Source of the DNA: Patescibacteria group bacterium
GTDB lineage: Bacteria > Patescibacteriota > Minisyncoccia > UBA6257 > JAKLIH01
Direction of reading: 5' to 3'
Assembly (NCBI GenBank): GCA_022709715.1
Contig: JAKLIH010000004.1
Location: 1-53,224 of the forward strand
Length of the DNA stretch: 53,224 bases
Shown: positions 1 through 53,224 of the stretch, piece by piece
Layout: every line of letters begins with the position of its first letter
Position numbering within the stretch: the first letter of the stretch is position 1
Program-made: the position numbers and the translations under genes
The notes under the pieces: generated by a model
What the model saw: only the letters and a program-made list of their open reading frames with translations
Told to the model about the DNA's origin: nothing
The model's database searches: none

Positions 1-28
1 AAAGTAATTAGAAAAAACAAAATACCAA

Positions 29-56
29 ACCACCCTACTCATAAGAGTAGGGTGGT
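29..56 (-). terminator. Intrinsic terminator after the Lys-rich small gene
   Basis: A perfect 12-bp stem with a 4-nt loop (accaccctactc / gagtagggtggt) is followed on the minus strand by a T-rich tract. It lies 35 nt past the stop codon of the small basic protein and ends that transcript. Confidence 0.85.
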
Positions 57-59
57 AAA

Positions 60-88
60 GCTTTCTTTAACAAACTATTTTTGAGTTA
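60..88 (-). other. Linker between the small basic gene and its terminator
   Basis: This stretch holds only the 3' untranslated part of the small Lys-rich gene; nothing else is seen in it. The promoter of that gene lies upstream, at about 260-288: TTGATT, a 17-bp spacer and TACAAT on the minus strand. Confidence 0.4.
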
Positions 89-90
89 GT

Positions 91-174
91 TTATTTTCTT
101 CCTTTCTTGGCTTTTTTTGCTGGTTTCTTTGCAACTTTCTTTGCAACTTTCTTGACTTTCTTTTTTGCTGCCAT
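91..174 (-). CDS. Very small Lys/Ala-rich basic protein (27 aa), histone H1-tail-like
   Basis: The gene starts at ATG 172-174 and stops at TAA 91-93. It encodes 27 residues made almost only of Lys, Ala, Val, Pro, Gly and Arg, with repeated units such as KKVAKK and KPAKKAKK. Similar short tails occur in histone H1-like and nucleoid proteins, so binding to DNA or RNA is plausible but inferred. It has its own promoter (about 260-288) and a strong terminator (29-56), which supports a real monocistronic gene despite its length. It contains no TGA codon. The leader between promoter and start carries one arm of a 17-bp inverted repeat. Confidence 0.65.
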   Translation of the reverse strand: MAAKKKVKKVAKKVAKKPAKKAKKGRK

Positions 175-209
175 GATAAGTTTTTTAGTTTTGTATTAAT
201 TTTTTTCGA

Positions 210-327
210 CCTCACAAAATATTTTTGAAAAATATTTCTGTGTTATATTTTTCAAGTATATTGTAATGTATTTTTTAAAAAAAATCAAGGGGTAAGTGCC
301 TATTTTTTTAAAAAATATTTTGTGAGG
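210..327. repeat. 17-bp perfect inverted repeat around the promoter of the basic-protein gene
   Basis: cctcacaaaatattttt at 210-226 is the exact reverse complement of aaaaatattttgtgagg at 311-327. The arms flank about 84 bp holding the -35/-10 elements of the small gene (260-288). It could be an operator, a cruciform or remains of an insertion; the sequence does not decide. Confidence 0.6.
260..288 (-). promoter_or_regulatory. Promoter of the small basic-protein gene
   Basis: On the minus strand a TTGATT -35 box (283-288) is separated by 17 bp from a TACAAT -10 box (260-265). It points at the 27-aa gene about 85 nt downstream and lies inside the 17-bp inverted repeat. Confidence 0.55.
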
Positions 328-369
328 CTTTCCAAAAAAATATTTGGCAAAATTTTTTAGAAAATTTTT

Positions 370-1338
370 TTAAAAACCAATTAATTGAATTTCTAATTCG
401 AGATGTACACCAAATTTTTCAAAAACTTTTTGTTTAACAAAAGAAATTAAATTAAAAATATCCAAACTTTTGGCATGGTCAAAATTCACAATAAAATTGG
501 CATGTTTTTCCGATATTTTGGCGCCATTAATGCTAAACCCTTTAAGCCCGCATTGATCAATTAGCCAACCCGCTGGAACTTGTTTGCGTTGCTCGCATTC
601 TACCACTAATAAATTTCCTTCGTTTCAAACGCTTTGATCAAATTCATTTAAACTTACGTTTTTAAATGTTGATCCAGAATTGGGAAATTCATAAGGTTGA
701 CTTTTTAATCGCTTATCCATAATATTTTTAATTTTTTCTTTGATAATTGCTTCGTCACATTTGTGGCCGATTAAATTTGTTTCTCAAATAATATTAGCTT
801 TACGTTTAAAAATACTTTCGCGATAGCCAAACCCACATTCGTTTTGATTATATGCTTTTATTTCAAAATTATAATCATTAAAACGTAATCAATCAAGATT
901 ATAAACTTTTGACACCACGTCTTTAATTTCAAAATTTGTCACGCCGCAATTGCCACGAATTGACCCACCAACTGTTCCTGGAATACCATATAGATCTTCA
1001 ACACAGGATATTGATTGTTGAGCAAGCTCCATAATTAAATTGTTTAAATTCCAGCCAGCCCCAACGGCAATTTCAAAACAATCATCTAAAGTTTTGGTTA
1101 CTTTCAACTTCTGGTTTTGAATTTTTACAACTAAACCATCAAAACCATTATCGTTAATTAAAACATTGCTACCACCACCTAAAACAAAAATATTAATACC
1201 CTCTTTTTTGGCCGAATCCAAATTATTTACTAAGTCATCAACATTATCAATTTGAATAAAATATTTAGCTACCCCGCCGGTTTTGCACGAAGTATAATCT
1301 TTAAGATTAACATTTTTATAAATGATATTGTTATTCAT
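370..1338 (-). CDS. murB: UDP-N-acetylenolpyruvoylglucosamine reductase (MurB)
   Basis: 322 residues; flavoenzyme that reduces UDP-GlcNAc-enolpyruvate to UDP-MurNAc with NADPH, a cytoplasmic step of peptidoglycan precursor synthesis. The FAD-binding segment GGGSNVLI is near residues 54-61 and YGIPGTVGGSIRGNCG near 117-132. The tyrosine loop GYRESIFK is near 171-178, and NSGSTFKN carries the proton-donor Ser near 223. The C-terminal segment KISEKHANFIVN is typical of the family. Four in-frame TGA codons are read as Trp; with a standard code the gene would fall into fragments. The start overlaps the ruvX stop by 8 nt, so the two are co-transcribed. Its presence implies a cell wall and argues against Mycoplasma. 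Confidence 0.95.
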
Positions 1339-1738
1339 GTTTATTTTTGTCTAGGTAGCTTTGTAAAATCAAAGAACTAGCGGTTTGATCAATAACTGAA
1401 TTTTTGTCAGCTAGATTATCTAATCGATTTTCGGCCTCTTTGGTTGATAAAATTTCGTTCTCGATATGAACATTAATATTGTATAATTTTTCATTGATAA
1501 AATCAACAAACTTCTGAGTTAAATCAGTTTGCGCGGTATTATCAAAATTAAAGCTTAGTGGCAGACCAATGACAATATCGGTCACCTGCTCTTTTTCAAT
1601 AATCTCAACAATTTGATTTAAGACATTATTAAAACCAGTATTAATAATTGTAGAAAAAGGATTAGCAATGGTATTTGATTTATCACTGATTGATATACCT
1701 ATTCTTTTGTTGCCATAGTCAATACCGAGAAATCTCAT
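1331..1738 (-). CDS. ruvX: RuvX/YqgF-family Holliday junction resolvase-like nuclease
   Basis: 135 residues, the usual length for this RNase H-fold family, which takes part in 16S rRNA 5' processing and possibly recombination. The N-terminal motif FLGIDYGNKRIG carries the first catalytic Asp (D7). The strand TDIVIGLPLS and the late Asp in VIDQTASSLILQ fit the active site. It contains no TGA. Its start lies only 21 nt downstream of the DGR template repeat (1759-1867), so the template may be transcribed in the same message. It overlaps murB by 8 nt. Confidence 0.9.
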   Translation of the reverse strand: MRFLGIDYGNKRIGISISDKSNTIANPFSTIINTGFNNVLNQIVEIIEKEQVTDIVIGLPLSFNFDNTAQTDLTQKFVDFINEKLYNINVHIENEILSTKEAENRLDNLADKNSVIDQTASSLILQSYLDKNKHE

Positions 1739-1758
1739 ATTAAAATTTTAATTTTTAA

Positions 1759-1867
1759 CACACCGAAAACCAATGTTGTTGTTGCTATTACCCGTATCGT
1801 TGTTCAAATTGGCTGCCAACACACCAGCATTCGACGTATTATTCCAATTGCCACCCCGTAAAAGCAC
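1759..1867 (-). repeat. DGR template repeat (TR)
   Basis: Over 109 bp this non-coding block matches the 3' end of the pilin-FGE target gene (2417-2522). The alignment needs one 3-nt gap, and all 12 substitutions fall on adenines of the template (sense strand): for example aat to tat, aat to ttt, aac to ctc, gat to ggt, acg to gcg, aac to gac, aac to cac. The block is rich in AAC/AAT codons, as DGR templates are. Adenine-specific differences are the hallmark of mutagenic retrohoming; a decayed gene duplicate would differ at all bases. It sits between avd and ruvX. No reverse transcriptase gene lies next to it. Confidence 0.93.
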
Positions 1868-1933
1868 ACGGAATTTTTTGATTTTACCCTTTTAAAAATA
1901 TTCCTTTAATTTTTAAAAAAGTAAAATTCTTTG

Positions 1934-2266
1934 CTATTTTTTTAATCACCCGCAAGCCAATTTGGCTATTTCGTTTACTAAACTAGCTATCACAAAGTAT
2001 TGTTTGACTGATACAAACCTTAAATCTTTTGTTAACCTGTTTAGTATTAATAATATATCGATTTCTTCGCTTAATTCTTGATAATACCTTTTTCTATCAT
2101 CGCGAATATTGTTAATTTTATTGACTAGTTTTAAAATATGCAACAATTGGTTTTCAATATTTTGGCCCAGCACAAATCTTTCGTTCTTAGGAAATTTTAC
2201 AATCAATTTATGTCATTGTAATATTAAATCATATATCTTTTGTCCTACCACTAAATCATTGTTCAT
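1934..2266 (-). CDS. avd: DGR accessory variability protein, four-helix bundle (Avd)
   Basis: 110 residues starting at ATG 2264-2266 and ending LACGWLKK, TAG. Two TGA codons are read as Trp (near residues 18 and 107). The layout fits the Avd/bAvd four-helix family: an N-terminal helix with QKIYDLILQWHKLI and FPKNERFVLGQNIENQLL, a charged helix SEEIDILLILNRLTKDL, and a last helix KQYFVIASLVNEIAKLACG. Known Avd proteins form basic pentamers that bind the DGR reverse transcriptase and template RNA. Position between target gene and template matches the canonical target-avd-TR order. Homology is judged by pattern only; the sister 23S-rRNA-intron four-helix family is the alternative, but the TR/VR pair makes Avd much more likely. 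Confidence 0.88.
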
Positions 2267-2305
2267 ATAAATCCTGATATTACCTTCTAAAATTTTTAAA
2301 ATTAT

Positions 2306-2399
2306 AGAAAATTTATTCAAAAGAATAAATTTTCTAATTACCCCCGTAAAATTTACCAGTAAATTTTACGGAAAAAGATATTTAGATCCTTAGATATCT
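2306..2399. repeat. Three consecutive hairpins downstream of variable repeat 1
   Basis: Hairpin 1 (2306-2335) has 13-bp arms, agaaaatttattc and its complement. Hairpin 2 (2344-2371) has 12-bp arms, ccgtaaaattta and its complement. Hairpin 3 (2376-2399) is imperfect, built on agatat/atatct. They begin 10 nt past the target-gene stop codon. DGRs often carry a hairpin or cruciform just 3' of the variable repeat that stimulates retrohoming, and one of these may also act as terminator. Confidence 0.7.
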
Positions 2400-2408
2400 A
2401 CGGAATAA

Positions 2409-3827
2409 TTACCGGGCACACCGAAAACCAATGTGGAGGTCGCTACCCGCACCGAGGTTCAAAAAGGCTGCCAACACACCAGCAGTCGACGTATTATTCC
2501 AATAGCCACCCCGTAAAAGCACGCGGTTAGTTTGAACGGCACTATTAGTATAAACCTTGCCCATGCCTTGATCGGCATCTCAAGTTGGATCGGTTGGTTT
2601 AAGTTCGTCCATTGATGCAAAATCACCATCAGTCGTAAGGTTGGTTAGTTCAACATATCTTCAGCCCGTAGCTCCGCCATCATTAGGGAGAGTATTAAGC
2701 AGAGTGTCATTAATATCAACTAATACATGCTCTCAGACATTACCCGATAGATCATAAATAACACTACTATTAGAGAGTCGATGCGATGATCGAATGTTGC
2801 GGTTAAGACCTTTATCAGGGTCAGAACCATTGTAACCTCTAGCTGTATCGGCTGAATTACCATTAAAAAGATAACCAGTCCCTTTGGTTCCCGAGGTTCA
2901 GTTAGTTGGTTGTTGATCAATGTTTCTAACAATCGTCATTCATTCTTGATTAGTAATTAGATGACCACCCAGAGCTACACAAATAGCTTTAGCTTCAGTA
3001 TGGGTTACTCCAGCGATTGGTGAACCTAGTGGGTTAGACACTACATTTATTGTATTACTGGCAGTATAAGAACAAGCTTTGTTTCAATCATAGGTATCAT
3101 AAGATGCATCAGCTTTGCAATCTGTTGTCGCATCACTGGCTCCATGACCATCAATTGAGTACTTAGCTTCGTATTGCATAACTCAGAAGTCACTGGTTCC
3201 ATAGAGCGAGTTACCAGGCACCTTAATTCAGTTATGCGGGAAAGTATTAGGCATATCAAAAAGATCAGTGCCATATTCAATGGCATTCATAGAGTCGCCA
3301 CCATCATTAAAGGCATATTTATTAATATTATCAGTTGATTCAAGGAAGGCATTGACTTCAAAGGAACCACCGGGGTTATAGCTGTAATAGTAATTAATGT
3401 TATTAGTTGGATCAATGGGTAGAGCGGCAAAGTATTTATTACCTTCCGTGATAGTAAAATCAATTGGGATTCACCCCGTTGAGTCAGCATTGCGAAGATT
3501 AGTATTACTTACACAGTTGTAACTAAAACCAGATGGTGGAGTGGGTAAACTGTAAGAACTACAAGTTGAAGATGTATCGGGTAGAGATAGATAAATAACC
3601 GTTGATGTACCAAGATCAAGGCCGTCAACATTTCATGATTCCATAAATGAGATAGCACTACTAATAATTTGCATGTCAGCTAATCTTCGACTATCTCTGC
3701 TTTTCTTAAATAACTCAGTTGGGTTTAATGCAAAAATTACAATGGCAGATAATATTGCCAAGATGGCGATAACGATCATTAGTTCGACGAGTGTGAAAGA
3801 TTTTTTGGATTGTTGAATGTGAATCAT
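2409..3827 (-). CDS. DGR target 1: prepilin-like N-terminus fused to an FGE/C-type-lectin-fold domain
   Basis: 472 residues. Residues 1-35 form a type IV pilin/pseudopilin leader: a short basic segment, then SFTLVELMIVIAILAILSAI, with Glu at the conserved +5 position and a hydrophobic helix. NPTELFKKSRDSRRLADMQ follows, as in patescibacterial pseudopilins. From about residue 190 the protein resembles formylglycine-generating enzyme/sulfatase-modifying proteins (IKVPGN, MQYEAKYSIDGHGA, LITNQEWMTI, SGNVWEH, RGGYWNNT, IGFRCAR). In DGR targets this fold serves as a ligand-binding scaffold. The last 35 residues are the variable repeat. Trp is often encoded by TGA, including in NVWEH and TGWRY. It lies 14 nt after map, so it may share that transcript. 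Export and display on the cell surface or a pilus is inferred. Confidence 0.9.
2417..2522 (-). repeat. DGR variable repeat 1 (VR1) in target 1
   Basis: This is the diversified copy of the template at 1759-1867. It has 106 bp because one AAT codon of the template is missing. Non-adenine positions are identical through the block; 12 adenine positions differ. The 3' part shared with the template, ending ggttttcggtgtg, is where an initiation-of-homing element would be expected. The changed residues lie in the C-terminal loop region of the FGE fold. Confidence 0.93.
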
Positions 3828-3841
3828 TAAATATTAAATGA

Positions 3842-4603
3842 TTATTTTGTTAAGACAATCGGTTCGCCATCGGTGATAGCGATTGTATGTTCAAAATGAG
3901 CTGATACTTGATTGTTGGCGGTTACAAATTCATCTTCATCGTTTTGGGTCACAATGGTTTTATCAAAAGTTGCCATTGGCTCGATAGCAATAACATAACC
4001 CGGCTTAAGTTTAATGCCTGAATGTTTAATACCAAAGTTGTATATCTCTGGTTCCTCATGTAATTGATAGCCAACACCATGACCAACTAATTCGCGAATA
4101 ACATTGAAACCATCTGATTCGACTTGTCGTTGAATGGCATAGCCAAGATCGCCAATGGTATTATTAGCTTTGGCTGCATGAATGGCCTGGTTCAATGAAT
4201 CTTTCACGGAATTAACTAATTTTTTGGTTTTAGTATCAACATGGCCAACACAAACAGTAATTGCGCTATCAACAAAAAGATTTTTGTAAGATAATCCGCA
4301 GTCAATTGAAACAATGTCGCCATCATTTAAAATTAATTTCTTACTGGGTAGACCATGAACAATGACGTCATTTTTTGACACACATAATGTGGCTGAAAAA
4401 GGCGCCGACATAAAATCAGCTTTATAATTTAAAAAAGCCGGAATACAATTGTTGTCCGTAATAAATTTATAGGCAAAATTATCAAGAGTTAAACCATCTA
4501 CTCCTGGTTTAATAAGTTGAGCGACTTGTGATAATGTTTTTTTGAGAATTTTACCACCAACCTTCATGGTTTCAATATCCTTTTTAGTTTTGATGGTAAT
4601 CAT
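3842..4603 (-). CDS. map: Methionine aminopeptidase type I
   Basis: 253 residues; removes the initiator Met from nascent proteins with a two-metal centre. Visible metal ligands are in SIDCGLSY (Asp), VDSAITVCVG (Asp), RELVGHGVGYQLHEEP (His), AIEPMA (Glu) and HFEHTIAI (Glu). Length and motif order fit the type Ia enzyme. The start codon overlaps the adk stop by 1 nt (TAATG), so the pair is translationally coupled, as adk-map often is downstream of secY. No TGA codon is needed within it. Confidence 0.95.
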   Translation of the reverse strand: MITIKTKKDIETMKVGGKILKKTLSQVAQLIKPGVDGLTLDNFAYKFITDNNCIPAFLNYKADFMSAPFSATLCVSKNDVIVHGLPSKKLILNDGDIVSIDCGLSYKNLFVDSAITVCVGHVDTKTKKLVNSVKDSLNQAIHAAKANNTIGDLGYAIQRQVESDGFNVIRELVGHGVGYQLHEEPEIYNFGIKHSGIKLKPGYVIAIEPMATFDKTIVTQNDEDEFVTANNQVSAHFEHTIAITDGEPIVLTK

Positions 4604-5271
4604 TATTTTTGATTAATTTTTTCTTGAATTATTTTATCAATGTTCTTGGCGATTTCTTCAACTGGACCTACGCCATTAATATCATATAAAACCCCTTTTG
4701 ATCTTAAAAATTCAATCGTTGGTATTACTAGCTGGTTAAATTCTTTAATACGACGATCAATAACTTCTGGCTTGTCATCATCACGAATAACTACTTCGGT
4801 ATTATCGTCCTTACAATGGGTAATCCCAGGATCAAAAGCTAATGAATAAGTTTTATGACATTTAGAACAATAACGGCGAAGGTCAGAACGTTTTCGAGAT
4901 TCATCATCGGGAATATCTAAATGAAATACAAAAAATTGGTTATTATCCATCCATCTAAATACCTCCTCCATGGCTTGACCTTCAATTAGCATTCTTGGAC
5001 TACCTTCAAAGACAACGCCTTGGTTGGAATCAAGCGATAACAGTTTAGAAAATCATAGATAAAAAACGATGGCGGATGGAACTAAAATGCCATTATCAAT
5101 ATCTTGATTCAATTTTTGACTTCAAAAATTGTTTGGATCTTTTAGTGTTCAATCTCGCAACATCGAACCAGTGGATATCATTTGTAAATTATATTTTTCA
5201 GATAATATTTTGGCTTGAGTGCCCTTGCCACAATTGCCTTTACCAATAAAACTTGCATAAATTGCTTTCAT
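4603..5271 (-). CDS. adk: Adenylate kinase, zinc-LID type
   Basis: 222 residues; converts AMP and ATP to two ADP. The P-loop GKGNCGKGT is at about residues 10-18, and the AMP-site segments are STGSMLRDW and EGSPRMLIEG. The LID carries CSKCHKTYSL and a later HC, which suggests a structural zinc site. The start was chosen at ATG 5269-5271 because it places the P-loop normally. Three TGA codons between there and residue 93 are read as Trp. EGSPR replaces the more common DGFPR, a mild oddity. It is coupled to map by a 1-nt overlap. Confidence 0.9.
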
Positions 5272-5343
5272 AATTAACAAAATTAATAGCTTTTATATAA
5301 TATGTTAAAATCATAACAAAAAAACATAGAAAAAGCAACAAAA

Positions 5344-5988
5344 TTAAATGGTGTTTAGAAAAATCTCATTAATATCTTTTAATGACAAAACTTGGTTTTG
5401 GGTAGGATAAGTTTCAAAATCAATATTTTTAACTAGGCCAATGCACTTCATATTGGCTCGATTGGCCGCAATCATGCCGTTAATGCCGTCTTCAATAACA
5501 ACGCAATCAGTTGGCAACATGCTTATTTTTTCCGCTGCTAATAAAAATATATCGGGAGCGGGTTTACCGACTTTAACCATATCGCTGGTAGCGATAAAAT
5601 CGAAGTATTTAAATACATTTAAACTTTTTAATACTTTGGTGGCATAATTAATATTGGAAGCCGTACCAACGGCAGTTTTAAAATTTAGTTTTTTGCATAG
5701 ATTAATTAATTCAAAAATACCCTCAACTGGATCAACTGTTTGTTCAGCTAATTTTTCCATTTTTTGTCATTTTTCGATCATTAACTCATTAATATCAAAT
5801 TTTGCTCCTTTAGCGGACAATAAATCAGAAACAAATTCTTTGGTTTTAACGCCCGAATAACGTTGAGTAATTTCGTTGGGGGTGATGTTGACGTCAAATC
5901 GTGAAAGAATTTCTGATTCAACTAAGGAATGCAGTTTTTGAGTATCAGATATAACTCCATCCATATCGAAAATAATTGCTTTTATCAT
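5344..5988 (-). CDS. HAD-family phosphatase / beta-phosphoglucomutase-like hydrolase
   Basis: 214 residues with all four haloacid-dehalogenase motifs. Motif I is FDMDGVISDT (nucleophile D8 and D10), motif II lies in VGTASN, motif III is the Lys in KVGKPAPD, and motif IV is VIEDGINGM. The helical cap between motifs I and II (about residues 15-85) is of the beta-phosphoglucomutase subclass. The substrate cannot be read from the sequence; sugar phosphates are typical. One TGA (near residue 75) is read as Trp. It lies 72 nt upstream of adk, with an AT-rich gap that could hold a promoter for adk. Confidence 0.88.
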
Positions 5989-6007
5989 TATAAAAATTTT
6001 AAATTAG

Positions 6008-6265
6008 TTAAGTGGTTATTTTTTTAACTGTGCCGTGGTTTACTTTGGCTGATAAACGGCCATGAATCATTTTAATCGTTGCAATTCGTTTGTTACATTT
6101 TGGGCAAAAAATTTCATCGTCTAAATTAAATTTCTTATCTAAAAATATATCGTTTGGATCTTCGGAGATCTGATCTAAATACATTTTGACTAAAAATCCT
6201 TTTTTTCTTTTATCATATTTGGCCAGTTTATTACCGCATTGGCAATAAACTTCAATTACACTCAT
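6008..6265 (-). CDS. Small zinc-ribbon-like protein of unknown function
   Basis: 85 residues. CQC near residues 8-10 and CPKC near 54-57 make a probable four-Cys-type metal site, though the first pair has unusual CxC spacing. The rest is basic and polar with no signal or membrane segment. It is not recognised as a named family. It lies 19 nt upstream of the HAD gene on the same strand, so they probably form one transcript. Confidence 0.65.
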   Translation of the reverse strand: MSVIEVYCQCGNKLAKYDKRKKGFLVKMYLDQISEDPNDIFLDKKFNLDDEIFCPKCNKRIATIKMIHGRLSAKVNHGTVKKITT

Positions 6266-6296
6266 ATTAAAAATTTATATTTAATTTAGCCGAGTT

Positions 6297-6650
6297 TTAT
6301 TTAAGCAAAACAATCGCAAACAAGACAAAAATATGCAAAGTTTGGTCTAAAACCGTTAAATAGGTTAAGTTATAACCATTTTGAGTATCAACATTGTTAA
6401 GGCCTTTTATATCTTTTAAGAATTGACGTTTGTCTAAAATAGCATGGGTAACAAAAATTAGTAATAATCAAGCGACATTGATATGGTAAAAATAAAATGG
6501 AATAGCAAATCCTAAAGTATAGATACCGCAATGAATAAACAGTGCTTTTAAATTGTTTTCTTTGGTGAACGCTTGCCAAGTGGTTTGAACTCATCAATCA
6601 AACAGTAGATGGGTTACTAATAATGCCTCAAATGGAGTTATATTATTCAT
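6297..6650 (-). CDS. Small membrane protein resembling DUF3307
   Basis: 117 residues with about four hydrophobic segments. It begins MNNITPFEALLVTHLLFDWW and contains WQAF, LFIHCGIYTLGF, VTHAILDKRQF and LDQTLHIFVLF. The order (H..FD..Q near the N-terminus, a THAILD stretch, a DQ..H stretch near the C-terminus) matches the DUF3307 family as I remember it. Three of its Trp codons are TGA. The function is not known. Start ATG 6648-6650 was chosen because it begins the first membrane helix. Confidence 0.75.
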
Positions 6651-6685
6651 ATTAATCATTTAATTTTTATTATACTACCAAATTT

Positions 6686-6901
6686 TTAAATAAAAGAAAA
6701 GAGAGGCTGAATCTCCTCTCTTTTTATTTCTTCTCATGGAAATGGTGGTGGCTCTGGCGTGGGTGGCCCACCGGGTGGCATTTTCCCTTCTAAACGCCAT
6801 CGAATGTCATCTTGACCAACTGGGGCATCTTGACAACAGCCAACCAATAAAAAAATTGTGGAACAAAAAACGATAATGAATACTATAATTTTTTTACACA
6901 C
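6686..6901 (-). CDS. Short lipoprotein; the end depends on how TGA is read
   Basis: A GTG start (6899-6901) follows a strong aggagga ribosome-binding site. The N-terminus is lipoprotein-like: KKIIVFIIVF, then FLLVGCC with a lipobox Cys near residue 22. The mature part is short and Pro-rich (GGPPTPEPPPFP). Codon 56 is TGA (6734-6736). Read as Trp, translation runs 15 residues further, through the terminator hairpin, to TAA at 6686. Read as stop, the protein ends just before the terminator. Its other Trp is TGG. This looks like a gene from a standard-code source or a place where UGA may still stop. No family is recognised. Confidence 0.6.
6700..6721 (-). terminator. Intrinsic terminator of the lipoprotein gene
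   Basis: The arms gagagg (6701-6706) and cctctc (6715-6720) form a hairpin followed on the minus strand by cttttctttta. It begins 13 nt past the TGA codon of the short lipoprotein gene. Confidence 0.75.
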
Positions 6902-6968
6902 TTTTTGCCTTCCTCCTAATTGTAATTTACTAATAACACACTATCACTTTTTTTGCGTTTTCGCAAAT

Positions 6969-7000
6969 TAAAAACATCGGATGTTCATCCGATGTTTTTA
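6969..7000 (-). terminator. Intrinsic terminator after secY, end of the S10-spc operon
   Basis: A near-perfect stem (aaaaacatcggatg and its complement) is followed by T residues on the minus strand, 10 nt after the secY stop. It separates the long ribosomal operon from the downstream small genes. Confidence 0.85.
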
Positions 7001-7009
7001 ATTTATTTT

Positions 7010-8281
7010 TTAGTAATCGTATTCTCTCATCGCAAGTTGAGCTTCAATTGAGTTTTTAATTTCAATTGAAATAGCGACAATAAGTAAAAGTGATGTACCG
7101 CCGATTTCAAAAGTGGTAACTTTAGTAACTTTTTCAAGAATTAACGGCAACACGGCAATCAAACCTAAGAAGATAGCTCCAAATAAAGTAATTTTTTGAG
7201 ATACTTTGGATAAATAAGACACAGTGTTTTCACCGGGACGATACCCAGGAATAAATCCACCATTTTTTTGTAAATTATCGGAGATCTCCTTTGGTTCAAA
7301 AGTGATTGATGTATAGAAAAATGTAAAGAACACCACTAACACAAAATAAATAGAACTATAGAATACTTTATTTTCGATTAAGCCAGTTACAAATTTAGAG
7401 GCATTAACCAAAAATGTTAAGTTGGTAGTGGCTAACATTTGACCAATTAAGGCCGGAAAAGTTAAAATGGAAAGTGCAAAAATAATCGGAATAACACCAG
7501 CTTGATTGACCTTTAACGGTAAAAAGGTAGTGACGCCACCATACATTTTATTACCGCGAACATGTTTGGCATAAGATACGGTTAACCGTCTTTCCCCTTC
7601 GGTTAAATAAACGACTGCCACCACCATTAATAATGAAATTAATAAGAAAGCGGCTACGCCAACTCAGGCGACTAAAGTTTTATAAGTTAAAATTGTGGTA
7701 AAAATGTCTTTAGGCAATTTAGTAACGATACCGGAAAAGATAATTAAAGAAATACCATTGCCAAGTTTCTTTTGGGTAATAATTTCACCGATAAAAATAA
7801 TCACAAATGAGGCAGCGGTTAAAATCAATACATCGCGTCATAATAGTAAATTAGACGAAATGGTAATGATCTTTTGCATGCGTAAAATATTTAAGATACC
7901 AAGGCCTTGAAGAACTGTTAAAGGTAAGGCTAAATATTTGGTTCAGCTTTCAAATTTACGACGACCTTCTTCACCGTTTTCATGAAATGTTTCTTTGAGC
8001 GAAGGAATAATGATAACTACGAGTTGCATGATAATGGAGGCAGAAATGTAAGGGCTAACACCTAACATGGCAATCGATAGATTTTCAAACGCACCACCAG
8101 TAAAAATGTTAAATAAGCCAAACACTTTGCTTTGTTCTAAAAATCCTTTGATCTGTGACATGTCAACATCTGGAATTGGAATGGCCGCCATTAACCTAAA
8201 AACTAATAACCAAAAAAAGATGGTTAAAATACTTTTGCGAAGTTCTTTGTTTTTAAATAGCTTGATAAAATTTTTAATCAT
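7010..8281 (-). CDS. secY: Protein translocase subunit SecY
   Basis: 423 residues with about ten hydrophobic segments; the channel subunit of the Sec translocon. Recognisable parts are the first helix FFWLLVFRLMAAIPIPDVD, the plug region GVSPYISASIIMQL, KLGNGISLIIF, AVVYLTEGERRLTVSYAKHV before the loop, KVNQAGVIPIIFA, FTFFYTSITFEPKEISDNLQ and GENTVSYLSKV. Four TGA codons are read as Trp, all within residues 110-220. It is the last gene of the ribosomal block, 52 nt after rplO, and is followed by a terminator. Confidence 0.96.
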
Positions 8282-8333
8282 AGTGATTTTTTAGGTAGAT
8301 TGTTTTAAATCGAAAAAATGCAAAAGATAGAAT

Positions 8334-8768
8334 TTATTTTGTAAATTCTACCTTGCCACCAGCTTTTTCAATGACTGCTTTCGCACCATTAGTAATTGGA
8401 CAGTTATTTAAAAATAATTTCTTATCGATTGATGATACTTTGCCAATAATTTTAAATCGGCTAATTCTTTTTGGCAATATTTTTATTTTGCGAAGTGACT
8501 CAAAATTAACTTTAAAATTATCTGGACATTTCTGAACTAAAGTTTTTAGTTGAATTTCAAAAACATCGAGATGTTGAGTTTGATTCGTTGAACCTCTTAA
8601 TTTTGGCAAACGTAAAATTTGCTCTTTGAGTTCGGCTGGAATTTTGCGACCACCATGAGCAGTTTGGCCTTTGCCACCTTTGCCACTGTAAGTGCCTCGC
8701 TTACCACCACGACCAACTCGAGCTGATTTTTTGATTTTATTTTTTGGACTTAAATTATGAATTTGCAT
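8334..8768 (-). CDS. rplO: Ribosomal protein uL15
   Basis: 144 residues. The N-terminal signature NLSPKNKIKKSARVGRGGKR and the Gly-rich stretch GTYSGKGGKGQTAHGG are characteristic of uL15, which binds 23S rRNA late in large-subunit assembly. It follows rpsE directly (23 nt); rpmD (uL30), which sits between rpsE and rplO in most bacteria, is absent. Confidence 0.97.
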   Translation of the reverse strand: MQIHNLSPKNKIKKSARVGRGGKRGTYSGKGGKGQTAHGGRKIPAELKEQILRLPKLRGSTNQTQHLDVFEIQLKTLVQKCPDNFKVNFESLRKIKILPKRISRFKIIGKVSSIDKKLFLNNCPITNGAKAVIEKAGGKVEFTK

Positions 8769-8791
8769 TTTAGTAAATTTAATAAACTAAA

Positions 8792-9430
8792 TTATTCGCT
8801 GACTGTGTTTTCGCTTTCCTTTTCTTCTTCTTTAATTGGTTCGACTTTTATATTCTTTTTTTCATTTTCTAGTTCGTAAATTTTACATACATTTTTCAAC
8901 GCTTCAAAAGTGGCTTTACCATTATTAATGGCATTGTGAGATCCGCTTAAGATTTTACAAGTAATATTTTTAATACCACTGAGTATCATGATATCTCTAA
9001 CTACGCCGCCAGCGATAACACCCTTACCTTCTTTGGCGGGTTTAACAATCACGCGGCTAGCGCAAAACTTGCCTTCGGATTTGAACGGAATGGTATCTTT
9101 GACAATAGGAACGCTTATAAGGTTGCGCATGGCCTCTTTTTTGGCCTTATCAATAGCTTTGGGTACATCAACCCCTTTAGCGGTTCCTAAGCCCACCTTG
9201 CCCTTATTATTGCCAAGTAACATGGTTACGCTAAAGCTCATGTGTTTACCACCAGCGGTAACACGGGTAACCCGTCTAATGTCAGCGATTAATTGATCAA
9301 AATCAGCATTCTTTTCAATGATTTTAGCCGTTGGCGAAACTCGATTATTGTCTCGCTTAGAACTATTGTTGAAAGGTTTGCGACCACCACCAAAACCAGC
9401 TCTTTTTTTATTATTGTCGTTTGTATTCAT
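8792..9430 (-). CDS. rpsE: Ribosomal protein uS5
   Basis: 212 residues. The S5 double-stranded-RNA-binding core shows RVTAGGKHMSFSVTMLLGN and KGVDVPKAIDKAKKEA, and the C-terminal domain shows GKGVIAGGVVRDIMILSGI. It helps decoding accuracy in the 30S body. A basic N-terminal extension (about 40 residues) and an acidic C-terminal tail (about 25 residues) make it longer than the usual 165. It starts 2 nt after rplR. Confidence 0.97.
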   Translation of the reverse strand: MNTNDNNKKRAGFGGGRKPFNNSSKRDNNRVSPTAKIIEKNADFDQLIADIRRVTRVTAGGKHMSFSVTMLLGNNKGKVGLGTAKGVDVPKAIDKAKKEAMRNLISVPIVKDTIPFKSEGKFCASRVIVKPAKEGKGVIAGGVVRDIMILSGIKNITCKILSGSHNAINNGKATFEALKNVCKIYELENEKKNIKVEPIKEEEKESENTVSE

Positions 9431-9432
9431 AA

Positions 9433-9792
9433 TTAAAATTTAATTCCTAATTTGCGTAACTCTTCAGCTAGAATTTTAACGCGACCATGATATTTAAAAC
9501 CACCTCGATCAAAAACGATGGCTTCAATCTTTTTAGCTTTTAGTTTTTCCGCTAATTTTTGAGCGACTTGAACACTTTTTTCCATCTTCTTACCTTTAAT
9601 TTCTTTTATCTCTAAATCAGAAGCTGAGGCCAAGGTTACTTGGTTTTCATCATCAATGGCTTGAGCATAAATATAGTTGTTGGATTTGAAAACCGATAAA
9701 CGTGGTCGAGCAGCTGTGCCCATAACTTTAGCGCGAATGCGTTTATGTGATCTATCTCTTTTTTCTTTTGAAATTTTTACAATATTTTGCAT
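9433..9792 (-). CDS. rplR: Ribosomal protein uL18
   Basis: 119 residues, normal length. Contains RKRIRAKV-like RSHKRIRAKVMGTAARPRLS, SNNYIYAQAIDD and the C-terminal FDRGGFKYHGRVKILAEELR that is diagnostic for this 5S rRNA-binding protein. Position between rplF and rpsE is canonical for the spc operon. Confidence 0.97.
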   Translation of the reverse strand: MQNIVKISKEKRDRSHKRIRAKVMGTAARPRLSVFKSNNYIYAQAIDDENQVTLASASDLEIKEIKGKKMEKSVQVAQKLAEKLKAKKIEAIVFDRGGFKYHGRVKILAEELRKLGIKF

Positions 9793-9828
9793 AATGAATT
9801 AAATTAATTATATTTTATTTTGATATTT

Positions 9829-10374
9829 TTAACCGGCTTTCTTACCACTTTTCTTAATAACTCTTTCGTCACTGTATTTAACACCTTTTAGAGAATAAGG
9901 ATTGGTCTTTCTTTGAATTCTGACTAAAGCAGCGAAGTCACCAACTAATTTTTTAGAAATTCCAGAAATGCTGATAATTGTTTTTTCAACAGTAACAGTT
10001 AAATCTTTGGGGATGTCTAAATTAACGGGATGAGAATAACCAACATTTAATACTAATTTGTCACCTTTTACTTCCGCTTTATAGCCGATGCCTTCAATGA
10101 TTAATTTCTTTTCAAAGCCACTGCTAACGCCAACAATACAGTTGGCAATTAGGGCGCGTTCTGTTCCTCAAATAGCGAAAAATTCTCGGCCAGTTTTTCT
10201 GGGTTTTAAAACAATTTCTTTTTTCTCATCATCAAGAATGAGTTCAACGACATTGTTGAGCTTGTGAGTTAGAGTTCCCTTTTTACCAGTGAAGGTTAAG
10301 AGAGATTGTTTATCATCAAACTCGACTTTGACATCGTCTAATATTTTTATTGGTTGTTTACCTATTTTTGACAT
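9829..10374 (-). CDS. rplF: Ribosomal protein uL6
   Basis: 181 residues from ATG 10372-10374, chosen over an in-frame ATG 24 nt upstream because MSKIGKQPIKI is the family N-terminus. Key segments are FFAIWGTERALIANCI with Trp as TGA, GFEKKLIIEGIGYKAEVKG, VNLDIPKDLTV and LVGDFAALVRIQRKTNPYSLKGVKY. It supports the factor-binding region of the 50S subunit. It ends with a Lys-rich tail. Confidence 0.95.
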
Positions 10375-10384
10375 AATAAAAAGT

Positions 10385-10777
10385 TTAAAAGATTTCAAAT
10401 AATACCTCCCCGCCGAGATTTTGTTTTTTAGCTAATTTAGCGGGCATAATGCCTTTGGATGTAGAAATAATAACAGTTGATTGGGTTTTGGAATTAATCT
10501 CTGGATATTGAACGTAAACTCGTTTGCTGGGTTTGGAAATGCGTTTAATATCGCGAATATAAGACATGTGATTTTTACTATATTTTAAAACAATATCAAT
10601 AAATGATTTCTTATCTTTGGTGCTAACCATAAAATCTTCAATGTAACCTTCTTGTTTCAAAATTTTAAGAATTTCAATTTTAATTTTTGAAGATGGAACG
10701 GTTAATTTTTCTTTTTGGACTCTAACTGCATTTTTAATACGAGTTAGCATGTCACTAATGGGATCCGAAATTGTCAT
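10385..10777 (-). CDS. rpsH: Ribosomal protein uS8
   Basis: 130 residues, the usual length. DPISDMLTRIKNAV at the N-terminus and STSKGIMPAKLAKKQNLGGE near the C-terminus are diagnostic. In many bacteria uS8 is the translational repressor of the spc operon; no regulatory fold was resolved here. It is 10 nt upstream of rplF. Confidence 0.97.
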   Translation of the reverse strand: MTISDPISDMLTRIKNAVRVQKEKLTVPSSKIKIEILKILKQEGYIEDFMVSTKDKKSFIDIVLKYSKNHMSYIRDIKRISKPSKRVYVQYPEINSKTQSTVIISTSKGIMPAKLAKKQNLGGEVLFEIF

Positions 10778-10811
10778 AATAAAGTTATAAATGATTATTA
10801 ATTAGATGGAT

Positions 10812-10997
10812 TTATCAACTTGACTTTTTAACGCCAGGAATTTCGCCCTTAGAAGCGAGTTCTCGAAAACAAATGCGACATAGACCAAAGTCACGCATAT
10901 AACTTCGACGACGACCACAATTAAAACAGCGGTTCACTTTTCGAGAACTAAACTTTGGTGTCTTTTTTGATCTTGCAATTGCTGATGTTTTTGCCAT
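10812..10997 (-). CDS. rpsZ: Ribosomal protein uS14, zinc-binding type
   Basis: 61 residues. CFNCGR and CRIC form the four-Cys zinc site of the short uS14 type. The family nearly always ends in GVKKASW; here the end is GVKKSSW with Trp encoded by TGA followed at once by TAA, which is one of the cleanest proofs that UGA is sense. Position between rplE and rpsH is canonical. Confidence 0.97.
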
Positions 10998-11041
10998 GAA
11001 TAAAATTTAAATTGATTTAAATATAGAATAAAAAATTAGAC

Positions 11042-11617
11042 TTATTTTTTTGAGGAATTAATTGGTTTTAATGGAAAACCTAATTCTTCAAATAATTTTA
11101 TCGACTTTTCTTTAGAATTGGTATTAGTTGCAAAAGTAATTTCAACACCAAAAGGAATTTTAATAATATCTAATGATAATTCAGGAAAAGCATTCATTTC
11201 ACGCACACCGATGGTTAAATTACCGGTTTTGTCAAAGTTTTTTCTTTCAATACCTCAAAAATCTCTAGTTCTAGGTAAAGTAATATTGATAATTCGATCA
11301 ATGAAATCATTCATTTTTCTACCGCGTAAAGTAACATTTAAACCAACTACTGACCCTTCTCTTAACTTAAAACCAGCAATAGACTTTTTGGCTTTACAAA
11401 CTTTTGGTTTTTGACCAGTAATCCGAGTCAATTTTTCGCTTAAATCTTTTACTAAATTATCAGCATTACCTTCGTTGGTGGTTAAAATTCGGCCAATACC
11501 TGAGTTTATACAAACTTTGGTGATTTTAGGCATAGCCAAATCATTATCAACTTTGAAATCATTTTTAAAAGCTAATTTAGCTTTATTTTTATAATTGTCA
11601 GAATATGAGATTTTCAT
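11042..11617 (-). CDS. rplE: Ribosomal protein uL5
   Basis: 191 residues. Contains MPKITKVCINSGIG, ITGQKPKVCKAKKSIAGFKL, REGSVVGLNVTLRGRKMNDF, TLPRTRDF and NLTIGVREMNAFPEL. It contacts 5S rRNA and the P-site tRNA. The residue after TRDF is a TGA-coded Trp where most bacteria have Arg, a variable position. It lies 8 nt after rplX. Confidence 0.96.
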
Positions 11618-11625
11618 AATTAAAA

Positions 11626-11958
11626 TTAATCTAATTTCTTATTACATTTTTTACAAACCCTAATTTTTTTATCTTTATCAATGGTATAACCAACGCGAGC
11701 TGGTTTATTGCAGTGAGGACAAACGAGGGTAACGTTAGAAACATTGATCGGTTTTGGAATTTCAACAACTTGACCAACTTCCCCTTCTTTGCGAGGACGT
11801 TTATGTTTTTTACAGAGGTTTAAACCTTCAACAACAACTTTGCTAAGTTTGGGTAAAGATTTAATAACTTTACCGGTTTTGGAACGGTCTTTACCTTTAA
11901 GAATAATAACTTTGTCGTTTTTCTTTATTTTTAATTTTGGATTGATTTTAGTTTGCAT
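11626..11958 (-). CDS. rplX: Ribosomal protein uL24
   Basis: 110 residues. The KOW motif is in IKKNDKVIILKGKDRSKTGK, followed by VVVEGLNLCKKHKRP and a C-terminal CPHC..CKKC zinc-ribbon-like segment (VCPHCNKPARVGYTIDKD, RVCKKCNKK) seen in many bacterial uL24. It starts large-subunit assembly by binding the 5' end of 23S rRNA. Confidence 0.96.
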   Translation of the reverse strand: MQTKINPKLKIKKNDKVIILKGKDRSKTGKVIKSLPKLSKVVVEGLNLCKKHKRPRKEGEVGQVVEIPKPINVSNVTLVCPHCNKPARVGYTIDKDKKIRVCKKCNKKLD

Positions 11959-11967
11959 GATATTTTT

Positions 11968-12336
11968 TTAAACTAATTCTGGTCCTAATTCAATAATTTT
12001 GTTATAACCCATGTCTTTGATTTCACGTGGCACAGGACCAAATATACGAGTGCCAACTGGTTCTTTCTTGTCATTGATAATGACTACGGCGTTATCATCA
12101 AAACTGATATAGGTGCCATTTTTTCTTTTAAAATTGCGGCGTTGACGAACGATAACAGCTTTAACTACATCTTTTTTCTTTACGGTTTTACGAGGTTTGG
12201 CAGTTTGAACTGAAGCTACAATGACATTACCAATGCCACCATAACGACGTCAATGGCCACCCATAATTTGAATACAACGAATGGTTTGAGCACCGCTATT
12301 ATCTGCTACTTTTAAAATTGAACGAAGTTGGATCAT
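11968..12336 (-). CDS. rplN: Ribosomal protein uL14
   Basis: 122 residues, exactly the family length: MIQLRSILKVADNSGA, IRCIQIMGGHWRRYGGIGN, VVKAVIVRQRRN, FDDNAVVIINDKKEPVGTR, RIFGPVPREI, IIELGPELV. One TGA (after MGGH) is read as Trp. It sits at the subunit interface. Canonical position between rpsQ and rplX. Confidence 0.97.
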
Positions 12337-12394
12337 GATAACAAATTAATTAGATTAATTATACACTAAAACATTAGTATTTTCAAGAGTTAAA

Positions 12395-12646
12395 TTATTT
12401 GAGTTTCTCAACAATAATTCAACTCTTATCTTTGGAAATTGGTCGAGTTTCTTCAATAATAACTTTGTCGCCGGTTTGAAAAGTATTCTCGGGATTATGA
12501 GCTTTATATCGTTTGGAAGTTTTATAATATTTATGATATAAAGGATGTTGTTTTAATCTGGTTACTTCAACTACCGCTGTAAGGTTCATTTTGTTTGAAA
12601 CCACAATACCGCTTAGTTGTCTTTTTTGGACTTTCGAAATATTCAT
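12395..12646 (-). CDS. rpsQ: Ribosomal protein bS17/uS17
   Basis: 83 residues. Contains RQLSGIVVSNKMNLTAVVEV, KRYKAHNPENTFQTGDKVII and ETRPISKDKSW. The Trp in the last motif, conserved in the family (RPLSKTKRW), is a TGA codon; the protein continues IIVEKLK to TAA. Primary 16S rRNA binder. Confidence 0.97.
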
Positions 12647-12667
12647 AAAACAGATTTATTATATAAA

Positions 12668-12850
12668 TTATTTTTTATTAAGAATGGTTAAAATACGAGC
12701 GACAATTTTTTTAAGTTCACCAATTTCTTTAAAATTTTTAACTTTACCAAAACGACTGTTTAAGGTTAAGGTATTTAATTTTTGTTTGCTATCATTTAAC
12801 AGTTGGTTTAAAGCTTTGGTGTCTTTATTTTTAAGATCTTTGATTTTCAT
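12668..12850 (-). CDS. rpmC: Ribosomal protein uL29
   Basis: 60 residues, two helices: KIKDLKNKDTKALNQLLNDS and LNSRFGKVKNFKEIGELKK, then VARILTILNKK. It surrounds the exit tunnel and contributes to the SRP/trigger-factor site. It starts 5 nt after rplP. Confidence 0.95.
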   Translation of the reverse strand: MKIKDLKNKDTKALNQLLNDSKQKLNTLTLNSRFGKVKNFKEIGELKKIVARILTILNKK

Positions 12851-12855
12851 GGAAA

Positions 12856-13266
12856 TTAGCGTTTAATAGTTTTTGTTTTAAATGGTAGCTTGTAGCTAAT
12901 TTGTTTTAAAGCATTCATGGCATCAGCTTCTAAAATACCACCTAATTCGAAAATAACTCTACCGGGTTTAACTTGAAAAACATAATGATCAACATCACCT
13001 TTACCACCACCTTGACGTTTTTCGGGTGGACGTTTTGTGACTGGTTTATCGGGAAAAACTCGAATTCAAATTTTACCACCTTTTCTGATAAAGCGAAGTA
13101 AAATACGACGAGCGGATTCAATTTGGCGGCTAGTAATTCTTTTATTTTCTAAACTACAGATACCGAAATTGCCATATTCGAGATCAACACCGCGACTTTC
13201 GAAATCACGTTTTAATCTTCTGCCCTTTTGAGTTTTTCGATATTTAGTTTTCTTTGGAGTTAACAT
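12856..13266 (-). CDS. rplP: Ribosomal protein uL16
   Basis: 136 residues. Contains MLTPKKTKYRKTQKGR, FGICSLENKRITSRQIESAR, KIWIRVFPDKPVTKRPPEKR and KGDVDHYVFQVKPGRVIFEL. The Trp of KIWIRVFP is invariant in the family and is a TGA codon here. It orients the A-site tRNA. Confidence 0.97.
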
Positions 13267-13293
13267 GATAATGAGTTATTAATTGTTAAATAA

Positions 13294-13992
13294 TTAATTG
13301 GAATTTTTTGAAATTGGCTTTTTACCATTAGCTTTAAAAGCTTCGCCTTTATAGATTCAAACTTTAATACCAATTTTACCGTAAGTACAACGTGTATAAA
13401 CTGTGCCATAATCAACAATAGCTCGTAGAGTGTTTAATGGCAATTTACCTTCTTTGACCCAATCGGATCTAGCAATATCAGCACCATCTAAACGACCAGT
13501 AACAAAAATTTTTGCACCTTTGGCTTCGCGATTAGACATAATGCGTTCAAGATATTTTTTAATTGTTTTTCGATAAGGAATTCTTTTTTCAATATCATCG
13601 CGGATATCAAAAGCTACAATTTGAGCTGATAAAAATGGTTTTTTAACTTCTTCAATATTGATACTGATGCTATATTTATCGGTAATGTGATTTTTGCGTC
13701 TAAATTTGTTTAAACTTTTTTCTAAACTTTTTTTGGTGTCGTCTAATCCTTCACCTTTATGCTTGATGATCATACCGGGTTTAGATGTAAAAATCACAAC
13801 GTTAATTCTATCACCCTTGCGTTCAATTTCAACGGTTTGATAATGGGCCTTCTCGAGAATCTTTTCAAGTTCGCGACGAATCAATTGGTCTTCAGCTAAT
13901 TTTCAAGGAAAATTGCCAAGATCAAATCAACGAGATGTTCAATTTTTATTTATACCTAATCGCTTAACGGTTGGATTAATATGTTGAGCCAT
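13294..13992 (-). CDS. rpsC: Ribosomal protein uS3
   Basis: 232 residues from ATG 13990-13992 (MAQHINPTVKRLGINKNW). Four TGA codons fall on expected Trp: NKNWTSRWFD (two), FPWKLAE, and GKIGIKVWIYKGE. A fifth Trp (ARSDWVKEG) is TGG, so both codons are used. KH domain GMIIKHKGEG is at the centre. It lines the mRNA entry channel. Read with a standard code the gene would be in pieces. Confidence 0.97.
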
Positions 13993-14016
13993 AATTGGAT
14001 AGAATTAAATAAATTT

Positions 14017-14508
14017 TTAATTAATAACTTTTCTTTGAATAATATTTTTACTTTGACCTTTTAATGCTTTAACATGAGTTTTTTCTTTTCTAACAGTTTT
14101 AGTGGTTTTACTAATACGAGATTTTTTCGCTTTTGAAGATAAGTCTTTGGCGTCGATTGTTTTAATCTTTTTCTCATCAATTGGTTTTAAAACTAAATTG
14201 ACGTGACAAGAACGATGGCGAATTAAATAGGCTGAACCTCTAGCTCTAGGCATGGTGCGTTTAAGAATTGGACCATCGGTAACATTGATCCTAGCCACAA
14301 ATAAATCTTTAGGATCTAAATGATAATTGGTAACTGCATTGGCTTTAGCTGATTTTAATAATTTCAAAACATCGACACCAGATCTTTTTGGGCTATACTT
14401 TAATTGTTGTTCGGCTTTTTCTACACTTAGACCTTTAATCAAACGTGCCACCAATCTTACTTTTCGAGGGGCGATTCTAAGGTATTTTAATGATGCAGTA
14501 ATTTCCAT
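14017..14508 (-). CDS. rplV: Ribosomal protein uL22 with a basic C-terminal extension
   Basis: 163 residues; the uL22 core is about 115. Contains LKYLRIAPRKVRLVARLIKG, LLKSAKANAVTNY, VNVTDGP-like RINVTDGPILKRTMPRARG and RHRSCHVNLVLKP. The tail from about residue 118 is rich in Lys, Ser and Thr. It reaches into the exit tunnel near macrolide sites. It lies between rpsS and rpsC. Confidence 0.95.
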   Translation of the reverse strand: MEITASLKYLRIAPRKVRLVARLIKGLSVEKAEQQLKYSPKRSGVDVLKLLKSAKANAVTNYHLDPKDLFVARINVTDGPILKRTMPRARGSAYLIRHRSCHVNLVLKPIDEKKIKTIDAKDLSSKAKKSRISKTTKTVRKEKTHVKALKGQSKNIIQRKVIN

Positions 14509-14542
14509 AGCAAAAATATTTATGATTAATAATTAATATAAC

Positions 14543-14845
14543 CTATTTGGCTGGAGATGTAGATGGACCTTTCTCGGCAGCTTTTTGAAGCTTTCCACCA
14601 TGCTTGATGAATTTGCGAGTTGGTGAAAATTCGCCTAAACGATGTCCGACCATTTCTTCAGCGATGTTAACATTAATGAAATTTTTTCCGTTGTGAACAG
14701 CAAATACAAAACCAATCATTTCGGGAGTGATCATGGAAGAACGAGCTCAAGTTTTAATTGGATCTTTATCGCCAACTGATTTCTTGGAAACTTTCTTCAA
14801 TAATTTTTCATCAACGTATGGGCCTTTTTTAAGTGAACGAGACAT
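14543..14845 (-). CDS. rpsS: Ribosomal protein uS19
   Basis: 100 residues from ATG 14843-14845 ([18 protein letters not shown]). The family motif [15 protein letters not shown] has its conserved Trp as [18 protein letters not shown] and the basic tail complete the protein. It forms part of the 30S head. Confidence 0.97.
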
Positions 14846-14877
14846 AATGAATTGTTAGATAATTTATTAATTAAGAA

Positions 14878-15714
14878 TTATTTCGATTTTTTAGTTTTAC
14901 GACGGGAAACAATAAATTTGTTTGAATATTTATTGACATTACGAGTTTTTCTACCACCAGTCACATTTCCTCATTTATCTTTTGGACGTTTAGTTCCACG
15001 GGGATGTCTACCTTTACCACCACCATAAGGATGATCACAGGCGTTCATAGCACTACCGCGAACGGTTGGGCGAATACCTTTATGACGATTACGTCCGGCT
15101 TTGCCAACACTAATTAAATTATGTTCGATGTTGGAAACAGCGCCGATTGAAGCAAAACATTCTTTGGAAACTTTTCTAACTTCACTGGATGGCATTTTCA
15201 AATAAGCATAGTTACCTTCTAAACCAACCATGGTTAAATAAGAACCAGCACTTCTAGCTAATTTACCACCTTGACCAGGTTTAAGTTCAACATTGTGGAC
15301 TTGAGTGCCACTAGGAATATTAACTAATTTTAATCGGTTGCCCGATTTTAAAGGAGTAGTATCATCACAAATGATTTCATCCCCAGCTTTAATACCTTCG
15401 GATGCTAGAACATAACTTCTAGCTCCATTTTTGTATAAAACTAAAGCAATGAAAGCAGTGCGATATGGATCGTATTCAATGTGTTCAACTTTGGCGGGAA
15501 TGCCTTTATAAATTTGATCAAATTGAATGGTGCGATAATTTTTCTTTACGGCGCCACCTTTATGACGCATAGAAATCTTACCACTGCTGGCTCTACCTTG
15601 AGCTGGTTTAAAACCTTTAACTAAAGATTTTAATGGCTCTTTTTTAGCCAAAACAGTGCGATCAATATCGATATGATGTCTTTTAGTTGGAGTTGTAGGA
15701 TTAAATTTTTTCAT
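14878..15714 (-). CDS. rplB: Ribosomal protein uL2
   Basis: 278 residues. Contains GRASSGKISMRHKGGAVKKN, VEHIEYDPYRTAFIALV, KLARSAGSYLTMVG, RKVSKECFASIGAVSN, and the peptidyl-transferase-near loop GRNRHKGIRPTVRGSAMN with HPYGGGKGRHPRGT. The conserved Trp after RPKDK (WGN) is TGA. It starts 1 nt after rplW. Confidence 0.97.
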
Positions 15715-15715
15715 A

Positions 15716-16108
15716 TTATATAGCTAAATCAATTTTATAACCTTCTTTCAAAGTGACAATCGCCTTTTTATAGCCACCTTTACGAGTTGAGGTTTTCTTA
15801 AAACCAAAACGAGTGGGAGCAACATTTAAAAAGATAATATTAATTTTATCAACTTTAACTTTATAATTTTTTTCTACTAGTTGTTTAATTAAAGCTTTAT
15901 TAGATCTTTTAAGAACAATAAAAACATATTTATTATCAGCAGATAAAGCATTACTTTTTTCAGTGATATAAGGTTGAAGATAGGTATCAAAATGAATATT
16001 AGATAAACTAATATTATTTTTTTCATCTTGATCAGTAGCTTTATCAACGACTGGTGTTTTAGATAATTTTTCTTTTTTGACTGTTTTTTTACCGAATAAA
16101 GGTGACAT
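15716..16108 (-). CDS. rplW: Ribosomal protein uL23 with an N-terminal extension
   Basis: 130 residues; the core starts near residue 43: TYLQPYITEKSNALSADNKY, VFIVLKRSNKALIKQLVEKN, VKVDKINIIFL and the Arg/Lys-rich loop RFGFKKTSTRKGGYKKAIVT. The first 40 residues form a charged extension. It is the main exit-site docking protein for SRP and trigger factor. Confidence 0.95.
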   Translation of the reverse strand: MSPLFGKKTVKKEKLSKTPVVDKATDQDEKNNISLSNIHFDTYLQPYITEKSNALSADNKYVFIVLKRSNKALIKQLVEKNYKVKVDKINIIFLNVAPTRFGFKKTSTRKGGYKKAIVTLKEGYKIDLAI

Positions 16109-16122
16109 AAAATCTTTTTAAA

Positions 16123-16770
16123 TTAAGCTTTTTTAAATAATTTTTCTATATTTTCAATCGCATCTTTTAGGATGACAACGTATTTATAATTAAGAAGAGT
16201 TACTAAATCGATTGAATTATCAACAGTTGTATAAATAAATGGAATATTACGAGAAGCACGAATGATTGATTTGTTGCTATGATTAACGATAATGTAAGCT
16301 AAGCTGTTATTTTTCTTTTTGACTTCAAAAAGAGTTTTAGCAATAGCGTTCATCTCTTTAGTTTTGTCATTTTTGAGTTCAATTGCATCTAAGACAATAA
16401 GTTCGTTATCTTTAATCTTTGAGCTCAATACCATAGCTAAAGCTTTTTGTTTCATTTTTTGATTTACATCTTTTTTGAAATTAGCTTCATTGTGTCTTGG
16501 ACCAAAAGTAACACCACCATGAACTCAAATTGGTGAACGGGTTGAACCGACTCTGGCTCGGCCAGTTCCCTTTTGGCGTCAGGGTTTGCGACCACCACCA
16601 GAAACTTCCGAACGATCTTTGGTGGAAGCTAAGGGTTGACGACGATTACTCAACATGGATGTATAAACTTGAAAAATAGTATCGGGATTGACTTTAACAT
16701 TAAAGATCTTATCATTGAGCTCAATTTGTTCAACTACTTCATTTTTTTGATTTTTAACATCTACTTTCAT
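16123..16770 (-). CDS. rplD: Ribosomal protein uL4
   Basis: 215 residues. The diagnostic segment GGGRKPWRQKGTGRARVGS has its invariant Trp as TGA, and SPIWVHGGVTFGPR has another. The C-terminal half contains MKQKALAMVLSSKIKDNELI. In many bacteria uL4 also represses its own operon; a terminator-like hairpin between rpsJ and rplC (17451-17476) could relate to that. It starts 5 nt after rplC. Confidence 0.96.
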
Positions 16771-16775
16771 AATAT

Positions 16776-17396
16776 TTATTTAGAAATAATTTTAAGGAGA
16801 GTACCACATCTTCCAGGAATGGATCCACGAACAAATAATAAATGGTTCTTTTTATCAACTTTAACGATTTTAGCACTAATCATTGAATGAGTTTCGCCAC
16901 CAGTTCTACCGGCCATCTTTTTACCTTTGGCTACTCTTTGAATACCAGTATGACCAATTGAACCTGGTTCTCTTAAGGCATGTTTGGTACCATGAGTTTT
17001 GGAAGCACCATGAAAATGATGTCTTTTAACTACACCTTGAAAGCCCTTGGATTTAGTTACACCTTGAACTTTGATGGTGTCGCCTTCACTAAAAGTTTCA
17101 GCAGTTATTTCGTCCCCAATGTTAAATTTAGTAACATCGTCTACTAAAAATTCTCGAAGATATCTAAAAGTTTGAACTTTTTCACCAAGATGTTTTTTGA
17201 GTGAAGACATAACTGGTTTAGTTAAACTTTTTCTGGTTTTAAAACCACAAACAATAGCATTGTAGCCATCAGTTTCTTTGGTTTTAATTTGAGCAATAAC
17301 CATTGGACCAGCTTCAACAACTGTTACAGGAATAGCCCCGACATTTTCATCAGGTAACTGGGTCATTTTTATTTTTTCGGCAAGGATAAAAGACAT
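16776..17396 (-). CDS. rplC: Ribosomal protein uL3
   Basis: 206 residues, normal length. Contains EKIKMTQLPDENVGAIPVTV, GDTIKVQGVTKSKGFQGVVK, RHHFHGASKTHGTKHALREP and GKKMAGRTGGE. It lies near the peptidyl transferase centre and starts 50S assembly. It is preceded by an 85-bp gap with a hairpin. Confidence 0.96.
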   Translation of the reverse strand: MSFILAEKIKMTQLPDENVGAIPVTVVEAGPMVIAQIKTKETDGYNAIVCGFKTRKSLTKPVMSSLKKHLGEKVQTFRYLREFLVDDVTKFNIGDEITAETFSEGDTIKVQGVTKSKGFQGVVKRHHFHGASKTHGTKHALREPGSIGHTGIQRVAKGKKMAGRTGGETHSMISAKIVKVDKKNHLLFVRGSIPGRCGTLLKIISK

Positions 17397-17450
17397 ATTA
17401 TGGTTTTAGACATTAAATACTATTAAAAATTTTTCAAAAGTGCCCTCATC

Positions 17451-17476
17451 AAAAAACTGAGAAAACTCAGTTTTTT
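17451..17476 (-). terminator. Terminator-like hairpin between rpsJ and rplC (possible attenuator)
   Basis: A perfect 11-bp stem (aaaaaactgag and its complement) with a 4-nt loop ends in a run of six T on the minus strand. It starts 6 nt after the rpsJ stop and lies upstream of rplC. An intrinsic terminator inside the S10 operon would lower expression of the downstream genes unless it is read through. Confidence 0.7.
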
Positions 17477-17481
17477 GACGT

Positions 17482-17808
17482 TTAAGCTTTAATTTCGGCT
17501 TCAACTCCAGCTGGTAAATTTAAACTGGTTAAGGCTTCAACAGTTTTACTGTTTGAATTAATAACGTCAATCAATCTTTTGTGGACTCTGATTTCAAACT
17601 GCTCTTGCGATTTCTTTTTTACAAAAGTAGCACGATTTACAGAGTATTTTCTTTTTTCAGTAGGTAGCAAAATTGGACCGATAATACTGGCACCACTACG
17701 AATAGCAATATCAATAATCTGTTTACAAGAATTATCAATCAAGTGATGATCGTAGGATTTAAGTCGAATCCTAATTTTGACTTTTTTATCTAAGGTACTA
17801 TTTGTCAT
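17482..17808 (-). CDS. rpsJ: Ribosomal protein uS10
   Basis: 108 residues. Contains KIRIRLKSYDHHLIDNSCKQ, GPILLPTEKRKYSVNRA and FEIRVHKRLIDVINSN, all typical of uS10. It starts 11 nt after tuf, so it is co-transcribed with it. The S10 operon begins here. Confidence 0.97.
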   Translation of the reverse strand: MTNSTLDKKVKIRIRLKSYDHHLIDNSCKQIIDIAIRSGASIIGPILLPTEKRKYSVNRATFVKKKSQEQFEIRVHKRLIDVINSNSKTVEALTSLNLPAGVEAEIKA

Positions 17809-17819
17809 TATACATTTGT

Positions 17820-19019
17820 TTAAGCAACGATTTTTGTTACAACGCCAGCACCAACAGTTTTACCACCTTCACGGATAGCAAATCTTTGTTTTTCTTCTAA
17901 AGCGACTGGAGCGATTAATTTAACTTTAAAAGTAGCAGTATCACCAGGCATAACCATTTGGACACCTTCTTTTAAAGTTACTTCACCAGTTACATCAGAG
18001 GTTAAAATAAAGAATTGTGGTTTATAGCCAGAGAAGAATGGAGTATGGCGACCACCTTCGTCTTGGGATAATACAAATACTTCAGCTTCAAATTCGGTAT
18101 GAGGAGTGATCGAACCAGGTTTGGCAATAACTTGACCACGTCGGATATCTTCTTTTTTAACACCACGAAGTAATAAACCAACGTTATCACCAGCTTGAGC
18201 ATCTTCCATGCTCTTGTTAAACATTTCAACACCAGTAATAACAGTTTTGGTGGTTGGTTGATAACCAACGATATCGGCTTCGTCATTGACTTTAACTTGA
18301 CCACGAGTAATTCTACCGGTAACAACGGTGCCACGACCTTCAATTGTGAAAATATCTTCAATTGGTAATAAGAATGGTTTATCAATTTCTCTTTGAGGAG
18401 CTGGGAAATAGGTATCAACAGCGTTTAATAATTCCATAATGGGTTGAATAGCTGGGTCATCAAAAGATGTAGCTTCAACAGCTTTTAAGGCCGAACCACG
18501 AATTATAGGAATTTCATTACCTGGAAATTCGTATTTTGTTAATAAATCACGAATTTCGGCTTCGACTAAATCAATTAATTCTGGATCTGAAACCATATCA
18601 ACTTTATTCAAAAAGACGACTAAAGCTGGAACACCAACCTGTCTAGCAAGTAAAATGTGCTCTCGAGTTTGAGGCATTGGACCATCAGCAGCAGAAACTA
18701 CTAAAATAGCACCGTCCATTTGAGCGGAACCAGTAATCATATTTTTGATATAATCAACGTGACCTGGACAGTCAATATGAGCGTAGTGACGATTGTCGGT
18801 TTCATATTCTGAATGATGAACGTTAATAGTAATACCACGAGCTTTTTCTTCTGGAGCTTTATCGATTTCGTCAACACTGGCCGATTTCTTAACTAAACCC
18901 TTTAAGAAAAGAGTGTTTAAAATAGCGGCGGTTAATGTGGTTTTACCATGATCAACGTGACCAATGGTACCGACATTCATATGTGGCTTGGAGCGCACAA
19001 ATTTCTCTTTTTCTGCCAT
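17820..19019 (-). CDS. tuf: Elongation factor Tu
   Basis: 399 residues, full length and uninterrupted. G1 GHVDHGKT is at about residues 20-27, the switch region [15 protein letters not shown] follows, then G3 [20 protein letters not shown] and G4 NKVDMV. Domain 2 shows [19 protein letters not shown] and domain 3 [19 protein letters not shown]. It brings aminoacyl-tRNA to the ribosome. It heads the S10 operon and has a strong promoter at 19112-19140. Confidence 0.98.
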
Positions 19020-19111
19020 AATTTTTTTTTAATATTTTTTTATAAAAATTATTAGTTGAAACCAGTTCAACCAAACTTAATAGGTTTTATTAAGTTTTTT
19101 CAAGTAATCAT

Positions 19112-19140
19112 ATACTAGCGCATTTTCTTTCAAAAGTCAA
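19112..19140 (-). promoter_or_regulatory. Promoter of the tuf-S10-spc operon
   Basis: On the minus strand TTGACT (19135-19140), a 17-bp spacer and TAGTAT (19112-19117) lie about 95 nt upstream of the tuf start. The same TTGACT/17-bp arrangement recurs upstream of infA, the baseplate-J-like gene, panA and others. Confidence 0.8.
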
Positions 19141-19167
19141 TACCCCGATTTAAAATGACACGCAAAT

Positions 19168-22098
19168 TTATCGATTTTGTAGCATTAACAATAATTGTTT
19201 CAATAGCTCAATGAGTTGAAGCTGAAGCGACATGACTATATTATCTTTTGTGTCTTCAACAAATATTGCTTTTATATTTCTGGAACCATTAATTGAAAAA
19301 GTTAAATTATTTTCTTGTCCAATCAACACGCCCTTTTCCTCTCACCCAATAAATTTGTAACCTGTGTTTTCTTTTGCTTTGATAGTAACACTTTGATTGT
19401 TATAAAAAATCCCTCCTCCGCTAACACTGCCCTTTTTCTCATCGTTTGAATATACTACTAGTACAAAAGATTTTAATGGGAAAGAATTGCTTGACCCAAA
19501 AAATTCAGCTATCTGTCCATAAATTTTTTGATTTCCTTGGGTTTCTATCACATATTGATATTCATAAGTTGTGTTGCCTTGAATATTTTGCAATATTTCT
19601 TCGATCTCACCCTTTTGAGGCATTGGTTTTTTGTTAGTTGTGTTTCATTGAGTATCACCTTGTTTTCGGTATTGAATATAATAAGAAGAATTATTATATT
19701 CCGTTTCGGACAAACTATTTTGTATTAATACATTTTCAGCCGGCTTAGTAGTCGTAGTGGTAGTTGGTGCATTGGAACTATATGAAATTGTTGAAGTAGA
19801 TCCATATAGAGTTTTAAAAGTCGATAATAATCCAAATACTTCTTGATCACTACCAAAAACAACCTTTAACTGATATTCATAGTTAGTTCCAACACTTAGT
19901 CCAGTGACGACCGCTTCAACTTCTCCGGCCACAATAAATTCTTCGGCCGGGGTTGTTGTTCAATCACTATCTCCTGTTTTTCTATATCGGAAAGAAACGT
20001 CGGTTGTAATGTAATCCCCTAAATCAGTTACCTCTCCTTTTAATTTAGCTGAAAGCGGTAATATATTACTTGCGTCTTGAGTGGTTGGCTGAGGATCTTG
20101 TTTTAATGTTTGAAAAGAAACAATGGAGCCGTAGTTATAACCTGTGCCATAATCGATAACTGTTCTATATTCATAATTTGTATTTGAGGTTAGCCCTGTT
20201 ATTCCTTTTGAAAAAGCTCCTAATGTTGCTAATACTTGAGGAGATGTGCTTGTCCAGCTACTAGCCCCTACTTTACGGTATTGAAAATATCCATTCACTC
20301 CATAATAATAATTTAACGTTCCATTTAATGTTGCACTAGCCAATGCAATGCTAGTTGCTGCCGATGTTGTCGCTCCTGGAGTATAATGAAGCTCTGGATA
20401 TGACGACCCCATATATCAAATTGTTGGCGTGGAATAATCCGAACCACTAGATATGTTTCAAGTATCATAGGTTGCTAATGTTTTCATCTCGGCTGTTGTT
20501 TTTCCGATTCCACCAACATTACTATCCCCACTTGATCCTACTCCGCTAGTAGTCACGTCTCAATATGAATTATTCACTGTTTCACCACCAAGGCCATTAC
20601 CAATGAAACCATAAAATGTTCCAGCACTAGCAATTTTTGATCCAATAGAATAAGAATTTGAAATAGTACATCCACCGGTGGTACCAACTAGCCCACCGCC
20701 TTTGTTAGCGGCATTGCTTATACCAACATTTCCTGTGGCATAACAATTTAAAATGGTGGCACCAAAATTGTTTCCAGACAATCCTCCGACTTGATCATTT
20801 CCAGTCGCATTTTTATTAGAATAAGATTTTTCAATTGTACCATAGTTGGTGCCAACTAATCCACCAACACCATCGCCAGTGCCTAATACATTGCCGGCTC
20901 CAGTTGAGTAACTTTTTATAATAGTGGACGTATTGCTGTTGTATCCGACTAATCCTCCGACATTACTACCACCACCAGTAACTGAACCGCTAGATCAAGA
21001 TTCTGATACCAAAGAATAGCTTTCTCCCACTAACCCACCAACACCATCTCCTTGTCCAGTAACATTGCCAGTTGCATATGATTTGGTAATTTCATCGTTA
21101 CTAACTCCTACCAATCCACCAACTCCATTTTTTGAATTACTTACAACTCCGGTTGCATATGAGTTGCTTATAGTAAGTCCAGTTGCTTGTGTACCAATCA
21201 ATCCTCCAGCCACTATGCCACCAGATACATTTCCAGATGCATAACAGTTATTAACAGTCCCTGTGCCAGAAGTGCTAGCAATAAGTCCTCCGGTATTGCC
21301 TTGATTATAGACACCAACAACATTGCCTGAGGCACTACAGTTAATATAGGTGGATCTAGGACTCAACCCAACTAGTCCACCAACAAAAGAAACACCTGTT
21401 ACTGCTCCCGTAGCATGAACATCATCGAAAGTAGAATCATCGGCTTGAGCTGTTAAACCGCCTACATAAGAATCTGTCGTAACTGTAACTGTGGCACTTG
21501 AATTGACATCTTCCATATTGGAATTTAGTATGAAACCAGACAAACCTCCGGCATATCCATCAGCTGATATTGCACCACTGGCTTGAATTCCACTAATAGT
21601 TGTTTCTTGAGTCATACCTATTACTCCTCCAACATATAGCTCTCCTGAAATATCGCCACCAACCGTTATGTCTTCAATGGTTGTGGCGTTTGTGCCGGCT
21701 TTACCCGCAAGAGCGCCAACATAGTTTTTTCCAGTTATGTCGGCTCTAGCAAAAGATAAATCAAAAACATGTCCACCATTTATTATAGAAAAAAGGCCAA
21801 CATTATCTGTAGCGCCTCGGTTGATGTATAAATCGTTAATTGAAAATCCACGACCATCTAAACTTCCTGTAAAAGTTCCTAGTGGAAGTCATCCACTTCC
21901 GCCATTTCATCCTGAAGTTGCCGAACAATCTATGTCTTGAGTAAGATAAAAACTTCCCGAAAGGTCAGACATTTCTGATAACTCTGTACAGGAAGAAATA
22001 GGAATGTTGACTGCATAGACGCTTGACGCTTTAAAAGAAGTAGCAAAAATAATTATTAAACAAACTGTTATCAAATTTTTTAAATTAAACTTTTTCAT
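19168..22098 (-). CDS. Large secreted surface protein with GLUG, Fn3-like and InlB-B-like repeats
   Basis: 976 residues in one frame from ATG 22096-22098, only when TGA is Trp. A signal peptide is visible (MKKFNLKNLITVCLIIIFAT, then cleavage near SVYA). Residues about 60-545 are repeats of roughly 35-45 residues with GGLVG and SYATG elements, the GLUG pattern of bacterial adhesins. Next come Fn3-like modules with the unit TNYEYRTVI or GTNYEYQLKV and FQYRKVG (about 545-870). The end has an InlB B-repeat-like module, KENTGYKFIGWEEKGVLIG. It has no LPXTG anchor. An adhesive or partner-contact role is inferred. After about residue 950 the +1 frame stays open and looks protein-like, so a late frameshift is possible. 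Confidence 0.85.
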
Positions 22099-22243
22099 TT
22101 TTGTTTTTTATATTTATTAAATTTATTTTATAAATACATTTTATATTATTTTTTTATAGATTACAACCCCTCACGTTGCATAACGCAAAATGACATTCAA
22201 AATTTTATTATGATCTCTCTTCCCTTATCTCTTAATCTTTGAA

Positions 22244-22657
22244 TTAATTTATTTCAAAATATTTATTTTGATTTCTGCGATTTTGTTTTTTGATGGATAT
22301 GGCTTTTTTATTTTGAATACGCATTTCTTGGCTGGCTTTAGTGGGTTTAGTTGTCTTGCGAGTTTTTTTGACAATTAAAGCTTTACCAATTAATTCGTTT
22401 AATTTTTTAATGACTGCTTCTTTGTTTTTAATTTGCTCACGGTATTTTTCAGAACTTAAAAAAATATAGCCAGCGTGGTTGATATGATTTTTAAAATATT
22501 TTTTTATTTTTAATTTTTGATCGGATGAAAAATAAGGTGAGTGATTGTAATTTCATTTAACTTGAACTTTGGATGAAACTTTATTAACATTTTGCCCACC
22601 GTGGCCGGATGACCGAATATAATCAAAAATTAATTCTTTATCAATGTTATATTTCAT
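22244..22657 (-). CDS. arfB: ArfB/YaeJ-like peptidyl-tRNA hydrolase (class I release-factor domain)
   Basis: 137 residues. The catalytic GGQ motif is at residues 20-22 in SSGHGGQNVNKVSSKVQVKW, followed by the release-factor core and a long basic C-terminal tail (KKTRKTTKPTKASQEMRIQ, KKQNRRNQNK). It is without the codon-recognition domains of RF1/RF2. Such proteins free stalled ribosomes; the basic tail enters the empty mRNA channel. The Trp in VQVKW is TGA. It is relevant in a genome in which UGA is a sense codon and RF2 is expected to be missing. Confidence 0.88.
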
Positions 22658-22707
22658 AAATAGGTTTTAAATATAGTATCAAAAAATTTAAAAGTATGAA
22701 AGAGGTG

Positions 22708-22736
22708 TTGCATTTTTATCTATTTTTTGGTATTAT
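22708..22736 (+). promoter_or_regulatory. Plus-strand promoter for a candidate RNA
   Basis: TTGCAT (22708-22713), a 17-bp spacer and TATTAT (22731-22736) point away from arfB. No plus-strand coding gene follows, but a series of stem-loops does. Confidence 0.6.
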
Positions 22737-22742
22737 AATATT

Positions 22743-22975
22743 ATCAGATGCAAAGTACGTTGTAGGTTTAAACGCTCTATTTCGAAAATGCCATACGTAC
22801 GAAGGCGATTTTTGTCTGGTAAGGCCAGCGCCGTCAACATCTGGTTTGGTTTTATAACGCGTTTATTTGATTCGGTTATCCCATTATAATCAAACGCGTT
22901 GTCTTGCTCTTTATACAAACTAGCTCGGCCTTGGATGATTCAGTCCCTGTCCGAGCTAGGAAAATTTAGTTTTAT
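22743..22975 (+). ncRNA. Candidate structured RNA, unassigned
   Basis: This segment between arfB and the toxin gene is less AT-rich than its surroundings and carries four successive stems. These are gtacgt/acgtac near 22755-22800; ggcg-ctgg/ccag-cgcc near 22803-22834; aacgcgttt/aaacgcgtt near 22856-22904; and ctagctcgg/ccgagctag at 22920-22959. A plus-strand promoter precedes it. More hairpins follow to about 23190: taaacaatta/taattgttta, gctggag/ctccagc, and gagcta/tagctc with a T-run, any of which could terminate it. I see no RNase P, tmRNA or SRP signature. A minus-strand reading frame across it (61 codons) is not supported by any family. Confidence 0.5.
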
Positions 22976-23154
22976 TTTTATTATGTTTGGCGTTCATCGT
23001 TAAACAATTATCAAAGCCAATCTTTTGGTTTAATTGTTTAGCAAAACCCATATCATCCGTGGTTTTTATGTATGTCCTTTTTTAAAACTCTAAGATTGCA
23101 CAAAAGCTGGAGAATAGCTCCAGCGAAAAATAAAACTTTATTTTACGTTCTTTA

Positions 23155-23200
23155 TAAAATTGAGCTAACGAAAATAGCTCTTTTTTATTTTTAAAAAATC
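23155..23200 (+). terminator. Terminator-like hairpin
   Basis: gagcta / tagctc with a 7-nt loop is followed by ttttttattttt on the plus strand. It could end the candidate RNA that starts near 22743. Confidence 0.6.
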
Positions 23201-23202
23201 AT

Positions 23203-23221
23203 AACGGTACCAGGTACCGTT
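23203..23221. repeat. Dispersed palindrome, copy 1 (aacggtacc-a-ggtaccgtt type)
   Basis: Perfect 19-nt palindrome with a central A. Related copies are at 25426-25448, 50886-50906 and 50929-50947. This one lies 13 nt past the toxin stop codon. Confidence 0.8.
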
Positions 23222-23233
23222 CTAGCATTCTAA

Positions 23234-23626
23234 TTATAATAAATAAATATAGTTTAAATAATTTTCTTTTATTAGTTGCTTTCATTTTATTGTTTCGTGA
23301 CCATTGCCTAAATCATTTTTATTATAAACTAAAAGAATTTTAATTATTCCAATATCTTTATGAACAGCAACAATGCATCTATTACCTGAGGCTTTTTTAG
23401 AAGCATTGGTTCCATGAACACGAAAATCAACTTTCATAATACCTAAGTTATTATCTTGATTAATAATATCGACAGCTGATGTTTTAACAAACAAATCAAA
23501 TCTTTGTAATTCTTCGAAAAGAGCTTTAAGAGTTACTTCTCAAGCTTTTTTATATTTCTTACTGAAATTTTTTATAAAATGATTTTCAGCAAATTTTTCA
23601 ATTTCTATAAAATAGTTAGTAGACAT
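23234..23626 (-). CDS. Probable toxin of a PanA-type toxin-antitoxin pair
   Basis: 130 residues from ATG 23624-23626, overlapping the panA-like stop by 11 nt. The protein begins MSTNYFIEIEKFAENHFI and has a charged core (DFRVHGTNASKKASGNRCIV) and a late segment KILLVYNKNDLGNGHETIKW. The last part resembles the C-terminal strands of RelE/HigB-type mRNA interferases, but I cannot assign the family. Two Trp codons are TGA. The tight coupling downstream of an HTH-Panacea antitoxin is the main reason to call it a toxin; biochemical activity is unknown. Confidence 0.65.
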
Positions 23627-24290
23627 CATTTGGATCTTGTTGAATTATTAATTCATAGGGGATAATTTCATCTGATTGACATAATATATATGGTAATTGG
23701 TTATGAGTAAATTCTACTATTTCATTGGTTTTTTTATCATTCCATTTATAAGAAATTTTATTAATCAATTTGATTTCATCTTTTGATAAATTTCCTAAAT
23801 TTCTTTTTTTAGAATTATCATTTTCAGAAATTAAAAGCATATCTCCTTTTCTGTCAATGCTAATTTTACCTTCATATTCCAATTCATCAATAACTCTAAA
23901 ATATGTATCAGGCACGGGACCAAATGGGATTTTTCTATATTTCATGCCACTCATACTTTTAAGATTATAGTAATACCAAGAAAAATCAGCTAAGTATAAT
24001 AATTTAGCTAATTTAGTTTTTGGAATTTTTTTATCTTGAGACTTAACGTTACGTAAAAAAGCCAATACCATTTCTTTGTATTTTACATAATCAGGAAATA
24101 AATTATTCTTTAAATCATCAAGAGAAATACCAAATAAATTAGATAATTTTAAAGCTTGCGAAAGATTCAGATCTACCTTTCCCTTTTCAAATTTAATATA
24201 ATTAGAACGTGAAATATTTATTTTTTTAGAAATAACATCTTGGGATATTTTTTTTCTTTCACGTAATTCTTTAATAATTTTATGAAACAT
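23616..24290 (-). CDS. HTH-Xre plus Panacea (SocA-like/DUF4065) antitoxin
   Basis: 224 residues. Residues 1-60 are an Xre-type helix-turn-helix (RERKKISQDVISKKINISRS, YIKFEKGKVDLNLSQALKLS). Residues about 75-215 match the Panacea/DUF4065 layout: TKLAKLLYLADFSWYY, KYRKIPFGPVPDTYF, a wing-like segment with GDMLLISEND, and a C-terminal helix ending in HNQLPYILC. Panacea proteins are known as antitoxins that neutralise unrelated toxins and often carry an HTH for autoregulation. Its Trp codons are TGG. A strong promoter and a palindrome lie just upstream. Confidence 0.85.
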   Translation of the reverse strand: MFHKIIKELRERKKISQDVISKKINISRSNYIKFEKGKVDLNLSQALKLSNLFGISLDDLKNNLFPDYVKYKEMVLAFLRNVKSQDKKIPKTKLAKLLYLADFSWYYYNLKSMSGMKYRKIPFGPVPDTYFRVIDELEYEGKISIDRKGDMLLISENDNSKKRNLGNLSKDEIKLINKISYKWNDKKTNEIVEFTHNQLPYILCQSDEIIPYELIIQQDPNDVY

Positions 24291-24316
24291 ATTAAAATTT
24301 TAATTTTAATATGTAA

Positions 24317-24345
24317 AGTATATAATAAATATGTAAAAAAGTCAA
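24317..24345 (-). promoter_or_regulatory. Promoter of the toxin-antitoxin operon
   Basis: Minus strand TTGACT (24340-24345), 17 bp, TATACT (24317-24322), about 27 nt before the antitoxin start. The leader contains attaaaattttaattttaat, itself partly palindromic. Confidence 0.8.
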
Positions 24346-24353
24346 TCATTAAA

Positions 24354-24370
24354 TGTCTAAATTTTAGACA
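24354..24370. promoter_or_regulatory. Likely operator: tgtctaaa-t-tttagaca palindrome
   Basis: A perfect 17-nt palindrome lies 8 nt upstream of the -35 box of the toxin-antitoxin operon. It is the natural candidate site for autoregulation by the Xre domain of the antitoxin. Confidence 0.6.
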
Positions 24371-24386
24371 ATGATTAGCATGTATA

Positions 24387-25277
24387 TTATTTTTCTAATT
24401 TAAAATTTTCACTAATTTTTCAAATGCCTTTTTCTCTAAAAGCAGGGATAGTTTGACGACGGGCAGAATTCAATAACGAATTTATTGAATGATTAATTTT
24501 TTTGGAATACATTGATAAAGTGATGATATTGTCCCCTTTAAGATAAGTAATTCTTTTATGAAGTGATTCTAACAATGATAAGGTTATAACTTTTTCCATA
24601 AATTTAATATTTTGTTTTTCTCTAAATTTATGAAAAGAATTATAATAATTTTGCTTATCTTTATCACGAATAATAATCATGGGAAAACCTAATCTTTGTA
24701 ATTGGAAACATACAATAGTGCGTCCAATACGACCATTGCCATCATTAAATGGATGTATGGTTTCAAATTCTAAATGAAATTTTGATATTTTATCAATAAA
24801 ATATAGATCTAAATTATTTATATATTCTAATAATAATGCATCTAACATTGATTCAACTTTTTCTGGAGGTGGTGCAATATGAGTGCCAACTCGTACATAT
24901 TCACCTGCCTTTCTAAGTCTGCCAGCAATAGAATCGTTGATGCCTCCAATAAGCATTTGATGCAAAAATAAAATAATATCTTTATTGATTTCGGTTTCTT
25001 TTGATTTATTTTTAACATAACTAATAACCCGAGCCAGATTCTTGGCTTCATATACTTCTCTTAAAGAAACAACTCTCGATACTTCCATGTCTAAAAGAAT
25101 TTTTTCTGTTTCTTTTAAAGTAAGAGTCGAATTTTCAATAGCATTTGAGTTATATACATTTTCTGGAATTTCATTTTCGTCAATTATTGACAATAAAGAT
25201 TCTTTGCCTATTTTTAATTTATCATATTCAATTTTTAAAGATTTTATCTTTTCTTTCATTGCATTGGTAGTTGACAT
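24387..25277 (-). CDS. fic: Fic-family protein with N-terminal inhibitory motif
   Basis: 296 residues. The active-site loop HPFNDGNGRIGR (residues 175-186) is complete, including the catalytic His. An inhibitory helix with SNAIEN (S44-N49, the S/TxxxE-G/N type) is present, so it is a class II self-inhibited Fic enzyme. Such enzymes usually transfer AMP from ATP to a protein side chain; the target is unknown. IRDKDKQNYYNSFHKF and a C-terminal winged-helix-like part follow. The last 12 residues are reached only if TGA (24420-24422) is Trp. It has its own promoter (25306-25334) and neighbours the toxin-antitoxin pair. Confidence 0.92.
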
Positions 25278-25305
25278 GATATTATATAGTTAATATTATA
25301 TAATA

Positions 25306-25334
25306 AGTGTACATGATTAACGCAAAAAAGTCAA
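25306..25334 (-). promoter_or_regulatory. Promoter of fic with an inverted repeat over the -35 box
   Basis: Minus strand TTGACT (25329-25334), 17 bp, TACACT (25306-25311). The half-sites attaacg and cgttaat flank the -35 box (about 25317-25348), and a third attaacg copy lies near 25367. This suggests binding of a repressor. Confidence 0.65.
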
Positions 25335-25425
25335 TATATCGTTAATTTATGCTTAAAATGCCTTAAATTAACGTTTTTTAAATAAAAACCATACAAAATT
25401 GTGTAGTTTTAATATAGAACGGTAT

Positions 25426-25448
25426 AGAACAGTACCAGGTACTGTTCT
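25426..25448. repeat. Dispersed palindrome, copy 2
   Basis: Perfect 23-nt palindrome of the form agaacagtacc-a-ggtactgttct. Compared with copy 1, g/c at one step has changed to a/t on both arms, which keeps the pairing. It lies upstream of fic, so copies 1 and 2 bracket the toxin-antitoxin/fic cassette. Confidence 0.75.
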
Positions 25449-25552
25449 GCCCATTATTTAATCCCAACGCTGCCTGGCAGTATTGAGATTAATTTCACTT
25501 AGATTTCTTAATTACTTGGCCGAACTATTTCACTTAGATTTTAGTATACTTG

Positions 25553-25870
25553 ATGCAACAACTTGATATTTTCTAATTTTTTATTTATAATATTAATGTT
25601 GAGTCGTGCATTACTATGTGGGCCTCTTTCGATCAAAATGATTTATAACCCCATATAGTATAAATTCGATGTCTTCTTAAGCTTATAATTATGTTTCAAT
25701 AAGCCGGGGGAAGCGCCGTGCGGTGACTGACAATTTTGTAATCCATGTAAGATGAACCGAAAAGGATCATGTCACAGACACTTGGCTTGTGACCGCAATC
25801 AAGCCAAGTGGAAAATTAGCACTTTTATATCATTGTTTTTTGGAGCTGTGTTTCACAGCTCCTATTTTTT
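25553..25870 (+). ncRNA. Candidate structured RNA with terminator, unassigned
   Basis: The gap between fic and fusA holds no gene. On the plus strand a TATACT box (near 25546) precedes a structured stretch. Its stems are atgtggg/ccccatat near 25617-25657, gcttat/ataagc near 25681-25704, and gtgac/gtcac near 25722-25776. A perfect 10-bp stem, cacttggctt/aagccaagtg, spans 25779-25810. The loop of the last stem contains accgc, complementary to gcggt near 25719, so a pseudoknot is possible. An intrinsic terminator closes it at 25842-25870. It is GC-richer than the surroundings. Size and pseudoknot recall RNase P or tmRNA, but their invariant sequences were not found. Confidence 0.55.
25842..25870 (+). 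terminator. Intrinsic terminator of the candidate RNA
   Basis: ggagctgtg / cacagctcc with a 3-nt loop is followed by tattttttt on the plus strand. Confidence 0.8.
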
Positions 25871-25882
25871 TGGTCAAATTAA

Positions 25883-25918
25883 AACCCGGCGAAAATCATA
25901 AATGATTTTCGCCGGGTT
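25883..25918 (-). terminator. Intrinsic terminator of the rpsL-rpsG-fusA operon
   Basis: A perfect 16-bp stem (aacccggcgaaaatca and its complement) with a 4-nt loop begins 13 nt past the fusA stop and is followed by an aatttg tract on the minus strand. Confidence 0.8.
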
Positions 25919-25930
25919 AATTCTGAACAA

Positions 25931-28048
25931 TTATTTTTCAACTGTTGGTTTTCGTTTGGAAATAATTTCTTCGGAAATGTTTCTTGGTACTTCTTGATAA
26001 CTATGAAATTCCATATTAAATGTACCTCTGCCTTCAGTGAAGGATCGAAGATTAGTGGCATAGCCAAACATTTCTCCTAATGGTACTAAGGCATCAACAA
26101 TACGCAATCCCATACGTTCACCCATTTCTTCAATGCGACCACGTTTAGAATTGATATCACCAATAACATCGCCTAAGAAGTTTTCAGGAACAGTTACTTC
26201 AAGTTTCATAATTGGTTCGAGTATTACCGGTTGGGCTTTTTTAGCGGCATCTTGAAAAGCCATGGAAGCAGCAATCTTGAAAGCAAAATCGGATGAATCG
26301 ACTTCATGGAATGAACCATCGAAAAGTGTAACTTTCAAATCCGAAATTGGATAGTTGGCTAAAATACCACGATCTAATGCTTCTTTAGTTCCCTTTTCAA
26401 CGGAGGAAATAAATTCTTGAGGAATAACACCACCTTTGATTTGGTTAACAAATTCAAAACCTTTGCCTCTTTCTAATGGTTCGAGTTTTAGTCAAACATG
26501 ACCATATTGACCTTTACCACCAGATTGGCGAATGTATTTACCCTCGGCTTCAGACGAACCATTAATTGTTTCGCGATAAGCTACTTGAGGTTTACCAACG
26601 TTGAGTTCAACATTAAATTCACGTTTCATACGATCAACTAAAACATCAAGATGTAATTCGCCCATACCACCAATGACAGTATCATTGGTTTCTTGATCAG
26701 TTTTAACTTTGAAAGTTGGGTCCTCATCGGCTAATTTTCTTAAGGCTTCACCCATTTTGTCTTGATCATTTTTGGTTTTGGGTTCAATGCGTAATCAAAT
26801 AACTGGATCTGGAAAAGTAATATTTTCTAATATCACTGGATTATCAATGTCACATAGTGTATCGCCAGTTTTGGTATCTTTTAAACCAACGGTAGCGGCA
26901 ATATCACCAGCTTCAATATCATCAATATCTTCCCGTTTGTTTGAAAACATACGTAAAATACGACTAATACGTTCTTGAGAATTTTTATTAGAATTTAAAA
27001 CATAAGATCCTTTGGTTAATTTACCAGAGTAAACGCGGAAATAAGCTAAAGTACCAACGTAAGGATCAGTGGCAACTTTAAAAACTAAAGCCGCAAATGG
27101 TTCTTTGGCGTCAGCTTTGCGTATAACTTTTTCACCTTTTAAATTTTCAGCTTCAATTGATTCCACATCCAACGGGCTTGGCAAAAGATCAACTACGGCA
27201 TCGAGCATCAATTGAACACCTTTATTTTTGAAAGCGGAACCACAGACTACAGGCACAATTTTATAAGCAATAACGGATTTACGAAGAGATGCGCGTAATT
27301 CTTCTTCAGTAAAATTCGTATCGCCATTTAAATATCTCTCCATTAAAGCATCGTCTTCCGATGAAATTTTTTCTACCAATTCATCATGGCGAGCTTGAGC
27401 AGTAGGTAGCATATCCTCAGGAATATCAGATAAAGCAATGATTTCACCATGTTCGCCATTAAAATTAACTTTTTTCATACGAATTAAATCGATAACTCCT
27501 TCGAAATTGGCTTCTTTGCCAATTGGTAAAGTTAAAGCCACGGCATTGGGAGTTAAACGTTCACGTATCATTTGTAAATCTTTTTCAAAATCAGCTCCCA
27601 TACGATCGAGTTTGTTAACAAAACAAATACGTGGTACTGAATATTTATCAGCTTGACGTCAAACTGTTTCGGATTGAGGCTCAACACCAGCCACACCATC
27701 AAAAACGACCACAGCTCCGTCTAAAACCCGTAAAGAGCGTTGGACTTCAGCTGTGAAGTCAATATGGCCTGGGGTGTCAATAACATTAATTTTATATTTA
27801 AAATTTTGATCGCCATTTCGATAACTAGTTGTTCAAAAACAAGTAGTAGCAGCTGAAGTAATAGTAATACCTCGCTCTCTTTCTTGTTCCATTCAATCCA
27901 TAATGGCAGCACCTTCATGAACTTCACCAATTTTATGAGAAAGTCCAGTATAAAATAAAATACGTTCCGATGTGGTGGTTTTACCCGCATCAATGTGAGC
28001 GATAATACCAATGTTACGTACTTTTTCAAGAGGATATTCTTGGGACAT
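25931..28048 (-). CDS. fusA: Elongation factor G
   Basis: 705 residues, full length. G1 AHIDAGKT is near residues 17-24, G3 DTPGHIDF, G4 [10 protein letters not shown]. Expected Trp positions are [20 protein letters not shown], the FW after [33 protein letters not shown] and FPDPVIWLRIEP. This is the richest single proof of the recoding, since EF-G is highly conserved there. Domain IV shows [12 protein letters not shown]. It drives translocation and, with ribosome recycling factor, recycling. It follows rpsL and rpsG as in the str operon, with a 185-bp gap holding a repeat. Confidence 0.98.
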
Positions 28049-28075
28049 AATAAAATTTTAATATTATTAAAATTT

Positions 28076-28191
28076 TAAACTTAAAAATCAAAAATCAAAA
28101 ATCAAAAATAAATCTTAAAAGTTAAAAACCTGTCCCCACACCAACTTACGGTTGGTTGTGGAGCTTAACTGTTTTAAAACAGTTAAGCGGG
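28076..28191. repeat. Dispersed repeat family A, copy 1, inside the str operon
   Basis: Tandem aatcaaaa units (about 28086-28112) are followed by ccccacaccaa ... ttgg-tgtggagc and by the perfect hairpin gcttaactgtttt/aaaacagttaagc. Close copies occur near 44228-44342, 29381-29517, 29609-29742 and 46272-46384. It lies between rpsG and fusA. Confidence 0.8.
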
Positions 28192-28233
28192 ATTAAATTC
28201 TTGATAATAACAAATGATTCAGAGTTTAAAAAA

Positions 28234-28698
28234 TTATTTTCCGAAATGAGCAAAGGCTTTGTTGGCTTCTGCCATCTTGTGCATATCTAGTTTCTTTTTC
28301 ATGGCATTACCTTCACCTTTATAAGCAGCTATAATTTCATCGGCCAATTTATAAGCGATAGATTTGCCTTTTTTAGCTCGAGCAAAATTAATAATTCAAC
28401 GCATAGCTAATGTCAAACGGCGTTGATCATTTACAATAATTGGGACTTGATAGTTGGCTCCACCAATTCTTTTAGTGCGAACTTCAAGAGTGGGTCCAAC
28501 ATTTTTTAAAGCTGTTTCCAAAACAAATAAACCATCGTTTTGAGTTTTTTCTTCAATTATTTCTAACATTTTATAAATATGTTTTTGAGCAACAATTTTT
28601 TTACCGCATTCCATGACCATGTTGATAAACTTGGTAACGATAGGGCTTTGATATTTGGCGTCAGCTTTATATTTTTTTTCATTAACAATAAGATCCAT
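28234..28698 (-). CDS. rpsG: Ribosomal protein uS7
   Basis: 154 residues. Contains [54 protein letters not shown] and [19 protein letters not shown]. The conserved Trp in LAMRW is TGA. The N-terminus is a little shorter than usual. It organises the 30S head. Confidence 0.96.
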
Positions 28699-28727
28699 AA
28701 TAAAAAATTTTAAGTAATAATTAAAAA

Positions 28728-29141
28728 TTATTTCTTGGCTTTCTTGGCGCCATATTTGCTACGTTGTTGTTTGCGACCATCGACTCCAGTGGCATCATAT
28801 TTTGCTCTAACAATATGATAACGCACACCTGGTAAATCTTTAACACGACCACCACGTAATAAAACTACTGAGTGTTCTTGGAGATTGTGGCCAATACCGG
28901 GTATGTAGGCAGTAACTTCATCACCGTTGGATAATTTAACACGAGCAACTTTTCGCAAAGCTGAGTTTGGTTTTTTGGGAGTAGTAGTAAATACTTTCGT
29001 ACAAGTTCCTTTTTTAAATGGTGAGTCATAGGGAGTTGGGCGATTCTTTTTAATATTAAAACCAGCCTTTAAAGCTCTGGCATTAGCTTTTTTAACAATA
29101 ACCTTTCTTCCCTTTTTGACTAACTGATTGATAGTTGGCAT
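28728..29141 (-). CDS. rpsL: Ribosomal protein uS12
   Basis: 137 residues. Contains [72 protein letters not shown] and [20 protein letters not shown]. It is the streptomycin-site decoding protein and the first gene of the str operon. The Lys in TPKKPNSA is wild type for streptomycin sensitivity. Confidence 0.98.
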
Positions 29142-29352
29142 GTATCAAAAATTAAAAAATTGATTAAATTGAGAATAAATATTATATAAATATTTAATTT
29201 CTCATAATATAAAATTTCATTTTACGAAGCCATTCCGTAAAACAAATTATGTATCTAGCACATCAACATAATCCTAATTTATAGGTAAGTAAATGTTAAC
29301 ATAATAAAAGCCAAAAGTCAAATATTTGTATGTTAATTTATGAGAATTTGTG

Positions 29353-29742
29353 AATAAATTAACATGGACAAATATTTGCATCCCCACACCAAGAATTAAT
29401 TCAAAACTCAAATGTCAAAAGTCAAATCTATATCTCAAAAATCAAAAATTAATACAAAATACTAAATACAAAATTGGTGTGGAGCCTGCCTGCCGGTAGG
29501 CAGGTGAAGCGGGGTCAATGCTAACGCAACCCAAAAAATCCGAACAACCCGAATGACCCGAAAAATAAACCCAATTGTAAAATAAATTAACATGGACAAA
29601 TATTTGCATCCCCACACCAAGAATTAATTCAAAACTCAAATGTCAAAAGTCAAATCTATATCTCAAAAATCAAAAATTAATACAAAATACTGAATACAAA
29701 ATTGGTGTGGAGCCTGCCTACCGGCAGGCAGGGGCTAGCAAA
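29353..29742. repeat. Tandem duplication of repeat family A (two copies, 228-bp offset)
   Basis: Two near-identical blocks of about 150 bp start at 29353 and 29581. Each has aataaattaacatgg, then ccccacaccaa, an AT-rich interior of tcaaa units, then ttggtgtggagcctgcctgcc and a ccggcaggcag-type palindrome. The outer parts ccccacaccaa/ttggtgtgg are inverted repeats, so each copy can fold on itself. Between the copies lies a cccgaa-rich segment (29522-29568) of another family. No gene is present from 29142 to 29760. Confidence 0.85.
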
Positions 29743-29761
29743 ACAATAGAAAAGTGATATA

Positions 29762-29801
29762 AATGAAAAAGGTCTAGTCGGGATTTCCCACACTAGAACC
29801 T
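29762..29801 (-). terminator. Intrinsic terminator of the minus-strand candidate RNA
   Basis: The stem aggttctagt-gtggg / cccgactagacct (one mismatch) is followed by tttttcattt on the minus strand. Confidence 0.8.
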
Positions 29802-30215
29802 ATTAAAAATGTTGATGAAAGGCGAGGTAATTTGCCTAAAGGTCGATGATCACAACGCCTTTCATCTAACCGGGATTGTTTTTCCAGACTTTATAATATT
29901 TAGGTTTTTCCCTATATATTTAGAGTTTGCTGGACCGTTTTCCCAATTTTATTTTTAAAACAGCGAGTGTTGCCCTATTGTTTCAAGTAAATAATTGCGG
30001 CTATTTACCTGCTCCAATAGAGCTTTGTTTGACGTATCTAATATATATCATACCATTATCTCCTTTAAGTTTAAGGAAAAGATGGCTTATGTTCTCACAC
30101 CCCGAGAACTAGGGTAATGCCTTACGCTCAGCTCGTGAGCCAAGGTGGTAACATCGTATCCCCTTTCTTTTCTATACCGCAAATATAGAAATGGACAAAG
30201 ATAGGAAAAACTTTA
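29770..30215 (-). ncRNA. Candidate structured RNA of about 445 nt, unassigned
   Basis: The transcript is bounded by a TTGACA/TAATAT promoter (30223-30250) and an intrinsic terminator. It has many stems: tttctata/tatagaaa near 30165-30187, gctca/tgagc near 30126-30140, gttctc/gagaac near 30090-30108, and an 11-bp stem gatgaaaggcg/cgcctttcatc spanning about 29814-29866. A ribosome-binding site and a 16-codon frame (MIYIRYVKQSSIGAGK) lie in the middle at about 30009-30059, so it could be a leader-peptide RNA, a tmRNA-like molecule or a ribozyme. The invariant RNase P and tmRNA end sequences were not found. Confidence 0.55.
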
Positions 30216-30222
30216 TATTTAT

Positions 30223-30250
30223 ATATTATCATATTTTTTATAGTTGTCAA
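30223..30250 (-). promoter_or_regulatory. Promoter of the 445-nt candidate RNA
   Basis: Minus strand TTGACA (30245-30250), 16-bp spacer, TAATAT (30223-30228). A hairpin (30253-30285) lies directly upstream. Confidence 0.75.
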
Positions 30251-30252
30251 TA

Positions 30253-30321
30253 AAAAACCATCTAGCTTTTAGTTAGATGGTTTTTAAAAGAAAAATCTCC
30301 GCGATTATTCGCGGAGATTTT
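30253..30321 (-). terminator. Two hairpins ending the thioredoxin-like gene
   Basis: 30292-30321 has 12-bp arms aaaatctccgcg and complement; 30253-30285 has arms aaaaaccatcta and complement. Both have T-runs on the minus strand. The first starts 10 nt past the thioredoxin-like stop codon. Confidence 0.75.
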
Positions 30322-30330
30322 AAATGATAA

Positions 30331-30747
30331 TTATTCAGTTTGACCATTAAAAAATTCAATAATTGGTTGATCGCCAGTAATACATTCGCTACCAGTTCAA
30401 AGAAACGGAACACCAATACTTTCTTGAGACATTTCGCATTTTTGAACCACGGCTAATAAAATTTGAACGCTTTCTTCTTCGGCAACATTTTTTTCATCTA
30501 AATCAATTTTAGCTTTAATATTGTTGTTAGCAATATATTCTTCAACATTTTTACAATGTGGACAGGTAGCTGAATAAAATAATGTCATTTTAGTTGGCAC
30601 TTCGGCATTAGTATAAATTTTATCTTCGCCAGATGGATTGGCAGTGTTATTAGTTGGAGCATCAATTTTTTTATTATTGAAAGCAAAAACAGCTAAGGCA
30701 ATTAATGCAAAAATACCAATAATAAGCCAAATATTCTTTTTGTTCAT
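30331..30747 (-). CDS. Membrane-anchored thioredoxin/glutaredoxin-like protein
   Basis: 138 residues. An N-terminal membrane segment (KKNIWLIIGIFALIALAVFA) and a Pro/Asn linker are followed by a thioredoxin-fold domain with the active site ATCPHCKNVEEYI (C62 and C65). A conserved-type cis-Pro lies in IGVPFLW, where the Trp is TGA. Cys pair and size fit an extracytoplasmic disulfide oxidoreductase; the partner is unknown. A TTGACT/TACACT promoter lies at 30779-30807. Confidence 0.88.
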
Positions 30748-30778
30748 TTTAGTTTTTTAATATTTTTTATATGAGTAT

Positions 30779-30807
30779 AGTGTATAAAAGAAACAGAAAA
30801 AAGTCAA
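30779..30807 (-). promoter_or_regulatory. Promoter of the thioredoxin-like gene
   Basis: Minus strand TTGACT (30802-30807), 17 bp, TACACT (30779-30784), 32 nt upstream of the start codon. Confidence 0.75.
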
Positions 30808-30815
30808 ATATTTAC

Positions 30816-30856
30816 ACGGCCCAAAAAATCCGAACAACCCGAATGACCCGAACGAT
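30816..30856. repeat. cccgaa-rich dispersed repeat (family B)
   Basis: The segment contains aaaaaatccgaacaacccga and atgacccgaacgataaatgc. Near-copies are at 29522-29568 and 37612-37660, and an inverted one at 44633-44672. The other copies carry an upstream aacgcaaccc. Confidence 0.8.
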
Positions 30857-30948
30857 AAATGCATAAGTAGTAAATGGTAAAATAAAAATGTTCTAATACT
30901 CTAATAATCTAATGCTCTAAATAAATACAAATAGGAAAGAGTAAGTAG

Positions 30949-31135
30949 TAAATAGTAATATAATGAGTAAAAAGTAAGTAGTAAGTAGTAATGAAAAGAG
31001 TAAATGGTAAACAGTAATATAATGAGTAAAAAGTAAGTAGTAAGTAGTAATGAAAAGAGTAAATGGTAAACAGTAATATAATGAGTAAAAAGTAAGTAGT
31101 AAGTAGTAATGAAAATAGTAAATGGTAAACAGGAA
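30949..31135. repeat. 59-bp tandem repeat, about three copies
   Basis: The unit begins aatgagtaaaaagtaagtag and contains gtaaatggtaaacagtaa; copies start at 30962, 31021 and 31080 and differ by a few bases. The whole 30858-31150 stretch is low-complexity gtaa/agta sequence. Long frames across it are artefacts of the repeat. No gene is seen from 30808 to 31250. Confidence 0.85.
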
Positions 31136-31187
31136 TTAGCAAAGAGTAATGAGTAAATTAAAATGCTAATTTTGAATATTGCGTGAT

Positions 31188-31216
31188 TTGCAAATATAAT
31201 AATTTTATGGTATAAT
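31188..31216 (+). promoter_or_regulatory. Promoter of the Cys-rich protein gene
   Basis: TTGCAA (31188-31193), 17 bp, TATAAT (31211-31216), followed by aggag at 31241-31245 and ATG at 31251. Confidence 0.8.
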
Positions 31217-31250
31217 AATATCAGAAGATTGAATTTTGAAAGGAGAAAAC

Positions 31251-31502
31251 ATGGCAAAATGGTGCACTAGAAAGGAAACCATCTGCCCGTATAAAACAGG
31301 AGCTAAGTTGTGTATATACGACAAAAATCCATCTAATTGCAATTTATCAGTACCGCTTAGCTCAAATTGTGAAAGAAAAAGAAATTGCCCTTTTGGCGGA
31401 AACATTTGGAAGTGTTCTGGGGGCAAAGCGAGTGGCACATGCACACTAAACCGCAAGGCAAATAAAAATACAGTGATTTGATCACTGTATTTTTCTTTGT
31501 AA
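31251..31502 (+). CDS. Small Cys-rich protein (8 Cys); end depends on the TGA reading
   Basis: MAKWCTRKETICPYKTGAKL begins the protein; Cys lie at about 5, 12, 21, 30, 40, 46, 55 and 64, with no signal peptide. This suggests a metal-bound or disulfide-rich mini-domain. Both clear Trp codons are TGG. At codon 77 there is a TGA (31479-31481) inside a terminator hairpin. Read as Trp, seven more residues follow to TAA at 31500-31502; read as stop, the protein ends NKNTVI. It is the only clear plus-strand protein gene here. No family is recognised. A horizontally acquired gene is possible. Confidence 0.7.
31471..31497 (+). terminator. Intrinsic terminator of the Cys-rich gene
   Basis: cagtga / tcactg with a 5-nt loop is followed by tatttttctttg. 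The TGA codon of the gene lies in the loop. On the minus strand it could also act downstream of rpsI. Confidence 0.75.
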
Positions 31503-31507
31503 TAATT

Positions 31508-32101
31508 TTATCTTTTTCTTCATTGTGGAGCTCGACGAGCTTTGTGAAGTCCATATTTCTTTCTTTCAACAATACGAGCATCTCGTGATAATAAACCATT
31601 ATGGCGCAATACGGTTTTTAATTTATCGTCGTATTTAACTAAACAACGGCTAATACCTAATGTGGCTGCTTGACATTGAGCATTAAATCCACCGCCCTGC
31701 ACTTTAATGGAAATGGCAAATTTATTAAAAGTATCAGTTAAGCGTAATGGTGAAGTTAATTGATCTTGGATTTCTTTTAACGGAAAATATTCATTAAGAG
31801 ATTTGTTGTTGACGGAAAAACCATTATCGTTTAAATAAAAGCGAACTCGAGCAATCGAAGTTTTGCGACGACCAACCGATTCGACGTATTTGCCTTTAAA
31901 CTCATGAAGCGATTTTTTATCAGCTTTATGAATGGGATTGTCAAAATGTTCTCGTTTGACGATTGGTTTTTTAAGTTCGGTTTTTATATCTTGTTCGACA
32001 GTGGCTACTGATTTACTAGCTGTTTTTTTAACAGTTGGTTTTTTGGACATACCCTTGGCTTTGGTTGTTTCTTTTTTTGTTGTTTTCTTGACTGGAGCCA
32101 T
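31508..32101 (-). CDS. rpsI: Ribosomal protein uS9 with a Lys-rich N-terminal extension
   Basis: 197 residues. The uS9 core starts near residue 70: KGKYVESVGRRKTSIARVRF, IKVQGGGFNAQCQAATLGIS, KYDDKLKTVLRHNGLLSRDA, ERKKYGLHKARRAPQW. The last residues RKR touch the P-site tRNA. The usual C-terminal QFSKR is QWRKR here, with Trp as TGA followed by the true TAA. The first 70 residues are Lys/Thr-rich and unlike standard uS9. Confidence 0.95.
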
Positions 32102-32104
32102 ATT

Positions 32105-32485
32105 TTATAATTTTACAATTAAATTTTTTAAACGTTTATCTCTTAAAGTATTTTTAGGAAGCATACCGCGAACCATTTCGGTAAAAACTTTTATAATATC
32201 TTTTTGCATTCTATCTTTTAAAGAAAATTGTTTATTGTTCCCAATATAACCAGTTCAACGATAATACATTTTATCGGTGAGTTTTTTGCCGGTTACTTTT
32301 ACACCTTTGAGATTAATAACGGTAACAATAGTATTGCCGAGTTTTCTTGGCTCATAATCAGCTGAAGCTTTACCTTGTAATAGAAAAGCAACTTTACTGG
32401 ACAAGCGACCGATTGATTGATCGGTTGCATCCAGAATGACTTCTTTTTTAGTTTGATCTTTTTGGAGTTCTTTTAATTTGTTCAT
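32105..32485 (-). CDS. rplM: Ribosomal protein uL13
   Basis: 126 residues. Contains VILDATDQSIGRLSSKVAFL, GNTIVTVINLKGVKVTGKKL, KMYYRWTGYIG (Trp as TGA, commonly His) and EMVRGMLPKNTLRDKRLKN. An early 50S assembly protein. Its usual partner rpsI follows 3 nt after its stop. Confidence 0.95.
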
Positions 32486-32490
32486 GACAA

Positions 32491-32844
32491 TTATTTTACT
32501 AATTGAATTATTACGATTGGACTTTTATCTTTTAATCGACGTTCAGCCAATTTGATAATACGAGTATATCCACCTTGACGATTTTGATAATCTTTGGCTA
32601 TTTCATAGTAAAGTTTATCAGTGGCTTTTTTTGATAAACGAGCCAGAATGTAGCGATAGGAAGTTAAATCTTGTTTTTTAGCTTTTGTGATCAAGCGTTC
32701 AACATAAATTTGAGTGGCTTTAGCTCTAGCTGGAGTAGTTTTGATGGATCCGACTAAAAGTAAGTTATTCGTCATGATTTTGACAAAAGCTCGGCGTTGA
32801 TCAGCTTTGCGATGTAAAATTATTTTTTTATTGAGATGTTTCAT
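32491..32844 (-). CDS. rplQ: Ribosomal protein bL17
   Basis: 117 residues. Contains MKHLNKKIILHRKADQRRAF, NNLLLVGSIKTTPARAKATQ, YVERLITKAKK and GGYTRIIKLAERRLKDKSPI. Exit-tunnel periphery protein. It follows rpoA, as in the alpha operon. Confidence 0.97.
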   Translation of the reverse strand: MKHLNKKIILHRKADQRRAFVKIMTNNLLLVGSIKTTPARAKATQIYVERLITKAKKQDLTSYRYILARLSKKATDKLYYEIAKDYQNRQGGYTRIIKLAERRLKDKSPIVIIQLVK

Positions 32845-32865
32845 AATATATTTTTAAGAACTCAT

Positions 32866-33801
32866 TTATTTCAAGGTAAGACCTTGTTTTTCTAAAAATT
32901 CTTTTAATTCATTAAAAGATTTGTCTCCTAAGCCATTAAAACATTCAACGCTTGTGGCTTTTTGCTTTAATAATTTGCCTAAAGTTTTTACATTATTTTC
33001 GGTTAGACATTTAACTACTCTTTTGGGCAATGGCAAATCTTCGATTTTGGTTTCGGCATCAAATTCAATGGCACTACCAACAATACCGGTTTCAATATCT
33101 TTAGGTTTGTCTTTGCCGGATAATTCATCCGAGATTCAAGCAAAATGTTGAGCCAAAATATTGGTAGCTTCTTCAAAGGCATCTTTAGGAGTAATTGATC
33201 CATCAGTTTCAATTTCAACAATTAGACGATTATAATCAACTCGACCTTTTAGACGCATGTCTTCGGAATCGATTTTAACACGTGTAACTGGTGAAAAAGC
33301 GGAGTCAACTAAAATGGTGCCAATGGGAGTTTTATCATTTTTAGCTTCTTCAAGAGTTCTATAACCAGTGCCCTTTTCAATGGTTACTTCGATTTCTAAT
33401 TCGGCTTTTTTATCAGTTAGAGTGGCAATGTGTAAATCTTTGTTTTGAATTTCAACATTTGGATTTTTATCAAAATTAGCAGCCGATATTTCTTTTTCAC
33501 CTTTAACAGTCAAATTTAAAATTTGAGCTTCTTCAGTAAAAATTTTGGCACGTAACATTTTCAAATTTAAAACAATATCTAAAACTGATTCTAACACACC
33601 CGGTAATTCACTAAATTCATGAGCAGCACCTTTAATTTTAATGGCAGTTACGGACGAACCTTCAATAGAAGATAACAAAACTCGGCGTAAAGTATTGCCA
33701 ATGGTAATACCATAATTAGGATGCAATCCTTCTATCTCAAACACACCAATATTTTTGTTGGTTGTTGGTTTTTGTTTAATTTCGATAGGTAAAGATATCA
33801 T
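32866..33801 (-). CDS. rpoA: RNA polymerase alpha subunit
   Basis: 311 residues. The N-terminal dimerisation domain has GLHPNYGITIGNTLRRVLLS and SSVTAIKIKGAAHEFSELPG, and KGTGYRTLEEAKNDKTPIGT. A TGA (near residue 223) is Trp in FAWISDELS. The C-terminal domain has IEDLPLPKRVVKCLTENNVK and GLGDKSFNELKEFL. It scaffolds RNA polymerase assembly and, through its C-terminal domain, contacts upstream DNA and activators. Located in the alpha operon between rpsD and rplQ. Confidence 0.97.
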
Positions 33802-33915
33802 AATTTGTTTTAATTATCCTCTCTTTAAAAGCTAAAATATATTTATTAAAGTGAGGTGTTTTTGTTAATTTATGGATTTAAATTGAATGGGTAAATATTG
33901 TTGATCTAGAGAATA

Positions 33916-34545
33916 TTAGTGAGAATAGTATTCAACAATAACATCAAAATTGAATGGTAAATTGAGTTCAGATATTACTGGTTCTTTTTCCAACTTGACT
34001 GTTAACTTTTCGCTGTCAATTTTGATAAAATTAGGTGAACGTTTTTGAATAAGTTTTTCTTTAATAGTAGTAAAATCTTTAATGCTTTGTGATTCTTTGC
34101 GAATGGAAATAATATCACCAACTTTTAGAATAGTAGAAGGAATGGTATGGCGACGACTGTTTAATACAAAATGACCATGATTGATAAGTTGACGAGTATC
34201 TTTTTTTGATTTACCAAAACCAGCGCTAAACAAAATATTGTCCATGCGTTTTTCTAAAATTTTACCGACATTTTCTGGAGTTGAACCAATTAACTTTTTA
34301 GCTTTTTTGAAAATATTTTCAAGTTGGCTTTCGTTAACACCATAAAAAAGTTTTACTTTTTGTTTTTCAAATAATTGTTTTTGAAAGTTGGACATTGAAC
34401 GTTTGTATTGACGTTTTTGTTTTGTGCCACCAGGTGGATAAGGTCTTTTATTTAAAATGCAGTGTTCGGAATTACATTTATCACCTTTCAAAAATAATTT
34501 TTGGGCATAAGCGCGACATTTTTTACATTTGGCTTGGATAATCAT
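33916..34545 (-). CDS. rpsD: Ribosomal protein uS4, zinc-binding type
   Basis: 209 residues. Four Cys near the N-terminus (C7, C10, C24, C29) suggest a zinc site. RPYPPGGTKQKRQYKRSMSN follows, and the S4 RNA-binding domain contains EKRMDNILFSAGFGKSKKDT, RQLINHGHFVLNSRR and ILKVGDIISIR. It starts 16S assembly and often regulates the alpha operon. A 114-bp gap without recognisable features separates it from rpoA. Confidence 0.97.
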   Translation of the reverse strand: MIIQAKCKKCRAYAQKLFLKGDKCNSEHCILNKRPYPPGGTKQKRQYKRSMSNFQKQLFEKQKVKLFYGVNESQLENIFKKAKKLIGSTPENVGKILEKRMDNILFSAGFGKSKKDTRQLINHGHFVLNSRRHTIPSTILKVGDIISIRKESQSIKDFTTIKEKLIQKRSPNFIKIDSEKLTVKLEKEPVISELNLPFNFDVIVEYYSH

Positions 34546-34572
34546 ATTAAAATATTAAATAATAAATAAAAA

Positions 34573-35037
34573 TTAATTGCGACGAGCTTTGGGAGGTCGA
34601 ACACCATTGTGAGGAATAGGAGTAACATCTAAAACACAATAAATGTTTAAACCAGCTTGACCACCGATATTGATCAAAGTTCTTAAAGCTGTTTCTCGGC
34701 CTCGACCAATTCCTTTCATGCGAATTTCAACATTGAGAGGTAAATTTTTTCTAATTTTTTCAACTAAAGCTTCGGCAACTTTTGAAGCCGCAAAAGGAGT
34801 TGATTTTTTTGTACCTTTAAATCCAATGGCACCAGCAGAAGTAGTAGCAATTACATTGCCACGTTCATCGGCAGCTTGGATAATAGTGTTGTTGAATGAA
34901 GAATTAATAAAAATTATACCCTTTTTGGCTTGTTTTAAAAATTCATTTTCCTTACCTTCGGTTTTTTTGATTGTTGAGTTTATTTTTTCGGCTTCATCAC
35001 TGTCGGAAGCTTTAGAAATAATTCTGATTTTTCCCAT
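34573..35037 (-). CDS. rpsK: Ribosomal protein uS11 with N-terminal extension
   Basis: 154 residues; the core from about residue 38 shows KGIIFINSSFNNTIIQAADE, RGNVIATTSAGAIGFKGTKK, STPFAASKVAEALVEK, GIGRGRETALRTLINIGGQA and VTPIPHNGVRPPKARRN. It lines the E-site mRNA path. The first 35 residues are a charged extension. Confidence 0.96.
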   Translation of the reverse strand: MGKIRIISKASDSDEAEKINSTIKKTEGKENEFLKQAKKGIIFINSSFNNTIIQAADERGNVIATTSAGAIGFKGTKKSTPFAASKVAEALVEKIRKNLPLNVEIRMKGIGRGRETALRTLINIGGQAGLNIYCVLDVTPIPHNGVRPPKARRN

Positions 35038-35079
35038 AATTGCAAATTAATTAATGTAATTAAATGTTGTTTGATATAT

Positions 35080-35469
35080 TTATTTTGGTGAAGCCGATTT
35101 AGCTCGACCCGATCCAACTGATTTACGAACGTTGCCACGAACGGTGCGAGTATTGGTTTTGGTACGTTGACCTCTCACTGGTAAATGACGAGAATGACGA
35201 TTACCACGATAAGAACCAATGTTAATCAAACGAGAAACATTTTTTCTAGTTTCGCGTCGCAATTCGTTTTCGACAGTAAAATGTTTTTCAATATAATCTT
35301 GGATTTGTTTTAATTCATCAGTTGTAATATCTTTAGTACGAATGTTTTCATCAATTTTTAAATCTTTTAATATCTTTTTAGCCAAAGGAATACCTACGCC
35401 ATAGATATATGGGAGTGAGTAACCAATTTTTTTGTTATCTGGTATAGTGATACCGAAAATTCTTGCCAT
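35080..35469 (-). CDS. rpsM: Ribosomal protein uS13
   Basis: 129 residues. Contains MARIFGITIPDNKKIGYSLP, YIYGVGIPLAKKILKDLKID, RRETRKNVSRLINIGSYRGN and RHLPVRGQRTKTNTRTVRG. Bridges the 30S head to the 50S subunit. Normal length and place in the alpha operon. Confidence 0.97.
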   Translation of the reverse strand: MARIFGITIPDNKKIGYSLPYIYGVGIPLAKKILKDLKIDENIRTKDITTDELKQIQDYIEKHFTVENELRRETRKNVSRLINIGSYRGNRHSRHLPVRGQRTKTNTRTVRGNVRKSVGSGRAKSASPK

Positions 35470-35499
35470 AATTCAAATATTAATTTAATTATTTAAAGA

Positions 35500-35616
35500 T
35501 TAACCTTGTCTTTGCTTGTGTTTTTTATTTTTACTACAAATAACCCAAACTCTACCCTTGCGTCGAATGGTTTTACAATCCTTGCATATTTTTTTTACAG
35601 AAGCTTTTACTTTCAT
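35500..35616 (-). CDS. rpmJ: Ribosomal protein bL36
   Basis: 38 residues starting [20 protein letters not shown] and continuing [18 protein letters not shown]. The Cys pair CKDC plus C and H of VICSKNKKH form the zinc site. The Trp is TGG. It is present between infA and rpsM in the standard order. Confidence 0.97.
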
Positions 35617-35710
35617 TTTAATAATTTTAATAATTAGTAATTTGCTGACAAAAAATTATCAACCCAATTTTAATTGGCTTAATATGTATAATGCTATTAA
35701 CGTTCTAATG

Positions 35711-35941
35711 TTAGTAACGATAGACAATTCTGCCTTTTTTATCATCATAAGGAGTCATTTCGATAGCTACTTTATCGCCAACTAAAATTTTAATAAAGTT
35801 CATTCGCATCTTACCGGATAAATAAGCCAAAATAACCCTGCCATCATCCACCTCTACTTTGAATGTGGCTGACGGTAATGATTCGATTACAACTCCATCT
35901 AAACGGATAATATTGTTGTCATTTGTTTTTTGTGTTTCCAT
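35711..35941 (-). CDS. infA: Translation initiation factor IF-1
   Basis: 76 residues, an S1-like OB fold: [65 protein letters not shown]. It occupies the A site during initiation. It leads the infA-rpmJ-rpsM-rpsK-rpsD-rpoA-rplQ-rplM-rpsI operon and has its own promoter. Confidence 0.97.
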
Positions 35942-35953
35942 GATATGTTTTAT

Positions 35954-35982
35954 ATATTACTACAAAAAGTTCAATTAGTCAA
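35954..35982 (-). promoter_or_regulatory. Promoter of the infA-rpsI operon
   Basis: Minus strand TTGACT (35977-35982), 17 bp, TAATAT (35954-35959). The -35 box overlaps the last codons of the upstream gene, so the operon has independent transcription. Confidence 0.8.
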
Positions 35983-37528
35983 TACCTAGGTTAATTTTCT
36001 GAGTGGTATCAGGAATAGTCGTTAATCAGAAAGGACGAAGGGTAATATTGGTTTTTTCAATAGCTGGATTGTTAGCTAAAAGCTGTTTGGTGGCTTCAAG
36101 GCTTTTACCTTTAATTTGGCTAATGATTTCAGTGCCATCTAGCTTCTTTTTAGTTGGATATTGAATACTAGTATTGATACTTAAAGTGTTGTTTTTATTA
36201 TCGGGCTTAATTGCGATGATGCGTTCTGTAAAATCACCAAAAAGTTCTTCATCTTTTTCTAAACTTTTTTCAACATTATATTTAACAACATTTAAATAGT
36301 CATCTTTAGTGAAAACAATTGTGGAAATTTCACCAGTAATATTAACGGTAAAACGATCGGTGCTATCACCAACTTTTGTGCCACCAAAATCAACTTTTGT
36401 TACTTTTTTAACAATGGCATCGGTAAAAGTTTTTTCGTGAGATTGAACTTGATTTTTTAATTCATTATCAAGCTGAGTAAAAAGTTTATCACTGGCGGTT
36501 TTTTCGGCATTTTTTAAATCAACCGCTGATACCACTGTGGATTCACCGTCGGATCCACCAGCAAACTTATCTTTGCTTTCACCATAAAAACCAGTGAAAC
36601 GATCGGTGCCCTTAAAGCCAGGAATGGTAAAACGCACTGGAGCAATATTGTAAGCAGTTCCGGTTTCAGAAGCGGTAACATTAACAATTACTGATGATGG
36701 AACAATTTCACCATTTTTAAGAGTGGCTCCAGGAACAGTAACGCGAGCATCGGTTCTAAAAATTAAACCATCGGGACTTTCAAATCGAGTATTTTGAACT
36801 AAAATTTGAGGAGAAGTATTGTAGGCATTATAAACAGTAATCTTCCCTTTGGCTTTAGCCCCACCATTAACTTTACCAGTTGAGTTGAATGTTTCGGAAA
36901 CGGTTTGAGTAGTTTTAACAATTCGGCCAGGTAAAATATTTTTTGCATAATTAGCCGAAGTGATATTGGTATCTATTAATAAATTACCAGCATAGTCAAT
37001 CGATCCTTTTTGGGTATTAATACTAATTGTAGCACTATTAGTGACAAAAGTAAGAATAATAAATGTACTAGCTAAAATTAAAATGGCAAGACCAAAAATA
37101 ATAAAGAATTTCTTTTTAAAACTACCGGCTGTAGCTAACCCTCTAATTTTAAAACGAGGTTTTGATGTCGATTTTTCTTTTTTGGTCGGTTTTGATTTTG
37201 AAGCTTTGGGTTGACGTGATTCTCTTTTTTTAAATCATAGAAATTGTTTTTTCCTTCTTGGTGATCTTTCTTTAATAGTTGATTCTTCGGTTGGCTCTTC
37301 AACAATTACTTCTTCGACCACTTCTTCATATTCACTATCGTCGTCATCAACTACTTCTTCAGCAATTTGTTTTTTTGGATAATTAAAAAACTTTTCTTTT
37401 CGGATAGGAATTTGAAAAGTTTTCTTTTCAGAGGAAGTGTCTTCCTCTTCACTGACGACAAAACTATCTGGAGAAATTATATCGAAATATAATTCTTCAT
37501 CTTGGCTATTTTTCTTTTGCTTTGGCAC
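35975..37528 (-). CDS. Membrane-anchored baseplate-J-like protein
   Basis: 517 residues. The first 130 residues are cytoplasmic: acidic (VVDDDDSEYEEVVEEVIVEE) and then very basic. One membrane helix follows (FFIIFGLAILILASTFIILTF, about residues 145-165). The extracellular part has repeated beta-rich segments: KTTQTVSETFNSTGKVNGGA, KGKITVYNAYNTSPQ, FRTDARVTVPGATLKNGEIV, SVIVNVTASETGTAYNIAPV, ending in ITLRPFWLTTIPDT. This is the baseplate_J/gp47-like pattern found in CPR envelope proteins, as judged by eye. Trp codons are TGA (two seen). Function is unknown; an envelope structural or assembly role is inferred. Confidence 0.78.
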
Positions 37529-37577
37529 GATATTTTTTCAAAATTAATTTTATTAAATATAAGTTTTTATTAATGTA

Positions 37578-37606
37578 ATTATATAAAACTATTAAATAAA
37601 AGTCAA
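37578..37606 (-). promoter_or_regulatory. Promoter of the baseplate-J-like gene
   Basis: Minus strand TTGACT (37601-37606), 17 bp, perfect TATAAT (37578-37583), about 50 nt upstream of the start. Confidence 0.8.
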
Positions 37607-37798
37607 TGCTAACGCAACCCAAACAACCCGAATTTATCCGAATGACCCGAAAGATAAATGCGTAAGTAGAAATTAGTAATTGGTAATATGAAGAGTAATT
37701 AGTAATTAGAAATTAGCAATTATTTGTTTCTTACAATTGTCTTACTATTGTTTTACCACGCTTTACTATTGTTTTACTATTGTTTTTCTTTTATCTTT
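37607..37798. repeat. Family B repeat and low-complexity tail
   Basis: 37612-37660 holds aacgcaacccaaacaacccg and atgacccgaaagataaatgc (family B). It is followed by gtaattagtaat-type and ttttactattg-type low-complexity sequence to 37798. No gene is seen. Confidence 0.75.
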
Positions 37799-39409
37799 CT
37801 AATTCTTAAATAAATTCTTTAAAGTATCAGCCAGACCGGATTTATCAATTTTTTCTTTTAGCTCTTTGCGTTTTTGTTCAATTGTTTCTTCGCTAGGTTT
37901 GGCAAAATGATTATTGACTTGAAGTGGAATTGTTTGTTTGTTTGGCATTTCTCCACCAATTGATTCTCTTTTTTTGTTTTTAATCATTTCGAAACATTCA
38001 CTACAATAAACCGATTTGGCTGGATCGGGTTTAAATGGAACTAGTGATGGTTTTTGACAACGAGAACAAACAATTTCCCAATATTCGGTTTTGGATTGAG
38101 TTTGAGAAAAAGTTTTGGAATTAACAAATTCTAAAGCACTTCATTTTTTAATTTCTTGCTCAACTTCCTCACGACTTTTGGCATAATCTTTTCGAGTGTT
38201 TTCAATTATTTCATTTTTATAACTAATTTCAAATTTTGGTAAAGGTGGGAGTCCGATAGCCGAAAAAGCATTGCTAGGCATGCCGTCGATTAAATATTTA
38301 ATATAAAAATTATAATTAGGAATGTTAATTAAATCGTTTTCAGTAAAATCAGGCGTAAATTGTTTACCAATAAAATCGGCATCGTCCGGCCCAATACGAT
38401 AAGAAATAATAGTACCAACGTTGCCGAATACGGCATCTCTAACTTTTTCAGCCAATTGTTTAATGTATTGATGAGTAATGATTAAATTTAAATTATACTT
38501 TCGAGCTTCCGATAAAATATTGGCAAAAGAATCGGTGGAAAAAGTTTGAAACTCATCGATATATAAATAAAAGGGTATGCGTTTTTCAAATGGCATGTCC
38601 GCGCGAGACATTGCGGCTAATTGAATTTTAGTAACCATTAAAGCTCCTAGTAGTGTTGTGTTTTCTTCGCCGATCAAACCTTTAGAAAGATTAACAATTA
38701 AAATTTTGCCTTCGTCCATAATTTTACGAGCATCAATGCTACTTTCTTTTTGACCAATAATATTTCTCACCAGTGGATTAGAAATAAATTGACCAACTTT
38801 ATTTTGGATTGGCGCGATAGCTTCACGTCGAAACTTTTGATCATATTTTTCAAACTCATTAACTCAAAACGATTTAACAGTTGGATCTTGAACTTTTGAT
38901 ACAACATCGGATCTAAAATTATCATCGGACAACATGCGATTGGCACTAAGCAAAGTGGCACCAGGATATTCAAGTAAAGCCAAGATAGTGTTATTTAGGA
39001 TATATTCCATACGGGGAGATCAAACATCTGGTCAAATCTTTTTAAATACGCCCATGAGTCCTGAAGCCGCGATATGTTTAATTTCATTGGGTACTTGTTC
39101 AATAACATTAAAAGCAATCGGATACTCAATATCGGCTGGATCAAAATAAACAACATCATTAACTCTTTCTTTAGGAATATAGTTAATAATTTTATCAGCT
39201 AATTCACCATGAGGATCAATAATAGCTAAACCATAATTTTTAGTAATATCCGAAAAACACATGTTTTCAATAAAAGTTGATTTACCAGTACCACTTTTAC
39301 CGATAACATACATGTGATATTTTCTGTCACTCTTTTTTATGCCAAATTTTACTTCGCTGGAACGAAAGTTGGTAAGACCTAGAGCTGTGACTTCGTTTTT
39401 GTCATCCAT
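37799..39409 (-). CDS. TraG/VirD4-like membrane-associated ATPase with a C-terminal zinc ribbon
   Basis: 536 residues in one frame once five TGA codons are read as Trp. Walker A is MYVIGKSGTGKSTFIENMCF (about residues 33-52), AIIDPHGELADKIINY follows, Walker B is PFYLYIDEFQTF, and ITHQYIKQLAEKVRDAVFGN and GTIISYRIGPDDADFIGKQF are typical of type IV coupling-type ATPases. From about residue 440 there is a zinc-ribbon-like CSRCQKPSLVPF ... VYCSECFE, then a charged tail. It probably powers DNA or protein transfer or pilus-like functions together with the membrane protein encoded just upstream. Substrate is unknown. Confidence 0.85.
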
Positions 39410-39448
39410 GATTTTTAATATTAGTTGAAAAAATTAATAACACTTACT

Positions 39449-40714
39449 TTAATTAACAATCGGCAAATTTGATGGAGGTGCGTTTTCTTTATTTTTAACG
39501 TAATCCAGAGATTTAACTGAAACTTTTTGGAATGGGAAATGATATAACGAAGCTAATTCTTCAGAATTTAGAATTATAACTTTTTTATCTAGTTTGCGAT
39601 CGACTAAGCGTTTAAAAAAATCTTTTTTCATGCCAAGTTCAATTTGTTCTTTTGCCAAAACGGCTAATCATTTTGAAAACATATCTTCATTTTTAAATTC
39701 AATGCCTTTAGAGTCAATGGCTTCAAAAGAATTGTTGCTGGATGCAAATTGTTTTACAAACATGCTAATGGAAGAAGATACAAATTTTTCGGTGTTAATT
39801 TTTGGCGCGATATAAGCAACTCGAAAATTACAAGCAAACGTGCCGAAATTATCTTTGGCTTTTAAATCGGAGGCTTTAGTTTTGTCTTCGCTGCTAGCTT
39901 CTTTCTTTTCCTCTTCTTTACTTACTTGATTGGCATGTAACATTTCATTAATCATTTGCGAAGTGACGTCGACTAAATCCTTTTTAAAATTGGGAGAGGC
40001 TGAATTTGAAGGTGGTGGTTTGCCTAACAATTTATTCACAACTGTTTCGCTTTCAAATTTATATTCACCTTTTTGTTTATCATTTAATTGAGCTAAAACA
40101 ATTTGAATAATAACCATGCCTTGATAATCAGCTTTAGCGGTTGATTCTAGAAGAATAGTAACTGGATCGATAATTTTGCTATCTTTATCGCTAACAATAT
40201 CACTTTTGATAACATTAATTTGATATATGTTTTCTTTTTTTAATTTATACTCTTCCCCTCAAATATCAAAACTATTGTTAGGAATGTTGGGCGGTAAAGT
40301 GGATAGATAATCAAGCGATTCAATAATTTTAATATCTGGATATTGAGAATAAAAAGCCACTTCAACTAAATCTTTTAACGATTTGGGAGTAATTATTATA
40401 TAACGTAGTTGATTGTTAAAACAAAAAAGCTCAAAAACAATGCGTTTATCATCCTTTATCTTTACATTTTTTAAATTCTCAAAAAAATTCTTCATGGATG
40501 TAACTGGCTGTTTAAAACTATCCAATGAAAATTTTAATTCTAAAAAGACAAGCGGATCATCATCGGCTTTTTTGACTTGAATTTGATAATTTTTAAATAT
40601 TTTTCAGAAATAAATAAAAAGAGCTAATGGCAAAATAATCCATCAAAACTCTCTTCAAATAATAAATAAAACTGATATTATTTTTGATAATAAGCTACCA
40701 AAATTTAACGTCAT
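39449..40714 (-). CDS. Membrane protein paired with the TraG-like ATPase
   Basis: 421 residues from ATG 40712-40714. Two adjacent hydrophobic, Trp-rich segments lie at the N-terminus (IISVLFIIWREFWWIILPLA, LFIYFWKIF); several of those Trp codons are TGA. The remainder is soluble and alpha/beta, with FYSQYPDIKIIESLDYLSTL, a charged, poorly ordered stretch (SKEEEKKEASSEDKTKA), FACNFRVAYIAPKINTEKF and the end NAPPSNLPIVN. This gene pair (39 nt gap) recurs in CPR genomes as I recall. The family is not named; it may recruit or regulate the ATPase. Confidence 0.75.
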
Positions 40715-40725
40715 TAAAATATTTT

Positions 40726-41817
40726 TTAAGCACTGAGTATCTTTTGGTCGTTATCGTTGATACCAGGCATTGCTTTTAATTGATATCTACCGTCAGTGGT
40801 CTTTTCAAAAAGACGATCATTACGGAGATTAAATTTTATGGTATTGTCTTTAGCCATACGTTGAAGTTTGACTTTGGCAATAATTTCTTCTTCGGTTAAA
40901 GGTTTGTTACTAGTTTGAAGAATAGTTGCAATCACGTCTTGAATTACACCGGGTTTATAACCTCATTCTGTTAGAGCATAATGGCCATGACCAACTAAAA
41001 CAAAACGTGGATCTTTGATTAATTCATTGTGAACGGTTTGAACACTAACTTCTTTGCGTTGTTTATTAACAGCTTGATTGGTAACAAAAACATCATTTTC
41101 TTTTAATTCATGAGTTAGAGCTTTAAAATGGACTGGTTTCTTTAAATAATATTTCATCAAGAAATAAGCTTTGTCTCGAGCGTTAAGTGGATTAATAATT
41201 GATCAAGAAATTAAACCAAATTGACCAAATGGATTGGCACCAATTTTTTTATAAATATGCATGACATTTTGAATGTGCTTGGAATTATTTTTATTGTTAA
41301 TAGTTTTTTCTATTTCCTTGAGAGTCATGGGCGATTGATTTTTCTTTAGAGCCGATTCAATGGTTTCAGCTAAATGTTTGATGTCATTTAAATTTAAATT
41401 GGCAAAATATCAGAAAGGTTTGAAAAAATTATTGCCTGAGAAGAAATAAAAACTTTCATTTAAGCTTAATAAAAAATTAATAACACCGTCGGAAGTTTCT
41501 TGACCGTAAATATTTTTTAAACTCTTAGCGAAAACAGTATCTTCTAAAACACCACCATTTTGTTTTAAAACTTTTTTGGCATCATTAATAAAATCTCTGT
41601 AAACGGCTGGCATTTTTTGAGATCGAATATTTTTTAAACATTCTTCTTGAATTTGTCTAATGCGTTCGCGAGTGACTTTAAATTCTTGGCCGATAGCGTT
41701 AAAAGTCATCGGCTTTTTATCAAAAAGGCCAAATCTTTTTTTAATGATAGATTGGTCGCGACTGCTTAATTCTTTGATTAACCCTTCTGTTAAAGTTGTT
41801 AAATTATTTTTTGCCAT
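40726..41817 (-). CDS. Sigma-70 region 4-like protein with HARE-HTH/RpoE-delta-like domains
   Basis: 363 residues. The N-terminal third has a region-4-type helix-turn-helix: LSSRDQSIIKKRFGLFDKKP, MTFNAIGQEFKVTRERIRQI. Its C-terminal part carries winged-helix segments of the HARE-HTH type, for example SVQTVHNELIKDPRFVLVGH followed by GHYALTEW, and later PLTEEEIIAKVKLQ with LRNDRLFEKTTDGRYQL. It has no sigma region 2, so it cannot be a full sigma factor; a transcription regulator that contacts RNA polymerase is likely. TGA codons are Trp at four sites. A clear promoter lies upstream. Confidence 0.82.
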
Positions 41818-41848
41818 GTTAGTTAATTATTTGATTGTATTTACTAAG

Positions 41849-41877
41849 AATATAACATAGAAAAAGAAAGAAGTCAA
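41849..41877 (-). promoter_or_regulatory. Promoter of the sigma-4/HARE-HTH operon
   Basis: Minus strand TTGACT (41872-41877), 17 bp, TATATT (41849-41854), 31 nt before the start codon. Together with the downstream membrane protein and ATPase it forms a three-gene operon. Confidence 0.8.
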
Positions 41878-41925
41878 GAGTAAAAATCTTTTTTTCTATA
41901 TATCATAATTTTATTAAAAAATAAA

Positions 41926-41949
41926 AAAAGGGGAACGATCTCCCCTTTT
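41926..41949 (-). terminator. Intrinsic terminator of the pyrE-pyrF-like operon
   Basis: aaaagggga / tcccctttt with a 6-nt loop, T-rich on the minus strand, 18 nt past the stop codon of the pyrE-like gene. Confidence 0.85.
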
Positions 41950-41967
41950 ATTGGCTATTTTCGCGAC

Positions 41968-42753
41968 TTATTGCCGATTAGCCATATCGGTCATAAGCTC
42001 ACCCCAGTTCTGCTTGGGATTAAGGACCAAATTACCTGGAATGGCAATATAATCCTTAATAGCAGGATCGTCCTGTTTGTATTCTGGCCAATTGGCCGAT
42101 ACAATCGACACTATTGGAATTTCCCTGCCATTAAAGCTATAACTTGTTTTCCCGGAACGATTGATAAGGCAAAATATAAATGGAATTCTATTGCTGCAGT
42201 TCGAGATAATTTGCAACATTCTGTCTGTTGTTGAAAAATTGTTGCAAACATCTTCCACCGGAATAACTGTATCCCCATTATTTATATCATGCCTGCCCAT
42301 AATTAAATCCGTTCTTTCTCTTGCGTCTTGTGTAGCAAGTTCAATAACTTTCTTTTCTAAAAAACCACATTGTGATAAATCAGGAAAAATAGTTAAAGAT
42401 AATAGAACAGATGTAACTATACCCCCCATAGGAGCCCCTAGCCATAAAATACGGTTGGAATTTCGAGTGGACGAGTCATCAGACATACCACTACCATAAC
42501 TAAACAAACAATTAGTGATATGTTCTTCTACATCATAGATGATGAGTTTAAGAGATGACGCGTTTTTTTCGATTTTTGAACAGTTCGCATATACATCTCC
42601 TACATACTGATGACTGCCTGTTTCGTCTTTATAACGACCAGCGTAGCCCACAAGCGGGCCAACTCTTTTTCCGGTTTGATCAAACGATGAATAAAATCCA
42701 CCATTTTGGTGAAGCGTGCTCAAAAAGTTGTTTGCTATTTTGTCCATATTCAT
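41968..42753 (-). CDS. pyrE: Orotate phosphoribosyltransferase-like protein
   Basis: 261 residues. The PRPP-binding signature is VIPVEDVCNNFSTT (compare VEDVVTTGGS in classic enzymes), and GAPMGGIVTSVLL is the OPRT-type loop. It would make orotidine 5'-phosphate from orotate and PRPP, and its partner pyrF would convert that to UMP. Both lie 2 nt apart in one operon. All Trp codons (in ILWLGAP, SANWPEYK, QNWGELM) are TGG and there is no in-frame TGA, unlike the neighbours. The divergent signature makes orotate specificity probable but not certain. Confidence 0.78.
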   Translation of the reverse strand: MNMDKIANNFLSTLHQNGGFYSSFDQTGKRVGPLVGYAGRYKDETGSHQYVGDVYANCSKIEKNASSLKLIIYDVEEHITNCLFSYGSGMSDDSSTRNSNRILWLGAPMGGIVTSVLLSLTIFPDLSQCGFLEKKVIELATQDARERTDLIMGRHDINNGDTVIPVEDVCNNFSTTDRMLQIISNCSNRIPFIFCLINRSGKTSYSFNGREIPIVSIVSANWPEYKQDDPAIKDYIAIPGNLVLNPKQNWGELMTDMANRQ

Positions 42754-42755
42754 AG

Positions 42756-43472
42756 TTATTCACTCCTCAAGGCTTTGTCAATTTCTTCTTGGATGAGTTT
42801 CACAGCATCAACGGGCGAACCAACCTCTTTCGGTGGTTGTGTAATGGGACGACCAACAACTACAGCTATAGCTCCGGCCGCAATAGCACCTCCGGGAGTC
42901 ATAACTCTTTTTTGATCATTGGTCGGTGCCCAAGCAGGTCTTACACCCGGAGTTATCTTCAATAAGTGTGATAACTCTTTTTGTTTACCAAGAAGTTCCA
43001 ACTCTTGTGGCGAACAGATAATTCCATTCACTCCCGCAGAATTAGCATCCCGTGCGAATTGAAGTACTTTAGCCTTGCTAGGAGCTCCAAAGATTAAGTT
43101 GGCATTGCTCTCTTCCAGTGAAGTGAGAACGGTGACAGCAAAAACAAGAGAGTTTCTTTTATTATTAACTGCTGCTGTCATCGCTTCAATACCACATGAA
43201 GCATGAACATTAAAGATTGTTACACCAAGATCAGCAGCAGCTGACGCTGCTTCGCCAACCGTGTTTGGTATATCGCAAAATTTTCCGTCTAGAAATACTT
43301 TACCACCCATATTATGGATGGTTTCCACGATTTTTGGCACACCAACAGCTGTTATAAGCTGAAGTCCAACCTTGAAACACCCAACATGCTCAGAGAGTTG
43401 TCCAACCAAAGCTTGAACGCGATTAAACGGAACATCCAAAGCAACTATGATTCTGTCCTTTAACGAATTCAT
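42756..43472 (-). CDS. pyrF: Orotidine 5'-phosphate decarboxylase
   Basis: 238 residues. RIIVALDVPFNRVQALVGQL opens the barrel, the catalytic DGKFCDIPNTV (Asp-Lys-x-x-Asp motif) is at about residues 60-70, FNVHASCGIEAM, GIICSPQELELL, TPGVRPAW and AIAVVVGRPI complete the TIM barrel. It forms UMP from OMP. Its Trp is TGG. Its sequence is less AT-rich than the neighbouring genes. It has an RBS (aaggggg) and a promoter at 43528-43556. Acquisition from a standard-code donor is inferred. Confidence 0.93.
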   Translation of the reverse strand: MNSLKDRIIVALDVPFNRVQALVGQLSEHVGCFKVGLQLITAVGVPKIVETIHNMGGKVFLDGKFCDIPNTVGEAASAAADLGVTIFNVHASCGIEAMTAAVNNKRNSLVFAVTVLTSLEESNANLIFGAPSKAKVLQFARDANSAGVNGIICSPQELELLGKQKELSHLLKITPGVRPAWAPTNDQKRVMTPGGAIAAGAIAVVVGRPITQPPKEVGSPVDAVKLIQEEIDKALRSE

Positions 43473-43527
43473 CTAATCCCCCTTAAATAATTTATTTTTA
43501 AAAAAGAACTAATACAATATTATTTTA

Positions 43528-43556
43528 ACTTTACCATAAATTATATATAGTGTCAA
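43528..43556 (-). promoter_or_regulatory. Promoter of the pyrF-pyrE-like operon
   Basis: Minus strand TTGACA (43551-43556), 17 bp, TAAAGT (43528-43533). A TATAAT-like match lies inside the spacer, so the exact -10 box is uncertain. Confidence 0.6.
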
Positions 43557-43566
43557 ACTAAAAAAT

Positions 43567-43594
43567 GGAGTAATAATTTTAATATTATTACTCC
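43567..43594 (-). terminator. Intrinsic terminator of efp
   Basis: ggagtaataat / attattactcc with a 6-nt loop, T-run on the minus strand (atttttt), 15 nt past the efp stop. Confidence 0.85.
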
Positions 43595-43609
43595 TTTTTA
43601 AATTATATT

Positions 43610-44167
43610 TTAAGCTCGCTCTACGTATTCGCATCTATCAGTATTGACTACAACCGTATCGCCATCTTTTATAAACATCGGTACGTCAATTTCTAAATCA
43701 TTTTCAAGAACAATCTTCTTCATAGCGCCACTAGCAGTGTTACCTTTGGCAGAACCAGGAGCTTCTTTAACTAAATAAGATATTTTTATAGGAATTTCAA
43801 AATTGACTGGCTCGTCTTCAACATAAATAATATCAATTTGAATACCTGATTTAAAATATTTTAATTTATCTTCAAAAATACTAATAGGTAAAGAAAAGCG
43901 ATTTTTTTCTTTTAAATCATTGAAAAATACTTCCTTTTGATTGTGGTAAATATATTCAGCTTTCTTTTTTTCAGAGTCGAGTTCTTCAAATTTTTCTATT
44001 GATTTGAAAGACACTTCTCTAGTTGCGTTGTTTTTCAAATTTTTTATTTTTGTTTGCATAAAAGCACCACCCTTGCCGGGTTTTAAAAATTGATATTCCA
44101 AAACCATTCAAGGTTGATTTTCATATTTAATAATTGTGCCTTTGGCAAAATCAGATGTAGAAATCAT
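43610..44167 (-). CDS. efp: Elongation factor P
   Basis: 185 residues from ATG 44165-44167 (MISTSDFAKGTIIKYENQPW; that Trp is TGA). The loop KPGKGGAF carries the Lys that is modified in many bacteria. Contains MQTKIKNLKNNATREVSFKS and a C-terminal OB domain with GSAKGNTASGAMKKIVLEND, VPMFIKDGDTVVVNTDRCEY. It relieves stalling at polyproline. The start was placed upstream of the TGA because the family N-terminus fits. Confidence 0.96.
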
Positions 44168-44674
44168 AATGCAAAGTTTATTTTGTTAATCCTCCACTAA
44201 AATAATAATAAAGTTAAATGAGGTCTACCCCCACACCAACCAATAAAAAATCAAAAGTCAAAAATCAAATGTCAAAAATTAATACAAAATACTGAATACA
44301 AATTTGGTGTGGAGCTTAACTGTTTAAAACAGTTAAGCGGGGTCAGATGTTGAAATCATAATAAAAAAATTTAATCATTATTAAATTTTTTAAAATCAAA
44401 AATCAAAAATATAAATCAAAAATATTAAAATATAATTCTTAATAACAACAGATGATTTAGAATTTAAAAATTAGGAGCAAATAGTAAATGGTAGTTGGTA
44501 ATTAGTAATCGGAAAGACAATAGTAAAACAGTGGTAAGACGGTAGTAAGACCCACCACAACTAACCAAAGGTTAGTGTGGGGGCTAGCAATTGTAAGAAA
44601 AAAAATAAATGGTAATTATATATTTATTCTTTCGGATCGTTCGGGTTGTTCGGATTGTTTGGGTTGCGTATGCC
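44168..44674. repeat. Repeat-rich intergenic stretch (families A and B)
   Basis: 44228-44342 is a full family A copy: cccccacaccaa, tcaaa-rich interior, ttggtgtggagc, then the gcttaactg/cagttaagc hairpin and ggggtc. 44550-44585 is a short version (ccaaaggttagtgtggggg). 44633-44672 is an inverted family B copy. Between them lies AT-rich low-complexity sequence. No gene is seen. Confidence 0.8.
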
Positions 44675-45739
44675 TTAATCGCTATGCCAAACTTCGTTGC
44701 TTCAGTGATAATTTTGATCCATACCACCAATAATTCAAATTTTATCTTTAAAGACAACAACGCCGTGATCTTCTCTGCCCATAAAATCATTGCTAATGAT
44801 ATTTTGAGATCAATTAATTCCATCTTTAGTAAATCACATATCATTGGTTTTTTCAATATCACTTCAGCCACTAACAATAATTAAATTGTCTTTATAAATT
44901 TCGGCAATATGACCATGACGTTCATTAAAACTTGGAGTATCGGTTAATAATTCTCAGGATAAACCATCGCTGGAGGTTCAAATATCATGACGAATTTTCT
45001 CACCAAAATCTAATCCACCCATTAATCATAATTTATCTTGGAAAACTGCTACGGAATGATCGTATCTAACCGAAAATGGAGCATTGATAATAGCTGGTTT
45101 TCAAATTAAACCATCTTCAGAATATCAAACATCATTGTAATTAATATGTTTATCAAAATTAACACCCCCAATTAATCATAATTTATTATTAAATACAGTG
45201 ACGGTATGGCCTTCTCTAGCACCAAACGAAGCTGATTCAGTTACTAATTTTCAATCTTTTCCATTGGTGGTTGATCAAATATCACCTTTGGTGCCTGCTC
45301 CTTGTTGATAACCGCCAATCAATCAAATTTTATCTTTGAACACAACTAAAGGTAAAGATCGTCTTTTGCCTCATGGAGCTTTGTCGGTAACTAATTCTCA
45401 AGATGAACCATTGGTTGATTTTCAAACATCCGAAAAATGAGGAGCTTTTCAATATTCAACCATATTCCCTTTGGTAACATCATTGCCATCTAAGCCACCC
45501 ATAATCCATAAGGCGTTTTTATAAACAACTGTGCCATGAGAATCTCTGGATTGAAATGGAATATCTTGATTCAGAGATCAAGTGGTTTTAGCCAAATCGG
45601 TAAATTTAGTAGTAGTGGTAGTTGATATTATTGTGTTAACAGTTATTTTTTCGGAAGTAAAAAGTTTTTTTGAATTCAAAAAAAATATTACAAATAAAAC
45701 ACACAAAATACCCAAAATAGGTAAGAAAAATTTTTTCAT
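44675..45739 (-). CDS. Secreted kelch-repeat (beta-propeller) protein
   Basis: 354 residues. An N-terminal membrane or signal segment (MKKFFLPILGILCVLFVIFF) and a Thr-rich linker are followed by six kelch-type blades. Each has the pattern ALWIMGG, KIWLIGG, KLWLIGG, KLWLMGG, a degenerate NLIIVSG, and KIWIIGG, with a Trp-Ser/Trp-Thr element between. Most Trp codons (about 20) are TGA, so under a standard code no frame would be seen; this makes it a strong coding-level test of the recoding. Extracellular binding is inferred; the target is unknown. Confidence 0.88.
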
Positions 45740-45805
45740 TTTATTTTTTTAATATATCCAATTTATAATATCATATAAAGCTATTTTTTTCAAACTTAGA
45801 AAAAA

Positions 45806-45829
45806 GAAAAACACGCTTGTCGTGTTTTT
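45806..45829 (-). terminator. Intrinsic terminator after tRNA-Lys
   Basis: aaaacacg / cgtgtttt with a 5-nt loop, followed on the minus strand by a T-rich tract. Confidence 0.8.
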
Positions 45830-45836
45830 CTTTTTG

Positions 45837-45909
45837 TGCCCCCAGCAGGACTCGAACCTGCGACCATCAGCTTAAAAGGCTGTTGCTCTACCAACTGAGC
45901 TATGGGGGC
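45837..45909 (-). tRNA. tRNA-Lys (anticodon TTT)
   Basis: 73 nt, all four arms complete. The acceptor stem GCCCCCA/TGGGGGC is perfect, the D arm carries GCTC..GAGC, and the anticodon loop CTTTTAA has TTT in the anticodon. The T arm GCAGG-TTCGAGT-CCTGC is standard. CCA is not encoded. The TTT anticodon reads AAA and AAG, which suits the AT-rich genome. A partial copy of its 5' part lies at 46066-46088. Confidence 0.97.
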
Positions 45910-46065
45910 GTATATCAGAAACAATATTAATTTTTAATGTGCGATTTTAATTTATATTGGGCGAGTAGAGCAAAGCCTTCGGCATTGCCTCTTCCTGGGA
46001 AAAATTAACATCTATTCTGTTTAACCCATAGAATTTTTCCCGACAAAATCAAATCGTTGATTTTG

Positions 46066-46088
46066 TCCCAACTGAGCTATGGGGGCGT
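46066..46088 (-). repeat. Partial duplicate of the tRNA-Lys 5' end
   Basis: ccaactgagctatgggggcg plus tat repeats 45889-45911 exactly. It is the first 19 nt of the tRNA plus 5' flank. The two copies form a 23-bp direct repeat about 177 bp apart, with three hairpins in between. Confidence 0.85.
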
Positions 46089-46271
46089 ATAAAATAAAAA
46101 TCCAAATATCAATGTTCAAGAATACAAACACCTGGAAAGTTCAAAATATTAATGTTCAATGTTCAAAACAGCTACAGGAGTATAAATAACAAAATAAAAA
46201 GAACTTCTGTCCTTTGTATTTGTTATTTTACTACAATCACACCAAAATGTCAATAGATTTACACAATATTT

Positions 46272-46384
46272 AACCCCGCTTCGCTCCACACCAAGTTTGC
46301 ACTAGTCATTTTAATATTAATGCTAAGTAATACTAATCATTTACAATATTAATTTATTAGCAAACTTGGTGTGGGGGCATGCTT
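46272..46384. repeat. Dispersed repeat family A, inverted copy
   Basis: ccccgcttcgctccacacca and ttggtgtggggg end-sections flank aagtttgc/gcaaactt, giving a perfect inverted repeat of about 18 bp around an AT-rich core. Low-complexity tcaaaa-type sequence follows to 46451. Confidence 0.8.
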
Positions 46385-46451
46385 TTGATTTTAGTTTTTA
46401 ATTTTTGAGATATAGATTTGACTTTTGACATTTGAGATTTGATATAATTTT

Positions 46452-47267
46452 TTATTTATAATACAACTTTTCTGGATAATAACGCATGTCAATATAGCTA
46501 GAAATTAAATTTTTCTTTTGAGTATCTTCTAAATAAAACTTATCGGCAGTTTCAAAAGCATCAATAATTTGATCATTTAATGTTAAATAAACTTTAAAAT
46601 TGTCATTAATATAAGCCATGATGGCACTAGGCGTGTTTAACGAATATTCAAAATAAAAATTATTTTGATAATTTGGCTGTTGATTTAAACGGTTTATCAA
46701 TTTTTGAAAATTATCAATTTTGGTTTGATCCAAAAGATTTTTGGGCGCGTTGTTAACTGATTGATTGATCATGATCTTAATAAGTTTTTCTTGATTAAGC
46801 AGATCACTTTTAAAGATTCGACCAGTTTCATCAAGATAGAGATTACTATAGTTGGCTTCGGTAAAGATTGAATCAACTTCATCGTTAAAAATCAATTTCG
46901 CAATTGGCTGTTTCTCAACAATATGAACATTCAGAGTTTTGGTGAAAAAATTTTTAGTGATATAAATATCATTAATATCAGCTAAAAAAATATTTTTTAT
47001 TTGTTGATCGTTAAAAAAAATTAAATTTTTGTTAACCGGTAAAATTTTAAAGGTGTTAAATGTTGATTCAATCTCTTTTCTAACTACATCTTCTGGGATG
47101 CGTTTTAAACCACTAATTTTAATATCATTTATTTGAAAAACATTACTAAAAATTACTAAATAAGCTAAACAGCCAAGTCCACAAATAAAAATAAAAAATA
47201 AAAGAAAGCGCTTCCAATAACGTTGGCGTTGTTTTTTTAAATAATTTGTTTTAAAACGACGGCTCAT
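46452..47267 (-). CDS. ftsQ: Cell-division protein FtsQ/DivIB
   Basis: 271 residues. A basic cytoplasmic tail (MSRRFKTNYLKKQRQRYWKR) is followed by one membrane helix (FLLFFIFICGLGCLAYLVIF, about residues 21-40). The POTRA segment VFQINDIKISGLKRIPEDVV follows, and TKTLNVHIVEKQPIAKLIF closes it. DETGRIFKSD is the beta-domain signature. It links early and late divisome proteins. With murB it shows a walled, dividing cell. It follows serS by 4 nt, so the two share a message. Confidence 0.87.
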   Translation of the reverse strand: MSRRFKTNYLKKQRQRYWKRFLLFFIFICGLGCLAYLVIFSNVFQINDIKISGLKRIPEDVVRKEIESTFNTFKILPVNKNLIFFNDQQIKNIFLADINDIYITKNFFTKTLNVHIVEKQPIAKLIFNDEVDSIFTEANYSNLYLDETGRIFKSDLLNQEKLIKIMINQSVNNAPKNLLDQTKIDNFQKLINRLNQQPNYQNNFYFEYSLNTPSAIMAYINDNFKVYLTLNDQIIDAFETADKFYLEDTQKKNLISSYIDMRYYPEKLYYK

Positions 47268-47271
47268 TTGG

Positions 47272-48543
47272 CTATTTTTTTCTTTTTATTATTGATATTT
47301 TCTTAGGCATATATTTTTGTAATACTTTTGGAATTTTAACTGAACCATCTTTTTGTTGGTAGTTTTCTAAAATGGCAATTAAAATACGAGGTGAAGCAAC
47401 TATGGTATTGTTTAAAGCAAAACAATAATTTTTGTTACTATCTGAATCTTTAAAACGAATATTAAATCTGCGAGCTTGTCAATCGGTAAGGTTTGAGCAA
47501 GAATGAGTTTCACCATAACCATTACGGCTTGGCATATAAGTTTCGATATCATTAGCATAATATTTGCCTGCTCCCATATCACCGGTACATAAATTCACAA
47601 CTCGATAAGGAAGTTTTAATTCTTTCATAATTTCTTCTGAAACCGATAACATTTCTTCAAAATATTTATGAGATTTTTCGATGTTATTTTCGCAAATAAC
47701 AACCTGCTCTATTTTTGAAAATTCATGAATGCGGTATAAACCTTTTGTATCTTTGCCATAACTACCAGCTTCACTACGAAAACAAGGAGAAAAAGCACAG
47801 ACCTTTATAGGTAAATCAACTGGATCTATTATTTCGTTTTGATAATAGCCTAATAGTGATAATTCGGATGTGCCCGCCAGATAAGTATCTTCGTCATTAG
47901 CAATTTTATAAACCTCATCTTTTAAATACGGGAAAAAACCGCTGCCAAAAAAGTTAAAACCTTTGACTAAACTGGGTGTAATAAAAGGTTGAAATCCTTT
48001 TTTAATTACTTTTTCAAAAGCATAATTTAATATGGCCATATGAAGCATAGCCCCTTCATTTTTTAAATAATAACCCCTGAAACCATGTACTTTTGTTCCC
48101 TTTTCTAAATCTAAAATATTTAAGGCTAAACCCAATTCGATATGATCTTTAGTGATAAAATTAAACTTTGGAATATTGCCTACAGTTTTTATAATAACAT
48201 TGGATTCGCTATCTTTACCAATAGGAGTGTTTTTAGAAACAACATTGGGTACTCGAAAATATATACTTTCAAAATCGTCGGTTGTGGTTTTAAAAGATTC
48301 TTCGAGTGTATTTAGCTCATCTTTTAAAATTTTGCTTTGTTTAATCAAATCATCATCGCGTGTACTTTTCATGCGATCATTGATTTCATTACGCTTAGCT
48401 CGAATCGTTTCAATTTTTACTTGTAATTGACGTTTTTGTTCATCTAAATTTACAAGTTTTTCAACATCTAACTTAATGCCTTTGGACTCACAGGTATTTT
48501 TTATTAAGTCAATATTCTCTTTTATAAATTTTATATCAAGCAT
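47272..48543 (-). CDS. serS: Seryl-tRNA synthetase
   Basis: 423 residues. N-terminal coiled-coil arm (about residues 30-105) binds the tRNA-Ser long arm. Class II motifs: motif 2 in FRSEAGSYGKDTKGLYRIHE, motif 3 in the C-terminal part (NGYGETHSCSNLTDW, then RRFNIRFK). One TGA is Trp in TDWQARRFN and separates the main frame from a 70-residue C-terminal part that ends KKISIIKRKK. Joins serine to tRNA-Ser and tRNA-Sec. The synthetase is complete when TGA is sense. Confidence 0.95.
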
Positions 48544-48554
48544 AAAATATAGGT

Positions 48555-48953
48555 TTAATTTTTATTTAAACATTCTTCTTGTCAAGCAAAATCAATATCT
48601 TCCATAGTAATATTTTCATCAACGCGATTTTTCAACGTTTCGAAATATTCTTTAGCTAATATTTCAAGATCTCAAACAATCATCTTTTTTTGGTTGTCTA
48701 TTTCTGAACCATATTCACTAACCTGTCTTAAATTGTGAACTATATAGTGTATAGCATTCCTAATCAATTTTAAATTACCGTCGTTTAATTCAAAATCATC
48801 AGGTAATTCGTTTAATTTACTGGTAATTTTTTCGCAAATGGTAACAAAATTATCATCGCCATTTTTGGCAGGACATAGTTTTCCATATAAAAGATAAACA
48901 CTGTCTTGGCCTGTAGGAATATTTTTTTGTTGAGGTAAATTAAAATTTTTCAT
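48555..48953 (-). CDS. Hypothetical protein, 132 aa
   Basis: No family recognised. It is acidic, helical and without signal or membrane segments; distinct parts are NIPTGQDSVYLLYGKLCPAK, LIRNAIHYIVHNLRQVSEYG and EDIDFAWQEECLNKN. Two TGA codons are read as Trp. It lies 11 nt upstream of serS and 17 nt after the next gene, so it belongs to the same operon. Confidence 0.65.
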
Positions 48954-48970
48954 AAATTTTGTCTAATGGT

Positions 48971-49522
48971 TTATTCTTTACAACAATCAACTAAATTTTT
49001 AACAATGCTTCCTAATTTAGAAAACAAAGAAGTTCCTGGATTATTAACAATTTTTTCTTTATCTTCTCCGGTAGGAAGAGTGACTTCAGCTCCAGGAATA
49101 CCACTTTCTACATCTTTAATATCAATTAATTTTAAATTTAAAGCTCAGAATAAAGAATATAAATCATAAGATTTATCAAATAAATTTTTGGCTAATTCAT
49201 TCTCGTTTTGTTGCAATTTTTTAGTAGCAACTTCCATAATTCTCATAGAGGCCGCTAATAAATGTTTAGAAATACATCATATCTCACCTTTCGGATCTTT
49301 AACAATTTCTTTTAATAATTCAGCTCTCATTTTTCTTACATCATTTAGCAATTCTAAAAATTTAGGATCTTTAGTTTTTCCATAAGAAAAGAAAAAATGT
49401 TCTTCTAAAGAAACTAAATTCATAATACCAATGGATAAATCCTCACCTGAAGCTAAATCTAATTTATTATCAGCTTTTAAATCGTTGATTTTTTTAGCTA
49501 GCTCTTCACCGTTTTTTATCAT
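48971..49522 (-). CDS. Hypothetical helical protein, 183 aa
   Basis: No family recognised. Helices include SIGIMNLVSLEEHFFFSYGK, FLELLNDVRKMRAELLKEIV, CISKHLLAASMRIMEVATKK and LFDKSYDLYSLFWALNLKLI. It ends SIVKNLVDCCKE. Trp in GEIWCISK and LFWALN includes TGA. Its gene order with the neighbours may mean co-transcription. Confidence 0.65.
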
Positions 49523-49549
49523 ATTTAATATTTAAATGATTAATTAAAA

Positions 49550-50059
49550 TTAACAGAAAGAAAAATAAAATATAAAACTAAAAACAATCAATAAAATTAA
49601 TGGAATAATAACTTTTTGATAAGGTATAAAAACTTTATGATGATTAATTTTTTTAAGTCAGTTGTTAATAAAAATACTAATATAGGTTAAAAATACACCA
49701 ATTAAAGAAGAAAACAATAAACGATCGATACCCATAATTTTATTAGATTTATGGCCTAGAATGCCTAATGATTTTAAAGGTATAAAAGTTATCAAAAAAT
49801 AAATGATTAAAATAATAAATTGGGAGTATTTAAAATCTCATTTGTGCTTCTTAAGATAATCTTTTGTCCAAATACTAAGCGATAATAAAAGCCCACCGAC
49901 TCACAACCCAGAAATTAAATCATCAATGCCTAAATAACGGCATAACCCAACACCAGAAGCAATGGCTACGGTGCAAACTGGACAAACCGCTTGGCTAGTA
50001 AAAGGAATACTCAATAAGCCCAAGGATCACAAAAAAATAATTTTTGATTTTGATTTCAT
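49550..50059 (-). CDS. Integral membrane protein with CPVC motif
   Basis: 169 residues with about four to five hydrophobic segments. The N-terminus (IIFLWSLGLLSIPFTSQAVC) is followed by CPVCTVAIASGVGLCRYLG, a Cys-x-x-Cys in or near the membrane, which suggests redox or metal activity. Similar CPVC proteins exist in CPR genomes as I recall, without known function. Trp is TGA at four of its five sites. It may act with the thioredoxin-like protein elsewhere in the window, but this is speculation. Confidence 0.7.
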
Positions 50060-50069
50060 AGATATAAAT

Positions 50070-50789
50070 TTAAACAATATTATTAAGAGCATGCTCGATC
50101 GTGTCAATAAAAACCTTTACTTGACCGCTAACAATTTTATGATGTTTTCCATCATGAGGACCAGCAATTTTTGGGAAAAAATATTTAAAAGTTTCTTTTA
50201 TAATTTCATCACATAATTTTGTCTGGTCAACGTATTCGTCTCTTTTGGCATGGTCTTTTAATTGGTCGTCGTTTTCGGGCTTATGAAGAGTATTAAATAA
50301 ACTGCCAAAAGCGTCTCAAAATTTTTTATCACCTTTAGGAATGTTAGATACAATTCTTTCAGCTTCAACTCGACGTTCATCAATGGTTGATTGTTTTTGT
50401 TGCTCTATGTTTTTATAGCGATTAAATCGATTATCGATATTTTCATCAAGAATTAAATTAGCTGGTTGGAAAAAAACATTTAACGTACTTAGAGCTCGAG
50501 TTTTTAAATCACTACCAGGGAAAGAAACGTATTTATAATTTTTACTTTCTTTTTTATGATTATAATCAGAGAAAAGATCTTTTAACACATTTAAGGCAAT
50601 ATTAATATTATCTTTTTGATTTTCATCTCAAGGTTTAAAATAATAATGCTTGGGTTGATTGTTGATATTATTGATAGCGATTGTAAAATTTTTAAAAAAA
50701 TTGGGATCAAAACTTGGTGACTTCGGCTTATCTCAATCTTTCGAGTACAAACTAGGTAAATTTTCTTTAGGCCTATGCTTTTTAAACAT
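50070..50789 (-). CDS. Hypothetical protein, 239 aa
   Basis: No family recognised. It is charged and has no signal or membrane segment; distinct parts are YSKDWDKPKSPSFDPNFFKN, HYYFKPWDENQ, FFQPANLILDENIDNRFNRY and a His-rich C-terminal stretch AGPHDGKHHKIVSGQVKV. Three TGA codons are Trp. It lies 10 nt upstream of the CPVC membrane protein, so they are co-transcribed. Confidence 0.65.
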
Positions 50790-50885
50790 AAAATCAAATT
50801 CAAATATAAATTTATAACATGGTTAGTATAATAAAAAAAAGTATTAATTGCAAGTGCTTTGGGCTAAGTAGCGAAATACCAATCG

Positions 50886-50947
50886 GAACGGTACCAGGTA
50901 CCGTTCTACATTGTTCATTTTTAATCAAAACGGTACCAGGTACCGTT
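50886..50947. repeat. Dispersed palindrome, copies 3 and 4
   Basis: gaacggtaccaggtaccgttc (50886-50906) and aacggtaccaggtaccgtt (50929-50947) are perfect palindromes 22 nt apart. They lie between the desulforedoxin-like gene and the hypothetical gene. 50790-51054 holds no gene. Confidence 0.85.
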
Positions 50948-50968
50948 GGGATTAAAAACTGGTGGTGT

Positions 50969-51000
50969 AAAAAACAAAGGCCGATCGGCCTTTGTTTTTT
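50969..51000. terminator. Bidirectional intrinsic terminator
   Basis: A perfect 16-bp-arm palindrome (aaaaaacaaaggccga and complement) with T-runs on both strands. It would end the desulforedoxin-like gene on the minus strand. Confidence 0.85.
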
Positions 51001-51054
51001 ACATATGCGATTATTATTCCTATTCTATGTGATTATTATTACGCTTCTATGTGA

Positions 51055-51297
51055 TTATTCTTCCTCTTCTTCATCAAATTCTTCATCTTCGCTATCAGCA
51101 TAAATATTGCTTAGTTCTTCGCCATTAATTTTGGCCAAATCTTCGTCACCTAAAAAAGCCGTTTCGTCGTCTTCATGAACTAAAGTTTTTAATTCCATGG
51201 GTTTATTACAGCAAACTAATTCCCCATCACCAGCTGTAATAATTTTGACGGTGTTCCCACAAATGGAACATCTATATACTTGATCTTCTGTCGTCAT
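51055..51297 (-). CDS. Desulforedoxin/desulfoferrodoxin N-terminal-like protein with acidic tail
   Basis: 80 residues. VYRCSICGNTVKIITAGDGE and LVCCNKPMEL form the four-Cys FeS4 site of the desulforedoxin fold (Cys near 10, 13, 29, 30). The remaining half is strongly acidic (DSEDEEFDEEEEE) and replaces the catalytic superoxide-reductase domain. It probably carries electrons for oxygen defence, in line with the rubrerythrin next to it. It lies 29 nt past the rubrerythrin stop codon. Confidence 0.85.
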   Translation of the reverse strand: MTTEDQVYRCSICGNTVKIITAGDGELVCCNKPMELKTLVHEDDETAFLGDEDLAKINGEELSNIYADSEDEEFDEEEEE

Positions 51298-51326
51298 AAA
51301 ATAAATTTAATTATTATTAATTAAAA

Positions 51327-51908
51327 TTAATATTCTTCACATTTAAGTTGGTAAAATGCCTGAGCATGTTTACAAGATGGGCATTCATTCGGAGCTGATA
51401 AACCAAAGTGAACATAACCACATTCTCGACAAACTCAATACACTTCGTGATCTTTTTGAAAAACAGAATTATTTTCAATATTTTTTAATAATTTTTGATA
51501 TCTTTCAGAATGATGATTTTCAGCAACAAGAACAGATCTAAATCATTTAGCTAATTCTGGTAAATTTTCTTCATCCGCAGTTTTGGCAAAATCTGAATAC
51601 ATAATTTCTCATTCATAATTTTCGCCTAGAATGGCTAATTGTAAATTCTTCTTAGTATCACCTATTTCAATTGCACATTCAGCTTCAACATTGATTTTTG
51701 TTAACTCTCCTTCACTAGTTTTTAGTTCTTGGATTTTATCAAAAATTTGTTTGGCATGTTCTCTTTCTTGATCAGCAGTTTCAAGAAAAATAGCAGCAAT
51801 TTGTTCATAGCCTTCTTGCTTGGCAATTTTGCTAAACATAGTATAGCGATTGCGAGCTTGGCTTTCACCGATGAAAGCTTTCGCTAAATTTTCTAAAGTT
51901 TTTTTCAT
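51327..51908 (-). CDS. rbr: Rubrerythrin
   Basis: 193 residues. The ferritin-like diiron domain has KAFIGESQARNRYTMFSKIA, QEREHAKQIFDKI, and, in the second helical pair, AECAIEIGDTKKNLQLAI and the segment after a TGA-coded Trp, EIMYSDFAKTADEE. The C-terminal rubredoxin part has CRECGYVHFG and CPSCKHAQAFYQLKCEEY. It reduces hydrogen peroxide. A TTGACT-type promoter precedes it (about 51936-51970). Confidence 0.94.
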
Positions 51909-52011
51909 ATTTATTTTATTATTTTAATTAATTGATTAAAATTTAATCAATTTAATAAAAAAAGTCAAGTGTTTTTATATAAATATTATAAAAAATAAAG
52001 TTTTGACATCA

Positions 52012-52100
52012 CTACGTGGAATTGTCACTAAAAATGCCGATATTCCACTGTAGTCTTACTACGTGGAATTGTCGTTGAAAACGACAGTATTCCACTGTAG
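52012..52100. repeat. Two tandem hairpins downstream of variable repeat 2
   Basis: Two similar units, 52012-52053 and 52059-52100. Each begins ctacgtggaattgtc and ends attccactgtag, so each folds as a hairpin; the second has a perfect tgtcgtt/aacgaca inner stem. They lie just past the stop codon of the second DGR target, the same place as the hairpins after target 1 (2306-2399). Confidence 0.75.
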
Positions 52101-52111
52101 TTTCACCGTAA

Positions 52112-53224
52112 TTACCGTGCACATCGAAAACCAATGTAGTAGTCGCCGCTGCCAACATTGTAATTGAAACCAGCGGCTAACACACCAGCGTCAGAACCAT
52201 TAGCTCAATAGCCACCACGTATAAAAACTCTATCTACTTGCACATCAACATTGGTATTGATTCTGCCCATGCCTTGATCAGCATTTCAGGAAGAATTGGT
52301 TGGTCTGAGTTCATCAAACGATGCAAAATCACCATCAGTAGTAAGAGCAGAAAGATCTACATATCTTCAACCACTTGCACCACCATCATTAGGAAGAGTA
52401 TCAAGCAAGGTATCATTGATATCAACCATTACATGTTCCCATACGTTACCAGAAAAATCATAGATGATACTTCCATTTGATAGTCGATGTGATGCACGTA
52501 TGTTTCGATAGACTCCTTTTTCTGGGTTATCACCATTGTAGCCTCTTAATATATCGGATGAGTTACCATTGAAAAGATATCCAGTGCCTACAACACCTGA
52601 AGTTCAATTCGATGGTTGTTGATCAATGTTTCTTTCTATTGTCATTCATTCTTGATTGGTAATTAAATGGGCTCCTAAGGAAGCACATATGACTTTGGCT
52701 CCAGTATTATGAGTCACACCAGCTATAGGAGAGCCATAAGGAGAAGATATTACATTATTGTTATTTCAAACGGGAACTGTGGATGTACAATTAGCAGTTG
52801 TTTTCCCTCAATCTCAGGTATCATACAATGTATTAACTTTACAATCATCAACAGCATCACTAGCTCCATGTCCATCAATTGAATACTTAGCTTCATACTG
52901 CATGACATAGAAGTCACTTGTTCCATAGGTTGAGTTCCCAGGGACTTTGATTCAGTTCTGGGGAAAGGTAAGAGGCATGTCAGTTAGAGATGATCCATTT
53001 TCATAAGAATTAAAGGAATCACCACCATCATTAAGGGAGAATTTGGTGATGTATTCATTTGATTCAAGCAAGGCATTGACTTCAAAGGAACCACCGGGAT
53101 TGTAGCTATAGTAGTAGTTGATATCATTGATTGGATCTATTGGTAAAGATGTGATGTATTTGTTATCATTAGCTACAGTAAAATCAATAGGGATTCAACC
53201 AGTAGAGTCGGCTTTTCTGAGGTT
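52112..53224 (-). CDS. DGR target 2: FGE/C-type-lectin-fold surface protein, 5' part beyond the window
   Basis: 370 codons are visible; the N-terminus lies past the right edge. It is a clear paralogue of target 1 across the whole visible part: GWIPIDFTVANDNKYITSLP, NWIKVPGNSTYGTSDF, MQYEAKYSIDGHGASDA, SPIAGVTHNTGAK, HLITNQEWMTIERNIDQQP, FSGNVWEHVMVDINDTLLD, RGGYWANGSDAGVLAAGFNY, IGFRCAR. TGA is Trp at most Trp sites. A pilin-like start is expected by homology with target 1 but is not visible here. Confidence 0.88.
52120..52219 (-). repeat. DGR variable repeat 2 (VR2) in target 2
   Basis: This block corresponds to VR1 and to the template at 1759-1867, with the same ends (ggtggc ... attggttttcg). 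Varied positions carry NNC/NNT codons (tac, gac, ggc, aat), as expected from AAC/AAT codons. It also differs from the template at non-adenine sites, most of them synonymous, so it probably has another template outside the window. Confidence 0.75.

Follow-up and report, generated by a model that had tools for sequence, protein, structure and literature searches.

A candidate lineage-specific structured RNA gene upstream of the S12 operon in a Patescibacteria genome reading TGA as tryptophan

The closest described counterparts of the locus reported here are the stand-alone intergenic small RNAs of bacteria, the attenuator leaders of ribosomal-protein operons, tmRNA, and the large ornate bacterial RNAs OLE, GOLLD and ROOL. 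It has been reported that the sensing parts of attenuators are diverse and rapidly evolving (PMC2965389). For the Patescibacteriota family JAKLIH01, of which the present genome is probably a member, the use of UGA for tryptophan was published in 2026 (PMC13092985); a literature search returned no account of small RNAs in this lineage. The locus lies in a window of 53,224 nt, by which the whole stretch of DNA that was analysed is meant, and this window corresponds to contig C42 in a genome of 900 kb that is 98.8% complete. The candidate RNA lies on the minus strand between the gene for a glutaredoxin/thioredoxin-like protein and the S12-S7-EF-G operon, both also on the minus strand. The features of the region are listed in the direction of transcription:

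30331..30747, minus: glutaredoxin/thioredoxin-like protein gene upstream of the RNA, TGA read as Trp
30253..30321, minus: two predicted terminators insulating the RNA from the upstream gene, -19.3 and -13.1 kcal/mol
30223..30250, minus: putative promoter TTGACA-16-TAATAT with extended -10 TG (sequence match)
29770..30217, minus: predicted structured RNA of about 445-450 nt, its 5' end placed from the promoter
29766..29801, minus: predicted intrinsic terminator, hairpin (-14.8 kcal/mol) then U-run
29581..29732, plus: dispersed repeat, copy 2, outside the RNA
29353..29504, plus: dispersed repeat, copy 1, outside the RNA
29293..29321, minus: separate S12 operon promoter (sequence match), conserved in the congener G001
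28728..29141, minus: rpsL, coding for ribosomal protein S12, at the head of the S12-S7-EF-G operon

Tryptophan is encoded by TGA in the genes of the window, for example in those at 25931-28048, 28234-28698, 32866-33801 and 30331-30747 (minus). The EF-G gene (25931-28048, minus) contains five in-frame TGA codons and no TGG, with the TGA codons at conserved tryptophan positions such as that of MD[W]MEQER, and in S7 an in-frame TGA occupies the tryptophan position of AMR[W]I. Over eight long frames of the window, TGA was counted 35 times and TGG five times. Code 4 was therefore needed for gene calling, and under this code no convincing gene was found in the candidate interval.

The promoter and the intrinsic terminator which the first-pass annotation had proposed were both confirmed as sequence elements. 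The promoter (30250-30223) has a 16-nt spacing and an extended -10 TG, and it is located directly 3' of the double terminator of the upstream gene. The terminator (29801-29770, followed by T's; -14.8 kcal/mol) consists of the hairpin AGGUUCUAGUGUGGG-AAA-UCCCGACUAGACCU and a run of U's. Simple promoter matches are frequent in this AT-rich DNA (29 observed vs 20.3 expected), and the TTGAC[A/T]...TGNTA form of the RNA promoter is common to several other promoter-like sites on the minus strand of the window and to the S12 promoter of G001. The promoter could also be aligned with the S12 promoter region of G001, with 78% identity over 45 nt. The G+C content of the RNA is 0.373 vs 0.272 in intergenic DNA. 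The interval thus has what is expected of a stand-alone small RNA gene, namely its own promoter (as a sequence match), its own intrinsic terminator and no encoded protein. Promoter, terminator, composition and predicted fold together make a good sequence-based case for a minus-strand RNA gene.

The minus strand was predicted to fold with a minimum free energy of -138.7 kcal/mol, and strong folding was confirmed by z scores of -7.5 and, in a second run, -8.3 relative to dinucleotide shuffles (-7.8 without the terminator). The plus strand folds less strongly (z -5.6, second run -5.1). When the same test was applied to the RNase P RNA and the tmRNA of the same genome, values of -6.8 and -3.6 were obtained, both weaker than that of the candidate. 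Single-sequence folding is weak evidence for functional structure and not proof of it (PMC8250186), and z scores of about -6 to -7 are also reached by other intergenic stretches of the window. The predicted hairpins are:

30156..30211, minus: H1 (5' domain), helix probabilities 0.66-0.93
30120..30145, minus: H2, probability 0.77-0.79
30091..30109, minus: H3, uncertain, probability 0.38
30052..30086, minus: H4, holding the paired AAAGGAG (supposed ribosome-binding site), probability 0.97-0.98
29972..30023, minus: H6, 9 + 11 bp, probability 0.96-1.00
29868..29948, minus: H7, with A-rich internal loops, probability 0.62-0.99 (about 0.9)
29814..29866, minus: H8, 11-bp stem, probability 1.00

An 11-bp stem had previously been described as long-range. 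The stem exists (GATGAAAGGCG/CGCCTTTCATC, 29866-29856 / 29824-29814), but with 31 nt between its arms it is a local hairpin; the only long-range closing helix of the RNA is weak (6 bp, GAUGUU/AACAUU, probability 0.37). Elsewhere in the window, strong predicted structure was observed in the long intergenic regions 1-369, 22658-23233, 25278-25930 and 50790-51326 (some with z about -6 to -7), none of which has an Rfam match at gathering scores. Dispersed near-palindromes around GGTACCTGGTACC were found in the last three of these regions, with two copies in one of them.

The candidate RNA is single-copy in its own genome and is therefore not a dispersed repeat. The repeat pair that had been noted beside it is real (152 nt, 98% identical); it lies outside the RNA and belongs to families present at several other sites of the genome. 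A 20-nt palindrome, CCTGCCTGCCGGTAGGCAGG, occurs at 29485-29504 and 29713-29732, inside dispersed repeats that are present on several contigs. The relatives searched comprised two congeners (G001 and G002), one genome of the same family, about 290 genomes of the same order and a sample of the phylum; the family sample thus consisted of three other members, with G001 55% and G002 85% complete, and the latter gave no S12 hit. BLAST searches of 100 relatives, 244 order-level genomes and 380 genomes from the phylum gave no homologue, the best hits being chance matches of 20-40 nt, and single-sequence covariance models of the 5' and 3' halves gave no convincing match in 293 relatives. Similarly, no homologue was found in phage and plasmid sequences, and in five exact-pattern scans of viral contigs no match extended beyond about 30 nt. 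As a control, the RNase P RNA shows 89-93% identity in both G001 and G002 and can still be detected in G003. About 95 nt of the RNase P RNA (positions 258-352; L040:1758-1852) are unmatched in the two congeners and probably form a variable arm. Lack of conservation in close relatives, which the first-pass annotation had named as counting against its proposal, is therefore largely what was found. It removes a housekeeping role, whereas a young lineage-specific RNA gene is compatible with it; the apparent absence from the congeners (55% and 85% complete) counts against an important role.

From 29303 onward, the S12 side of the region aligns with G001 at 79%, S12 promoter and leader included. The S12 leader (29303-29142, minus) is conserved there as a candidate ribosomal-protein leader, and its hairpin TTTTACGG-AATGGC-TTCGTAAAA is changed to TTTTACAA-AATGGC-TTTGTAAAA, a compensated stem change in which the loop ATGGC is kept. 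The interval corresponding to the RNA holds a different, shorter unit in G001, with a promoter TTGACA...TAGTAT, hairpins and a terminator ending GTCTTGGCGGTATTTT (z -4.8). This syntenic unit scored 13 bits with the 3' covariance model, within the range of 10-19 bits given by unrelated hairpins of the window (filters off), and thus offers no evidence of homology. The G001 scaffold (L071:5788-6141) is interrupted by 100 N exactly after TTGACAATTCAA, at the promoter upstream of S12, and the same 127 nt stand on both sides as an overlap. This gap looks like an assembly-graph fork and suggests strain variation at the promoter. Because of it, the RNA can be called absent from G001 only with some reserve. 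At this site, RNA genes may turn over rapidly between close relatives.

Several other explanations were weighed against a stand-alone RNA gene. In size and complexity the candidate would suit a housekeeping RNA (tmRNA, RNase P, 6S, SRP) in strongly diverged form, or some other large RNA that is already known. However, all Rfam 15 families, including ribozymes, riboswitches and large RNAs, gave no match at the gathering threshold and nothing meaningful at permissive thresholds. A match to a known family, the other outcome that had been listed against the candidate, was thus not seen, and the ribozyme suggested earlier finds no family to which it could belong. The suggestion of a tmRNA-like RNA was likewise rejected, since the tmRNA of this genome is on contig C97 (142 bits) and ARAGORN and Rfam found no tmRNA in the candidate, neither a tRNA-like domain nor a tag frame being recovered. 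The RNase P RNA is on contig C13 (44 bits), where GAGGAAAGTCC and the ACAGA core letters are visible; the candidate has no match to its family model and shows none of the conservation, about 90% in the congeners, that RNase P RNA has in the same genomes. With both RNAs located elsewhere, a divergent housekeeping RNA is considered very improbable. A T-box-like string, AAGGTGGTAACATCG, on the plus strand at about 30143-30157 was also set aside, as no flanking gene lies on the plus strand and no Rfam T-box match was obtained. Equally improbable is translation of the RNA, as a small mRNA or a leader-peptide RNA, from an internal ribosome-binding site, an explanation that rests on the following frame:

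30001..30051, minus: 16-codon frame MIYIRYVKQSSIGAGK, ATG 30051 to TAG 30001, not credible as a gene

The motif AAAGGAG is located eight nt before the ATG of this frame, and a 33-codon frame starts at 30056 if TGA is Trp. Against translation, as little as AGGA was found upstream of only 2 of the 54 window genes (the other 52 have no Shine-Dalgarno-like motif), and the 3' end of the 16S rRNA as assembled in this genome (contig C14 near 18500) reads GGTACCGCTACCGGAAGGTGGAGGTGAAACATTTC, with no CCTCC/CCUCC anti-Shine-Dalgarno sequence. Furthermore, the AAAGGAG lies inside H4, where it is predicted to be paired with a probability near 1, so that the usable ribosome-binding site of a leader-peptide RNA is missing. 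Neither the 33-codon frame nor any further frame that was tested matched a protein family above its cut-off, in agreement with the earlier statement that no protein gene lies in the RNA. Among the plus-strand frames, the only match (HigB, 14.2 bits, below the cut-off of 27) was taken as chance. The ribosome-binding site and 16-codon frame of the first-pass annotation therefore exist as letters only, and its small regulatory RNA with a peptide stands only without the peptide.

The main rival takes the interval for an insertion or relic that is rich in hairpins, has no function of its own and sits where the intergenic DNA is variable. Such a relic would fit the absence of the RNA from relatives, the dispersed repeats on one flank, the abundance of hairpins in other intergenic regions of the window, and the G001 fork, which with its 127-nt overlap and 100 N falls exactly at the homologous promoter and suggests strain variation. 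However, the sequence is unique and belongs to no repeat family, and a decaying insertion would not be expected to keep promoter and terminator complete and correctly ordered around a fold that exceeds RNase P RNA in strength; a relic is accordingly regarded as a serious but somewhat unlikely explanation. A cis-acting attenuator or leader of the S12-S7-EF-G operon, in which transcription from an upstream promoter would pass through a structured leader and meet a premature terminator under regulation, is less likely again. The RNA is on the same strand and directly upstream of rpsL, G001 has a different promoter-hairpins-terminator unit at the same place, and diversity and rapid evolution are reported for the sensing parts of attenuators (PMC2965389). 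On the other hand, S12 has its own promoter at 29321 and a conserved leader, the terminator of the RNA and the S12 promoter lie about 450 nt apart, with dispersed repeats filling most of the gap, and no anti-terminator was detected, since 42 of 60 shuffled arms paired with the upstream RNA as well as the 5' arm of the terminator did. A stand-alone trans-acting RNA is favoured for these reasons, namely the own and conserved promoter of S12, the repeat-rich gap and the lack of an anti-terminator excess.

Our main reading, to which a probability of roughly 0.5 is given, is thus a gene of about 450 nt, standing alone and specific to this lineage, whose highly structured small RNA would act in trans. 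The RNA would be transcribed from its own promoter at 30250, would end at its own intrinsic terminator at 29770, and would form a unit insulated from both neighbouring genes. The folded RNA may then act through base pairing of exposed loops or through protein binding, rather than through a peptide or cis control of S12. As no relatives are detectable and the peptide is not credible, the candidate, which is real as a feature of the sequence, is most likely a small RNA of an ordinary kind that is specific to the lineage and carries no peptide. A bolder proposal, which we consider quite improbable, is a new class of large structured RNA confined to one Paceibacterota lineage. Its site upstream of the S12 operon would then be hypervariable, with differing promoter-RNA-terminator cassettes exchanged among congeners and strains. 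As an orphan RNA without a target, the candidate is of modest importance at present; if transcribed, it would clearly exemplify how a reduced genome can hold a structured RNA gene of recent origin.

Compared with the known systems, the candidate resembles tmRNA in size and, as letters, in its internal short frame, but it differs in that no tRNA-like domain was found and the genuine tmRNA lies elsewhere in the genome. Like OLE, GOLLD and ROOL it is large, multi-hairpin and non-coding, but it is about 450 nt long, has no Rfam match and no conservation, and no associated protein or phage context was found. With the attenuator leaders of ribosomal-protein operons it shares a promoter, a structured RNA and a terminator upstream of such an operon on the same strand, whereas here the operon possesses a separate, conserved promoter, repeats lie in between and no anti-terminator is seen. 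Intergenic bacterial small RNAs are mostly shorter than the candidate, which also differs in having no homologues and no known target or chaperone link, and in belonging to a Paceibacterota host whose genes are without Shine-Dalgarno signals; the candidate is nevertheless like them in standing alone with its own promoter and intrinsic terminator, in encoding no protein and in forming several stable predicted hairpins.
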